A stretch of DNA of 45,782 nucleotides from Phenylobacterium sp. (lineage in GTDB: Bacteria > Pseudomonadota > Alphaproteobacteria > Caulobacterales > Caulobacteraceae): positions 1 to 45,782 of the forward strand of contig JAGOQB010000019.1 in assembly GCA_017991675.1 (NCBI GenBank). The letters are read 5' to 3'. Positions within the stretch are counted from its first letter, which is position 1, and every line of letters starts with the position of its first letter. The notes beneath the pieces are model-generated. The model made no database searches. It was not told the DNA's origin and saw nothing but the letters and a program-made list of their open reading frames with translations. Below, piece after piece: positions 1 to 45,782 of the stretch. The position numbers were made by a program, and so were the translations under genes.

Positions 1-59
1 GGGAAGTGCGGCTGCAGCCGCGCCATCTGCTCGTCCGTAAGCCAATAGAGGTCGCTCAT
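1..59 (-). CDS. IS5-family transposase, N-terminal fragment cut by window edge
   Basis: Only the first 19 codons lie in the window. They encode MSDLYWLTDEQMARLQPHF, the characteristic opening of IS5-family (IS427-like group) DDE transposases, which would cut and paste the element. The start codon (59-57 on the minus strand) is preceded by AAGGAG seven bases upstream, a good ribosome binding site. The rest of the gene, including all catalytic residues, lies beyond position 1, so it cannot be judged intact or broken. The family assignment rests on recalled similarity of this short N-terminus. Confidence 0.75.
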   Translation of the reverse strand, partial: MSDLYWLTDEQMARLQPHF

Positions 60-123
60 ATCCAGTCTCCTTGCAGAGCCTGAATCAGATCGAGCACATC
101 ACATCAATGGGTCCTGAGCCTAG
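1..123 (-). mobile_element. End of an IS5-family insertion sequence
   Basis: The element's left end appears to be the minus-strand sequence CTAGGCTCAGGACCC (123-109), a terminal inverted repeat of the kind seen in IS427-like elements. It is followed by a short leader and the transposase start. The outer CTAG fits the usual TA/CTAG target preference of this group. The insertion cuts into the small ORF at 104-241, whose last codons are read from IS sequence. The other end lies outside the window. Confidence 0.65.
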
Positions 124-241
124 GCAGGTCCGCGCCTCGCAGGTCGAATTTGACCCCGCCTACCGTCCCGTGGCGGTCGAGGAGTAGGCGCCCTTCGTCC
201 AGGCGGAGCGGGTTGCGTGCTGAATTGGCGCCGAACATCAT
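104..241 (-). CDS. Small ORF coupled to integrase, 3' end replaced by IS5 insertion
   Basis: A 45-codon ORF begins MMFGANSARN. Its ATG (241-239) overlaps the integrase stop codon in an ATGA arrangement, which suggests translational coupling with the integrase. About 40 residues are native. The last few (RLRTH) and the stop come from the terminal repeat of the IS5-family element, so the gene is truncated. I do not recognise the protein; a short gene after an integrase often encodes an excisionase or regulator, but nothing here shows that. It could also be chance open frame. Confidence 0.45.
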   Translation of the reverse strand: MMFGANSARNPLRLDEGRLLLDRHGTVGGVKFDLRGADLPRLRTH

Positions 242-1611
242 GGCCGCCCTCGCTGCAGGGGGCGGCCCGTCATGCTGATCACCTGGGACGACTTGGATCG
301 CTCACCGGCGATCTCCAACAGCAGGCCTTCCCACGCCTCCAGGGCGTCTCGCTTGTCCGCCACATATTCATTTGCGTCGTAGTGAGCTGCGCTGACAGCA
401 GCGCCGCCGCCAGCGTCCGAGGTGTGGCCAAGCACCTTGGATCGGATGAACGGGCTCACCCGGAGTCGTTCCGAAGTCATCGCCGTGGAGCCCGTGCGGC
501 GCAGGTCGTGCGGGGTCGCGTCTACGATGCCGAGGGCGAGCGTAATTTCCGCCATGGCGTGGCTGAGACTATCCGGGCGGAACCCCTGTCCAGGCTTGTG
601 CCGAGACGGGAAGACATGGGCGGGCTGACCGCTATGGCCTTCTTTCGCAAGGGCCAACGCTTCGCGGATCAGCTTCACCGCACGATGGGGAAGCGGCACC
701 AAGTGCGGCTTGCCATTTTTTGACCTCTCGCCCGGGATGGTCCAGGTCCGCTGGTCCAGGTCGAGTTCAGTCACCGCCATGCCTGCGACTTCCCCACGCC
801 GTTGGAGCAGCAGCGTCGCGAGTTGGAGCGCAATCCGCATAGGCCTTCCGACGGTAACGGCGTCGCCCATATGCTGGGCGCCCCGAGCGGGCAGACGCAG
901 GTCCGCAGAGTCCTCCAGCGCCCGCCACCACCCTTCAATTTCAGCGTCCGTCAGAACGCGCTGACGGGGCTTCTGATCGGCAGGCGGCGGCAGACCGATG
1001 GCCGGATTGACCTCCATCAGCTCTTCGCTGATCGCGTAGGCGCAGACCTGCCGGATCACGGCGTGTGTCTTGTTGGCTTGGGCGCCGATACCGGCGCCGG
1101 TCATTTCGGCGAGTAGGTTGCGAATACGCCGCCGCGTCAGGTCGCCCAGGTCCAACGCGCCTAGCACGGGCCGAATATGCCGCCTCAGGACCGCTGTTTC
1201 GCTGGCGAGCGTGCTCGGCCTCTTAGTCTTGTTCTTAGGCCGCCACAGGCCCGTCCGGCAGGCCTCCAGGTAGGTGTCGGCTAGTTGGTCGAAGGTGCGA
1301 ATGGTTCGGCTGCGTTCGGCTTCTCGCGCCTGTCGCTGATCACGCGCAGGATCGCCGCCGTCAGATACGGCGCCTAGAACCTTGTTGGCCTTCTTCCGAG
1401 CGTCGCCCAGGTCTACGGCGGGGAAAACGCCGAGGGAAATGCGACGCTGGCGGCCCTCGGTGGTCCGATACCTCAGGCTCCACATCTTGCGCCCGCGCGG
1501 CGATACGCGCAGTTCTAGGCCGCCAATGTGTGCGTCGGGATAGGCCACCTGCCGCCCTGGATCGGGGCGCACGCTCTCAATGAACTTCGTGGTTAGTCGC
1601 TGGGTCGTCAT
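238..1611 (-). CDS. Tyrosine recombinase / integrase (P4-type, DUF4102 N-terminus)
   Basis: Site-specific recombinase that integrates and excises a genomic island or prophage. The 457-residue length is normal for P4-like integrases. Residues 1-95 form the DUF4102 arm-binding domain (LTTKFIESVRP near the start). A core-binding helical domain follows at about 105-210. The catalytic domain (225-440) shows R271 (RRGE), K301 (SKNGKPH), H368-x-x-R371 (HDLRR), H396 (LGHTS) and the nucleophile Y411 (AAHYDAN). All key residues are present, so the protein looks functional. Its gene reads away from a broken tRNA-Arg half, the usual tRNA-int layout, and overlaps a small downstream ORF cut by an IS. Confidence 0.93.
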   Translation of the reverse strand: MTTQRLTTKFIESVRPDPGRQVAYPDAHIGGLELRVSPRGRKMWSLRYRTTEGRQRRISLGVFPAVDLGDARKKANKVLGAVSDGGDPARDQRQAREAERSRTIRTFDQLADTYLEACRTGLWRPKNKTKRPSTLASETAVLRRHIRPVLGALDLGDLTRRRIRNLLAEMTGAGIGAQANKTHAVIRQVCAYAISEELMEVNPAIGLPPPADQKPRQRVLTDAEIEGWWRALEDSADLRLPARGAQHMGDAVTVGRPMRIALQLATLLLQRRGEVAGMAVTELDLDQRTWTIPGERSKNGKPHLVPLPHRAVKLIREALALAKEGHSGQPAHVFPSRHKPGQGFRPDSLSHAMAEITLALGIVDATPHDLRRTGSTAMTSERLRVSPFIRSKVLGHTSDAGGGAAVSAAHYDANEYVADKRDALEAWEGLLLEIAGERSKSSQVISMTGRPLQRGRP

Positions 1612-1648
1612 GCCTTAGCCGCCAAGCCGGGGAAATTGGCCAGCGACT

Positions 1649-1685
1649 GTGACCTAGCCGGAGTTTCAGGTCACGGATAGGTCAC
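1649..1685. repeat. Repeated AGGTCAC motifs upstream of integrase
   Basis: GTGACCT at 1649-1655 is the inverse of AGGTCAC at 1668-1674, and a further direct copy lies at 1679-1685. They sit between the integrase start and the tRNA fragment, where integrase arm-type binding sites or an autoregulatory operator would be expected. Seven-base repeats in a short stretch could arise by chance, so the function is inferred only from position. Confidence 0.35.
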
Positions 1686-1804
1686 GCGGCGCTGGCGCTT
1701 CCTGGTATCGCATGGCAGCGGCTGTCGCGAAATCCCTATTGTTTTCAGTAGCAAGTTGCAACTGCGGCTAAGGGGGGCAAGGGAGCGTTTTCCAATCCTC
1801 GCGA

Positions 1805-1845
1805 CTTTAGGAAAGCGCTGCTCTATCCTGCTGAGCTACCGGGCC
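1805..1845 (-). pseudogene. 5' half of tRNA-Arg(CCT), broken after the anticodon loop
   Basis: Reading the minus strand from 1845, the sequence gives a 7-nt acceptor strand GGCCCGG, TA, a D-arm GCTC/GAGC with normal loop, the anticodon stem GCGCT and the loop TTCCTAA with anticodon CCT (1811-1809). The stem should continue AGCGC, but after AG (1805) the sequence becomes TCGCGAGG. No T-arm or 3' acceptor strand follows. The integrase starts about 190 bases downstream. This is therefore a tRNA half at what looks like an island attachment junction. In most tRNA-targeting islands the 3' half is restored beside the integrase; here it is not. Confidence 0.7.
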
Positions 1846-1905
1846 GACCGGTGGGGGTGATAGCGCAAGGCTGTTCCGGTGGGAATGGCTGCGATAGAGG
1901 GGCGT

Positions 1906-3213
1906 ATGGGGTTCTTGAAAGTGTTTCGCCTGCTCTACGTGCAGGTTCTGGTCGCGATCGCGCTCGGCATCGCGGTCGGCGCGATCTGGCCGGACGTCGG
2001 CATTGCGCTGAAACCCCTCGGCGACGGCTTCATCAAGCTGATCAAGATGGCCGTTGCGCCGGTGATCTTCTGCACCATCGTCGCCGGCATCGCCCGGATG
2101 AGCGACATCAAGGCCTTCGGGCGGCTGGGCGCCAAGACCCTGATCTATTTCGAGGTCGTCTCGACCCTGGCCCTGGCGATCGGCCTGATCGTTGGCAACC
2201 TGGTCAAGCCGGGGCAGGGCTTCAACATCGACCCGGCCACCCTCGATCCCAGCATCGCCGCCGGCTATGTCGAGAAGGCCGAGCACGGCGACAGCCTGCC
2301 CGACTACATCCTCAGCCTGATCCCGGACGCGTTCTTCGGCGCCTTCGCCGAGGGCGCGCTGCTGCAGGTGCTGGTCATCGCGATCATCACCGGCTTCGCC
2401 TGCTCACGGCTGGGGGCGTTCGGCGACAAGGTCGCAGGCGTGCTGGAGGACATCTCCAAGGTGTTCTTCTCGATCATCCAGGTAGTCGTGAAGCTGGCCC
2501 CGATCGGCGCCTTCGGCGCCATGGGCTTCACCATCGGCAAGTACGGGCTGGCCGCGCTGCTCAAGCTCGGTGCGCTGGTGGCGACCTTCTACACGACCTC
2601 GCTGCTGTTCGTGCTGGTGGTGCTGGGCCTCATCGCGCTGGCGGCCGGCTTCTCGATCTTCAAGTTCCTCCGCTACATCCGCGAGGAGCTGCTGATCGTG
2701 CTGGGCACCTCGTCGTCGGAATCGGTGCTGCCGCAGATGATGGACAAGCTGCAGCGGCTGGGCGCGGGCAAGACCACGACCGGCCTGGTCATCCCCACCG
2801 GCTATTCGTTCAATCTCGACGGCACCAACATCTACATGACCCTGGCCACCCTGTTCCTGGCCCAGGCGACCAATATCGACCTGACCCTGACCCAGGAGCT
2901 GACCCTGCTGGGGGTGGCGATGCTGACGTCGAAGGGGGCCAGCGGCGTGACCGGCGCCGGATTCATCACGCTCGCCGCCACCCTGGCGGTGGCGCCGCAG
3001 ATCCCGATCGCCTCGCTGGCCATCCTGGTCGGGGTCGACCGCTTCATGAGCGAGTGCCGGGCGCTGACCAACCTGGTCGGCAACGGCGTGGCCACCCTGG
3101 TCATCGCCCGCTGGGAGGGCGACCTCGACCGTGAGACCCTGGCCCGGGAGCTGGACCGCGGCCCCAACCACGCGACGCCCGTGGCGACACCGGCCCACGC
3201 CGACGCCGACTAG
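1906..3213 (+). CDS. dctA: C4-dicarboxylate:cation symporter, DctA/GltP family
   Basis: Inner-membrane secondary transporter that takes up succinate, fumarate or malate (or a related acidic amino acid) with cations. The 435-residue product is family-typical and starts [18 protein letters not shown]. The dicarboxylate/amino acid:cation symporter domain spans nearly the whole protein, with a serine-rich stretch LGTSSSES and the conserved GYSFNLDGT motif in the substrate-binding region. I chose ATG 1906 because AGAGG lies at 1896-1900; in-frame GTG 1879 and ATG 1885 are possible but extend into non-conserved sequence. The HWE kinase gene lies 100 bases downstream on the same strand. Exact substrate is not shown. 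Confidence 0.93.
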
Positions 3214-3313
3214 CGCGGCGAATTTGCCGCAGTATCAACCCGAGATTGACTTGCCGCGCCGATGGGGCAGGATTCGATCCAGGGCCAGTCGTCGTGCGTG
3301 GGGAGAGCGCGCC

Positions 3314-4459
3314 ATGTTGGAGGCGGACGCTCAGAGCGGGATGTCGGAGGGCGATCCGAAGGATCCGGTCTTCGCCCTCGTGGAGGTGATCGAGGCGCTG
3401 TCCGGCGCGCGCAGCATCGAGCAGATCGCCGAGATCGTCCGGACCCGCGCGCGCCTGCTGTCGGGCGCCGACGGCGTCACCTTCGTGCTGCGAGACGGTG
3501 ACGAGTGCGTCTATCTCGACGAGGATGCGATCGCCCCGCTCTGGAAGGGCCTGCGCTTTCCGATGGGCGCCTGCATCTCCGGCTGGGCGATGCTGAACGG
3601 CCGTACGGCGGTGATCCCCGACATCTACGCCGACCCGCGGATCCCGCACGACGCCTATCGCCCGACCTTCGTGCGCAGCCTGGTGATGACGCCGGTGCGT
3701 CCCGCCGAGGCCATCGCCGCCATCGGCGCCTATTGGAGCCGGCAGCGCGAGCCGACCGCCGAGGAGGTGAGGCTGCTGCAGGTCATCGCCCGCGCCACGG
3801 CGACGGCCCTGGCCAATGTCCAGGCCTACGCCTCGCTGCATGAGACCCTTAAGCGGCGCGACCTGCTGGCCCGCGAGCTGGATCACCGCTGCAAGAACAC
3901 CCTGGCCGCTGTGCGCTCGATCGCCGACCAGACCCTGCGGCGCTCGGCCTCGCCGGCGCACTTCGTCGAGGCGTTCAACGGCCGGCTCGGGGCGCTGTCG
4001 CGGGCGCACGAGCTGCTGACCCGCGGCGACTGGGGACCGGCGGGCCTGGCCGACGTGGTGGGCCAGGCGCTGACGCCGTTCTGCGGCGTCGGCGGCCTGC
4101 GGCTGGCGGTGTCGGGTCCGCAGGTGGGGCTGGCCCCGGAAACCGCGGTGGCGATGCACATGACCGTCCACGAGCTGGCGGTGAACGCCACCAAGTACGG
4201 CGCACTCAGCGTCGAAGGCGGCCGGCTCGACGTGAACTGGGAGGTCGACCGGCGCGAGGCGCCGGGGGCGCTGGAGTTCCGCTGGATCGAGCGGGGCGGA
4301 CCGAAGGTCGACGCGCCGGCCGCGCGGGGCTTCGGCTCGCGGTTGATCGAACAGGGCATGGCCCAGGAACTGGGCGGCGAGGCGCAGATCCTGTTCGATC
4401 CGGAGGGCGTGCAGTTCCGGCTGCGCGCGCCGCTCTCGCCGCGGGTGGCGTTGGCATGA
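3314..4459 (+). CDS. GAF-domain HWE-family sensor histidine kinase
   Basis: Soluble sensor kinase of 381 residues. A GAF domain (about 18-170) would sense a small ligand or light. The HWE kinase core follows: phosphoacceptor H191 in ELDHRCKN, N-box HELAVNATKYGA at 286-297, and the W324-x-E326 motif in FRWIERGG that defines the family. There is no transmembrane segment. ATG 3314 was chosen because upstream in-frame sequence overlaps the dctA tail and lacks conservation. The gene ends in an ATGA overlap with a single-domain response regulator, so they form a co-translated kinase-regulator pair. The proximity to dctA makes control of dicarboxylate uptake possible, but that is inference. Confidence 0.9.
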   Translation: MLEADAQSGMSEGDPKDPVFALVEVIEALSGARSIEQIAEIVRTRARLLSGADGVTFVLRDGDECVYLDEDAIAPLWKGLRFPMGACISGWAMLNGRTAVIPDIYADPRIPHDAYRPTFVRSLVMTPVRPAEAIAAIGAYWSRQREPTAEEVRLLQVIARATATALANVQAYASLHETLKRRDLLARELDHRCKNTLAAVRSIADQTLRRSASPAHFVEAFNGRLGALSRAHELLTRGDWGPAGLADVVGQALTPFCGVGGLRLAVSGPQVGLAPETAVAMHMTVHELAVNATKYGALSVEGGRLDVNWEVDRREAPGALEFRWIERGGPKVDAPAARGFGSRLIEQGMAQELGGEAQILFDPEGVQFRLRAPLSPRVALA

Positions 4460-4812
4460 GCCCGCGCGTGGTGCTGGTCGAGGACGAGCCGCTGGTCTCG
4501 ATGATGATGGAGGACCTGCTGACCGACCTTGGCTGCGAGGTGGCGGTGTTCGGCGCGCTGGCGCCCGCCCTGGCTTGGCTGTCGCGCCAGGACGAGGCGC
4601 CCGACGGGGCGGTGCTGGACGTGAACCTCGGCGGCGGCGAGACGGTGTTTCCGCTGGCCGAGGCCCTGCGCGCGCGGGGGGTGCCGTTCGTCTTCGCGAC
4701 GGGCTATGGAATCTTGCCGAGCGACGGGTATCCGGACACTCCGCTGATCCGCAAGCCGGTCGACCAGGACCAGCTCTTGCCGGTGGTGCGGGCGTTCGCG
4801 GCCCTGGCCTGA
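4456..4812 (+). CDS. Single-domain response regulator (receiver only)
   Basis: A 118-residue receiver domain without output domain, the usual partner of HWE kinases in alphaproteobacteria. The acidic pocket is E9/D10, the phosphoacceptor is D55 (AVLDVNLGG), the switch Thr is T82 in FATGYG, and the conserved lysine is K100 (RKPV). The FATGYG signature is typical of receivers that work with HWE/HisKA_2 kinases. The start overlaps the kinase stop by four bases. It probably acts as a phosphate sink, phosphotransfer intermediate or protein-binding switch; no DNA-binding domain is present. Confidence 0.9.
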   Translation: MSPRVVLVEDEPLVSMMMEDLLTDLGCEVAVFGALAPALAWLSRQDEAPDGAVLDVNLGGGETVFPLAEALRARGVPFVFATGYGILPSDGYPDTPLIRKPVDQDQLLPVVRAFAALA

Positions 4813-4863
4813 GTATCGATGTAGCGTAGCAAGGGACCCCCAGCGGGCCCGACGGGAACCTGG

Positions 4864-5700
4864 ATGCAACACCGCGCCCCATCCCGTGTCGTCTCCACCG
4901 CGCCGTCGCGGCGACTGCTGCTCGCCGGCCTGGGCGGGCTGCTGGCGACGCCGGTCGCCGCCCGCGCAATCCCGTCCGCCGCCGAGGATGTCTGGCTGGG
5001 CTATGAGGCGCGGCTGCGCGCCCGCGCCGCCGACGCCGGGGGCGGCGCATTCCAGGCCGCCAGCGAGCGCGAACTCTTGTCCCTGACCAACGCGGCCCGG
5101 TCGGCCGTCGGCGCGCCGGTCCTGACCTGGAACGGGGAACTGGCTCGCGTCGCCCGCAGCCACGCCGCCGACCTCGCCGCCCGGGGCTATGTCGAGCACC
5201 TGTCGCCGGAGGGCTTCGACCCGAGCCACCGCGTCAGCTTGCTGGCGCGGCGGATGATCGGTTCGGCCAGCGAGAACATCGCCTATCGGCGCGCCGAGCA
5301 GATCGCCGACGCCGGCCAGCTCATGGGCATCTGGCGGCGGAGTTCCTCGCACTGGTCGAACCTGCTGCGGCCGCGCTACGCCGAGGCCGGGTTCGGGGTG
5401 GTCGCCCGCGGGCAGAAGACCTACGCGGTGGGGCTCTATGCGCGGCCGGACGGCGCCCTGGGCGCGCCGCTGCCGTTCAGGCTGGCGCAGGAGGCCGATC
5501 TCGCCAGCGCGGTGCGCGAGGCCTCGCCGGCGTTCGACGGCTTCGCGCTCGCCGACCCCATGAAGCAGAGCGCCTGGGCGCGGATCGAGGGGGAGGAAGG
5601 CGGGCCGCTGCCGCCCGGGATCTACCAGTTGCGGCCGCGGCGTCGGGTGAACCGGGTGGGCTACGAAGTCCTCTGGGGCCCGATCTTCGCCCGGATCTAG
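4864..5700 (+). CDS. Secreted CAP-domain (SCP-like) protein
   Basis: Exported protein of 278 residues with a CAP/SCP superfamily domain at about 68-200. Visible signatures are LLSLTNAARSAVG (first helix), the histidine in SHAADLAARGY, SENIAY and HWSNLL. The N-terminus SRRLLLAGLGG followed by an Ala-rich stretch ending ARA resembles a Tat signal, although the consensus is short. Bacterial CAP proteins are extracytoplasmic; biochemical roles are poorly settled. A Pro/Arg-rich C-terminal region of about 70 residues is not recognised. The gene's stop overlaps that of the convergent esterase by four bases. Confidence 0.82.
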   Translation: MQHRAPSRVVSTAPSRRLLLAGLGGLLATPVAARAIPSAAEDVWLGYEARLRARAADAGGGAFQAASERELLSLTNAARSAVGAPVLTWNGELARVARSHAADLAARGYVEHLSPEGFDPSHRVSLLARRMIGSASENIAYRRAEQIADAGQLMGIWRRSSSHWSNLLRPRYAEAGFGVVARGQKTYAVGLYARPDGALGAPLPFRLAQEADLASAVREASPAFDGFALADPMKQSAWARIEGEEGGPLPPGIYQLRPRRRVNRVGYEVLWGPIFARI

Positions 5701-6542
5701 CCGAGCAGCGCGATCAGCTCGCTGCGGATGCGCGGCCAGGCCGCGGACGTCGGGTCGATGAGCTCGAAGTGTCCGGCGTCGGGGAAGTCGATGGCCTGGA
5801 CGCGGTCGCCCGCGGCCTCGGCGGCGGCCGCGTAGGCCGCGCCGAAGGCGCTGGGGACGATGTGGTCGAGGCTTCCCGAGATCACCGTCTGCGGGGCCCC
5901 CAGCGGCAGCAGGCGCGGCGGAGAGGTGTCGCCGTAGACGTCGGCGGCGTCCCGGCTGGCCAGGCCCACCAGGGCGTCGATGACGCCCGGCCCGCCGCAC
6001 TCGTCGGGGCCGTGGTCGTGATAGGCGGCCAGGTCGATGATCCCGGCCAGCGGCGCGGCGCCGCGCGCGGGCAGGGGGGCTTCGACGTGGAGCGGGCTGG
6101 CCGGGCTCAGCCGCGAGCGGCCCAGCGCCCAGACCGCCAGGTGCCCGCCGGCCGAGTGGCCGCTGAAGACCACGCGCGAGAGGTCCAGGCCGTGGGCCGG
6201 CGCCAGCCGGCGCAGGTGGTCGATGGCCGCGCCGACGTCGAGGAAGGTGCCCGGATAGCCGCCGCCGTCGTGGCCGATGCGGCGGTACTCGATGTTCCAG
6301 ACCGCCAGGCCGTGGCCGCGCAGGTCGGCGCAGGCATAGTCCATCAACTCCAGCCCCGGCAGGTCGGCCCGCCAGCAGCCGCCATGGATCATCACCACCG
6401 TCCGGTGCGGGCCTGGGCCCGGGGGCAGCCACAACTCGCCGAACTGCAGCGGATCATCGCCATAGGCGATGCGGAGGTCGGCGGCGGTGCGGGGACGCGA
6501 CAGCAGGTCGCTGAAGGTGATCGGGGCGCGGGCGGTCGGCAT
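5697..6542 (-). CDS. Alpha/beta hydrolase, esterase/lipase (kynurenine-formamidase-like)
   Basis: Cytoplasmic serine hydrolase of 281 residues with no signal peptide. The oxyanion motif HGGCW begins at residue 53 and the nucleophile elbow GHSAGG is at 128-133 with catalytic S130. The acid is probably the Asp of SGSLDHIVP and the base the His of DAGHFEL near the C-terminus. HGG(C/G)W plus GHSAGG places it in the BD-FAE/hormone-sensitive-lipase-like group, which includes bacterial arylformamidases. The natural substrate cannot be told. No other tryptophan-degradation genes are nearby. The gene lies after the carD terminator and is probably transcribed on its own. Confidence 0.85.
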   Translation of the reverse strand: MPTARAPITFSDLLSRPRTAADLRIAYGDDPLQFGELWLPPGPGPHRTVVMIHGGCWRADLPGLELMDYACADLRGHGLAVWNIEYRRIGHDGGGYPGTFLDVGAAIDHLRRLAPAHGLDLSRVVFSGHSAGGHLAVWALGRSRLSPASPLHVEAPLPARGAAPLAGIIDLAAYHDHGPDECGGPGVIDALVGLASRDAADVYGDTSPPRLLPLGAPQTVISGSLDHIVPSAFGAAYAAAAEAAGDRVQAIDFPDAGHFELIDPTSAAWPRIRSELIALLG

Positions 6543-6556
6543 GGGGGCCTCGGAAT

Positions 6557-6584
6557 CGAAAACGCCCGACCTTTCGGCCGGGCG
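6557..6584 (-). terminator. Rho-independent terminator downstream of carD
   Basis: On the minus strand, CGCCCG (84-79 end) pairs with CGGGCG (68-63 end) around a short GAAA-type loop, with inner GG/CC pairs and one mismatch. It is followed by TTTT. It lies between the carD stop at 6612 and the esterase start at 6542, so it should end carD transcripts. Confidence 0.75.
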
Positions 6585-6611
6585 TCCCGAACTTGCAATG
6601 GGCTGGAGGCT

Positions 6612-7121
6612 TTAGGCCGCCACCGCCTTCACCAGGCTCTTGTTGAGGATGGTGATGGCTTCCTCGCGGTCGATGCGCTCGATGGCGGCGACTTCGCGGG
6701 CCATGCGGTCCAGCGCCGATTCATAGAGCTGGCGCTCCGAATAGGACTGCTCCGGCTGGTTCTCGGCGCGGTGCAGGTCGCGGACCACCTCGGCGATCGA
6801 GATCAGGTCGCCGGAATTGATCTTGGCTTCATATTCCTGGGCGCGGCGCGACCACATGGTGCGCTTCACGCGGGCGCGGCCCTTGAGGGTGGTGAGCGCC
6901 TGGCTGACGACGTTGCCCTCGGCCAGCGAGCGCAGGCCGGCGGTGCGCGCCTTGGCGGTCGGCACGCGCAGGGTCATCTTCTCGTGGTCGAAGGTGATGA
7001 CGTAAACTTCGAGAGAATAGCCGGCGACTTCCTGGGTTTCGATCCCCTGTACCTGGCCCACGCCATGAGCCGGATAGACGACGTGATCGCCGACGGAGAA
7101 TTCCAGACCGCTCTTGCTCAT
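6612..7121 (-). CDS. carD: CarD/CdnL-family RNA polymerase-binding transcription factor
   Basis: Global regulator of 169 residues that binds the RNA polymerase beta subunit and stabilises open complexes at many promoters, including those for rRNA in characterised relatives. The N-terminal RNAP-interaction (Tudor-like) domain is at about 8-65, with FSVGDHVVYPAHGVGQV as its signature. The C-terminal helical DNA-binding domain contains WSRRAQEYEAKI and an ERQLYESALDRM helix. Length matches CdnL proteins of Caulobacter type. It follows fdxA on the same strand, an order seen in other alphaproteobacteria, but the 273-base upstream gap suggests its own promoter. Confidence 0.95.
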   Translation of the reverse strand: MSKSGLEFSVGDHVVYPAHGVGQVQGIETQEVAGYSLEVYVITFDHEKMTLRVPTAKARTAGLRSLAEGNVVSQALTTLKGRARVKRTMWSRRAQEYEAKINSGDLISIAEVVRDLHRAENQPEQSYSERQLYESALDRMAREVAAIERIDREEAITILNKSLVKAVAA

Positions 7122-7394
7122 TCGCTCAAGTCCTTTCGACTCGTCCGCACCCGTTAAGAGGCGTTAACCTGTACCGACAAGGCCAAAGGACACCCGCCGC
7201 AAAAACTGCGCGGTGTCTTACCCCTGTAGGAACGGAATAGACCTCTAGGACACCCTTCGCCTTTGGCGGCGTACACTGGCCGGGGACGGCTCTTCTGCAG
7301 AAAAAGATGCGGCGCGCTTGATCGCAACCGTCACATCAGCGCGGAAGGTAGCATAAAAATCAGCCGAAAGAAAGGCTTGCCCCCGGGGCGGCCC
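7122..7394. other. carD upstream region with hairpin and paired TTAA motifs
   Basis: This 273-base gap has no credible gene. A hairpin at 7189-7217 has arms GACACC and GGTGTC around an A-rich loop and would lie in the carD leader if transcription starts upstream of it. At 7154-7168 there is TTAA-GAGGCG-TTAAC, readable on both strands. It resembles the CtrA cell-cycle regulator box TTAA-N7-TTAAC but with six bases between the halves. Neither is proven to be functional. Confidence 0.35.
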
Positions 7395-7736
7395 TTAGGA
7401 ACCGCGGCCGGGCTTCTCGCTGAAGTACTTCTCGAACTTGCCGGTCTCGCGTTCGAACTCCTCGCGGTCGGCGGGCGGTTCGCCCTTCACGGTGATGTTC
7501 GGCCAGACCTTGGCGTAGTCGGTGTTGACCTTCAGCCACTTGGAATCCGGGTCGTCCTCGGTGTCCGGCTTGATGGCGTCCACCGGGCATTCCGGCTCGC
7601 AGACGCCGCAGTCGATGCACTCGTCCGGATTGATGACCAGGAAGTTCTCGCCCTCATAGAAGCAGTCGACCGGACACACCTCGACGCAGTCCATGAACTT
7701 ACATTTGATGCAAGGATCCATGACGATGTAGGTCAT
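7395..7736 (-). CDS. fdxA: Seven-iron ferredoxin FdxA ([3Fe-4S][4Fe-4S])
   Basis: Small electron carrier of 113 residues. Cysteines C9, C17, C21, C40, C43, C46 and C50 match, with a one-residue shift, the ligands of Azotobacter ferredoxin I: C9/C17/C50 for the [3Fe-4S] and C21/C40/C43/C46 for the [4Fe-4S] cluster. Extra cysteines C12 and C25 are also present. I start at MTYIVMDPC because the family begins there; the frame opens eight codons earlier. The acidic C-terminal extension ([10 protein letters not shown] onward) is typical of FdxA. Confidence 0.95.
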
Positions 7737-7820
7737 CGCGAGGTACAACTCCGGCCGCACTCATCGGGCGGCGGTTTTTCCGGCCCCGGGGGCCCAAAGT
7801 CAATGGCCGGGGCCCGCAAC

Positions 7821-10211
7821 TTATCTGGAAGGGGTGTTAGCCCCGCCTGACGGCTTCAAGCTGATCACCGTCTCCGTCGCCGCCTCGACCGCCGCGCGCG
7901 AGTAGCTGAGCGGCACGTAGTCGCCCTTGGCCCAGATCGGGAACAGGTCGCGGAAGTGCGGGCTGGCCGGGTCGCCGGACTGGCCGGGCGTGTTGATCGC
8001 CACGCTGTTGTCCCAGGCCCCGACGTCCAGAACCATGCGGAACGAGGCGCCCGCGACGACCCGATAGTCGTTCGGCCGCCAGGTCGCGGCCAGCGGCGAG
8101 AGCGCCGTGCCGGCCATCGGCGCGGTCCCGCTGGACCAGGCCTCGCGCTCGGCGGCGGGAACCTTGGGGCTCAGGGCGTGGTCGAACCGCGCCTGGTGCA
8201 GCTTGCCCCAGGCCCAGGCCTTGGGATCGGGGCCGAGCTGGCCGGCGACCTCGTCATAGGCGGCCGAGAGGCTCTCACCGAGGATCGCGTCGCGCGCCCC
8301 GGCCGGATCGGCGCCCAGGCTGGCGTCCGGCGCTTCGAGCAGCGCCATCACCGCGGCGATGTCGCCGGCGCCCACCGCCGGGCGGGCCGCCTGCGGCACC
8401 GCGCGCGCCACGGTCGCCTTGCCCAGGTGCTTGGTGATCCAGACCTCGTAGAGCGCCGCCCCGGCGCTGTCGGCGGCGGTCTTCTGGTCCCAGCCGGCCA
8501 GCAGGGCGATGGCGGCGGCGAGCTTGGCGTCGTTCGTCTTCACGCCGGCCAGCAGGGCGTTCATCCGCCGCGCGGTGACGTCGGTCGGGTCGGTCTGCAG
8601 GGCCATGGCGTCGGCCAGGGTCAGCTTGTCCTTGGCGCCCAGCACTTCTTCGATCCGCTGCATGCGCGCGGGGTTCGACCACTCGAACCCGACCTTGCGC
8701 TCGGCATAGGGATAGTCGGCCGGTAGGTTCAGCTGGTTGGCCGAGGCGAACCAGCCGGCGGCGGGGTTGTGGGTGCTGGGCAGCTCGTCGAGCTTCAGGA
8801 AGCCGGTCCACTCGTAGCGGCCGTCGCCCGGGATCGGGGTCAGGCCGTCCCAGTTCGGGCGTTTCGGGACCTTGCCGGCCGCGACCCAGCCGATGTCGCC
8901 CTTGGTGTCGGCGAAGACCTGGTTCTCGGACGGCGCGCCCCAGTCGGAGAGCGCGCCCTTGAAGCTCGGCCAATCCTTGGCGGTCATGTAGCCCATCGAG
9001 CCGAAATAGGCCGAGGTGCCCGGCTCGGCCCAGACGCTGCGCACGGCGAAGGCGCGGGACTTGGCGGCGTCGGCGTAGACCACCGGCCCGTGGCGGGTGA
9101 AATGCAGCTCGACCTTGCGCGGCGCCTGCCCCTTGACCTCGATGGTCTCGGTGAGCGTGGTCATGTCGGCCCAGCCGTCGGCGTAGCGGTATTTGAGCGG
9201 CGCGCCGGCCTTCGTCTCGTAGACGTAGAGATCCTCCTGGTCGGCCGGGAAGATGGTCAGGCCGAAGGCGACCGTGCCGTTGTGGCCGATCGAGACGCCG
9301 GGCAGGGCCGGTTCGCCGGCCCCGATCACCGAGAAGCCGGGAGCCTCCATGTGCACGATGTAGCGCAGCGAAGGGGTGCTGTGCTCGCGGTGCGGGTCGT
9401 TGGCCAGGATCGGGCGGCCGCTGGCGGTGCGGGCGCCCGCCACGGTCCAGTTGTTCGAGCCGATCGCTTCGGGCGGGATCTCCAGCATGGCGAGCTTGGC
9501 CTGCGAGCCGTTGAAGCGCACGCCGCGAGTGGCCAGCTCGTAGTCGCCCAGCACCGCCTCGGTGACGTCGCAGGGATCGAGACCGGCCGGGACCTTGGTC
9601 TCCCACTTCGGTTCGATGTGCTTGTAGAGCCGGGCCGCCTCGATGCCGGCGGCGCAGGCGATGCGGGCGCGGCCGACCTCGTTGGGGACGTTGCGGGTCA
9701 GGCCGTGGCTGCGGATGCGGACCACGTCGTCGGCGCTCCAGCGGTCGGGCTTGGTTCCGGCGACCTGGAACTCCTGGGGCAACGGCCGCTTGCCGGCGGC
9801 GATCTCGTCGATGAAGGCGTTGAGGCCGGCGACGAAGGCCTCGGTGTTGTCCTTGGCGCCCGCGCCATAGGCGTTCCACTCGCGGGTCATGTCGCCGCGA
9901 TAGAGGAAGAGGCGGGTCGCGCGGTCCTGGGCGACGTAGTCAGGGCCGAAGTCCTTGGCCAGCAGGCCGAGGCCCCGCTTGCGCCAGAGATCCACCTGCC
10001 AGAGCCGGTCGCGGGCGACGTTGTAGCCCTGCAGGAAGAAGGCGTCGCGGGTGTCGGCCGCGTAGATGTGGGCGATGCCCCAGCGGTCGATGCGGATCTC
10101 GGCCGGCTTACCCAGCCCGGCGACGCTCAGCGTCTCCTGCTTGGGCGCGGCGACCGCGGCGGTGGAGCTGAACAGGGCGGCGAGCAGGGCGGCGGACACA
10201 AGGCGTTGCAT
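7821..10211 (-). CDS. Penicillin acylase family protein (peptidase S45, Ntn hydrolase)
   Basis: Exported N-terminal-nucleophile amidohydrolase of 796 residues. A signal peptide at 1-22 ends in AVAA. The alpha-chain region holds DRWGIAHIYA and the helix VARDRLWQVDLWRKR. The beta chain should begin at S252 in IGSNNWTVAG, the residue that becomes the catalytic N-terminal Ser after autocleavage. NDPHR (271-275) is also conserved, and a Pro-rich linker precedes the cleavage site. Relatives hydrolyse beta-lactam side chains, N-acyl-homoserine lactones or cyclic lipopeptides. The substrate here cannot be read from sequence; quorum quenching or peptide/antibiotic processing are options. Confidence 0.93.
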   Translation of the reverse strand: MQRLVSAALLAALFSSTAAVAAPKQETLSVAGLGKPAEIRIDRWGIAHIYAADTRDAFFLQGYNVARDRLWQVDLWRKRGLGLLAKDFGPDYVAQDRATRLFLYRGDMTREWNAYGAGAKDNTEAFVAGLNAFIDEIAAGKRPLPQEFQVAGTKPDRWSADDVVRIRSHGLTRNVPNEVGRARIACAAGIEAARLYKHIEPKWETKVPAGLDPCDVTEAVLGDYELATRGVRFNGSQAKLAMLEIPPEAIGSNNWTVAGARTASGRPILANDPHREHSTPSLRYIVHMEAPGFSVIGAGEPALPGVSIGHNGTVAFGLTIFPADQEDLYVYETKAGAPLKYRYADGWADMTTLTETIEVKGQAPRKVELHFTRHGPVVYADAAKSRAFAVRSVWAEPGTSAYFGSMGYMTAKDWPSFKGALSDWGAPSENQVFADTKGDIGWVAAGKVPKRPNWDGLTPIPGDGRYEWTGFLKLDELPSTHNPAAGWFASANQLNLPADYPYAERKVGFEWSNPARMQRIEEVLGAKDKLTLADAMALQTDPTDVTARRMNALLAGVKTNDAKLAAAIALLAGWDQKTAADSAGAALYEVWITKHLGKATVARAVPQAARPAVGAGDIAAVMALLEAPDASLGADPAGARDAILGESLSAAYDEVAGQLGPDPKAWAWGKLHQARFDHALSPKVPAAEREAWSSGTAPMAGTALSPLAATWRPNDYRVVAGASFRMVLDVGAWDNSVAINTPGQSGDPASPHFRDLFPIWAKGDYVPLSYSRAAVEAATETVISLKPSGGANTPSR

Positions 10212-10253
10212 ACGGCTACGCTAGGCTGCGCGCTCGCCTGGGGCAATTGCGGC

Positions 10254-10739
10254 CTACCGAGGCAGGAAGATGCTTTTCAGGTCGGAGGCAGGGGGCGGCC
10301 CGAAGCGGTTGTCTCCGGTGTCCCCGCGGCGGACGCCCATCCAGACATAGACAGCCAGAAGGCCGGCGATGGCGACGAACGTAGCAATGGAAGACCAGCT
10401 TTCCGCCCTGGCGAACTGTTCCGCCTCGGGCAGTTGGCCCTCCAGTCCGAACTCGAACGCGGCGATCGGCACGAGCAGCGGCACGATGAACAGGGCGGCC
10501 ACCCACCAGCCGCTGCGGCCGAAGTCGTGCAGACGGCGAATCTGCACGGCTGCGAAGACGACCGCCAAGCCGGAATTCGACGGTTCGCCTGGCAAGAAAC
10601 TCACGATCAGGCCCAGAACGCACACGACGCCGAACCATATCCAGTACTCTTTGCGGCCGGCGCGGCCCTTCAGATAGCGAATGGGGTTGAACCCCCGGCG
10701 CGCCGTTCCGACCGCCGTGTTCGCCTGCTCGTCGCTCAT
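10254..10739 (-). CDS. DUF805 inner-membrane protein
   Basis: A 161-residue membrane protein of unknown function. Family hallmarks are GRAGRKEYWIW at the start of the domain, RRLHDFGRSGWW in the middle and GDTGDNRFGPPP near the C-terminus. Four hydrophobic segments are visible, two before and two after the RRLHD motif. It lies 42 bases upstream of the penicillin-acylase start on the same strand and could be co-transcribed, with no evident functional link. Confidence 0.9.
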   Translation of the reverse strand: MSDEQANTAVGTARRGFNPIRYLKGRAGRKEYWIWFGVVCVLGLIVSFLPGEPSNSGLAVVFAAVQIRRLHDFGRSGWWVAALFIVPLLVPIAAFEFGLEGQLPEAEQFARAESWSSIATFVAIAGLLAVYVWMGVRRGDTGDNRFGPPPASDLKSIFLPR

Positions 10740-10811
10740 CGCCTGACCCGTTGTGCTTTGCGGGCGACTATGGGGGTGTAAGCTTGGCTTTGGAAGCGGG
10801 TCCCTTTCGGG

Positions 10812-11591
10812 TCACCCCTTTGAGGCGGTGATCAGCGCCGCGCGTTCCTCGCCGGTGAGCGGCCGCCACTTGCCTTCGGGCAGATCGCCCAGCTTCAGAG
10901 GTCCGACCCGCACGCGCATCAGGTCGACGACGCGCAGCTCGACCAGTTCGGCCATCCGGCGGATCTGGCGATTGCGGCCTTCCTTGAGCACGATGTTCAG
11001 CTTCTGCTCGGTGATCTGGGTGACCTTGGCCGGGCGCAGCTTGCGGCCGTCCAACTCCAGGCCGTGGCGCAGCAGGGCGACCTTCTGCGGCGTGATCACC
11101 CCGGTCAGGAGCACGTTGTACTCCTTGTCCATCTCGCTCTCCGGCCCGATCAGGGCCTTGGCCAGCACGCCGTCCTCGGACAGCACCAGCAGGCCGCGCG
11201 ACTCGCGGTCCAGGCGGCCGAGCGGGGCCAGGTTGTTGGCGGCGGTCGGGATCGTGGCTTCACCGCCCCACAGCGCCTGGCGGGTCAGCAGGGTGACGGC
11301 TTCGACCTGGTCGTCCTGCGGCAGCGACGAGACAATGCCGATCGGCTTGTGCAGCACGATCGACAGGCTGGAGCTCAGCTGTTCCTGGGCGCTGTCGTTC
11401 AGCACCAGGGTCTGGCCCTGCAGGATCTTGCGGCCGGCGTCGTCCACGCGCTCGCCGTCGATGAACACCAGGCCCTGGGCGATCAGGCCCTCGGCCTCGC
11501 GCCGCGAGCAGACGCCGCTCTGCGCCAGCCACTTGTTGACGCGTTGGGGTTCAGGGTCGTCGTAGCGCCGGGTCCAAGCCATGGCGTCCAT
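10812..11591 (-). CDS. 23S rRNA pseudouridine synthase, RsuA/RluB/RluF family
   Basis: Converts a specific uridine in rRNA (or tRNA for some RluF-like enzymes) to pseudouridine. The 259-residue protein has an N-terminal S4 RNA-binding domain (about 16-62, RVNKWLAQSGVCSRREAE) and the catalytic domain with D128 in GRLDRESRG. GRNRQIRRM is the second family signature. The sequence around MDKEYNVLL and the closing GKWRPLT resemble RluF or RluB, but the target base cannot be assigned. MDAMAW may really start at the second Met. It lies downstream of an S4 protein and an RNA helicase in a compact RNA-metabolism run. Confidence 0.92.
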   Translation of the reverse strand: MDAMAWTRRYDDPEPQRVNKWLAQSGVCSRREAEGLIAQGLVFIDGERVDDAGRKILQGQTLVLNDSAQEQLSSSLSIVLHKPIGIVSSLPQDDQVEAVTLLTRQALWGGEATIPTAANNLAPLGRLDRESRGLLVLSEDGVLAKALIGPESEMDKEYNVLLTGVITPQKVALLRHGLELDGRKLRPAKVTQITEQKLNIVLKEGRNRQIRRMAELVELRVVDLMRVRVGPLKLGDLPEGKWRPLTGEERAALITASKG

Positions 11592-11603
11592 GTAGGCCGC
11601 GGG

Positions 11604-11885
11604 CTAGCCGGCGTCCATCGGGGCGTAGAGCGTGCGGGCCTCCTCGGCCGGGCCGCGGCGTTCGCCCAGGGCGGCGACCTCGACGGCGATCAGCCGCCCG
11701 CCCAGGGCGAAGACCACGCGGTCGCCGACCTTCAACGGCCGCGCGCACTTGTCGATGCGGGTCTCAGTTCCGCTGCGGGTCAGGCGCACCTTGCCGTCGT
11801 CCAGGAACTTGGCGGCCAGCGAGCGGGTCTTGAAGAACCGCGCGCGCCACAGCCACACGTCCGCCCGGCAGGCGTCCTCGCTCAC
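11604..11885 (-). CDS. S4-domain RNA-binding protein, Hsp15-like
   Basis: A 93-residue RNA-binding protein. The S4 fold starts at CRADVWLWRARFFKTRSLAA and runs to about residue 70. Hsp15 of E. coli binds stalled 50S subunits carrying peptidyl-tRNA and helps recycle them; this is a plausible but unproven role. The start codon is GTG, overlapping the helicase stop (GTGA), so translation is probably coupled to the helicase. Its C-terminus lacks the longer basic tail of E. coli Hsp15. Confidence 0.85.
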   Translation of the reverse strand: MSEDACRADVWLWRARFFKTRSLAAKFLDDGKVRLTRSGTETRIDKCARPLKVGDRVVFALGGRLIAVEVAALGERRGPAEEARTLYAPMDAG

Positions 11886-14416
11886 GAGCCTTGGCTCCGC
11901 GCCGCCTTCGGCTTGCGCCGCCGGCGGGGACGACGGGCGGGCGGCGGCGCTTCCTTCAGCGCGGCCAGGGCGGCGAAGGGCGAGTTCGCCGGCGGCGGCG
12001 CGGCGGCCTCGGGCCGGGGCTTTTCGCCGCGACGGCGCCAGACCAGCGGCTCGCCGTCCTTGGGCTTGGTGGTGGGAGCGAAGCCGAGGGCGCGCATGAT
12101 CTCGCGGGCGTCGACCTCGCTCCAGCCCAGTTCTTCGCGGGCCTGGTCGGACAGCAGGCCGGCCTTGGGCGCGGCGCGCAACAGGGCGTCGAGGCGCTCC
12201 AGGGTCTCGACCGGCACGGCGTGGCGGCCGACCGCGCGCAGGCCGAAGGCGGCGAGGACCCGCGGCTCGGGCACCGGCCCGTCGAGGCGTCCGGCGACCG
12301 GTCGTCCCTCACGCGGCACGAACCCCTGGGCGAAGGCCAGGGCCTGGGGCCGCAGCAGCGCCGGCAGGTAGAGGCTGAAGGCGCCCAGCCGCACGCCGAG
12401 CGATTTGAGCATCCGCCGCTCGACCTGGCTGAGAGCTTTGGCGTCGGCGCGGACCAGGGCGCGGTCGAGCACGCCGCCGGCCTCGATCAGCCGATAGGCG
12501 AGCCCGCGCGCCAGACCCTTGATCTTGCCGCTGGTGACCGCCGCCTCGAGCTTGCGCAGCGCCCCCAGCCTGCGGGCGGCCTCGGCGGCGAGGAACGCCT
12601 CCAGCCGCCGCGCCGCGCGCTCGCGGGCCTGGGCCGGGCCGAGCTCGCCGTAGAGCCGCACGCGCGGGGTGAACGGCGTGCCGCCGGAGAAGGCGCCGGC
12701 CGCTTCGCCGCGCCAGAGCACCACGCCGTCGGGGGTGAAGGAAAACGCCTCGTCCGGTTCGGCCGACAGCTGGCCCAGCCGCTTGGCGATCTCGGGGGCG
12801 ACGGCGGTGACGGCGGCGGCGCGCAGCGCCTTTTCCTCGATCACCGAGGATCCGTGGGCGGGCTCGAAGGCCACGCCGCTGAGCTTGCCGACATACTGGC
12901 CTTCGATGGTGACGACGCCGTCGGCGGCGACGCCGGCCAGCACGTCGCCGCGCACGTGCAGCGCCCGCATCAGGACGCTGGTGCGGCGGTCGACGAACCG
13001 CGCCATCAGCTTTTCGTGCAGGGTGTCGGAGAGCCGATCCTCCAGCAGCCGGGTCTTGCCCTGCCAGCCGCCCGGATCGGCCAGCCAGTCAGGGCGGTTG
13101 GCGACATAGGCCAGGGTCCGCACGCTGGCGAGCCGGGCCGCCAGGGTGTCGATCTCGCCGTCAGTGCGATCCAGATGCTTGTACTGCCCGGCGATCCAGT
13201 CTTCCGGGACCTTGCGGTTGCGGCTGGTCAGCCAGCCGAAGAACTCGCGCACCAGCCGGATGTGCTCCTCGCCCGAGGTCTTGCGGAAGTCCGGCGTCTG
13301 GCAGACGTCCCACAGCCGGGTCAGGGCGGCGCGGTCGCGCAGGGTGCGATCGATCACCTCCGGCTCATCGGCCAGGGCGCGCAGGGTCTTCTCGTCCAGC
13401 GCCTCGGCCGAGAGCTTCAGGCCCGGCTGGGCCGGCGGCGCGGCCAGCGAGTGCGACAGCGCTTTCAGCGATGAGAAATCGAGGGCGGCGTTGCGCCACT
13501 CGGCCGCCGCCACGGCCTCGAAGTGGTGCTGCTCGACCGCCTCGATCAGGTCGGCGTCCATGTCCTCGCAATCGGCGGTGACGCCGAAGGTGCCGTCGCG
13601 GGTGAAGCGCCCGGCGCGGCCGGCGATCTGGCCGACCTCCGGCGGATGCAGGAAGCGGGTGCGCTTGCCGTCGAACTTACGCAGGCCGGCGAAGGCCACA
13701 TGGTCGACGTCCATGTTCAGGCCCATGCCGATGGCGTCGGTGGCGACCAGGAAATCGACCTCGCCGGACTGGTAGAGCGCGACCTGGGCGTTGCGCGTGC
13801 GCGGGCTGAGCGAGCCCATGACCACCGCGGCCCCGCCGCGCTGGCGGCGGATCAGCTCGGCGATGGCGTAGACCTGGTCGGCCGAGAACGCGACCACCGC
13901 CGAACGCCGCGGCAGGCGGGTCAGCTTCTTGGGACCGGAATAGGTCAGGCGCGAGAACCGCTCGCGGGTGACGATCTCGGCGTCGGGCAGCAGCCGGCGG
14001 ATCAGCGGCGCCATGGTCCCGGCGCCCATGAACATGGTCTCGAACCGGCCGCGGGCGTGCAGCAGGCGATGGGTGAAGATGTGGCCGCGCTCGGGGTCGG
14101 CGCAGAGCTGGATCTCGTCGACGGCCAGAAACTCGACCTGGCGGCTCAGCGGCATCGCCTCGACGGTGCAGACGAAGTACTGCGCCCGGGCCGGGACGAT
14201 CTTTTCCTCGCCGGTGATCAGCGCCACGCAGGACGGGCCGCGCAACTTGACGATGCGGTCGTAGATTTCGCGGGCGAGCAGCCGCAGCGGCAGGCCGATC
14301 ATGCCGCTGGCATGGCCCAGCATCCGCTCGACGGCCAGGTGGGTCTTGCCGGTATTGGTCGGGCCGAGCACCGCCACCAACTTGGGCGGGCCGAAATCCG
14401 ACAGACGCGCGCTCAT
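11882..14416 (-). CDS. SUV3-like DExH RNA helicase
   Basis: ATP-dependent RNA helicase of 844 residues related to mitochondrial SUV3. Motif I is GPTNTGKT (18-25), motif II is DEIQ (100-103), the motif V region reads VATDAIGMGLNMD and motif VI is QIAGRAGR. The SUV3-type C-terminal domain follows, and the last 100 residues end in a Lys/Arg-rich tail (RRPRRRRK) suited to RNA binding. ATG 14416 is the first Met before the Walker A motif; the longer open frame upstream overlaps parE antisense. In mitochondria SUV3 partners PNPase or RNase II-type nucleases in RNA decay, so a role in RNA turnover is likely. Confidence 0.9.
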   Translation of the reverse strand: MSARLSDFGPPKLVAVLGPTNTGKTHLAVERMLGHASGMIGLPLRLLAREIYDRIVKLRGPSCVALITGEEKIVPARAQYFVCTVEAMPLSRQVEFLAVDEIQLCADPERGHIFTHRLLHARGRFETMFMGAGTMAPLIRRLLPDAEIVTRERFSRLTYSGPKKLTRLPRRSAVVAFSADQVYAIAELIRRQRGGAAVVMGSLSPRTRNAQVALYQSGEVDFLVATDAIGMGLNMDVDHVAFAGLRKFDGKRTRFLHPPEVGQIAGRAGRFTRDGTFGVTADCEDMDADLIEAVEQHHFEAVAAAEWRNAALDFSSLKALSHSLAAPPAQPGLKLSAEALDEKTLRALADEPEVIDRTLRDRAALTRLWDVCQTPDFRKTSGEEHIRLVREFFGWLTSRNRKVPEDWIAGQYKHLDRTDGEIDTLAARLASVRTLAYVANRPDWLADPGGWQGKTRLLEDRLSDTLHEKLMARFVDRRTSVLMRALHVRGDVLAGVAADGVVTIEGQYVGKLSGVAFEPAHGSSVIEEKALRAAAVTAVAPEIAKRLGQLSAEPDEAFSFTPDGVVLWRGEAAGAFSGGTPFTPRVRLYGELGPAQARERAARRLEAFLAAEAARRLGALRKLEAAVTSGKIKGLARGLAYRLIEAGGVLDRALVRADAKALSQVERRMLKSLGVRLGAFSLYLPALLRPQALAFAQGFVPREGRPVAGRLDGPVPEPRVLAAFGLRAVGRHAVPVETLERLDALLRAAPKAGLLSDQAREELGWSEVDAREIMRALGFAPTTKPKDGEPLVWRRRGEKPRPEAAAPPPANSPFAALAALKEAPPPARRPRRRRKPKAARSQGS

Positions 14417-14457
14417 GACCTGAAGGTGGGGCGGGAATCGCCGCGCGGCAAGCGGGG

Positions 14458-14748
14458 CTAAAGATGCCGGCCGACGTCCATCCGCTGGTGAAGCACCCGG
14501 ACCACATCGAGCACGTCGTCGACGAGCCGATAGAACAACAGATGGGAACCGACGGAGACCTTGAAGTAGCCGGCTCGAACCTCGTCGCATGCACGACCCC
14601 GGAGCGGATGGGCCGCTGCATGTTCGATCGCCCGTTGGATGTCGCGAATGTAGTCCGTGGCGCGGTCGGCGCCCCAGCAATCGGCGCCGTAGTCCCAGAT
14701 CTCGCTAAGGTCTGCCTTCGCTCTGGGCGAAAGGATGTACGGGGCCAT
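14458..14748 (-). CDS. parE: ParE/RelE-family toxin
   Basis: Toxin of 96 residues, probably inhibiting DNA gyrase if a true ParE. The fold signature runs from the N-terminal YILSPRAKADLSEIWDY through IQRAIEHAAAHPLRG to the strands FKVSVGSHLLFYRLV and DVVRVLHQRMD. The closing LHQRMD is typical of ParE. The start lies six bases after the parD stop. It is the second gene of a toxin-antitoxin operon on the chromosome beside the helicase gene. Confidence 0.92.
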   Translation of the reverse strand: MAPYILSPRAKADLSEIWDYGADCWGADRATDYIRDIQRAIEHAAAHPLRGRACDEVRAGYFKVSVGSHLLFYRLVDDVLDVVRVLHQRMDVGRHL

Positions 14749-14754
14749 GGAGGG

Positions 14755-14988
14755 CTAGGCGCGCTTGGCGGCGATGAACGCGTCGAAATCGAAGGGCGTG
14801 GAAGGGCCGCTCGCTTCGCCCTCGATCAGGGCGAGGCGGAGGGCCTCAACCTGGGCCTCGCGCTCCTCCAGAAGGCGCAGGCTCGCGCGCACGACCTCGC
14901 TGGCCGAGGCGTAGCGCCCCTTTGCGACTTCCATCTCGATGAATGCGGAGAAGTGTTCGCCGAGGCTGATGGAGGTGTTTTTACCCAT
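14755..14988 (-). CDS. parD: ParD-family antitoxin
   Basis: Antitoxin of 77 residues that neutralises ParE and represses its own promoter. A ribbon-helix-helix DNA-binding domain is at 1-50 (TSISLGEHFSAFIEMEVAKGRY, then ASEVVRASLRLLEERE). The disordered C-terminal part (about 50-77) should wrap the toxin. The start is nine bases from a perfect palindrome that is the likely operator. Confidence 0.93.
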   Translation of the reverse strand: MGKNTSISLGEHFSAFIEMEVAKGRYASASEVVRASLRLLEEREAQVEALRLALIEGEASGPSTPFDFDAFIAAKRA

Positions 14989-14997
14989 GAGGCAATG

Positions 14998-15014
14998 GTA
15001 CCAAAAATTGGTAC
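14998..15014. promoter_or_regulatory. Probable parDE operator palindrome
   Basis: GTACCAA-AAA-TTGGTAC is a perfect inverted repeat with 7-base arms and 3-base spacer. It lies just upstream of the parD start codon and overlaps where the promoter -10 or transcription start must be. Ribbon-helix-helix antitoxins bind such short palindromes, so autoregulation by ParD/ParDE is the natural reading. Confidence 0.7.
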
Positions 15015-15060
15015 ATGTGGCTAGCCGGGCGGCGGCAGTAGCCGCCGCCCGGCCTGGATC

Positions 15061-16884
15061 TTACTTCGCCGCGGCGATGTAGTTGTCGATCACCTGATCG
15101 AGGACCGTCAGCGGGGCGCCGCCCGAGAGCAGACCCGCGTCGTGGAACTTGCGGATGTCGAACTTGCGGCCCAGCGCCTTCTTGGCCCGGGCGCGGGCCT
15201 CCATCCAGGTGATCTTGCCGACCATGTAGCTGCAGGCCTGGCCCGGCCAGACGCAGTAGCGCTCGACCTCGGTGATGGCGCTGGCCTCGGCGTCGCCGAT
15301 GTTGTCGACGAAGTACTTCACCGCCTGCTCGCGGCTCCAGCGCTTGTGGTGCATGCCGCTATCGACCACCAGGCGGACGGCGCGGAACATGGCGTCGTGG
15401 ATCATGCCGATGTGGCCGAGCACGTCGTTGTCATACATGCCCATCTCGACCGCCAGCTGTTCGGCGTAGAGCGCCCAGCCCTCGCTGTAGCCCGAGAAGC
15501 CGATCACCTTGCGGATCAGCGGCAGGCCGCCGGCCTCGTTGTTGAGCGCCAGCTGCAGATGGTGGCCCGGCAGGCCCTCGTGATAGGTCAGGGTCGGCAG
15601 GGTCCAGGCCGGCACCTCGGCGGTGTCGCGCAGGTTGATCCAGTAGATGCCCGGGCGCGTCCCATCGAGGCTGGGCGAGAAGTAGTAGCCGCCCGGTGCG
15701 CCGGCCTCGGTGGCCGGAGGCACGCGGCGGATGTCCAGCGGCGCCTTGGGCAGCTGGCCGAACCATTGCGGCAGCTTGGCCTCGATGATCTTCACCTGCT
15801 CGTTGAGCTTGGCCAGCAGCTCTTCCTTGCCGGCGTCGGTATTCGGATAGACCTGCTTGGGATCCGCGGCCATGGCGCGGTAGCGCTCGCCGACGCTGCC
15901 CTTGGTGTAGCCCGCCTTCTTCATCAGCGCGTCGGCCTCGGCGCCCAGGCTGGCGACCAGGTCGAGGCCGGTCTTGTGCACCTCGTCCGGGGTGATGTTC
16001 GAGGTCGTGTAGTTGCGCAGGCCCAGGCGGTAGTACTCGTCGCCGTCGGGCAGGCGCCAGCAGCCGGCGTCGTGCACGGCCTTGGGCCGCAGGCCTTCCA
16101 GCAGGGCCAGCTGGCGGGCCAGGGCCGGGCGGACCTTCTCGGCGTAGAGGCCCTGCGCCTGGCCGGCCCAGTCGCCTTCGATGTTCTTCTCCTTGGTGCG
16201 GCGCACGAGGCTGGCGACCAGCGGCGCCTTCTCGGGCTCGTAGGCCAGGAACGCCTTGAGCTGGGTGATGGCCTTGTCGAGCACGAAGTCGGGCGGGGTC
16301 GCGCCGAGGGCGACGTCATGGCGGACCACGTCGGCCTCCTGGTCGAGCAGCCGTCCGAAGGCCTCCATCCGCGCGAGGTAGGCGTCGGCGTCGTCCTTGG
16401 CCTCGACCCGGTGCTGGGTGTCGAGGAAGTCGGGGATCTGCTGGTAGGCGCCGCTCAGCTGGGAGACCACGTAGGGCGAGTTGACGCCCTGGCCGCCGTA
16501 CTGGAAGCGGCGGTTGGCCTCGTCCTGCACCGCCAGCACGAACTCGACGGTGTCGTAGTTGACCGCGTCCATGCCTTTCAGCTGCTTGCGGTCGATGCTG
16601 CGCAGGGTCTTCAGATCGAGCGTCGTGTTGGCCTTGTTCCCGGCCAGCGCGGTCAGCGAGAAGTCCGACAGTTCCGACTTGGTCCAGGCCAGGTCGCCCT
16701 TGTCGAGGCCGAGGGAGGTCGAGACCTCCGGCGCGCGACGCAGCAGCTCAGCCATCGCCTTGTCGAAGAAGGCGTACATCTTGGCCGCTTCGCCGGTCGG
16801 CGCGGCGGCGAGGGCGAGCTTGGGCGCGGCGGCGGCGGCGCCGAACGCGGCGGCGCTCGCCAGGAGCTGGCGACGGTTATGCAT
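15061..16884 (-). CDS. Exported DUF885 family protein (putative zinc peptidase)
   Basis: A 607-residue protein with an N-terminal signal (NRRQLLASAAAFGAAAAAPKL) that looks Tat-dependent and is cleaved near residue 27. The DUF885 domain fills the remainder. HEGLPGHH at 435-442 is the conserved HExxGHH-type putative metal site of the family, preceded by LPTLTYHEG. Members resemble metallopeptidases, and the role is probably extracytoplasmic peptide hydrolysis, but substrates are unknown. No obvious operon partner; it precedes parDE on the same strand. Confidence 0.88.
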   Translation of the reverse strand: MHNRRQLLASAAAFGAAAAAPKLALAAAPTGEAAKMYAFFDKAMAELLRRAPEVSTSLGLDKGDLAWTKSELSDFSLTALAGNKANTTLDLKTLRSIDRKQLKGMDAVNYDTVEFVLAVQDEANRRFQYGGQGVNSPYVVSQLSGAYQQIPDFLDTQHRVEAKDDADAYLARMEAFGRLLDQEADVVRHDVALGATPPDFVLDKAITQLKAFLAYEPEKAPLVASLVRRTKEKNIEGDWAGQAQGLYAEKVRPALARQLALLEGLRPKAVHDAGCWRLPDGDEYYRLGLRNYTTSNITPDEVHKTGLDLVASLGAEADALMKKAGYTKGSVGERYRAMAADPKQVYPNTDAGKEELLAKLNEQVKIIEAKLPQWFGQLPKAPLDIRRVPPATEAGAPGGYYFSPSLDGTRPGIYWINLRDTAEVPAWTLPTLTYHEGLPGHHLQLALNNEAGGLPLIRKVIGFSGYSEGWALYAEQLAVEMGMYDNDVLGHIGMIHDAMFRAVRLVVDSGMHHKRWSREQAVKYFVDNIGDAEASAITEVERYCVWPGQACSYMVGKITWMEARARAKKALGRKFDIRKFHDAGLLSGGAPLTVLDQVIDNYIAAAK

Positions 16885-16978
16885 GGGATCCCCCGTAACT
16901 GTAACTTTGCAGTATCCGTTACACCGCCGCAGGCGAGGGCTCCCGTTAAATCGCGCTAATCTGGCGTCGCCGTCTCGA

Positions 16979-18112
16979 TCAATCCAGGGTGCGGCGATAG
17001 CGGGCCATGGCCAGGGCGGTGACCACGCAGACGAAGGCGGTCAGGGCCAGGAGCTCGCGCCACATGTCCTCGACGCCCTGGCCCTTGAGCAACGCCCCGC
17101 GCACCACCCGCAGGAAGTGGGTGACGGGCACGACCTCGCCGATCGCCTGGGCCCAGGCCGGCATGCCGCGGAACGGGAACATAAAGCCCGAGAGCAGGAT
17201 CGAGGGCATGATGTAGAACATGCTCATCTGCATGGCCTGCAGCTGGGTGCGCGCGACCGTCGACATTAGGAAGCCGAGCGCCAGCGAGCCGACGATGAAG
17301 AGGGCCACCCCCAGAGACAGGCCGACCCAGCCGCCCATCATCGGCACGTCGAACAGGAAGCGGGCGAGCAACAGGATGATCGCGGTCTGGATCAGGCCGA
17401 CCACCACATAGGGCGCGAGCTTGCCGACCATCACCTCGATCGGCTCGACCGGCGTGGCCAGCAGGCTTTCCATGGTGCCGCGCTCGGCTTCGCGGGTGAC
17501 CGAGAGCGCCGTCATCATCACCAGGGTCATCGACAGGATGACGCCCAGCAGGCCCGGGACGATGTTGTAGGAGGTGATCGCCTCGGGATTGTAGCGGCGG
17601 TGAACGATCACCTCGAACGGCGGCGCGGCCTGACCGCGGGCGGCCAGCGCCCCCTTCAGGTCGTGGGCCAGCGCCTGCTGGGGCAGGGCGGCGAGGGCGG
17701 CGACCGCGGCGCCAGTCGCCGACGGGTCGGTGGCGTCGACGTCGACCAGGATCTGGGCCTGGTCGCCGCGGGCGACGCGGCGGGTGAAGTCGCCCGGAAT
17801 GGTGATCGCGAACTGCACGTCGCCGCGGCGGACCATCTCGTCCAGTTCGGTCGGCGTGCGAGCCTGGGCGATCAGGTCGAAGTACTCGCTGTTGTCGAGG
17901 GCGGCGGTGATCGAGCGGGCGAAGACGCTGTCTTCCTGGACCAGCAGCGCGGTCGGCAGGTGCCGGGGCTCGGAATTGATCGCGTAGCCGAACAGCAGCA
18001 GCTGGACGACCGGCATGGCCAGCATCATCGCGTAGGTGAGCTTGTCGCGAGTGAGCTGCTTGAACTCCTTGATCATCACCGCCAGCACGCGGCCCGCCGA
18101 GAACCCGTTCAT
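16979..18112 (-). CDS. ABC-2 type transporter permease (YbhS/YbhR-like)
   Basis: Inner-membrane permease of 377 residues. It starts with a cytoplasmic segment and one helix (LTYAMMLAMPVVQLLLFGYA), then has a periplasmic domain of about 130 residues. Five further helices fill residues 175-372. This is the YhhJ/YbhR-type ABC-2 architecture of efflux pumps. It follows the HlyD and ATPase genes in order but is separated from the ATPase by a palindromic repeat of about 130 bases. With only one permease gene here the pump would have to be a homodimer. Confidence 0.9.
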   Translation of the reverse strand: MNGFSAGRVLAVMIKEFKQLTRDKLTYAMMLAMPVVQLLLFGYAINSEPRHLPTALLVQEDSVFARSITAALDNSEYFDLIAQARTPTELDEMVRRGDVQFAITIPGDFTRRVARGDQAQILVDVDATDPSATGAAVAALAALPQQALAHDLKGALAARGQAAPPFEVIVHRRYNPEAITSYNIVPGLLGVILSMTLVMMTALSVTREAERGTMESLLATPVEPIEVMVGKLAPYVVVGLIQTAIILLLARFLFDVPMMGGWVGLSLGVALFIVGSLALGFLMSTVARTQLQAMQMSMFYIMPSILLSGFMFPFRGMPAWAQAIGEVVPVTHFLRVVRGALLKGQGVEDMWRELLALTAFVCVVTALAMARYRRTLD

Positions 18113-18120
18113 GACCTATT

Positions 18121-18250
18121 CCTCCCCTGCGTAAGCGGGGGAGGGGGACCGCCCGAAGGGGGGTGGAGGGGGCGAGCGGCCGGCGCGGAGCTTGAGGCCG
18201 CCCCCTCCACCGGCTGCGCCGGTCCCCCTCCCCCGTGACCGGGGGAGGAA
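18121..18250. repeat. Palindromic GC-rich intergenic repeat (family B) inside the ABC operon
   Basis: The segment begins CCTCCCCTGCGTAAGCGGGG and ends with a near mirror image, CCCCCGTGACCGGGGGAGG, with inner inverted arms built on GGTGGAGGGGGC and GCCCCCTCCACC. It can form a long branched hairpin. Related CTCCCCC/GGGGGAG elements occur at 24629-24836, 39927-40034 and 45642-45658. It fills the gap between ATPase and permease genes and could attenuate transcription or stabilise upstream mRNA. Confidence 0.75.
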
Positions 18251-18266
18251 AAGGCGTCAGGCGTCC

Positions 18267-19184
18267 TCATCGGAAATTGTCCTCCGAGGTCTCCATCAGG
18301 CGGATAAAGACGTCCTCCAGGCTGGGCTCGACCTCGCTCCACGTGAACGGCGCGCGGCGGTAGGGGGCGAGCGCGGCCTCCAGCGCGGCGCGGTCGGTTC
18401 CCGAGACGTGCAGCGACTGGCCGAACGGGGCGGCCATCTCGACGCCGGCCAGCTTGCCGATTTCCACCGACAGCCGGTCGATGCCCGGCCCCTCGCCGTT
18501 GAAGGTGGTCAGGTGCGTGCTCGCGATCACCTCTTCGGCCGTGCCGCGGGCGATCAGCCGGCCGTAGCTGATGTAGGCGATCTCGTGACAGCGCTCGGCC
18601 TCGTCCATGTAGTGGGTGGAGACCAGCACCGTCAGGCCCTCGGCCGAGAGGGCGTGGATCTCGTCCCAGAAGGTGCGGCGGGCCTTGGGGTCGACGCCGG
18701 CGGTCGGCTCGTCGAGCAGCAGCAGCTTGGGTTCGTGCAGGGTGGCGGTGGCCAGCGCCAGGCGCTGCTTCCAGCCGCCGGACAACGAACCGGCCAGCTG
18801 CCCGCGGCGCTCGATCAGGCCCAGCCGCTCCAGCGCCTGGTCGACCCGCTGCTTGCGGCGGTCGAGGCCGTGGATGCGGGCGGAGAACTGCAGGTTCTCC
18901 TCGATGGTCAGGTCCTCGTAGAGCGAGAACTTCTGGGTCATGTAGCCGGCGCGGCGCTTGATCAGGTTGGCCTGGCTGATGATGTCGAGGCCGAGCGCCG
19001 TGCCCTCGCCGCTGTCGGGGGTGAGCAGGCCGCAGAGCATCCGCAGGGTGGTGGTCTTGCCCGAGCCGTTGGGGCCGAGGAAGCCGCAGATCTTGCCTTC
19101 CTCGACCTGCAGCGAGACGTCCTGGACGACGTGCTTGTCGCCGAAGCTCTTGTTCAGTCCGCGGACGTCGATGGCCAGGGTCAC
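18267..19184 (-). CDS. ABC transporter ATP-binding protein (drug-efflux type)
   Basis: ATPase of 305 residues that powers the neighbouring ABC-2 permease. Walker A GPNGSGKT is at 37-44, the signature LSGGWKQ at 134-140, Walker B LLLLDEP at 154-160 and the switch His at H190 (STHYMDEAE). The C-terminal 80 residues are the accessory domain common in DrrA/YbhF-type proteins. The start is GTG, chosen because it overlaps the HlyD stop codon (GTGA); the open frame extends further upstream without conservation. Unlike E. coli YbhF this has a single ATPase domain. Confidence 0.93.
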   Translation of the reverse strand: MTLAIDVRGLNKSFGDKHVVQDVSLQVEEGKICGFLGPNGSGKTTTLRMLCGLLTPDSGEGTALGLDIISQANLIKRRAGYMTQKFSLYEDLTIEENLQFSARIHGLDRRKQRVDQALERLGLIERRGQLAGSLSGGWKQRLALATATLHEPKLLLLDEPTAGVDPKARRTFWDEIHALSAEGLTVLVSTHYMDEAERCHEIAYISYGRLIARGTAEEVIASTHLTTFNGEGPGIDRLSVEIGKLAGVEMAAPFGQSLHVSGTDRAALEAALAPYRRAPFTWSEVEPSLEDVFIRLMETSEDNFR

Positions 19185-20152
19185 TTCGCCGGCTCCAGCG
19201 GCTGGACGTCGACCGGCTGGCCGGGATTGAGCCGGGCCGAGGGAACCGCCTCGACCAGGAACACCATGCGGTCGCGGGCCTCGCGGCTGTAGATCACCGG
19301 CGGCGTGAACTCGGGGCGCGGGCTGATGTAGCTGACCTTGGCGGCGAGGCCCGCCTGGCAGCCGTCGCAGGCGAATTTCACGACCGAGCCGACCTTGTAG
19401 GTCGAGATGTCGGCCTGGGGCACGAAGAAGCGGACCTTGATGCGATCGTCCGGCAGCAGGGCGAGGATCGGCTGGTTGGCAGCGGCCCACTCGCCGGTCT
19501 GGAAGAAGACATCCTCGACCCGTGCGGCGCCGGGGGCCAGGGGCGCGACGTCGGTCAGCCGGGCCTGAGCGGCGACGAGGGCGGCGTCGGCCTGGGCCAC
19601 GCGGCTGTCGGCGGCGCGGACCTGATCCTCGCGCGCGCCGAGCGCGGCGGCCTGGCGCTGGCGCTTGGCGGCGGCGACCTGGGCGGCGGCGGCGTCATAG
19701 GCGGCCTGCGCATCGTCGAGCCGGGCCTTGGCGTAGATGCCCTGCTCCACCAGCGGGCGGACGCGGCGCAGGGCCGAGGCGGCGTCGCGCAAGGTCGCCT
19801 CGGCGGCGGCGACATTGGCGTCGAACACCGCCAGCTCGACCGGCCGCTGGCCCTTGCGGGCGTCGGCGGCCTGGGCCTGGGCGGCGGCGACCTCGGCGCT
19901 GGCCTGGTCGCGTGCGCCCTGCAACTGCGAGGGGTCGACCACGAACAGTGTCTGGCCGGCGGCGACCCGGTCGCCGCGTTGGACCAGCATCTGGTCGACG
20001 CGGCCGGCGACCGGCGAGGCCAGGTACAGCGCCTCGCCCTCGACATAGCCCGACAGCACCGGCGATCGGTTCAGCTTGGGGAACACCCACAACACCGCGA
20101 TCAACACGGCTGCGGCGACCAGCAGGCCGATGACCAGAAGGCGTTGCCTCAT
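19181..20152 (-). CDS. HlyD-family membrane fusion protein (YbhG-like)
   Basis: Periplasmic adaptor of 323 residues for the ABC exporter. An N-terminal membrane anchor (8-24, VIGLLVAAAVLIAVLW) is followed by a biotinyl-lipoyl half at about 45-70 (GRVDQMLVQRGDRVAAGQ). A long Ala/Gln-rich coiled coil spans 75-195. The second lipoyl half and beta-barrel contain FFVPQADI and SPRPEFTPPVIYS, the latter typical of YbhG-type adaptors. The start overlaps the TetR stop (ATGA), and the stop overlaps the ATPase start. Confidence 0.92.
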   Translation of the reverse strand: MRQRLLVIGLLVAAAVLIAVLWVFPKLNRSPVLSGYVEGEALYLASPVAGRVDQMLVQRGDRVAAGQTLFVVDPSQLQGARDQASAEVAAAQAQAADARKGQRPVELAVFDANVAAAEATLRDAASALRRVRPLVEQGIYAKARLDDAQAAYDAAAAQVAAAKRQRQAAALGAREDQVRAADSRVAQADAALVAAQARLTDVAPLAPGAARVEDVFFQTGEWAAANQPILALLPDDRIKVRFFVPQADISTYKVGSVVKFACDGCQAGLAAKVSYISPRPEFTPPVIYSREARDRMVFLVEAVPSARLNPGQPVDVQPLEPAK

Positions 20153-20793
20153 GCGGCGGCTCCTGCGTCGGGGCGCATGCCGCGGAGCCAGAGCTCCGCG
20201 TGCTGCTGCGCCAGGGTCGGGATGTCGAGCGGCTCGGCGCCGACCGGAACGAAGGTTTCGCGCCAGATGACGCCGAGCAATATCGGCGAGACCAGCGAGA
20301 TCGCGGCGTGGCGCGGGTCGCCGGCGCGCAGCTCGCCGCGCGCCTGGGCCGCGGCGATGGCCCCGCTCATCGCGCCGAGGGCCGGCTCGACCAAGCGTTC
20401 GCGCCAGGCGCGGGCCAGTTCCGGGAAGTTCCGCGACTCCCCGATCACCATCTTGGCGATCCCGCCGACCGGCGTGTCCGTGGCGATGTCCGCGGCGACG
20501 GCGGCGAAGGCGCGCAGCAGCTCGGGGAACGCGCCGCGGTGCTCGACCAGCGCGGCCTGCATGCGGCCGAGATTGGGGGCGACGCCCTGTTCGATCACCG
20601 CCCGGAAAAGGTCTTCCTTGGTCGCGAAGTAGAGATAGAGCGCGCCCTTGGAGACCCCGGCGCGGGCGGCGATATCGTCCAGCCGCGCGGCCGCGAAGCC
20701 CTTCTCGGCGAAGACCTCCATCGCCGCGGCGACGATCTCCTCGGGGCGGTCGGCCTTGCGGCGCTTGAACTTCGGCTGTCCGGCCGGGAGCAT
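20149..20793 (-). CDS. TetR-family repressor of the ABC exporter operon
   Basis: Regulator of 214 residues. The helix-turn-helix is in residues 18-65 (EEIVAAAMEVFAEKG, RLDDIAARAGVSKGALYLYF). The C-terminal ligand-binding domain is variable. It is the first gene of the operon and overlaps the HlyD gene, an arrangement like E. coli ybiH(cecR)-ybhG. A perfect 22-bp palindrome sits 13 bases before its start codon, so autoregulation of the whole operon is likely. The inducing compound is unknown. Confidence 0.92.
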   Translation of the reverse strand: MLPAGQPKFKRRKADRPEEIVAAAMEVFAEKGFAAARLDDIAARAGVSKGALYLYFATKEDLFRAVIEQGVAPNLGRMQAALVEHRGAFPELLRAFAAVAADIATDTPVGGIAKMVIGESRNFPELARAWRERLVEPALGAMSGAIAAAQARGELRAGDPRHAAISLVSPILLGVIWRETFVPVGAEPLDIPTLAQQHAELWLRGMRPDAGAAA

Positions 20794-20805
20794 GGTTTCG
20801 CCTTA

Positions 20806-20827
20806 AATAACTGACTGGTCAGTTATT
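20806..20827. promoter_or_regulatory. TetR operator palindrome for the exporter operon
   Basis: AATAACTGAC-TG-GTCAGTTATT is a perfect inverted repeat with 10-base arms and 2-base spacer. It lies between the TetR start at 20793 and the upstream region, where the operon promoter must be. The ACTGAC-xx-GTCAGT core resembles operators bound by CecR/AcrR-like TetR repressors. It is strikingly AT-rich against the local background. Confidence 0.8.
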
Positions 20828-21177
20828 AGCTTGTCGCGTGACGATCCGCAACAGGCTCTGCTCGGCCAGCGTCTTCGTCCTTAAGGGGCGGGCCAAGGCC
20901 ATGGTTCCCGAGTCCGGCGCCGGTCGCGGGCGTCGGGACGCTGCGAGCGTTGCGGCGCTGCGCCGCGGGTCAGGGATCGGCCTGATCCGCCTGCATCCTG
21001 GCCAATCGGCCAGGGTGCGACGGAACGTCGCCATAACGCTTGGCAACCATGTTCGGGTGTGGCCGTTACGGACGCCGAAGTCTGCCCGTTTCATGCGGGG
21101 AAACCCTTGGCACACCAGGGCGTGTTCGAAAGCGTCCAGACTTAGAAACAAGAGACGACGGGAGAGGTCGTAAGAAG
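20828..21177. other. Intergenic region between exporter operon and OmpA-like gene
   Basis: About 350 bases with no convincing gene. The short open frames here lack conserved features or good ribosome sites. It must hold the promoter of the OmpA-like lipoprotein, whose leader contains GGGAGAGG about 13 bases before the start. Inverted repeats such as GGCCAATCGGCC (20999-21012 region) are visible, but I cannot assign a role. Confidence 0.4.
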
Positions 21178-21747
21178 ATGATCGCTACAAAAACTCGCGC
21201 CGTGGTGTTGAGCGCGCTCGCCATTGGCACGCTCGGCCTCGGCGGCTGCGCCACCAAGAAGTTCGTCAACGAGCAGGTCGCGGTGGTCGACGGCAAGGTC
21301 GCCAACCACGAGACCCGCCTGGGCGAACTGGACCGCACCTCGCGCGAAGCCCTGGACCGCGCCACCGCGGCCGGCAAGCTGGCCGAGGGTAAGTTCATGT
21401 ACTCGGTGGTGATGTCGGACGACGCGCTGAAGTTCCCGCTCGGCAAGTCGACGCTGTCGCCGGAAGCCGAGTCGCGGCTGTCGGCCTTCGCCGAGCAGCT
21501 GAAGGGCGAGAACAAGAACGTCTACGTCGAAGTGCAGGGCCACACCGACGCCACCGGTTCGCCGGAGGGCAACATGCGCCTGGCCCAGGACCGCGCCGAA
21601 ACCGTTCGCCGCTACCTGAACAAGCAGGGCGTGGCTCTGAACCGGATCGCCACCATCGCCTATGGCGAGGACGAGCCGGTCGCCCCGAACAATACGCGCG
21701 AAGGCCGCATGGCCAACCGCCGCGTCGTGCTGGTGGTCCTGTCCTAA
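21178..21747 (+). CDS. OmpA-family peptidoglycan-binding lipoprotein
   Basis: Outer-membrane lipoprotein of 189 residues. The signal ends in a lipobox LGLGGC with acylated C24. A short coiled-coil region (QVAVVDGKVANHETRLGEL) follows. The OmpA-like peptidoglycan-binding domain is at about 80-189, with VEVQGHTDATGSPEGN, LAQDRAETVRRYL and the closing NRRVVLVV. It resembles Pal/OmpA proteins that tether the outer membrane to the cell wall. ATG 21178 was chosen because the signal peptide begins there. A strong terminator follows, so it is monocistronic. Confidence 0.92.
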   Translation: MIATKTRAVVLSALAIGTLGLGGCATKKFVNEQVAVVDGKVANHETRLGELDRTSREALDRATAAGKLAEGKFMYSVVMSDDALKFPLGKSTLSPEAESRLSAFAEQLKGENKNVYVEVQGHTDATGSPEGNMRLAQDRAETVRRYLNKQGVALNRIATIAYGEDEPVAPNNTREGRMANRRVVLVVLS

Positions 21748-21771
21748 CGGACGGGCCGAGCCGCAGAATCG

Positions 21772-21806
21772 AAAGCCCCGCGCGCCCGCGTGCGGGGCTT
21801 TTGTTT
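21772..21806 (+). terminator. Rho-independent terminator after OmpA-like gene
   Basis: AAGCCCCGC (21773-21781) pairs with GCGGGGCTT (21792-21800) around a 10-base loop. It is followed by TTTGTTTGTT. It lies 25 bases after the stop codon. Confidence 0.88.
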
Positions 21807-22013
21807 GTTCAGCGAACGGCGTTCTAGGGTTAACGCGGCGTGGGAACGCCGGCGAAACGAAGGGTGACCGAATCAGCGACTCCGCGCGATTCAGTCTTTG
21901 TTCCCTACAAGCTATTGTATCTTCTGCTCATTGAGCCACAACGCGGTTCGGTCGTCGCCAGGCCCCGGAGTCACTTTTCTGTCGGTCTGGAGCGGTCAAA
22001 TGCCGGCTCCGCC

Positions 22014-22043
22014 TTGACGCCGCCGGGCCCCTTCGACTATATC
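22014..22043 (+). promoter_or_regulatory. Candidate housekeeping promoter for rpmB
   Basis: TTGACG (22014-22019) and TATATC (22038-22043) are spaced by 18 bases and point at rpmB, whose start codon is about 60 bases downstream. The remainder of the 300-base gap (21807-22104) shows no gene. GATTCAGTCTTTGTTCCC and other AT-richer stretches around 21880-21930 could hold a second promoter. Confidence 0.5.
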
Positions 22044-22104
22044 GCCCGCTCCTTGGCGCGGGTCCGCCCGCCGCCCATCCCTTTCTCGCGTAGGTCATAC
22101 AGCC

Positions 22105-22401
22105 ATGTCGCGTCGTTGCGAACTTACCGGTGTCGGTCCCATGGTCGGCCACAACGTCAGCCACTCGAACATCAAGACGAAGCGCCGCTTCCTGCCGGCC
22201 CTGTCGCCCGCCACGCTCCAGTCGGACGCGCTGGGCCAGTCGTTCCGTCTGCGCGTCAGCAACGCTGCGCTGCGCACCCTGGACTTCAAGGGCGGCCTGG
22301 ACGTGTTCCTCACGGGCGCCCGTGACGAGCAGCTGTCGCCGCGCGCTCTGAAGATCAAGCGCCAGGTCAAGGCCAAGCTGGCCAGCCAGGCCGCCGCCTA
22401 A
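22105..22401 (+). CDS. rpmB: 50S ribosomal protein L28
   Basis: Structural protein of the large ribosomal subunit, 98 residues, the longer alphaproteobacterial form. It begins [20 protein letters not shown], followed by the [13 protein letters not shown] segment, then a basic C-terminal part ([13 protein letters not shown]). No zinc-binding cysteine pairs are visible. It is monocistronic, between a candidate promoter at 22014-22043 and a terminator at 22427-22456. rpmG is not adjacent. Confidence 0.97.
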
Positions 22402-22426
22402 GTCTACGAGCTCTCTCCAGGGTTCG

Positions 22427-22456
22427 AAGGGCCGCCCTCCGGGGCGGCCTTTTTCG
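22427..22456 (+). terminator. Rho-independent terminator after rpmB
   Basis: GCCGCC (22431-22436) pairs with GGCGGC (22443-22448), with the outer AAGG/CCTT continuing the stem. The run TTTTT follows directly. It lies about 25 bases after the rpmB stop. Confidence 0.88.
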
Positions 22457-22504
22457 TTTCGGCGCAACCCGCGCTAGGCTCGGGCTCCCACATCGGAGTT
22501 CGCC

Positions 22505-23434
22505 ATGGCCGTCGCCAAGTCCTTCGTCGCGATCGCAGCGCTCGCTACGCTCGCCGCCTGTTCCCCGAAAAGCGAACCGGCCGCGCCGCCGAAGCCGGCG
22601 CCCACCGCGGCCGCGCCCGCTGTCGCGCCGGTCGCCTTCAAGATCGGCGCGCTGGACGCCGCGGCCCTGTTCGACGGGACCATCAAGGTCGCCAATGACG
22701 GCAAGACCTTTGGAATCGGCCGTCCGCCGAGCGAGGTCGCCGCGGTGCTGAAGGCGGCCGGCCGGCCCGACGACTCGCTCGATCTCAGCCTCCAGCCGTT
22801 GCTGGTCCGCGGCGAGGGCAAGGTCCTGCTGTTCGACGCCGGCGCGGCGCGGGTCGATTTCGCCCAGGGCGGCCAGCTGAACGACTCGCTGCGGGCCGCC
22901 GGAACCGAGCCCGCTCAGGTCACCGACATCTTCATTTCCCACAGCCACGACGACCACCTGGGCGGCCTGACCACGGCGGAGGGGGCGCTGGCGTTCCCGA
23001 ACGCGACGATCCACATCTCGGCCCCGGAATGGGCCGCGATGCAGGCCGAGCCGCGCCGCGCGGCGCTGGTCAAGGCCATGAGCCCCAAGGTCGCGGCCTT
23101 CCAGCCCGGGGCGGTGCTGCTGCCGGGCCTGGTCAGCGCGGTCGAGGTCAGGGGGCACACCCCCGGCCACAGCGCCTACGAGATCGCCTCGGGCCAGGAG
23201 CGGCTGCTCTACATCGGCGATACGGCGCATCACTTCGTGATCTCGATCGCCCAGCCGGACTGGACCATCGCCTATGACGGCGACGCGCCGGCCGCCCAGG
23301 CCAGCCGCCGGGCCCTGCTGCAGAAGGCCGCCGACCAGAACCTGCGGCTCTATGCGGTGCACTTCCCCTATCCGGGGCTGGGCCGGGTGAAGGCCCAGGG
23401 CGACGGCTTCGTCTGGGTTCCGGAGCAGCCGTAG
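22505..23434 (+). CDS. Metallo-beta-lactamase-fold hydrolase, lipoprotein
   Basis: Exported hydrolase of 309 residues. The signal peptide ends in lipobox LAAC (C19), followed by a Pro/Ala-rich linker to about residue 42. The MBL domain holds the metal motif HSHDDH (146-151), GHTPGHS for the next histidine, and GDTAHH. The fold includes lactonases, esterases and beta-lactamases. The arrangement resembles the AHL-lactonase/methyl-parathion-hydrolase group more than true beta-lactamases. Substrate unknown. The gene stands alone after the rpmB terminator. Confidence 0.88.
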   Translation: MAVAKSFVAIAALATLAACSPKSEPAAPPKPAPTAAAPAVAPVAFKIGALDAAALFDGTIKVANDGKTFGIGRPPSEVAAVLKAAGRPDDSLDLSLQPLLVRGEGKVLLFDAGAARVDFAQGGQLNDSLRAAGTEPAQVTDIFISHSHDDHLGGLTTAEGALAFPNATIHISAPEWAAMQAEPRRAALVKAMSPKVAAFQPGAVLLPGLVSAVEVRGHTPGHSAYEIASGQERLLYIGDTAHHFVISIAQPDWTIAYDGDAPAAQASRRALLQKAADQNLRLYAVHFPYPGLGRVKAQGDGFVWVPEQP

Positions 23435-23550
23435 GCGATCCTGCCGATAGACCCGGATTTCTGACGATAGGACGCCGATAGGCTGTCATGAGCCTGCCGA
23501 TAGGCCCGCGATCGGCAGGTTTTCGCCCCGGCCTTGCAGGAAGCTGACGC

Positions 23551-24522
23551 TCAGGACCGCGCCGGCGTCCAGTCGAAGGCCAGCAGCAGGGTGCGCTGGC
23601 TGCTTTGGAAGTTGTCGTCCGACAGCAGGTAGAAGCGCACCGCGCCGTCCTTGGCCGGGACCGCGGCCAGGGCCTCGAAATTGTCGATGGTCAGGGGGCG
23701 GGCGAGATCAAGGCGGCCGATCTCGGCGCCGCGGGCGTCCTGGATGGTCAGGGTGATCCGGTTGCCGCGCACCGGATCCCAGGCGCGCAGCAGCCAGGCG
23801 GTGCGGCCCTGGGGCAGACGGGTCACGGCGACCAGACCGAACTCCGGGGGCTTGGCGATGACCGGGCCGGGCGTGCAGCCGGCCATGAGGCGGCAGGTCC
23901 AGGTCTGGCCGCTCTCCTCGCCGCCGGCGAGGTAGGCGTCGGGGCCGAGGTCGGGGGCGGGGCCGAGCGCCTCCATGCCGCCGTTGGCGGGGAAGCTCGC
24001 CTCGGGGGCCGGCGCCTCGCGCGGCGGGGAGCCGTCGGCCGGGTAGAGCCAGATGCGATGGCGCTGCTCGAAGCTGACCAGCATGTCGCCATTGGCGAGC
24101 AGGGCCAGGCCTTCGGAATCGGACTCGAGCTTGCCCTGCAGCGGCTTGCCGTCGAGGCCGGGGAGGGCGGTGATCCGCGCGCCCTCCAGCCCGACCAGGC
24201 GGCCGGCCTTGTCGAGCACCAGGCGCGCCTTGAGGAGGTCGCCCTCGTCGCTGACCGCGGTCAGGTCGACGCCGTTGCGGACCGCCATGTCCGAGAGGCC
24301 GTGGAAGCGGGCGGTGTCGGCCGAGGACAGCGCCAGGCCGCCGGCGTAGCGGAAGTCGCCAATGCGGTCCTGCCCGGTGTCGGCCTGGTTGAGCGGAACC
24401 GGCGCGGCGGCGACGGCGATGGCCGGGCCGGCGGCCAGCGGCGCGCTCGGCAGGGCCGGGGCCTGCTGGGCGCAGGCGGCGAGGGTCAGGGCGGCGAGGG
24501 CCGTCAGCGTCACAAATTTCAT
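23551..24522 (-). CDS. Phytase-esterase-like lipoprotein (PF13449-type)
   Basis: A 323-residue lipoprotein with signal ending LAAC (C17). The domain called esterase-like activity of phytase fills residues 50-320. Visible signatures are FHGLSDMAVRNG, DSEGLALLANGD, and NFEALAAVPAKDG followed by YLLSDDNFQSSQRTLLLAFD at the C-terminus. This is a beta-propeller-like family of periplasmic proteins with uncertain activity. It converges on the MBL gene. Upstream (24523-24896) is repeat-rich. Confidence 0.82.
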   Translation of the reverse strand: MKFVTLTALAALTLAACAQQAPALPSAPLAAGPAIAVAAAPVPLNQADTGQDRIGDFRYAGGLALSSADTARFHGLSDMAVRNGVDLTAVSDEGDLLKARLVLDKAGRLVGLEGARITALPGLDGKPLQGKLESDSEGLALLANGDMLVSFEQRHRIWLYPADGSPPREAPAPEASFPANGGMEALGPAPDLGPDAYLAGGEESGQTWTCRLMAGCTPGPVIAKPPEFGLVAVTRLPQGRTAWLLRAWDPVRGNRITLTIQDARGAEIGRLDLARPLTIDNFEALAAVPAKDGAVRFYLLSDDNFQSSQRTLLLAFDWTPARS

Positions 24523-24628
24523 GGTCGCAGTCCCCCTCGCTCGCAGCGGCGGCAGGCTAGCGCCCGGCGGGTGGCCGTCGCAACCTCTCCTCCGTCCGGG
24601 CGGGGAGGCATTCGCGCGTTTCGAGTTC

Positions 24629-24836
24629 CTCTCCCCGCTTGAGGGGAGAGGTCAGGTGAGGGGTGGCGGCGCGAAGCGACGCGTTGCGGCGGAGGTCGTA
24701 GACCCCCTCACCCCAACCCTCTCCCCCAAGGGGGCGAGGGAGAAGAGGGGCGGCGTCTAGGCTAGGGCGGCGAGGGCGCTCTTGATTGCTCCCCCTCTGG
24801 GGGAGCTGGCGGCCGAATGGCCGACTGAGGGGGACT
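24629..24836. repeat. Palindromic family-B repeats filling the intergenic gap
   Basis: The 370-base gap between the phytase-like gene and cobT holds two adjacent elements. The first (24629-24752) has arms CTCTCCCC-x-GGGGAGAGG and CCCTCTCCCCCAAGGGGGCGAGGG around an inner GTGAGGGGT/ACCCCCTCAC pair. The second (24787-24836) begins TGCTCCCCCTCTGGGGGAGC and continues to GACTGAGGGGGACT. Both belong with the repeats at 18121 and 39927. No gene is seen here. Confidence 0.75.
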
Positions 24837-24896
24837 TTGATGTCGGCATGTGAGAGCAGTCCCCCTCCGTCTCGATGCTGCGCCCCCGCCCGGCGA

Positions 24897-26849
24897 TCAC
24901 GCCACGGCCCTGCGGACTTCCTTGAAGGTCGAGCGGCGGGCGGGGCCGCCTTGGGGGCCCTGGGTGCTCGGCGGCGGGGCGAGGAGGCCGGCGGTCTTGC
25001 GGGTGACCTTGCGGATCTCCTCGTCGAACAGCTCGGCCAGCTGGTCGACGATGACCCCGGCCAGTTGCTCGACGTCGACGATGGTGACGGCCCGGCGATA
25101 GTAGCGGGTGACGTCATGGCCGATGCCGATGGCGATGAGCTGCACCGGGCTCTTGTTCTCGATCTCGCCGATCACGTCGCGCAGGTGGCGCTCAAGGTAG
25201 TGGCCCGAGTTCACCGACAGGGTCGAGTCGTCGACCGGGGCGCCGTCGGAAATGACCATCAGGATGCGGCGCGCCTCAGGGCGGCCGATCAGCCGCTGGT
25301 GGGCCCACATCAGCGCCTCGCCGTCGATGTTCTCCTTCAAGAGGCCCTCGCGCATCATCAGGCCGAGGTTGCGGCGGGCGCGCCGCCACGGGGCGTCGGC
25401 GGCCTTGTAGATGATGTGGCGCAGGTCGTTCAGGCGGCCCGGCTGGGCCGGCTTGCCGGCCTTCAGCCAGTCTTCGCGCGAGGAGCCGCCCTTCCAGGCC
25501 CGGGTGGTGAAGCCGAGGATCTCGGTCTTCACGCCGCAGCGCTCGAGCGTGCGGGCCAGGATGTCGGCGCAGACCGCCGCGACCATGATCGGCCGCCCGC
25601 GCATCGAGCCGGAATTGTCGATCAGGATGGTGACGACCGTGTCGCGGAACTCGGTGTCTTCTTCTTCCTTGAAGGCCAGCGAGGCGGTCGGGTCGGTGAT
25701 CACCCGGGTCAGGCGCGCGGTGTCGAGGATGCCCTCCTCGAGGTCGAAGCTCCACGAGCGGTTCTGCTGGGCCATCAGCTTGCGCTGCAGCTTGTTGGCC
25801 AGGCGCGAGACGACGCTGGAGAGGCTGGCCAGCTGCTGGTCGAGATAGGCCCGCAGGCGGGTCAGCTCCTCGGCGTCGCAGAGCTCCTCGGCGGCGACGA
25901 CCTCGTCGTGGGCGGTGGTGAACACCTTGTAGGTCGCGACCTTGGCGTCGCCCTTGAGGTCGGGGCGGGCGGGCTGCTCGCCCTCGCCCATCTCCGGCGG
26001 CTCGTCGGTGTCCTCGGCGTTCGGATCATCCTCAGCCTGCATCATCTGGCTGTCGGCGTCCTCGCTCTCGCGGTGGGTCGCCTCGTTCTCGTCCATCGAG
26101 GTCTGCTGAGGCGAAGCGCCTTCGCCTTCGCCCTCGTCGCCGTCGTCCTGGGATTCGGCCTCGCCGTCCTCGCTGTCGCCGTCCTCGTCGTCGGCCTGGT
26201 CGGGGGCGTCGGTCAGGTCGTCGCCCATCGACAGGTCGCGCAGGATGGTCCGGGCGATCTTGGCGAAGGCCTTCTGGTCGTCGGCCGCTTCGATCAGCCG
26301 GTCGAGATCGGCGCCGGCCTTGCTCTCCACCTCGGCGCGGAACAGGTCGACCAGCGGCTTGGCCATCGCGGGCGGCGGCTCGCCGGTCATCCGTTCGCGG
26401 GCCAGCAGGGCGATGACGTCGGCCATCGGCGGGTTGGCCAGGGCTTCGAGCTGGTTGAGCGGCTTCTTGGCCCAGGCGTGCTCATGGACCGCGCGCAGGT
26501 TCTCCTTCACCCCGCCCAGGGCGTTGGCGCCGATGGCCTCGATCCGGGCCTGCTCAAGGGCGTCGTAGACCGGAGCGCCGAGCGCCGAGGCCGGCCGGCC
26601 CTTGGCGTGGGCGGCGACGTCATGGTGGGCCAGGCGCAGGGCCATCTGGTCGGCCAGGCCGCGGATGCGGGCGGCGTCGGCCGGGGTCAGGTCGCGCGGC
26701 GGATGCGGCAGCACGGCGCGATTGCCGGACAGCTGCGGGCCCTCGCCCGAATAGACGATTTCCAGGTCCGGCTTTTCAGCCAGGGAGCGCGCGGCGTGGG
26801 CCAGGGCGCGCTTGAAGGGCTCGACAGGGCTTTCCGGGTTCTTGGACAT
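24897..26849 (-). CDS. cobT: Cobaltochelatase CobT subunit
   Basis: Subunit of the ATP-dependent aerobic cobaltochelatase (CobNST), which inserts cobalt into hydrogenobyrinic acid diamide during vitamin B12 synthesis. The 650-residue protein has the CobT N-terminal helical domain (1-205), a long acidic linker (208-296) and a C-terminal von Willebrand A domain with the metal-dependent adhesion site DNSGS at 411-415. CobT forms a chaperone ring with CobS. cobS is in the window but about 7 kb away and on the same strand; cobN is not present. Confidence 0.96.
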
Positions 26850-26930
26850 GGCATGTCATTTAGAACGACGGTCCGCGTCGCCCAAGGGGAAAGAGACGGT
26901 GACGCTTGGGAAGGCGGGCTGCGGGCGGCC

Positions 26931-28157
26931 TCACCATCCGAGCGCGGTCTGGACCAGGGAGCCGAGCCAGGCGGCGGCGGCGACCAGCAGCAGGCCCGGG
27001 ACGACCCGCCAGACGAAGGCGCGCTGGCCTCCGGACAGGGCGAACACCACCTTGGTCAGGGTGTTGCTGGTCAGGCCAAGCAGGATGGGCAGCACCGCCG
27101 CGCGCGGGTCCATGTGGCCGGAGGCGACCAGGGAGGCCATGGAGATCGCCGCCGCGTGGGCGTCGACGAGGCCGGCGGCCGCGGCGCCCACCGCCGCGCC
27201 GGCCCCGCCGAACCGGTCGCTGAGCGCGGCCGAGACCACGAGAATGACCGCCAGCATGCCGGCGAAGGTCAGGGCGCTGGTCAGGCTGAAGGCCTGGCCG
27301 GGGTCGGCATGCTCCTCGTCGGGGGGCTGGCGGAACGCCTTGAGGGTGAACAGCGCGCCATAGGCCCCGGCGGCGAGGCCGGCGCAGGCCAGCGGCGCGG
27401 CCATGGCGCGCAGGGTCGGCGGGCTGAGGGCGGCGAGCAGCACGGCCAGTTGCGCGATGGTGGCCACGGTGGAGAGCACGGCCCCGGCCACCGCGCCGGC
27501 CAGCAGGCTGGGCGTCTTGCCCGCGCGCGCCGACATCGCCCCAATGGTCGCGGTGCTGGATACAAAGCCGCCGGCGAGGCCGGCCAGCGGCAAGCCGAAG
27601 CGCACGCCGAGCGTGCGGATGGCGACGTGGCCGGCTGCGCTGATCGCCAGCAGCAGGATCACCACCAGCCAGACCGCGCGCGGGTTCAGCGCCTGGTAGG
27701 GGCCCATGGCCCGGTCGGGCAGCAGCGGCAGCACGACCAGGGTGGCGCCGGCCAGCAGCAGGCCGCTGCGCACCTCGTCGCCGGTCAGCACCGAGCCGAC
27801 GAAATGGTGCAGCGGCGTGCGGGCGGCGAGCAGGATCGCCACGACCACGCCGACCCCGGCGGCGATCATCGGCTGGGGCACGGCCAGGGCGCCCACCAGC
27901 ACCGCCAGCACCAGGGCGATTTCGGTGGTGACGCCGGGATCATCTTCGCCCTGGGCGCGCCAATAGGCGAGGGCGGCGAAGCTGGCGGTGGCGGCGGTGA
28001 CGACCGCCAGCAGCAGGACGCCGCCGACCAGCAAGGCGACGGCGCCGGCCAGGGTCGCGACGGCGAAGGTGCGGATTCCCGCCGCCGACGGCGAGGGGCG
28101 TTCCTGCTTGCGGCGCTCGCGCTCGGCGCCGATCAGCAGCCCGACGCCTAGCGCCAC
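26931..28157 (-). CDS. MgtC/SapB-DUF4010 family membrane protein
   Basis: Integral membrane protein of at least 408 residues with about a dozen hydrophobic segments. The MgtC-like part contains GVGLLIGAERERRK near the start. The DUF4010 part (about 165-400) holds GLAGGFVSSTATIGAMSARA and GLVDAHAAAISMASL. Function is unknown; MgtC relatives act in Mg homeostasis or virulence. The first start codon after the upstream stop is GTG 28157, with no obvious ribosome site. The family usually has a few more residues before this, so a non-standard start is possible. Confidence 0.85.
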   Translation of the reverse strand: MALGVGLLIGAERERRKQERPSPSAAGIRTFAVATLAGAVALLVGGVLLLAVVTAATASFAALAYWRAQGEDDPGVTTEIALVLAVLVGALAVPQPMIAAGVGVVVAILLAARTPLHHFVGSVLTGDEVRSGLLLAGATLVVLPLLPDRAMGPYQALNPRAVWLVVILLLAISAAGHVAIRTLGVRFGLPLAGLAGGFVSSTATIGAMSARAGKTPSLLAGAVAGAVLSTVATIAQLAVLLAALSPPTLRAMAAPLACAGLAAGAYGALFTLKAFRQPPDEEHADPGQAFSLTSALTFAGMLAVILVVSAALSDRFGGAGAAVGAAAAGLVDAHAAAISMASLVASGHMDPRAAVLPILLGLTSNTLTKVVFALSGGQRAFVWRVVPGLLLVAAAAWLGSLVQTALGW

Positions 28158-28351
28158 GGCGAGATTGAGGATCGGTTCGATGGCGCGTCTCCAGACGCTC
28201 GCCTGTGCAGGCGGCGTACAGCCAGACTATCGCGCGCGGCGGAGGTTCGAAGGAAAAATCCCGCGGGCCGAGCGCCGACTGTCGGTTGTCGCCCTGCTGG
28301 ATCGTCCTAGGGTCGATCGGCCCTGCGAGGCCCAATAGGAGGAGATCGACG

Positions 28352-28774
28352 ATGCGCGTGATGGTTCTGGTGAAGGCGACGGTCGACAGCGAAGCCGGCG
28401 CGATGCCGTCCAGCGATCTGCTGGAGGCGATGGGCCGCTACAACGAACTGCTGGTCGAGGCCGGGATCATGAAGGGCGGCGACGGGCTGCAGCCTTCGTC
28501 GAAGGGCAAGCGGGTGGCGTTCGACGGCGACCAGCGCGCGGTGATCGACGGGCCGTTCACCGAGACCAAGGAGATCGTCGCCGGCTACTGGCTGTGGGAG
28601 GTCAAGGACATGGACGAGGCCGTGGCCTGGGTGAAGCGCTGTCCCAACCCGATGCCGGGCCCGAGCGAAATCGAGATCCGGCCGTTCTACGAGATGGAGG
28701 ACTTCGGCGAGGCCCTGACCCCGGCGGCGGCCGAGATCCACGACCGGGTCCGCGACAAGCTGGAGCAGAACTAG
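28352..28774 (+). CDS. YciI/DGPF-domain protein
   Basis: Small dimeric ferredoxin-like-fold protein of 140 residues. The YCII (DGPF) domain runs from MVLVKATVDSEAGAMPS to EIRPFYEMEDFG, with the family motif DGPFTETKE in the centre. Members often sit near ECF sigma factors but none is here. The start has an excellent ribosome site, TAGGAGGAG, about eight bases before ATG. Biochemical role unknown. Confidence 0.9.
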   Translation: MRVMVLVKATVDSEAGAMPSSDLLEAMGRYNELLVEAGIMKGGDGLQPSSKGKRVAFDGDQRAVIDGPFTETKEIVAGYWLWEVKDMDEAVAWVKRCPNPMPGPSEIEIRPFYEMEDFGEALTPAAAEIHDRVRDKLEQN

Positions 28775-28804
28775 AGCAATTTCCGATCTGATCGGAAATT
28801 GCTC
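28774..28804. repeat. Perfect 15-bp hairpin after the YciI gene
   Basis: GAGCAATTTCCGATC, one T, then GATCGGAAATTGCTC. The left arm begins in the last base of the YciI stop codon. It lacks a T-run, so it is not a standard terminator. It resembles a dispersed intergenic hairpin I recall from Caulobacterales genomes. Confidence 0.75.
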
Positions 28805-28805
28805 A

Positions 28806-28871
28806 TGACTCTTTGAATTTAGAGCGCTTTCTTCGCCGAACCGGTGGCCACTTCGGCGGAAAATGCTCTAG
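28806..28871. repeat. Dispersed Caulobacterales-type intergenic repeat
   Basis: Read on the minus strand this contains AGAGCATTTTCCGCCGAAGT, GGCCACCGGTTCGGCGAAG, then AAAGCGCTCTAAATTCAAAG. Its ends AGAGCATTTT and its inner GCCGAA/TTCGGC arms form an imperfect palindrome. I recall this as a widespread repeat in Caulobacter-like genomes; only one copy is seen in the window. Confidence 0.65.
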
Positions 28872-28875
28872 GGGC

Positions 28876-28912
28876 GCAAAAGGAAAAGGGCCCCGCCGAG
28901 GCGAGGCCCTTT
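28876..28912 (-). terminator. Rho-independent terminator after PEP-CTERM gene
   Basis: On the minus strand AAAGGGCC pairs with GGCCCTTT (arms at 28912-28905 and 28892-28885) around a GC-rich loop. TCCTTTT follows. It lies 24 bases after the stop of the PEP-CTERM gene. Confidence 0.82.
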
Positions 28913-28935
28913 CTCGCTTCCCCGGTGCGGCCAGG

Positions 28936-29529
28936 TCAGGCCGCGACGAGCGCCGCACGGCGACGGCGGATCATCGCCCCGATCATGCCGAAGCCGGCGA
29001 TCATCATCGCCCAGGTCGCAGGTTCCGGCACGGCCGACGTCAGGCTCAGCTTCAGGCCAGCGCCGTTCGCGGCGTCGTCGACGAAGCTGTAGACCTTGCT
29101 GCTGGAGTCGCTGAACCCGAACGTCACCTTGGTCCCCAGCAGGCTCAGCACCGTCGCGCCATAGACCGGGTTGTCGACGGCGTCAGGATCGACGCCGAAC
29201 ACGCTGAAGCTCTCGCCCGGGTTCCAACCGTCACCCCCGAAAATGAAGGTCAGCAGCGAGGTGTCGACGCCGGTCATGCTGACCGTGGCGCCTGCCGGAC
29301 CGCTGTAGCTCGCGGTGTCCCAGACCAGCGGGACCGGCGTGGCCGTGCCGCCGTCGATGCTCAGCGTGGTGATGTTCAAGGTCGAGGACAGGTCGTTCAG
29401 GAACGACATGCTGATCGAGAACTCGCTGTCCGGCCCGGCCACGGCGCCGCTGATCACCGAGGCGGCCTGAGCCGAAACAGGCGCCGACAGCGCCGCGCAG
29501 GCGGCGAGCGCCAGCATCATCTTCTTCAT
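28936..29529 (-). CDS. PEPxxWA-CTERM sorting-domain protein
   Basis: Exported protein of 197 residues. A signal peptide (1-23) ends in AQAA. The middle (about 25-165) is Ser/Gly/Asp-rich and beta-strand-like, with no recognised domain. The C-terminus has the sorting signal VPEPATWAMMIAGFG, a short hydrophobic helix and RRRR. Such proteins are processed by an exosortase and anchored or secreted, often with exopolysaccharide. No exosortase or polysaccharide gene is in the window. It is monocistronic with its own terminator. Confidence 0.92.
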   Translation of the reverse strand: MKKMMLALAACAALSAPVSAQAASVISGAVAGPDSEFSISMSFLNDLSSTLNITTLSIDGGTATPVPLVWDTASYSGPAGATVSMTGVDTSLLTFIFGGDGWNPGESFSVFGVDPDAVDNPVYGATVLSLLGTKVTFGFSDSSSKVYSFVDDAANGAGLKLSLTSAVPEPATWAMMIAGFGMIGAMIRRRRAALVAA

Positions 29530-29641
29530 TCGAATTTCCCCCAGAGAAACCGCTCAGGTCTCTACCAGGGGTTCAATACCTCCGCCGTATGCACGTGCGC
29601 AAGCGGCCAATCGCCGTTCTCTCGGCGTGGCGGATGGGGCT

Positions 29642-30235
29642 CTAGTCGGTCCGCGAGTCGAACAGGACGCGGATCACCGGGGTCAGGACGGCTTCGAGGT
29701 CGGCGGGGTTCGCGCCGGCCAGGGTCTTGATCTCCATCATCTGGCGCATGACCTGCAGGCCGGCGACCAGCGACAGGGCGAGCGCGGCGCGCTCACGCGA
29801 CAGCGGGCCGCCGATCATGCGCTCCAGCGTTTCCTGGTGGCCCCGGCTGATCCAGTCGCGGCCGATCTCCGCCGCGCGCGGGCTGGACGCCGAGTGCAGC
29901 AGCACCAGGAAGCCGTCGAGCGGGGTCGCGCCCGGGGTGGTGACCTGGACCAGGGCCTTGGCGAAGGCGGCGGGGAAGTCCTCCGCCGCCAGGTTGGCCG
30001 CCGACAGGATCACCGGGTCGCGCATGGTGTCGGTGCAGACCTCGGCGAACAGCTTTTCCTTGGAGCCGAAGTAGCGGTTGACCAGCATGGCGGTGACCCC
30101 GGCGCCGGCGGCGATCTCGCGCACGCCGGCGCCGTCGTAGCCGGACCTGGCGAAGGCGCGGCGGGCCGAGGCGAGGATCGCCGCACGGGTGGCGGCGGCG
30201 TTGCGGCGGCGGGGCGGGGCGGCGGGTTCGGTCAT
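29642..30235 (-). CDS. TetR-family regulator divergent from reductase gene
   Basis: Transcriptional repressor of 197 residues. The helix-turn-helix region spans about 12-60 (AAILASARRAFARSGYDG, VREIAAGAGVTAMLVNRYFGSKE). The C-terminal domain resembles TetR_C members with QVMRQMMEIK. It faces the NAD-dependent reductase gene across 79 bases that contain inverted repeats, so control of that gene and of itself is probable. Confidence 0.9.
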   Translation of the reverse strand: MTEPAAPPRRRNAAATRAAILASARRAFARSGYDGAGVREIAAGAGVTAMLVNRYFGSKEKLFAEVCTDTMRDPVILSAANLAAEDFPAAFAKALVQVTTPGATPLDGFLVLLHSASSPRAAEIGRDWISRGHQETLERMIGGPLSRERAALALSLVAGLQVMRQMMEIKTLAGANPADLEAVLTPVIRVLFDSRTD

Positions 30236-30244
30236 GATTCTACG

Positions 30245-30291
30245 CTTGTAGACATACGCGCGTTCGATAAGTATACAAGTGAAGACTTATC
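30245..30291. promoter_or_regulatory. Inverted repeats in the TetR/reductase divergent promoter
   Basis: GATAAGT (30266-30272) and ACTTATC (30285-30291) form a perfect 7-base inverted repeat around 12 bases. CTTGTA (30245-30250) and TACAAG (30274-30279) form a second pair overlapping it. The region is AT-rich and lies between the two start codons. These are plausible TetR operator half-sites, but which pair is used cannot be told. Confidence 0.55.
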
Positions 30292-30314
30292 GGATCGAGC
30301 GGCAGGAGCGAGCG

Positions 30315-31304
30315 ATGGCGCAGCGGGTGTTGGTGACCGGTGGAACCGGGTTTGTCGGTGGTTGGACGATCGTGGAGCTGCTGGCGCGCGGCTACCGCGT
30401 GCGGACCACGGTGCGCAGCGCCGCGCGCGAGGCGGACGTGCGCGCGGCGGTGGCGACGCAGGTCGCCCCGGACGGGCTGGAGTTCGCGGTCGCCGACCTG
30501 AAGTCCGACGCCGGCTGGGACGCGGCGGTCGCGGGCTGCGATGCCGTGCTGCACATCGCCTCGCCGCTGGGCGGCGACGGTGGCGAAGGCCTGATCGCCG
30601 CGGCCCGGGACGGAACCCTGCGGGTGCTGGGCGCGGCGGCGCGGGCCGGGGTGAAGCGGGTGGTGATGACCTCCTCGACCGCCGCCTGCACGCCGGCGGG
30701 GCCGCTGGAGCGGGCGATCGACGAAAGCGACTGGACCGACCCCGAGCAGAAGGACCTGGCGGCCTACCGCAAGTCCAAGGTGCTGGCTGAGCAAGCGGCC
30801 TGGGAGTTCATCGCCACGGCGCCGCAGACGCAGCTGACCACCCTGCTGCCCGGCGCGATCTTCGGCCCGGTGCTGAGCCGCGAGCAGCTGGGCTCGGTGG
30901 CGATCGTCCAGCGGTTGCTGGACGGCCAGCCGCCGGCCCTGCCGCGGCTGGCCTTCACCATCACCGACGTACGCGACCTGGCTGACCTGCACATCAAGGC
31001 GATGGAAGCGCCGCAGGCGGCCGGCCAGCGCTACATCGCCCTGGGCGAGTCGCTCTGGTACGCCGAGATCGCCCAGGCCCTGCGCGAGCGGCTGGGGCCG
31101 CAGGGCGCCAAGGTCCCGACCGCCAACATGCCCGACCTGGTGGCCAGGGGGCTGGCCGCCGCCTCGCCGGAGATGAAGGCGCTGCTGCCGCTGCTGGGCC
31201 GGACCCAGGTGTTCAGCACGCAGAAGGCGCGGACGGAGCTGGGCTTCGCGCCCCGGCCGGCGCGCGACACCATCGGCGACTGCGGGGCGAGCCTGGTCGG
31301 CTGA
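30315..31304 (+). CDS. NAD(P)-dependent epimerase/dehydratase, dihydroflavonol-reductase-like
   Basis: Extended short-chain dehydrogenase of 329 residues. The nucleotide-binding motif GGTGFVG is at 9-15 and catalytic Y151-x3-K155 lies in AYRKSK, with the upstream Ser/Thr in MTSSTAAC. The sequence resembles plant-type dihydroflavonol 4-reductases and bacterial aldehyde/ketone reductases. I use ATG 30315, with GGAG about nine bases upstream; the frame opens 12 codons earlier without support. Probably controlled by the divergent TetR protein. Substrate unknown. Confidence 0.88.
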   Translation: MAQRVLVTGGTGFVGGWTIVELLARGYRVRTTVRSAAREADVRAAVATQVAPDGLEFAVADLKSDAGWDAAVAGCDAVLHIASPLGGDGGEGLIAAARDGTLRVLGAAARAGVKRVVMTSSTAACTPAGPLERAIDESDWTDPEQKDLAAYRKSKVLAEQAAWEFIATAPQTQLTTLLPGAIFGPVLSREQLGSVAIVQRLLDGQPPALPRLAFTITDVRDLADLHIKAMEAPQAAGQRYIALGESLWYAEIAQALRERLGPQGAKVPTANMPDLVARGLAAASPEMKALLPLLGRTQVFSTQKARTELGFAPRPARDTIGDCGASLVG

Positions 31305-31431
31305 GGCGACGGCCAATGATCGGGCGCCGATCGGCGAAAGATCGGCTGGCGGTCCTGCCGCGGCGCGCTGAGAGGGAGTCTGATGGCGAGGTGGCGCGAA
31401 CGGCGCCGCGACGAAGCCGAAAGGACGCGCC

Positions 31432-31788
31432 ATGTTGCTCAAGAGTGCTTTGATCGCCCTCGCGGGGCTTGGGATCGCCGCCAGCGCCCAGGCCCAGCCC
31501 GCCGCGTCCGTCGCCGCCGCCGACGAGGCCAAGGTGGTGAACTACAGCGATCTCAACATCAACCGCGAGCCGGGGGCCGAAGCGATGCTGCGGCGGATCA
31601 CCGGCGCCGCCGACCAGATCTGCGGCCGGGAATCGCAACGCACCTCGCTGGACCGCGTGGCGCTGCACCAGGGCTGCGTGCGGAGCACGGTCGACCGGAC
31701 GGTGGCCGACCTGGGCAGCCCGATGGTGACGGCGCTGAATTCCGGAAAGGCGGCGCCGACCACGACGATGCTGGCCTCGCGCCGATAG
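31432..31788 (+). CDS. UrcA family protein
   Basis: Small exported protein of 118 residues. A signal peptide (1-22) ends in AQAQ. The UrcA core shows VNYSDLNINREPGAEAMLRR, ITGAADQICG and a second cysteine in HQGC, probably a disulfide pair, followed by DRTVADLGSP. UrcA proteins are common in Caulobacterales and Sphingomonadales and have no established function. AAGGA stands upstream of the ATG. A strong terminator follows. Confidence 0.88.
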   Translation: MLLKSALIALAGLGIAASAQAQPAASVAAADEAKVVNYSDLNINREPGAEAMLRRITGAADQICGRESQRTSLDRVALHQGCVRSTVDRTVADLGSPMVTALNSGKAAPTTTMLASRR

Positions 31789-31806
31789 ACCCGACGTTGC
31801 AACCTG

Positions 31807-31846
31807 GGCGCCGCCGCCTGCCCCACAGGTGGTGGCGCCTCTTTTT
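31807..31846 (+). terminator. Rho-independent terminator after urcA-like gene
   Basis: GGCGCCGCCGCCTG (31807-31820) pairs with CAGGTGGTGGCGCC (31826-31839), including two G-U pairs. A 5-base loop separates them and CTCTTTTT follows. It ends about 20-60 bases after the UrcA stop. Confidence 0.9.
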
Positions 31847-31894
31847 GCGGACTGTTAGTTTCGGCGCGCGGACGTGAGTCTAGGGCCCTGCGCC

Positions 31895-34009
31895 ATGAGC
31901 ACCTCTGGAGGCTTCGCCGGCCCACAGCGCGGCGGCCTGTCCCCCGACAACCAGATCCGATTGGCAGGCGAGCCGCCGATGCGGCTGGGCCCGCTGTATA
32001 TCGACCCGCCGCTGCGGCGGATCACCCATGACGACGGCCGGGTCGAGCTGTTGCAGCCGCGGGTGATGCAGGTGCTGACCGCCCTGGTCCACGCCGACGG
32101 CAAGATCCTCTCGCGCGACGACCTGCTGATCTCCTGCTGGCGCGGCGCGGTGGTCGGCGAGGACGCCATCGACCGGGTGATCGGCCGCGTGCGGCGGCTG
32201 GCCGAAGGCATCGGCGCCGGGGCCTTCCAGGTGACCACGGTCCCCAAGGTCGGATACCGGCTGGAGCAGGCGCCGGAGGCGCCGGGCGTGGCGCCGGGGC
32301 CCTCGATCTGCGTGCTGCCGTTCGCGAACATGAGCGGCGATCCGCAGCAGGGCTACTTCGGCGACGGGATCAGCGAAGACATCATCACCGATCTCAGCAA
32401 GATCTCCTCGCTGTTCGTGGTCGCGCGGACCACGTCGTTCGCGCTGCGGGACACGGCGCTGGACGTGCCGCAGATCGGGCGGCGGCTGAAGGTCGAGCAC
32501 GTGCTGGAGGGCAGCGTGCGCCTGGCCGGGGAGCGGGTGCGGGTCACCGCCCAGCTGATCGACGTGCGCACCGGCGGCCATGTCTGGGCCGAGCGCTACG
32601 ACCGGCTGCTGGACGACGTCTTCACGGTGCAGGACGACATCTCGCAGGCGGTGGTCGGCGTGCTGAAGCTGAAGCTGCTGCCGGCCGAGAGGGCGGCGAT
32701 GGAGCAAGGCGGCCGGCGCGAGCGGCGGGTGCTGGCGATCGGTCCGGTCCTGGGGCTGAGCGACCAGCTTGGCGGGGCGGTGCTGGAGCCGCTGCGCGCG
32801 GCCTTGGCCCAGCGGCTGGCGGGCGAAGTCGTGCTGGCGCCGCAGCTGGCCGAAACCGAAGCCGAGCGGTTCGGCTTCTCGCTCGACGTGGTGTTCCATT
32901 CGGCCCCCGAGGCGGCCCAGGCGGCCTTCGTCCTGCGCCAGCGCGGCGGGAGAGGGGCGGTGGCGACGTTCCACGAGAGCATTGAGACCCAGGCGCCGCA
33001 GGGGGCGATCGACGCCGTGGCGGGCGGCGTGGCCGAGGCGATCTGGCGACGGCTGGCGCTGGGGCCGCAGGGGCCCGCGGCGCCCAGGGATCCGCCGCTG
33101 CACATCCGGCTGGACGACGCCTCCGAACTGCTGGACCCGCCCGGCGCGGCCTGGACCGTGAACCGCAGTCAGTTCGCCCGCCTGCGGGCCGCCGATCCGG
33201 CCGATCCCCGGCTAGGGCTCATGTGGGCCTTGAACGAGTTCGGGCGGCGGTCGGTCCATCCGGGTCCCGAGCCGCTGCGCCGCGAGAGCGTGCTGGCGCT
33301 GAACGACGAGGTCGAGCGGCTGGCCCTGGCCAGCCTGCCCGCGGTGCGCGACGACCCGATGCTGACCCTGGCGGCGGCCGAGCTGCTGCTGGGGGTCAAT
33401 CGGGGCCACGAGGACCTGGCCGAGTCGCTGGCCAGGGCGGCGCTGGCCAGCAGCGCCGCGTTCGCCGCCGCGATCCCGCTGCTTGGGCAGATCAACGCCT
33501 TCCGCGGCCGGCTGGACGAGGCCTGCCGGCTGTACGACGAGGGCCTGCGGCTCTGCGATCCCGGTGCGACGCTGGAGCTCTACATCCTGGTCATGAAGGC
33601 CCAGGCGCTGATTGCGATGGAGGACCATGCGGGGGTGGTCGCCGTGTTCCAGCGGGCGGTGGCGATCCGGCCCAAACTGCCAAGGCAGGTCGGTCTGTGC
33701 TTCCTGCCGGTCGACGAGGGAGGGTTGGCCGAGACGCTGGCGCCGGTGGCGGCGGAGGCGGACCTGCAGCAGGCCCAGCGCGCGATCGCCTATCTGCACT
33801 ATTGCATCGCGCCGAACTTCGGGACGGCGCGGCATGCGGCCAACATCATGCGCGGCCCGCTGACCCAGCTGAGCCGCCGCTTCGGGGCCGAGGTGGCGAG
33901 CGACGAGATCTGGCGCGAGATGCCGGCCGAACTGCTGCCGATCCGGGACGCGGCGCGGCGGGCGCCCCCGGCGTCGGCGGAGCCGAGGCCGGGGAGCGGC
34001 GAGACCTAG
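31895..34009 (+). CDS. Winged-helix regulator with TolB-like and TPR regions
   Basis: About 704 residues, no transmembrane segment. An OmpR/PhoB-type winged helix (about 28-125; [38 protein letters not shown]) would bind DNA. A TolB N-terminal-like domain follows ([49 protein letters not shown]). The C-terminal half is helical and TPR-like ([28 protein letters not shown]). This layout is frequent in CadC/adenylate-cyclase-like proteins of Caulobacterales. ATG 31895 is chosen; GTG 31874 and ATG 31979 (just before RLGPLYIDP) are alternatives. The stop overlaps the convergent cobS stop by four bases. Confidence 0.85.
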
Positions 34010-35010
34010 GCCACGCGGACGCGGGCGGTGCTTTCCGGCAGGTCCTGGCCGAAGGCGCGCTGGAAGAACTCGGCCACGGTGCCGCGCTCGAGCTCGTCGC
34101 ACTTGTTCAGGAAGGTCAGGCGGAAGGCGAAGGCCAGGTCGCCGCCGAAGATCTCGGCGTTCTGGGCCCAGGTGATCACGGTCCGCGGGCTCATGACGGT
34201 CGAGATGTCGCCGTTCATGAAGGCGTTGCGGGTCATGTCGGCGACGCGGACCATCGCGGCGATGGTCCGCTTGCCCTCGGCGGTGTCGTAGTGCGGCGAC
34301 TTGGCCAGCACGATCTCGGCTTCGACGTCGTGCGGCAGGTAGTTCAGCGTGGTGACGATCGACCAGCGGTCCATCTGACCTTGGTTGATCTGCTGGGTGC
34401 CGTGATAGAGGCCGGTGGTGTCGCCCAGACCGATGGTGTTGGTCGTCGAGAACAGCCGGAAGAACGGGTTCGGGCGGATGACGCGGTTCTGGTCGAGCAG
34501 GGTCAGCTTGCCCTGCGCTTCCAGGATGCGCTGGATCACGAACATCACGTCCGGACGGCCGGCGTCGTATTCGTCGAACACCAGCGCCACCGGGCGCTGG
34601 ATCGCCCAGGGCAGGATGCCCTCGCGGAATTCGGTGACCTGCTTGCCGTCCTTCAGGACGATGGCGTCCTTGCCGACCAGGTCGATCCGCGAGACGTGGC
34701 TGTCGAGGTTGACGCGGATCAGCGGCCAGTTGAGGCGCGCGGCGACCTGCTCGATGTGGGTCGACTTGCCGGTGCCGTGATAGCCCTGGACCATCACGCG
34801 GCGGTCGAAGGCGAACCCGGCGCAGATGGCCTTGGTCGTCTCGGCGTCGAACTTGTAGGCCGGGTCGATGTCCGGGACGTGAGCGTCGCGTTCGGAGAAC
34901 GCCGGGACGGTCATGTCGACGTCGACGCCGAAGGTGTCGCGGACCGAGACCTTCTTGTCCGGCACCAGGGCGATGAGCTTGTCTTCTTGCGTATTGGCGA
35001 AAGAGGTCAT
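34006..35010 (-). CDS. cobS: Cobaltochelatase CobS subunit (AAA+ ATPase)
   Basis: AAA+ ATPase of 334 residues that with CobT forms the chaperone complex driving CobN in cobalt insertion. An N-terminal CobS region (1-60) is followed by Walker [10 protein letters not shown] (76-84) and Walker B VFDEYD (144-149). Conserved [10 protein letters not shown] and [14 protein letters not shown] segments are characteristic of CobS. Length is normal. Its stop codon overlaps that of the convergent regulator gene by four bases. In many alphaproteobacteria cobS and cobT are adjacent; here nine kilobases separate their starts. Confidence 0.96.
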
Positions 35011-35245
35011 GGCGCGGTTCGATTACAAGGTTACGGGGGCGATGCAAACGGCTGTTTGTGGCTGACGTAGCGTCGACCGGGGAAGGCGAACGTCTTTAGC
35101 CGGATTCCGCGGCGCAGGGCAGACCGATTGGGCGCGGCGGGGCAGACCGCCCGCGGCGGGGCGGCGTGGCGCGCGATGTCAAAACTTCGGCGTGTGAGGT
35201 CAAGTTCCCGGGGGTAGGCTGCTCGCCAATCAGGAGGAAACGACC

Positions 35246-36109
35246 ATGGCCGCCACGCTCGCCGAGCCGATCACCGTCACCCCGCAGCCGAGCGGCTTCG
35301 GCGCGCAGGTCACCGGACTGGACCTGTCGCGCCCGCTGGACGCCGCGACCCTGGGCCAGGTCAAGGACGCCTGGGCCCGGCACGCGGTGCTGGCCTTTCC
35401 GGGCCAGCCGCTGAGCCTGGAGGCGCTGGAGGCCTTCACCCTGCAGATCGGGCCGTTTGGGGTCGATCCGTTCATCAAGCCGATGCCCGGCCATCCCAAT
35501 GTGCTGGAGCTGCGCCGCGAGCCGGACGAGACGTCCAAGAACTTCGGGGCCGGCTGGCACTCGGACTGGAGCTTCCAGAAGGAGCCGCCGGCCGCGACGC
35601 TGCTGCGCTCGGAAGTCACCCCGCCGGTCGGCGGCGACACCCTGTTCGCCGACTGCGCACGGGCCTATGACGCGCTCTCGGACGGCATGAAGGCGCTGCT
35701 GGCGCCGCTGCAGGCGGTGCACTCGGCGACCCGCGCCTATGGCACGCAAGGGGCCTACGCCAAGGAGGCGCAGGCGCGGACGATGCAGATCATCGTCTCG
35801 ACCGAGGCCGAGAAGACCCTGACCCACCCGCTGGTCCGCACCCATCCGGTCACCGGCCGCAAGGCGCTGTTCGTCAGCCCGACCTACACCGTCGGCATCG
35901 AGGGCCTGACCTATCAGGAAAGCCACGCGATCCTGGGCTTCCTCTACCAGCACATGACCCAGGAGCAGTTCATCTACCGCCACCACTGGCGCCAGGGGAT
36001 GCTGCTGATGTGGGACAACCGCTGCACGGTGCACTTCGCCGAGGGCGGCTATGACGGCCACCTGCGGGTCATGCACCGCACGACGGTGGCGGGGGATGTG
36101 CCGGTCTAG
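35246..36109 (+). CDS. TauD/TfdA-family 2-oxoglutarate- and Fe(II)-dependent dioxygenase
   Basis: Non-haem iron oxygenase of 287 residues. The iron ligands are H105 and D107 (WHSDWS) and distal H263 (CTVHFAEG), and R278 (MHRTT) should bind 2-oxoglutarate. TauD-like enzymes hydroxylate sulfonates such as taurine, or aryloxyacids and related carboxylates. No sulfonate transporter or other sulfur genes are near, so the substrate is open. The start has a strong ribosome site, AGGAGG, about eight bases upstream. Monocistronic, followed by a long palindromic repeat. Confidence 0.93.
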   Translation: MAATLAEPITVTPQPSGFGAQVTGLDLSRPLDAATLGQVKDAWARHAVLAFPGQPLSLEALEAFTLQIGPFGVDPFIKPMPGHPNVLELRREPDETSKNFGAGWHSDWSFQKEPPAATLLRSEVTPPVGGDTLFADCARAYDALSDGMKALLAPLQAVHSATRAYGTQGAYAKEAQARTMQIIVSTEAEKTLTHPLVRTHPVTGRKALFVSPTYTVGIEGLTYQESHAILGFLYQHMTQEQFIYRHHWRQGMLLMWDNRCTVHFAEGGYDGHLRVMHRTTVAGDVPV

Positions 36110-36125
36110 GGGGCAAGGCCCAAGG

Positions 36126-36269
36126 TGTCATCTCGGCTGGAGCGAAGCGGAAGGCCGGGACCCATTCGCGCCGAAGCGGCGGGCGTCTGGCGCCGTTGGG
36201 CGCTCCATCCTGAAGGATCAGGTGTTCATGGGTCCCGGTCTTCGGCCTGCGGCCGAAACCGGGATGACA
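36126..36269. repeat. Long palindromic intergenic repeat, family A (variant 2)
   Basis: The segment runs from TGTCATCTCGGC to CCGGGATGACA, with inner GGCCGGGACCCAT and ATGGGTCCCGG arms. The right half GGTGTTCATGGGTCCCGGTC is repeated almost exactly at 45520-45545. It shares GGGACCCA/TGGGTCCC and CCGGGATGA with the elements at 36989 and 40521. It occupies most of the gap between the dioxygenase and the SnoaL-like gene, both of which end here. Confidence 0.8.
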
Positions 36270-36279
36270 GCTGAAGAGG

Positions 36280-36831
36280 CTACGGGGCCGCGCCGATCTG
36301 GGTCATGAAGGCGGCGTTGTCCCAGAACAGCCATTCCTCCTTCATGCGGCCGTTCTCCCAGCGGGCGACGGTCATCATCGGCAGAGTGAAGGTCTTGCCG
36401 GTCGGCTGGAGCTGCTGGCCGTTCCCGAGGTCCATCGGCTTGGAGAAGGTGCCGGTCATGATCCCCTGGACCGCCGTAAAGTCGCCGTCCGCCAGCTTGA
36501 TCGGGTGCTGCTTGATCGTCGTGTCCGGCGCGAAGGCGAACTGCGGCTTGAGCTTGGCGAGGTGGTCGGGGATGCCGGTGGTCGTCGTGCCGTCGGGGTA
36601 GTGGACGACGATGTCCTCGGCGTGGCTCTTGTTGAACTCGTCCCACTTCTGGCCGCTGTAGACCCGGAAATCGAGGTCGTCGAAGTTGGCGAGATTGGCC
36701 TTCTGCTGCTCGGTGTGGCCTGCCGGCGCCGCGGCTGTGGCGGGGGCCTTGGTGGTCGCCGCCGGGGGCGAGCAGGCCGCGAGCAAGGCGGCGGCCATCA
36801 GCGGTCGGGCAAACAGTTCAAGTGCACGCAC
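36280..36831 (-). CDS. SnoaL-like (NTF2-fold) lipoprotein
   Basis: A 183-residue lipoprotein. The signal ends in a lipobox LLAAC with C20, then a Thr/Ala/Pro-rich linker reaches about residue 45. The NTF2-like SnoaL/ester-cyclase domain occupies 48-180 (YSGQKWDEFNKSHAEDIVVHYPDG, TFTLPMMTVARWENGRMKEEWLFWDN). Cytoplasmic relatives are polyketide cyclases or limonene-epoxide-hydrolase-like enzymes; an exported lipoprotein version has no known function. It converges on the dioxygenase gene across a repeat. Confidence 0.82.
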   Translation of the reverse strand: MRALELFARPLMAAALLAACSPPAATTKAPATAAAPAGHTEQQKANLANFDDLDFRVYSGQKWDEFNKSHAEDIVVHYPDGTTTTGIPDHLAKLKPQFAFAPDTTIKQHPIKLADGDFTAVQGIMTGTFSKPMDLGNGQQLQPTGKTFTLPMMTVARWENGRMKEEWLFWDNAAFMTQIGAAP

Positions 36832-36988
36832 GACACAAGCTCCTGTGGAGGCGCGGCCGTCGAGGGCCGCCTGCTTAACGCGCGGCGGGGCGTTTGAGGG
36901 GCGGCCGGTTCAGACCGGCGAGCGCCAGACGGTCAGCGGTCCAAGCGGGAGGAAGCCGCGGCGGGTGGAGCGCCGCATTCAACACCGC

Positions 36989-37090
36989 TCATCCCGGCGA
37001 AGGCCGGGACCCAAGCGGCGCTTGGGCGAGGTGGAAGCATTGTCGGTTGGCTTGCGATTCAGCTTGGGTCCCGGCCTTCGCCGGGATGAG
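36989..37090. repeat. Long perfect inverted repeat, family A (variant 1)
   Basis: Arms of 29 bases (36989-37017 and 37062-37090) are exact reverse complements, beginning CTCATCCCGGCGAAGGCCGG and ending GGCCTTCGCCGGGATGAG, around a 44-base centre. An almost identical element is at 40521-40623. It fills the 330-base gap between the SnoaL-like and phosphotransferase genes, where I see no gene. Confidence 0.88.
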
Positions 37091-37160
37091 GGGCGGGCCA
37101 GCCAAGAGCTTGAACCTGCGAATTCCCTAAGTCGGCGCCGATCACTGAGCGAAGTCGCCC

Positions 37161-37832
37161 CTACCCCTCCCGCGCCGCCAGCCGCGCGGCCAGGGTGCGG
37201 GTGCGGCGGGCGGCGGTCCAGGCGGCGCCGGCGGCGATGACCAGCAGGCCGAGGATGACGGCCTGGCCGTTCCAGCCCCACAGCGGCTCGAAGGCGGCCA
37301 GCGCGCAGGTGGCGGTGAGGGCGGCCATGCGGTGCGGCTTGGCCATGGGCCCTGAGAAGTCGGCCGGGAAGCCGAGGCCGCGGCCGAGCTCGCGGACATA
37401 GGCGGTGAGCACCGCCAGCACCGCGGCGGCCCAGCCGAGCGGGGCGCCGAGCGTGAAGCCGGAGAGATCGGCGAAATAGCCGGCCCCGACCAGGAACAGG
37501 GCGTCGGCGATGCGGTCGGGCAGCTCGTTCCAGATCGGCCCCGACGGACCGCCCTTGCCGTGCTCGACCGCCACCATGCCGTCGAGCAGGTTGCAGAGCA
37601 GGCGCAGCTGGATGCAGACCCCGGCGCCGATCAGCAGCGCGCCGCGATGGAACGGCGTCTGGTCGCCGGCCGCATAGAGGAAGGCCAGCAGGCCGAGCAG
37701 GGCGAAGATGATGCTGCCCGCCGAGACCATGTCCGGGCTGGCGCCGGCCTTGGCCAGGCCCGAGGCCAGGCCCTGGGCCCAGCCGGTCCCGCGCGACTTC
37801 AGGGGACGGCGGTTCTCTGGGGTCTCGGTCAT
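37161..37832 (-). CDS. CDP-alcohol phosphotransferase family membrane protein, atypical motif
   Basis: Integral membrane enzyme-like protein of 223 residues with about six hydrophobic segments. The family motif D-x2-DG-x2-AR-x8-G-x3-D-x3-D is recognisable with exact spacing but altered: N81-x2-D84-G85-x2-A88-V89-x8-G98-x3-N102-x3-D106. Two of four metal-ligand aspartates are Asn and the Arg is Val. I recall similar Asn substitutions in E. coli YnbA-type members. ATG 37832 overlaps the stop of the upstream small membrane protein (TGATG). It lies opposite CdsA- and PlsC-like genes, which suggests a dedicated phospholipid or CDP-activated lipid pathway; the product is unknown. Confidence 0.85.
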   Translation of the reverse strand: MTETPENRRPLKSRGTGWAQGLASGLAKAGASPDMVSAGSIIFALLGLLAFLYAAGDQTPFHRGALLIGAGVCIQLRLLCNLLDGMVAVEHGKGGPSGPIWNELPDRIADALFLVGAGYFADLSGFTLGAPLGWAAAVLAVLTAYVRELGRGLGFPADFSGPMAKPHRMAALTATCALAAFEPLWGWNGQAVILGLLVIAAGAAWTAARRTRTLAARLAAREG

Positions 37833-38224
37833 CAGGGGGCCTTGGCTTGGCCGCGCGCCAGGGTCGCGGCGTAGACGATGGCGTAGAAGGTGGAGACCGA
37901 CCACGGCACGGCGATGGTGCGGGCGACTTCGGGCGTGCCGATCAGCGTGTGGACGCCGACCAGCAGGGCGAGGATCGCGGTCGCGGTGATCGCCGGCGGG
38001 ACGACATAGGCCAGCGCGCCGGAAAACCGCGGGCTCATCGCCTCCAGCGCCCGCTTGAGCACCAGGGTGATCAGGCCCGAGAGCACGCCTTGCGCCGCCG
38101 CCGGCAGGGCGGCGGCGGCCAGGCCGTGGCCGGCGTTGGCGAACAAGGCCCAGCCGCCCATGGCCAGGAAGGCGAAGCCGACATGGGCGAAGGTCGAGCC
38201 GGCGAAGGTGCGGAACGCGCTCAA
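37832..38224 (-). CDS. Small four-helix membrane protein of the phospholipid module
   Basis: About 130 residues with four hydrophobic helices (FAHVGFAFLAMGGWALFA, LPAAAQGVLSGLITLV, YVVPPAITATAILALLVGV, SVSTFYAIVYAATL). The start is uncertain. TTG 38224 (MSAFRTFAG) is the first candidate that avoids the divergent cdsA-like gene, and it lacks a clear ribosome site. Its stop overlaps the start of the CDP-alcohol phosphotransferase, so the two are co-translated. I do not recognise a family with confidence. It may be a partner or flippase-like accessory of the module. Confidence 0.7.
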   Translation of the reverse strand: MSAFRTFAGSTFAHVGFAFLAMGGWALFANAGHGLAAAALPAAAQGVLSGLITLVLKRALEAMSPRFSGALAYVVPPAITATAILALLVGVHTLIGTPEVARTIAVPWSVSTFYAIVYAATLARGQAKAP

Positions 38225-38314
38225 AGGTGGCAGGAGGGGGCTTTGCTGCTGGGGGATGGAATCTGCGCCGCCATCCGCTGTACGGTCAAGCCGCGGGCGA
38301 ACGGGAGCTAGGGC

Positions 38315-39280
38315 ATGGACGCAGTCACGGGGTTCTTCGCCCAGCAGTCGCCGGTGGTGCTGTGGGGGCTTGGCGGGGTGCTGGCCGTGCTGACCCTGGC
38401 GGTCGCGATCACCGCCCTGCTGCCGGTGCTCAAGCCCGCCGGCGACTTCACCAACCTGCGCCAGCGAATCGCCTCGTGGTGGGTGATGATCGCGCTGCTG
38501 GCCGGGGCGCTGCTGGCCGGCTGGCAGATGTTCACGACGCTGATGATCGCGATCTCGTTCATCGCCCTGCGCGAGTTCCTGTCGCTGGCCCCGGTGCGGC
38601 GCGAGGACCGGCTGATCGTGCTGGCGGCGTTCGTGGCGATGGGGATCAACTACCTCTTCATCATCATCGACGACTACGGCCTCTATCGGGTGTTCATCCC
38701 GACCTATGTGTTCCTGATCATCCCGTTCCTGATGGCCTGCATCGGCCAGACGCGGGCGTTCCTGGCGACCACGGCGACGTTCCACTGGGCCATCGTCACC
38801 TGCGTCTACAACCTCGGCTACATCGCCTTCCTGATGCGCACGCCGGCCGCCGAGGCGCAGCCGGCCGGGGCGGCGGGGCTGGTGTTCTTCCTGCTGGTGG
38901 TCACCGAGGCCAACGACGTGGCGCAGTACGTCTGGGGCAAGCTGCTGGGCAAGCGCAAGATCGTGCCCAAGGTCAGCCCCAACAAGACCTGGGCGGGCTT
39001 CATCGGCGGCTGGGTCACCACCAGCGCGCTGATCTGGTTCCTAGGTCCGGTGTTCACGCCGCTGAGCGGGATCGGGCTGGCGTGCCTGGCGCTCTTCCTG
39101 CCGCTGGCGGGCTTCGCCGGCGACGTGACGATGAGCGCCATCAAACGCGACATCGGGGTCAAGGACACCAGCGCGCTGATCCCCGGCCACGGCGGGCTGC
39201 TGGACCGGGCCGACAGCCTGACCTTCACCGCGCCGCTCTACTTCCACATCCTCGCCTACTTCGTCCTGGATCACTTCTGA
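38315..39280 (+). CDS. Phosphatidate cytidylyltransferase (CdsA family)
   Basis: Membrane enzyme of 321 residues that makes CDP-diacylglycerol from phosphatidic acid and CTP. About eight hydrophobic helices precede the CdsA signature at the C-terminus, SAIKRDIGVKDTSALIPGHG followed by GLLDRADS, which contains the metal-binding Asp and Lys-Asp pair. KVSPNKTWAG is the other conserved site. It is longer than minimal CdsA and not next to the usual uppS/dxr/rseP genes, so it is probably a second, specialised copy of YnbB type. Its stop overlaps the PlsC-like start (TGATG). Confidence 0.92.
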   Translation: MDAVTGFFAQQSPVVLWGLGGVLAVLTLAVAITALLPVLKPAGDFTNLRQRIASWWVMIALLAGALLAGWQMFTTLMIAISFIALREFLSLAPVRREDRLIVLAAFVAMGINYLFIIIDDYGLYRVFIPTYVFLIIPFLMACIGQTRAFLATTATFHWAIVTCVYNLGYIAFLMRTPAAEAQPAGAAGLVFFLLVVTEANDVAQYVWGKLLGKRKIVPKVSPNKTWAGFIGGWVTTSALIWFLGPVFTPLSGIGLACLALFLPLAGFAGDVTMSAIKRDIGVKDTSALIPGHGGLLDRADSLTFTAPLYFHILAYFVLDHF

Positions 39281-39918
39281 TGCGTTGGTTCCGCCGCTTC
39301 GTCCTGGTGCTGATCGGCCGCCCGATCGCGCGGGTGTTCACCGGGGCCGACATCGTCGGGCGCGAAAAGCTGCCGCTGAAGGGGCCGGCGATTCTGGCCG
39401 CCAACCACGCCAGCCATGTCGACACCATCCTGATGCTGACGCTCTATCCGTCCAAGGGGCTGGACCGGGTGCGGCCGGCGGCGGCGGCCGACTACTTCCT
39501 GCGCGGCGGGCTGATCAGCTGGCTGTCCAACACCATCATCGGCATCGTGCCGGTGGCGCGCGACAAGGCCGGGACCGGGGTCGACGTGCTGGAGCCGGTG
39601 CGCGCGGCGCTGAAGGCCGGCGACATCGTGCTGATCTTCCCGGAGGGCACGCGCGGCGACGGCGAGGAGATGGCCCAGCTGAAGAGCGGGGTGGCGCGGC
39701 TGGCCGCCGACGTGCCCGAGGCGCCGGTCTATCCGATCTGGCTGCAGGGCGCGGGCCGGGTGCTGCCCAAGGGCGAGGCGCTGCCGGTGCCGATGAACTG
39801 CACGGTGCTGGTCGGCGACCCGCTGCACTGGCAGGGCGACCGCCAGGCGTTCCTGGACGAGCTGCGCGGGCGGCTGGAAGAGCTGAAGGCCAAGGCACCG
39901 CCGCAGCGGTGGGCTTGA
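39280..39918 (+). CDS. 1-acyl-sn-glycerol-3-phosphate acyltransferase-like (PlsC family)
   Basis: Membrane-associated acyltransferase of 212 residues. The catalytic HxxxxD motif is NHASHVD (H43, D48) and the substrate motif is FPEGTR (120-125). VPVARDK is the third conserved block. It would acylate lysophosphatidic acid to phosphatidic acid, the substrate of the upstream CdsA-like enzyme. The ATG overlaps the cdsA stop in TGATG, so the pair is co-translated. The acyl preference cannot be told. Confidence 0.92.
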   Translation: MRWFRRFVLVLIGRPIARVFTGADIVGREKLPLKGPAILAANHASHVDTILMLTLYPSKGLDRVRPAAAADYFLRGGLISWLSNTIIGIVPVARDKAGTGVDVLEPVRAALKAGDIVLIFPEGTRGDGEEMAQLKSGVARLAADVPEAPVYPIWLQGAGRVLPKGEALPVPMNCTVLVGDPLHWQGDRQAFLDELRGRLEELKAKAPPQRWA

Positions 39919-39926
39919 CGGGTTAG

Positions 39927-40034
39927 TTGCTCCCCCCTGGGGGAGCAGTCAGCCGATTGGCTGACGGAGGGCGATTGCGGACTCAGCAGGCCCCCTCCGT
40001 CGCGCTACGCGCGCCACCTCCCCCAGCGGGGGAG
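39927..40034. repeat. Palindromic intergenic repeat, family B
   Basis: It begins TTGCTCCCCCCTGGGGGAGC, contains AGCCGATTGGCTGACGGAGG, then mirror segments GGCCCCCTCCGTC and CTCCCCCAGCGGGGGAGG. It resembles 24787-24836 and the truncated copy at 45642. It fills the gap between the PlsC-like and GFA genes. Confidence 0.78.
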
Positions 40035-40107
40035 GAATTATCGGCCGACTGCTGACACGTTCCGGCGCGCCTCTGCGCATTCTGTCGCTCCAACAATGGA
40101 GGCGAGG

Positions 40108-40500
40108 ATGATCCGGGGAAGCTGCAATTGCGGGGCGGTCAGGTTCGAGCTGGCTGCGGCGCCGACGATGATGGGCACGTGCCACTGTTCGCGCTGCCGC
40201 AAGGCCGGGGCCGGGACGTTCGTGCTGGTGGCGCGAGACACGTTGCGCTGGATCGCCGGGCGGGAGGCGGTGGCGAGCTATGCGCCCGAGCCGCCGTTCA
40301 AGTACGCGCGCTGCTTCTGCCGCCATTGCGGGACCGGGCTGGGGGAGATCGGCTCGGACGCCGAGACCTTCCCGATCGCCGCCCACTGCCTGGACGACGA
40401 CCCGCAGGTGCGTAACCGGTTCCATGAGTGGGTGTCGGTCAAGCCGGCCTGGTACGAGATCTGCGACGAGGCCAGGCGGTTTCCGGAGAACCCAGGGTAG
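40108..40500 (+). CDS. GFA/CENP-V family zinc protein
   Basis: A 130-residue protein of the glutathione-dependent formaldehyde-activating enzyme fold. Zinc ligands are visible in SCNCGAVRF, CHCSRCRK and CFCRHCG, matching the family's two zinc sites. True Gfa adds glutathione to formaldehyde, but most homologues are uncharacterised. ATG 40108 is chosen because GGAGG lies five bases before it; an upstream in-frame ATG at 40096 overlaps that site. No formaldehyde-oxidation genes are near. Confidence 0.9.
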   Translation: MIRGSCNCGAVRFELAAAPTMMGTCHCSRCRKAGAGTFVLVARDTLRWIAGREAVASYAPEPPFKYARCFCRHCGTGLGEIGSDAETFPIAAHCLDDDPQVRNRFHEWVSVKPAWYEICDEARRFPENPG

Positions 40501-40520
40501 GGCGGCGGACCCCGACGCCG

Positions 40521-40623
40521 CTCACCCCGGCGAAAGCCGGGGCCCAAGCGGCGCTTCGGCCTGGCTGGAGCGTCGTTCGCGAGTTTGGGATTCCGCTTGG
40601 GTCCCGGCTTTCGCCGGGATGAG
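40521..40623. repeat. Long inverted repeat, family A (variant 1 copy)
   Basis: The left arm (40521-40549) begins CTCACCCCGGCGAAAGCCGG and the right arm (40595-40623) ends GGCTTTCGCCGGGATGAG. They are complementary except for about two positions. The element is nearly identical to 36989-37090, including the flanking AAGCGGCGCTT in the centre. It separates the convergent GFA and J-domain genes. Confidence 0.85.
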
Positions 40624-40633
40624 CGGAGGGCCG

Positions 40634-41287
40634 TCAGGCCATCTTGGCCTTCTTGAGGACCTGATAGGCCTTGATCACGCGCTGGAGCTTGTGCTCGGCC
40701 GAGCGGTCGCCGCCGTTGGAGTCTGGGTGGGTGCGCTTGACCAGCTCGATGTAGCGGGCGCGGATGGCCGGGCCGTCGGCGTCCTCGTCGAGGTCGAGGT
40801 CGGCCAGGGCGTTGCGTTCGAGCTTGCCGAGCCGGCGGGTCGGTTCAGCGGGCTTGGCCTGCGTCTTGGCGCCGGCCCCGAACAGGCTGAACGGGTCGGC
40901 GTAGCCCTCGCCCTTGCCGAAGCCGTGGGCCGCGCCTGCGGCCTCACGCGTGAACTTGCTGGCCTTGAACTGCCAGGTCGGGCGGTCGCCGACCGCACTC
41001 TGGGCCTGGCGATTGCGGATCTCGCCCTCGCTCATGCCGGCGAAGAAGTCCCACTGCTTGTTGTACTCGGCCGCGTGCGGCTGGCAGAACCAGTAGTGCT
41101 CGTTGAGCATGTCGCGCGATTTGGGCGCGCGCGCGCTCGCCGCCGTCCGGCAGCCCGGATGGTCGCAAGCCCGTTCGCCGGGCTTCAGCGCATAGACATC
41201 GTCGTTCCGCTTGGCCTCCTCCTCCGAACCGGGGGGACGCACTCGGATATCGACGAACTTAGGCTTGTATTGAAACGCGCCGGCCAT
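40634..41287 (-). CDS. J-domain (DnaJ-like) protein
   Basis: Cytoplasmic DnaJ-type co-chaperone of 217 residues. The J domain is at the C-terminus (about 155-215) with the HPD motif at 187-189 (VKRTHPDSNGGDRS). The N-terminal region contains a probable metal-binding set of Cys/His (ACDHPGCRT, HYWFCQPHAAEYN). This C-terminal-J arrangement is characteristic of an alphaproteobacterial family found beside bolA and cobS. It is divergent from bolA across 52 bases, so the two share a promoter region. Confidence 0.92.
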   Translation of the reverse strand: MAGAFQYKPKFVDIRVRPPGSEEEAKRNDDVYALKPGERACDHPGCRTAASARAPKSRDMLNEHYWFCQPHAAEYNKQWDFFAGMSEGEIRNRQAQSAVGDRPTWQFKASKFTREAAGAAHGFGKGEGYADPFSLFGAGAKTQAKPAEPTRRLGKLERNALADLDLDEDADGPAIRARYIELVKRTHPDSNGGDRSAEHKLQRVIKAYQVLKKAKMA

Positions 41288-41339
41288 GGCCCAAGTATGA
41301 GGCTCCCTGAGTCCCTTTCAAGAATTGAACATCGATACG

Positions 41340-41615
41340 ATGGGCGCCATATTTGAGGCCATCCGCCAGAAGCTGAACGCGGCGTTTTCGCCCACCCGCC
41401 TGGAAGTCGTCGACGACTCCGACCGCCATGCCGGTCATGCAGGCGCCACGCCCGGCGGGGAAAGTCACTTCAATGTGCTGATCGAGTCCGCGGCCTTCGC
41501 CGGAGTGTCCAAGGTGGTGCGCCAGCGACTGGTCTACAAGGCTCTGGCCGACGAGCTGGCCGGTCCGGTGCACGCGTTGTCGGTCAAGGCGCTGGCGCCG
41601 GGCGAAGGCGCCTAA
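41340..41615 (+). CDS. BolA family protein
   Basis: BolA-like protein of 91 residues, probably acting with a monothiol glutaredoxin in iron-sulfur cluster handling, or as a DNA-binding regulator. The core reads RLEVVDDSDRHAGH, SHFNVLIESAAFAG, RQRLVYKALADE and VHALSVKAL. The invariant His of VHALS is a cluster ligand in the family. ATG 41340 was chosen over the upstream TTG 41325. It is divergent from the J-domain gene, a conserved pairing in alphaproteobacteria. Confidence 0.93.
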   Translation: MGAIFEAIRQKLNAAFSPTRLEVVDDSDRHAGHAGATPGGESHFNVLIESAAFAGVSKVVRQRLVYKALADELAGPVHALSVKALAPGEGA

Positions 41616-41643
41616 AAACAACACCGCGGACCGGAACGAGCGT

Positions 41644-41672
41644 TTGAACGTTCGTAGCTGGGTCCGCATAAT
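41644..41672 (+). promoter_or_regulatory. Near-consensus sigma-70 promoter of the molybdoenzyme operon
   Basis: TTGAAC (41644-41649) and CATAAT (41667-41672) are separated by exactly 17 bases. Transcription should start around 41679-41681, 30 bases before the first gene. GAACGTTC, an 8-bp palindrome, overlaps the -35 box. This is the best-matching promoter in the window. Confidence 0.75.
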
Positions 41673-41680
41673 AGCAACGT

Positions 41681-41696
41681 ATGTGAGCGCTCACAT
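41681..41696. promoter_or_regulatory. LacI-type operator, perfect 16-bp palindrome
   Basis: ATGTGAGCGCTCACAT is a perfect palindrome placed at the expected transcription start of the molybdoenzyme operon, the classic repressor position. TGTGAGCGCTCACA is identical to the core of the symmetric lac operator. LacI/GalR-family proteins recognise such central-CG palindromes. No LacI-family gene is in the window, so the repressor would be encoded elsewhere. Confidence 0.7.
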
Positions 41697-41710
41697 CAGG
41701 GGAGGTGGGG

Positions 41711-42217
41711 ATGCAGACGACAATCACGGTGAACGGGACGGCGCGAACGCTGGACGTCGACCCGCGGACCACCCTGCTGGACGCGCTGCGCGAGCACCTG
41801 GGGCTGACCGGCTCGAAGAAGGGCTGCGACCACGGCCAGTGCGGCGCCTGCACGGTGCTGGTGAACGGGGTGCGAATCAACTCCTGCCTGTCGATCCTGG
41901 CGATGCACGACGGCGACCAGGTGACGACCATCGAAGGGCTGGGCCAGCCGGGCGCGCTGCATCCGGTGCAGCAGGCGTTTCTGGAGAACGACGCCCTGCA
42001 GTGCGGCTACTGCACGCCGGGCCAGATCTGCTCGACGGTCGGCATGTTGCAGGAGGCGGCCGACGACTGGGCCAGCAAGGAGACCGCCGACCTGACCGCG
42101 CCGACATCGCTGAGCGACGCTGAGATCCGCGAGCGGATGAGCGGCAACATCTGCCGCTGCTCGGCCTATCCGCAGATCCTGGCGGCGATCCGCGACCTGG
42201 CCGGAGAGGCCGCATGA
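41711..42217 (+). CDS. Molybdoenzyme [2Fe-2S] subunit (YagT/PaoA-like)
   Basis: Electron-transfer subunit of a xanthine-oxidase-family aldehyde oxidoreductase, 168 residues. The plant-type [2Fe-2S] cluster is held by C39, C44, C47 and C59, and the second cluster by C98, C101, C148 and C150 ([11 protein letters not shown]). GGAGG at 41701-41705 sets ATG 41711. E. coli PaoA has an N-terminal Tat signal, but here the protein starts directly at [12 protein letters not shown]. No export signal is visible, so the enzyme may be cytoplasmic. The stop overlaps the next gene by four bases. Confidence 0.94.
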
Positions 42218-43161
42218 AGCCGTTCACCTATGAGCGGGCCGCCGACGCCAGGGCGGCGGTCAAGGCGGTGGCCGAAAACCCCGGGGCCAAGTTCCTGGCC
42301 GGCGGCACCAACCTGCTGGACCTGATGAAGCTGGAGATCGAGCGACCGACCCATCTGGTCGACGTCGGTCGGCTGCCGTTCGCCGGGATCGAGGCGACGG
42401 ACGAGGGGGGCTTAAGGATCGGCGGGGCGATGACCAACGCCAAGCTGGCGGCGCATCCGAAGGTGCGCGAGCTCTATCCGGTGCTGGCCCGCGCGATCCT
42501 GGCCGGGGCCTCGGGCCAGCTGCGCAACAAGGCGACGACGGCCGGCAACCTGCTGCAGCGGACGCGCTGCGATTATTTCTACGACACCGCCAAGCCCTGC
42601 AACAAACGCCAGCCCGGCTCGGGCTGCAGCGCGCTGGGCGGACCGGGCGGCTATGGGGCGATCTTCGGGGCCAGCGAGGCCTGCATCGCCACCCACACCT
42701 CGGACATGGCCGTGGCGCTGACCGCGCTGGACGCCAGCGTCGAGACCATGACCCCGGACGGGGGAACGCGGTCGATCAAGGTCGAGACGCTGCACCGGCT
42801 GCCCGGGGCGACGCCGCAGGTGGAGACCGACCTGGCGGCGGGCGAACTGATCACCGCGGTGGTGCTGCCGCCGCCGCCGGCCGGCGGCCAGGCCTACGCC
42901 AAGGTCCGCGACCGGGCCTCCTACGCCCACGGCCTGGCCATGGTGGCGGTGGCCGGCGGCCGGGTGGCGCTGGGCGCCGTGGCCCACAAGCCCTGGCGCG
43001 CAGAGCAGGCCGAGGCGGCGCTGGCGGCCGGGGCGAGCGCGGCCGAGGCGGCGACCGCCGAACTGGCCGGAGCCGACGCCGACGACCGCCGCACGCACAA
43101 GATCGCCCTGGTCCGCCGCCTGACTGCGGCGACCATCGAAGACGCCGGGAGCGCCCGATGA
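42214..43161 (+). CDS. Molybdoenzyme FAD-binding subunit (YagS/PaoB-like)
   Basis: FAD subunit of 315 residues. The FAD-binding fold begins with [14 protein letters not shown] (about 26-39) and continues with [15 protein letters not shown]. Four cysteines, C119, C129, C138 and C157, match the extra [4Fe-4S] insertion of PaoB ([18 protein letters not shown]). This feature distinguishes it from ordinary xanthine dehydrogenase FAD subunits. The start overlaps the [2Fe-2S] subunit stop and the end overlaps the next gene (ATGA), so all three are co-translated. Confidence 0.94.
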
Positions 43162-45422
43162 CCTCCGTCCAAGACTGGGCTGCGCCCAACCCCGTCACCG
43201 AGAACCGCAGCGGCGTGATCGGCAAGGGCGTCGACCGCTACGAAGGCGCCCTGAAGGTCACCGGGACCGCGCCCTACGCCTATGACACGCTCGCCCCCTC
43301 GCCGCCGGCCATCGGGGTGCTGGTCACCGCCACGATCCCGCGCGGGAGGGTGACGGCCGTGGACACCGCCGCCGCCGAGGCCGCGCCGGGCGTGCAGCTG
43401 GTCTGGACGCACCTGAACGCGCCGGCCCAGGCGCCGCGCGGGACGCGGGCCAATCCGCGCAGCCAGCGGGCCTCGAACCCGGCGCTGGGGAGCGATCGGG
43501 TCGAGTACTACGGCCAGACCATCGCCTTCGTGGTCGCCGACACCTTCGAGAACGCGCGCGCCGCGGCCGAGCTGGTCGAGGTCGCCTACGCCGCCGAGCC
43601 GGCGGTGGTCGACTTCCTGGCCAGCTTCGACCAGGCGACCCTGCCGCCGGACGAGGAGGACGTGCACATCGGCGACTTCCCCGGCGCCTTCGCCGCCGCG
43701 CCGGTGACGGTGGACGAGACCTATTTCAGCCCGATCCAGAACCACGTGCAGATGGAGCCCTGCGCCACCATCGCCTGGTGGGAGGGCGACAAGGTCACGG
43801 TCCACACCTCGATCCAGATGGTGAAGGGCGGCCAGCACGCCCTGGCCGAGACCCTGGCGATCCCCTCGACCGACGTGCATCTGCTGACCCGCTACATCGG
43901 CGGCGGGTTCGGCGGGAAGGGCCAGTCCTATGACGACCTGACCCTGGCGGCGCTGGCGGCGCGGGCGCTGGGGCGGCCGGTCAAGGTCGCCTACACCCGC
44001 CAGCAGATGTTCCACGGCACCATTCACCGCCCGGCGGTGAACATGCGCGTGCGGCTGGGGGCCGAGCCGGACGGGCGGCTGACCGCCTTTGCGGTCGAGG
44101 CGACGACGCACTGCGCGCGGGCGGCGACCTTCACCGAGCATGCGGCCAATTTCTCGCGCAATCTCTACGCCGCGCCCAACCGCCTGACCGGCCACCGGCT
44201 GGTGCGGATGGATCTGCCGCACGCCGGCCCGATGCGGGCGCCGGGCGAGGCGCCGGGCATGCTGAGCCTGGAATGCGCGATGGACGAGCTGGCCGAGAAG
44301 CTGGGCCTCGACCCCATCGAGCTGCGCATCCGCAACGAGCCGGACGTCGATCCGGAGACCGGCAAGCCGTTCTCGATCCGCCAGCTGGTGCGCTGCATGA
44401 CCGAGGGCGCGCAGCGGTTCGGCTGGGATCGCCGCAACCCGGTTCCCGGCCAGGTGCGCGACGGCCGCTGGCTGGTCGGCATGGGCATGGCCGCGGCGAT
44501 CCGCGGCAACTTCCTGCTGCCGGCCAAGGCGGGCGTGCGGATCGACGCCGGCGGGATCATCACCCTGCGCCAGGGGATGACCGACATCGGCACCGGCACC
44601 TATACGATCCTGCAGCAGATCACCGCCGAGACCCTGGGCGTGCCCTTGGGCCACGTGCGGGTGGAGATCGGCGATTCCGACTTCCCGCCGGCCCCCGGAT
44701 CGGGCGGCCAGTTCGGGGCGGCGACGGCCGGCTCGGCGGCGTTCGAGGCCGGCATGAACCTGCGCCGGGCGCTGACCGAACTGGCGGTGGGCGATCCGAA
44801 CTCGCCGCTCTATGGCGGGCCGGCCGAGTACGTGACCTTCGAGAACGGCGTCATCGCCATCGAGAACCGCAGCGAGACGCTGGCGGCGCTGGTGCGGCGG
44901 GCTGCGCCGGACGGCATCTATGTCGAGGGCTCGATCTCGCCGGCGGCCGACGCGCGCGACTATTCCCAGCACACCTACGGCGCCCACTTCGCCGAGGTGG
45001 GGGTGAACCAGGTGACCGGCGAGGTGCGGCTGCGCAAGATGTTCGGGGTGTTCGCCGCCGGACGGATCCTCAACGCCAAGACCGCCAAGAGCCAGATCAC
45101 CGGCGGGATGATCTGGGGCGTCGGCACGGCGCTGACCGAGGTCAACGCCGTCGACCCGCGCTACGGCTCGTTCGTCAATCAGGACATGGCCGAGTACCTG
45201 GCCCCGGTGCACGCCGACATCGTCGACCTGGACTCGATGTTCCTGGAGGAGGCCGACGACAAGGCCAACCCCATGGGCATCAAGGGGGTCGGCGAACTGG
45301 GCATCGCCGGGGCCGGGGCGGCGATCGCCAACGCCATCTACAACGCCGCCGGCGTGCGGCTGCGCGACTATCCGATGACCCCGGACAAGGTGCTGGCGGC
45401 GTTGATGGCGAAGGGGCTTTAG
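43158..45422 (+). CDS. Molybdenum-cofactor-binding catalytic subunit (YagR/PaoC-like)
   Basis: Catalytic subunit of 754 residues that hydroxylates an aldehyde or N-heterocycle at a molybdenum-cytosine-dinucleotide centre. Cofactor-binding segments are [10 protein letters not shown] (about 250), the region [23 protein letters not shown] and [15 protein letters not shown]. The catalytic base is E713 in GVGELGIAG. Length and motifs fit the PaoC group. No PaoD/XdhC-type insertion chaperone follows: downstream is a repeat and then the putative insertion element. The natural substrate is unknown; related enzymes detoxify aromatic aldehydes. Confidence 0.95.
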
Positions 45423-45629
45423 GAACGCGGTGTCATCCCGGAAGTCGCGAAGCGGCTGTCCGGGATCCATTCGCACCGTGGCGGCATGAATGGCGCGACC
45501 GGCGCCGTAGCCTTCGAGATCTGGTGTTCATGGGTCCCGGTCTTGCTTCGCAAACCGGGATGACAGTCGTGGGTTGGCCTACGCCGAAGATGCGGGCGAG
45601 CCCTCGTCGGCGTTGATGGCGAAGGGGCT
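45397..45629. repeat. 22-bp direct repeat duplicating the end of the catalytic-subunit gene
   Basis: CGGCGTTGATGGCGAAGGGG plus CT occurs at 45397-45418, where it encodes the C-terminal ALMAKGL, and again at 45608-45629. After one mismatched base both copies continue TAGG, so the stop codon is also duplicated. The copies bracket the family-A repeat at 45431-45565. This looks like a duplication formed when the repeat or surrounding DNA was inserted. Confidence 0.85.
45431..45565. repeat. Long palindromic intergenic repeat, family A (variant 2 copy)
   Basis: It runs from TGTCATCCCGG to CCGGGATGACA. The right half GGTGTTCATGGGTCCCGGTC matches the element at 36126-36269. The left half has diverged (CTGTCCGGGATCCATTCGCA). 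Confidence 0.8.
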
Positions 45630-45641
45630 GTAGGCGTCAGA

Positions 45642-45658
45642 TGCTCCCCCTCTGGGGG
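45642..45658. repeat. Truncated family-B repeat at the insertion junction
   Basis: TGCTCCCCCTCTGGGGG is identical to the start of the element at 24787. There the sequence continues AGCTGG; here it switches abruptly to CCTGTTGCGTAAC. The break suggests that an insertion element landed inside this repeat. Confidence 0.7.
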
Positions 45659-45782
45659 CCTGTTGCGTAACAAGCCGATGAGGCCGCGAGGTACGTTGGT
45701 CACGGCCGTGACGGTTGGATAGAGCCGGCTGGTGAGGGTTTTGGGGGCTGATCGCCAGGCGATGACCGGTTTTGGACGGAAT
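45657..45782. mobile_element. Probable end of an insertion element, cut by window edge
   Basis: From about 45657 the sequence reads GGCCTGTTGCGTAACAAGCC, an end that resembles inverted-repeat tips of IS903/IS6-like elements. It then contains a 14-bp palindrome GTCACGGCCGTGAC (45699-45712). The start is exactly where a family-B repeat is interrupted. No transposase reading frame is recognisable in the remaining 100 bases, so the family is a guess. Confidence 0.45.

Follow-up and report, generated by a model that had tools for sequence, protein, structure and literature searches.

A putative four-gene phospholipid module with an asparagine-substituted CDP-alcohol phosphotransferase homologue in Phenylobacterium

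The window, a stretch of 45,782 nucleotides from contig JAGOQB010000019.1 of Phenylobacterium sp., contains two divergent gene pairs that encode homologues of enzymes of phospholipid synthesis and a small membrane protein. The features of the locus are as follows.

37161..37832, minus strand: OHPT, a CDP-alcohol phosphotransferase homologue of the Asn/Asn subfamily, 223 amino acids
37832..38224, minus strand: SMP, a small membrane protein, 130 amino acids, presumed TTG start
38225..38314, no strand: divergent intergenic region of 90 bases separating the gene pairs
38315..39280, plus strand: CdsA-like phosphatidate cytidylyltransferase of the module clade, 321 amino acids
39280..39918, plus strand: PlsC-like acyltransferase, 212 amino acids

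As read in the sequence, TGATG couples both OHPT with SMP and CdsA with PlsC. An earlier note on this DNA had described four genes in two divergent, TGATG-coupled pairs, and both its coordinates and its genes proved correct. The 90-base intergenic region is expected to hold candidate promoters for both pairs. The CdsA-like and PlsC-like proteins match their Pfam families far over cut-off (212.3 and 82.8 bits, respectively), and their motifs are legible: the C-terminal signature KRDIGVKD...HGGLLDRADS in the former, HASHVD (HX4D) and FPEGTR in the latter. SMP contains four hydrophobic stretches and matches no Pfam family at cut-off. When 35 SMP members were compared with Pfam, 20 families were matched by some of them at E values up to 1, none of which was taken as an identification; the commonest was PF07694 (11/35, best E 0.0055), and the lowest E value (0.00024) was obtained for PF14019 in one member.

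OHPT could not be equated with a known enzyme of the family libraries. It matches no Pfam family, and all its NCBIfam matches fall below cut-off, including those to the PIP synthase equivalog (38.3 bits, cut-off 170) and archaetidylinositol-phosphate synthase (55.1 bits, cut-off 180). Among its relatives, 26 of 66 match PF01066 at E values up to 1 (best 8.7e-7). In profile comparisons with solved structures, the best match was the archaeal CDP-alcohol phosphotransferase AF2299 (4o6m, E 3.5e-10), and the mycobacterial and Renibacterium PIP synthases were also matched (6h53, E 1.4e-9; 5d91, E 1.4e-5). Judged by these sub-threshold and structural matches, OHPT is a relative of the CDP-alcohol phosphotransferases. 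It differs from AF2299, in which four Asp and the Arg are all present. Likewise, the PIP synthases share profile homology and a basic acceptor pocket with OHPT, but have the four Asp and the Arg intact where OHPT has Asn/Val/Asn together with Arg77 and Glu103. The residues concerned are listed below.

37602-37604, minus strand: codon of OHPT R77
37590-37592, minus strand: codon of OHPT N81
37566-37568, minus strand: codon of OHPT V89
37527-37529, minus strand: codon of OHPT N102
37524-37526, minus strand: codon of OHPT E103
Further marked residues of OHPT, minus strand: D84, D106, R107, R147, K165, R168, R210

OHPT agrees with the class I CDP-alcohol phosphotransferases (PF01066) in the spacing of the motif and in its two Gly and one Ala. 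Its motif, N81-LL-D84-G85-MV-A88-V89-x8-G98-x3-N102-x3-D106, is spaced as the canonical DxxDGxxAR-x8-GxxxDxxxD, with the first Asp, the Arg and the third Asp substituted; N81, V89 and N102 are thus found in a properly spaced motif, as had been claimed. The earlier note had also named alignment with canonical Asp elsewhere in the protein as a finding that would overturn the idea of a dedicated pathway. Since N81, D84, N102 and D106 align with D68, D71, D89 and D93 of mycobacterial PIP synthase, the Asp residues are not merely elsewhere.

The substitutions are fixed and linked to one another. N81 and N102 are present in 93/93 window-type and 19/19 YnbA-type homologues, counts whose rows are not independent, since close relatives are among them and the window's own locus reappears there, and in 13/13 independently drawn genomes. 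This constancy excludes decay or sequencing error as the source of the Asn residues. Only D84 and D106 of the four Asp are kept in window-type rows, and the motif Arg is replaced by V or I in all 93 of them (by V, I, L or M in 13/13 independently drawn genomes). Arg at position 77 and Glu or Asp at position 103 accompany the Asn pair and occur in 0/13 canonical enzymes. The canonical group was labelled after its Asp motif had been seen, so Asp in 13/13 canonical enzymes is partly a matter of choice; the labelling made no use of positions 77, 89 and 103. Across the 93 window-type and 19 YnbA-type rows, N81, D84, N102, D106, R77, K165 and R168 are invariant, and no mixed Asn/Asp motif was observed among 34 matching loci. 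A single origin of the Asn pair received support of 91/87 after eight long-branch or duplicate rows were dropped and was not resolved in the tree with all 66 rows; as the support depends on the dropped rows, a single origin is not claimed.

Such changes might mean that the transferase is catalytically dead and binds lipid or CDP-DAG as a regulator or scaffold, while CdsA and PlsC carry out the catalysis. OHPT is missing two of the four Asp that bind metal, as well as the Arg that contacts phosphate, and the available text on an archaeal relative reports that all tested motif changes lowered or abolished activity (PMC8633023). However, little or no variation is seen at D84, D106, G85, A88 and G98 or in the basic acceptor pocket, which is unexpected for a dead enzyme, and two charged residues have been gained. 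In addition, deletion of arc1A in Pseudomonas aeruginosa is described as having a phenotype of its own (PMC12663445), which would count against inactivity if Arc1A is of the OHPT type. We therefore consider loss of activity distinctly unlikely. For the archaeal relative, the loss of activity in D41S and D62S, at the first and third Asp, is reported to be partly rescued by extra Mg2+ (PMC8633023).

The four genes belong to a recurrent set. CdsA and PlsC lie within 5 kb at 73 of 80 loci, the best 80 of 311 relatives, which were found with window-protein patterns, one of them spanning residues 84-91. Among these best 80 loci, the linked ones fall into six arrangements, or four if SMP is not counted, and SMP adjoins the transferase in 53/80; SMP is an optional companion. 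CdsA is also encoded inside the 1.5-kb flank in 12/13 independent genomes, which were drawn with a profile and not with window-protein patterns. With 80 loci in several phyla and 13/13 independent genomes, the conservation goes beyond chance. Member contigs are labelled Pseudomonadota, Acidobacteriota, Verrucomicrobiota, Bdellovibrionota, Eremiobacterota and Cyanobacteriota. Joint conservation, on which the proposal of a dedicated pathway had been made to depend, therefore extends to both related and distant genomes.

Module-bearing genomes carry a second, distinct CdsA. Two PF01148 genes were detected in 7/7 module-bearing genus members tested and one in 6/6 module-less members. In the tree, 44 module CdsAs form one clade relative to 18 housekeeping CdsAs (support 100/100), and the window CdsA lies within it, distinct from housekeeping CdsA (G000:C3). 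A long-branch sequence (L135) and two near-duplicate housekeeping rows (L165, L168) were dropped from this tree, and housekeeping loci L192 and L199 are absent from it because the pattern yielded no sequence. This phylogenetic separation backs the earlier suggestion that PlsC, CdsA and the transferase form a dedicated pathway alongside the housekeeping one. Within the module clade, CdsAs with window-type and YnbA-type partners are intermixed, the starred branches forcing at least four label changes. One locus (L074) combines a window-type transferase with YnbC-like and YnbD-like genes, PlsC and CdsA. Because the CdsAs form a single clade in which partners interchange, the window module and its related operons, E. 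coli ynbABCD among them, look like versions of a single system.

The Escherichia coli ynbABCD genes (b1408-b1411) resemble the window module in placing an Asn/Asn transferase beside a module-clade CdsA in adjacent genes. The likeness to YnbA that the earlier note had pointed out holds for the Asn changes but not for the Arg, which YnbA keeps at position 89 where OHPT has V89. YnbA also lacks equivalents of R107 and R147, which OHPT carries. The K-12 operon has no PlsC gene, whereas the window cluster does; conversely, it adds YnbC (hydrolase/methyltransferase) and YnbD (PAP2/dual-specificity phosphatase), which the window cluster lacks. As a result, the window locus may not make the same end product. 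YnbC was found in 7/15 YnbA-type neighbourhoods, and L074 was the only one of 89 loci searched with both YnbC and YnbD. We found no assigned product for the K-12 ynb operon, and no product, activity or phenotype for any window-type member, in the open-licence literature.

Pseudomonas aeruginosa arc1A-F (PA2541-PA2536, antagonism resistance cluster 1) also looks, by published description, like a version of the module. PA2541 (Arc1A) is presumably the CDP-alcohol transferase, and PA2537 and PA2536, a probable acyltransferase and a probable phosphatidate cytidylyltransferase, correspond to the module PlsC and CdsA. Locus L133 ends with PlsC then CdsA, and L074 has PlsC then CdsA followed by a last phosphatase gene. 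A printed Arc1A primer, used as an exact pattern, matched 0/297 genomes in the family of G308, which is perhaps the wrong family. Unlike the four-gene window module, arc1 comprises six genes under Gac/Rsm control, five of which are described as acting in phospholipid metabolism (PMC8926400). According to the available text of the two reports, the cluster helps cells to survive type VI attack, including attack by lipase effectors (PMC8926400, PMC12663445). No product is named for the cluster in that text. The earlier note missed this published work on related operons, and also that some of these operons are larger.

The acceptor pocket suggests an anionic substrate. In the available text on PIP synthase, R94, R155 and R195 are described as lying at the acceptor phosphate and as required for activity (PMC6506517, PMC4634129). 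The columns of mycobacterial R94, K135, R152 and R155 are basic in 93/93 window-type rows, as R107, R147, K165 and R168, and the R195 column (R210 in OHPT) is basic in 91/93 with two gaps. The R94 and K135 equivalents are absent from YnbA-type enzymes (0/19), so the acceptors of the two types may differ.

These observations give some weight to a second ordinary phosphatidylglycerol or phosphatidylinositol branch, in which a redundant PlsC-CdsA-PgsA/PIPS set with an Asn-tolerant transferase makes a standard lipid. The nearest solved relatives are AF2299 and the PIP synthases, and window-type members keep the inositol-phosphate pocket residues. On Nitratireductor pNK_1, the gene set is flanked by glycerol-3-phosphate uptake and inositol catabolism genes, and the authors of the arc1 study describe four of its genes as homologous to phosphatidylglycerol synthesis enzymes (PMC8926400). 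Redundancy nevertheless leaves the fixed, linked Asn pair, R77 and E103 unexplained, as well as the separate CdsA clade, and E. coli YnbD is reported to have failed to replace PGP phosphatase (PMC7413402). Inositol-phosphate synthase (PF07994) was matched in 0/16 genus members and in 1/25 genomes overall (G062), a weak negative given that the Corynebacterium glutamicum control was also silent. Such an absence would make an inositol-phosphate acceptor doubtful and weaken, though not exclude, phosphatidylinositol as the product. On this evidence, an ordinary branch is fairly unlikely.

The module might instead serve in remodelling or repair, with PlsC re-acylating lysolipids and the transferase recycling damaged phospholipids by headgroup exchange or reverse reactions. 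In the available text of the P. aeruginosa study, arc1A, arc3A and aas each contribute against lipase effectors (PMC12663445), and an alpha/beta hydrolase-methyltransferase is encoded in several related operons. However, a dedicated CdsA would point to synthesis, and the window locus has no such hydrolase; the rest of its own genome (about 70% complete) yields YnbC matches covering the hydrolase half only (best E 3.4e-28). We regard a repair function as distinctly unlikely.

Our preferred explanation, which we consider somewhat probable, is a dedicated accessory phospholipid pathway with an active, rewired transferase, an anionic acceptor and a likely role in envelope defense. The four genes would be a compact variant of a widespread module whose larger relatives include E. 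coli ynbABCD and, going by how it is described in print, P. aeruginosa arc1. PlsC would acylate a lysophosphatidate-type lipid to phosphatidic acid, the module CdsA would convert this to CDP-diacylglycerol, and the Asn/Asn transferase would pass the phosphatidyl group to an anionic, probably phosphorylated, small alcohol, yielding a minor phospholipid beside the housekeeping lipids. We infer that OHPT works with a rewired metal site, which combines Asn in place of the first and third Asp with Arg77 and Glu103 and retains Asp84 and Asp106, the presumed catalytic base; in the window-type branch, the Arg contacting the alpha-phosphate would have given way to Val or Ile. The module probably protects the envelope from attack by rival bacteria, phospholipases included. 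In the available text, full resistance to the lipase effectors Tle1 and TseL requires arc1A, which looks auxiliary to arc3A against V. cholerae (PMC12663445). When B. thailandensis was the competitor, the arc1 defect was not relieved by inactivation of individual effectors, including the phospholipases Tle1 and Tle3, and the authors favour a broader role on the basis of this competition (PMC8926400).

The bolder proposal that the Asn/Asn enzymes form a new catalytic class of the CDP-alcohol transferase fold, with Arg77 replacing one metal, Glu103 entering the acceptor site and an undescribed phospholipid hardening membranes against phospholipases, is possible but rather doubtful; if true, it would reveal a widespread, mobile lipid-based defense. 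In place of the four-Asp motif, whole subfamilies that accompany a dedicated CdsA in several phyla show a fixed and linked alternative. The Asn/Asn module consequently offers a way, open to testing, towards an unknown lipid and the chemistry of both the arc1 cluster and the E. coli K-12 ynb operon, and related gene sets may help bacteria withstand membrane-dissolving attacks.

The module is patchy and plasmid-borne in its occurrence. In two genomes (G022, G024), it sits between tauD and J-domain genes, which lie 620 bases apart with no module between them in a third (G031); in two others (G015, G016), it is on another contig. Larger related operons occur in E. coli and Burkholderia and on a Terriglobia contig, and matches occur on 135 plasmid records.

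The four-gene module is real, conserved and patchily distributed. The genes had been described as two divergent pairs, each joined by a TGATG overlap; both overlaps are present, and the pairs are separated by 90 bases:

37161-37832, minus strand: OHPT, the CDP-alcohol phosphotransferase homologue, downstream of SMP; motif with N81, V89 and N102
37832-38224, minus strand: SMP, a small membrane protein preceding OHPT, with four hydrophobic stretches
38315-39280, plus strand: CdsA, PF01148 at 212.3 bits (Pfam)
39280-39918, plus strand: PlsC, following CdsA, PF01553 at 82.8 bits (Pfam)

The CdsA-like and PlsC-like identities proposed in the earlier note are borne out by clear membership of PF01148 and PF01553. 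A Pfam model was sought for the SMP family and none was found. The SMP alignment (35 sequences) has 17 invariant columns, and its invariant polar residues include N30, Q45, S49, T53, K57, H92, T97, Y114 and Y118. Beyond one small gene in each direction, the module's neighbours are a tauD-like gene and, at the opposite end, a J-domain gene; these names, like cobS and bolA, are readings of translated sequence. The source genome is about 70.7% complete.

The genes are kept together in related genomes. A genome scan returned 311 transferase relatives. Among the best 80, 73 loci have both CdsA and PlsC no more than 5 kb away, and SMP adjoins the transferase in 53. Six gene arrangements occur in these best 80 of 311, or four if SMP is disregarded. 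Of the seven exceptions to the CdsA and PlsC linkage, three (L008, L009, L036) begin less than 750 bases from a contig end, L076 is a 3.6-kb contig with PlsC present, L075 has 3.1 kb available on one side, and L040 has a CdsA match at its far end; at L079, neither gene was found within 6 kb on each side. The same best 80 span Caulobacterales, Rhizobiales, other Alphaproteobacteria and Chromatiaceae, together with records whose labels read Terriglobia/Acidobacteriaceae, Verrucomicrobia, Eremiobacterota or Bdellovibrionales; several are metagenome bins, with labels taken as given. The closest named relatives among them are from Phenylobacterium (93% and 92% identity of the transferase), and on this basis the genus of the source genome is probably Phenylobacterium. 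In an independent draw, 249 genomes of the phylum were searched with the transferase profile; 14 were positive, the source genome included, in 13 of 149 genera (13/242 when completeness of 90% or more and contamination of 5% or less are required). Apart from L204, every newly drawn genome has CdsA inside the 1.5-kb flank (12/13).

The OHPT subfamily lacks two defining features of the classical CDP-alcohol phosphotransferase family. A Pfam search of the window transferase gave no match, and its NCBIfam scores for archaetidylinositol-phosphate synthase (55.1 bits) and phosphatidylinositol-phosphate (PIP) synthase (38.3 bits) are far under cut-off. A profile of 66 relatives nevertheless matches solved CDP-alcohol phosphotransferases (4o6m, E 3.5e-10; 6h53, E 1.4e-9). 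N81, V89 and N102 are seen, as first described, within otherwise canonical motif spacing. Residues were compared across 93 window-type, 19 YnbA-type (relatives of E. coli YnbA) and 13 canonical proteins, a small canonical panel, with many rows being close relatives. Asn occupies positions 81 and 102 in all 112 window-type and YnbA-type rows, and D84 and D106 are invariant; the canonical group has Asp at both equivalents (13/13), but was labelled by that motif. The earlier note's statement that YnbA carries similar changes proved sound, with both Asn residues in 19/19 YnbA-type rows, although position 89 stays Arg or Lys there (19/19); it is Val or Ile in 93/93 window-type and Arg in 13/13 canonical proteins. 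Arg77 and an acidic residue (Glu/Asp) at 103 each occur in 93/93 window-type, 19/19 YnbA-type and 0/13 canonical proteins. The subfamily thus has its own signature, R-x3-N-x2-DG-x2-A...G-x3-N-[ED]-x2-D. The 13 independently drawn genomes again show R77, N81, N102, E/D103 and R107; their residue at position 89 is V, I, L or M. Mixed Asn/Asp motifs were absent from the 34 loci with a motif match (37 scanned; L106, L114 and L115 gave no match) under a pattern permitting only D or N at both places.

The solved PIP synthase of Mycobacterium tuberculosis gives these residues a structural meaning. According to PMC6506517 and PMC4634129, D68, D71 and D89 are Mg-1 ligands, metal site 2 uses D89 together with D93, the presumed base, and R76 contacts the CDP-DAG alpha-phosphate; a bulky side chain at A90 impairs activity, presumably via the acceptor, and R94, R155 and R195 are required for activity and positioned at the acceptor phosphate. 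The Asp replacements are genuine, since D68 and D89 align with N81 and N102; further pairs are R76=V89, A90=E103, D93=D106, R94=R107, K135=R147, R152=K165, R155=R168 and R195=R210. The window enzyme thus retains the base and acceptor pocket. One of the Mg-1 carboxylates is missing from it, as is the bridging carboxylate, and it has an Arg one helical turn ahead of N81 and a Glu adjoining N102. We infer that the metal site is rewired and may bind a single metal. All motif changes tested in an archaeal relative lowered or abolished activity, with D41S, D62S and D66N partially rescued by extra Mg2+ (PMC8633023). A naturally fixed Asn pair therefore needs compensation or a different reaction.

This type of module is already known, and the window set is a variant built around a distinct transferase subfamily. 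In a CdsA tree of 62 rows, all 44 module CdsAs form one clade against 18 housekeeping proteins (support 100/100). By its starred branches, the partner label must switch between the window and YnbA types four times or more; an earlier tree requires three switches. The two transferase types are separate clades (window type 100/99, YnbA type 98/98) and likely form one larger clade, with 91/87 support in a tree from which eight long-branch or duplicate rows were dropped. The Terriglobia locus L074 combines a window-type transferase with YnbC-like, YnbD-like, PlsC, CdsA and second YnbD-like phosphatase genes; its YnbC-like protein is 50% identical to E. coli YnbC. The second phosphatase gene follows CdsA (L074:11312-12037). 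Among 276 gammaproteobacterial genomes, 15 have YnbA relatives (E at most 1e-20, at least 40% identity); these 15 neighbourhoods include a CdsA match in 13 and a YnbC match in 7, and the gene order at L133 is YnbA-YnbC-YnbD-PlsC-CdsA. E. coli ynbA also appears in a table of c-di-GMP-affecting loci (PMC13031359).

Most likely, the module encodes an active accessory pathway of phospholipid synthesis that would serve envelope defence. PA2541 (Arc1A) of Pseudomonas aeruginosa is a probable CDP-alcohol transferase. Together with the published annotations of PA2536 and PA2537 and gene-order parallels, this would place the module with antagonism resistance cluster 1 (arc1). PMC8926400 describes arc1A-F (PA2541-36), in which phospholipid metabolism accounts for five of the six genes, as Gac/Rsm-controlled and required by P. 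aeruginosa under type VI attack by Burkholderia thailandensis. There, the arc1 defect persisted when B. thailandensis effectors, Tle1 and Tle3 among them, were inactivated one at a time; its authors propose that the cluster acts more broadly, while allowing for an effector outside their tested set. Full resistance to Acinetobacter baylyi Tle1 and to Vibrio cholerae with active TseL needs arc1A, in a role auxiliary beside arc3A (PMC12663445). E. coli YnbD had no assigned function in PMC7413402 and did not complement loss of the PGP phosphatase there; this argues against the related operon making plain phosphatidylglycerol. Inositol-phosphate synthase (PF07994) was matched in 0 of 16 Phenylobacterium members; across all 25 genomes the one match was in G062, from which L074 comes. 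Corynebacterium glutamicum makes phosphatidylinositol, and these absences are weak negatives because that control was silent too.

The module occurs in 7 of 36 listed Phenylobacterium members (G000, the source genome; G022, G023, G004, G024, G016, G015), some of those counted as module-less being incomplete genomes. G025 has a 70-residue match with two stops (E 9.4e-4). PF01148 genes number two in each module genome and one in the six module-less genomes tested. The module lies between the tauD-like and J-domain genes in G022 and G024; in G015 and G016, it and cobS are on separate contigs. The tauD-like to J-domain distance is 620 bases in module-less G031, and other module-less genomes carry different DNA there, up to 10.8 kb (L152, G005); in G029, the J-domain gene was not found in the 12.3 kb examined. 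This interval (window 36109-40634), variable within the genus, may be an insertion hotspot.

Plasmid records matching the window protein (E at most 1e-5) number 135, of which 84 cover at least 80% of it and 101 are from Rhizobium; 30 match YnbA. Each of the six plasmid loci read combines the Asn/Asn motif with a CdsA gene. On Nitratireductor kimnyeongensis pNK_1 (L144), a PlsC-CdsA-transferase set is flanked by glycerol-3-phosphate uptake (ugp) and inositol catabolism (iol) genes, a possible hint at the acceptor. The cyanobacterial Pseudanabaena plasmid ABRG53d (L145) has genes for a YnbA-type transferase, for CdsA and PlsC, and for a methyltransferase beside nitrogen-fixation genes, and on a Pseudomonas sp. 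FeN3W plasmid (L142) a window-type transferase-PlsC-CdsA set adjoins TerD-family genes and integrases.
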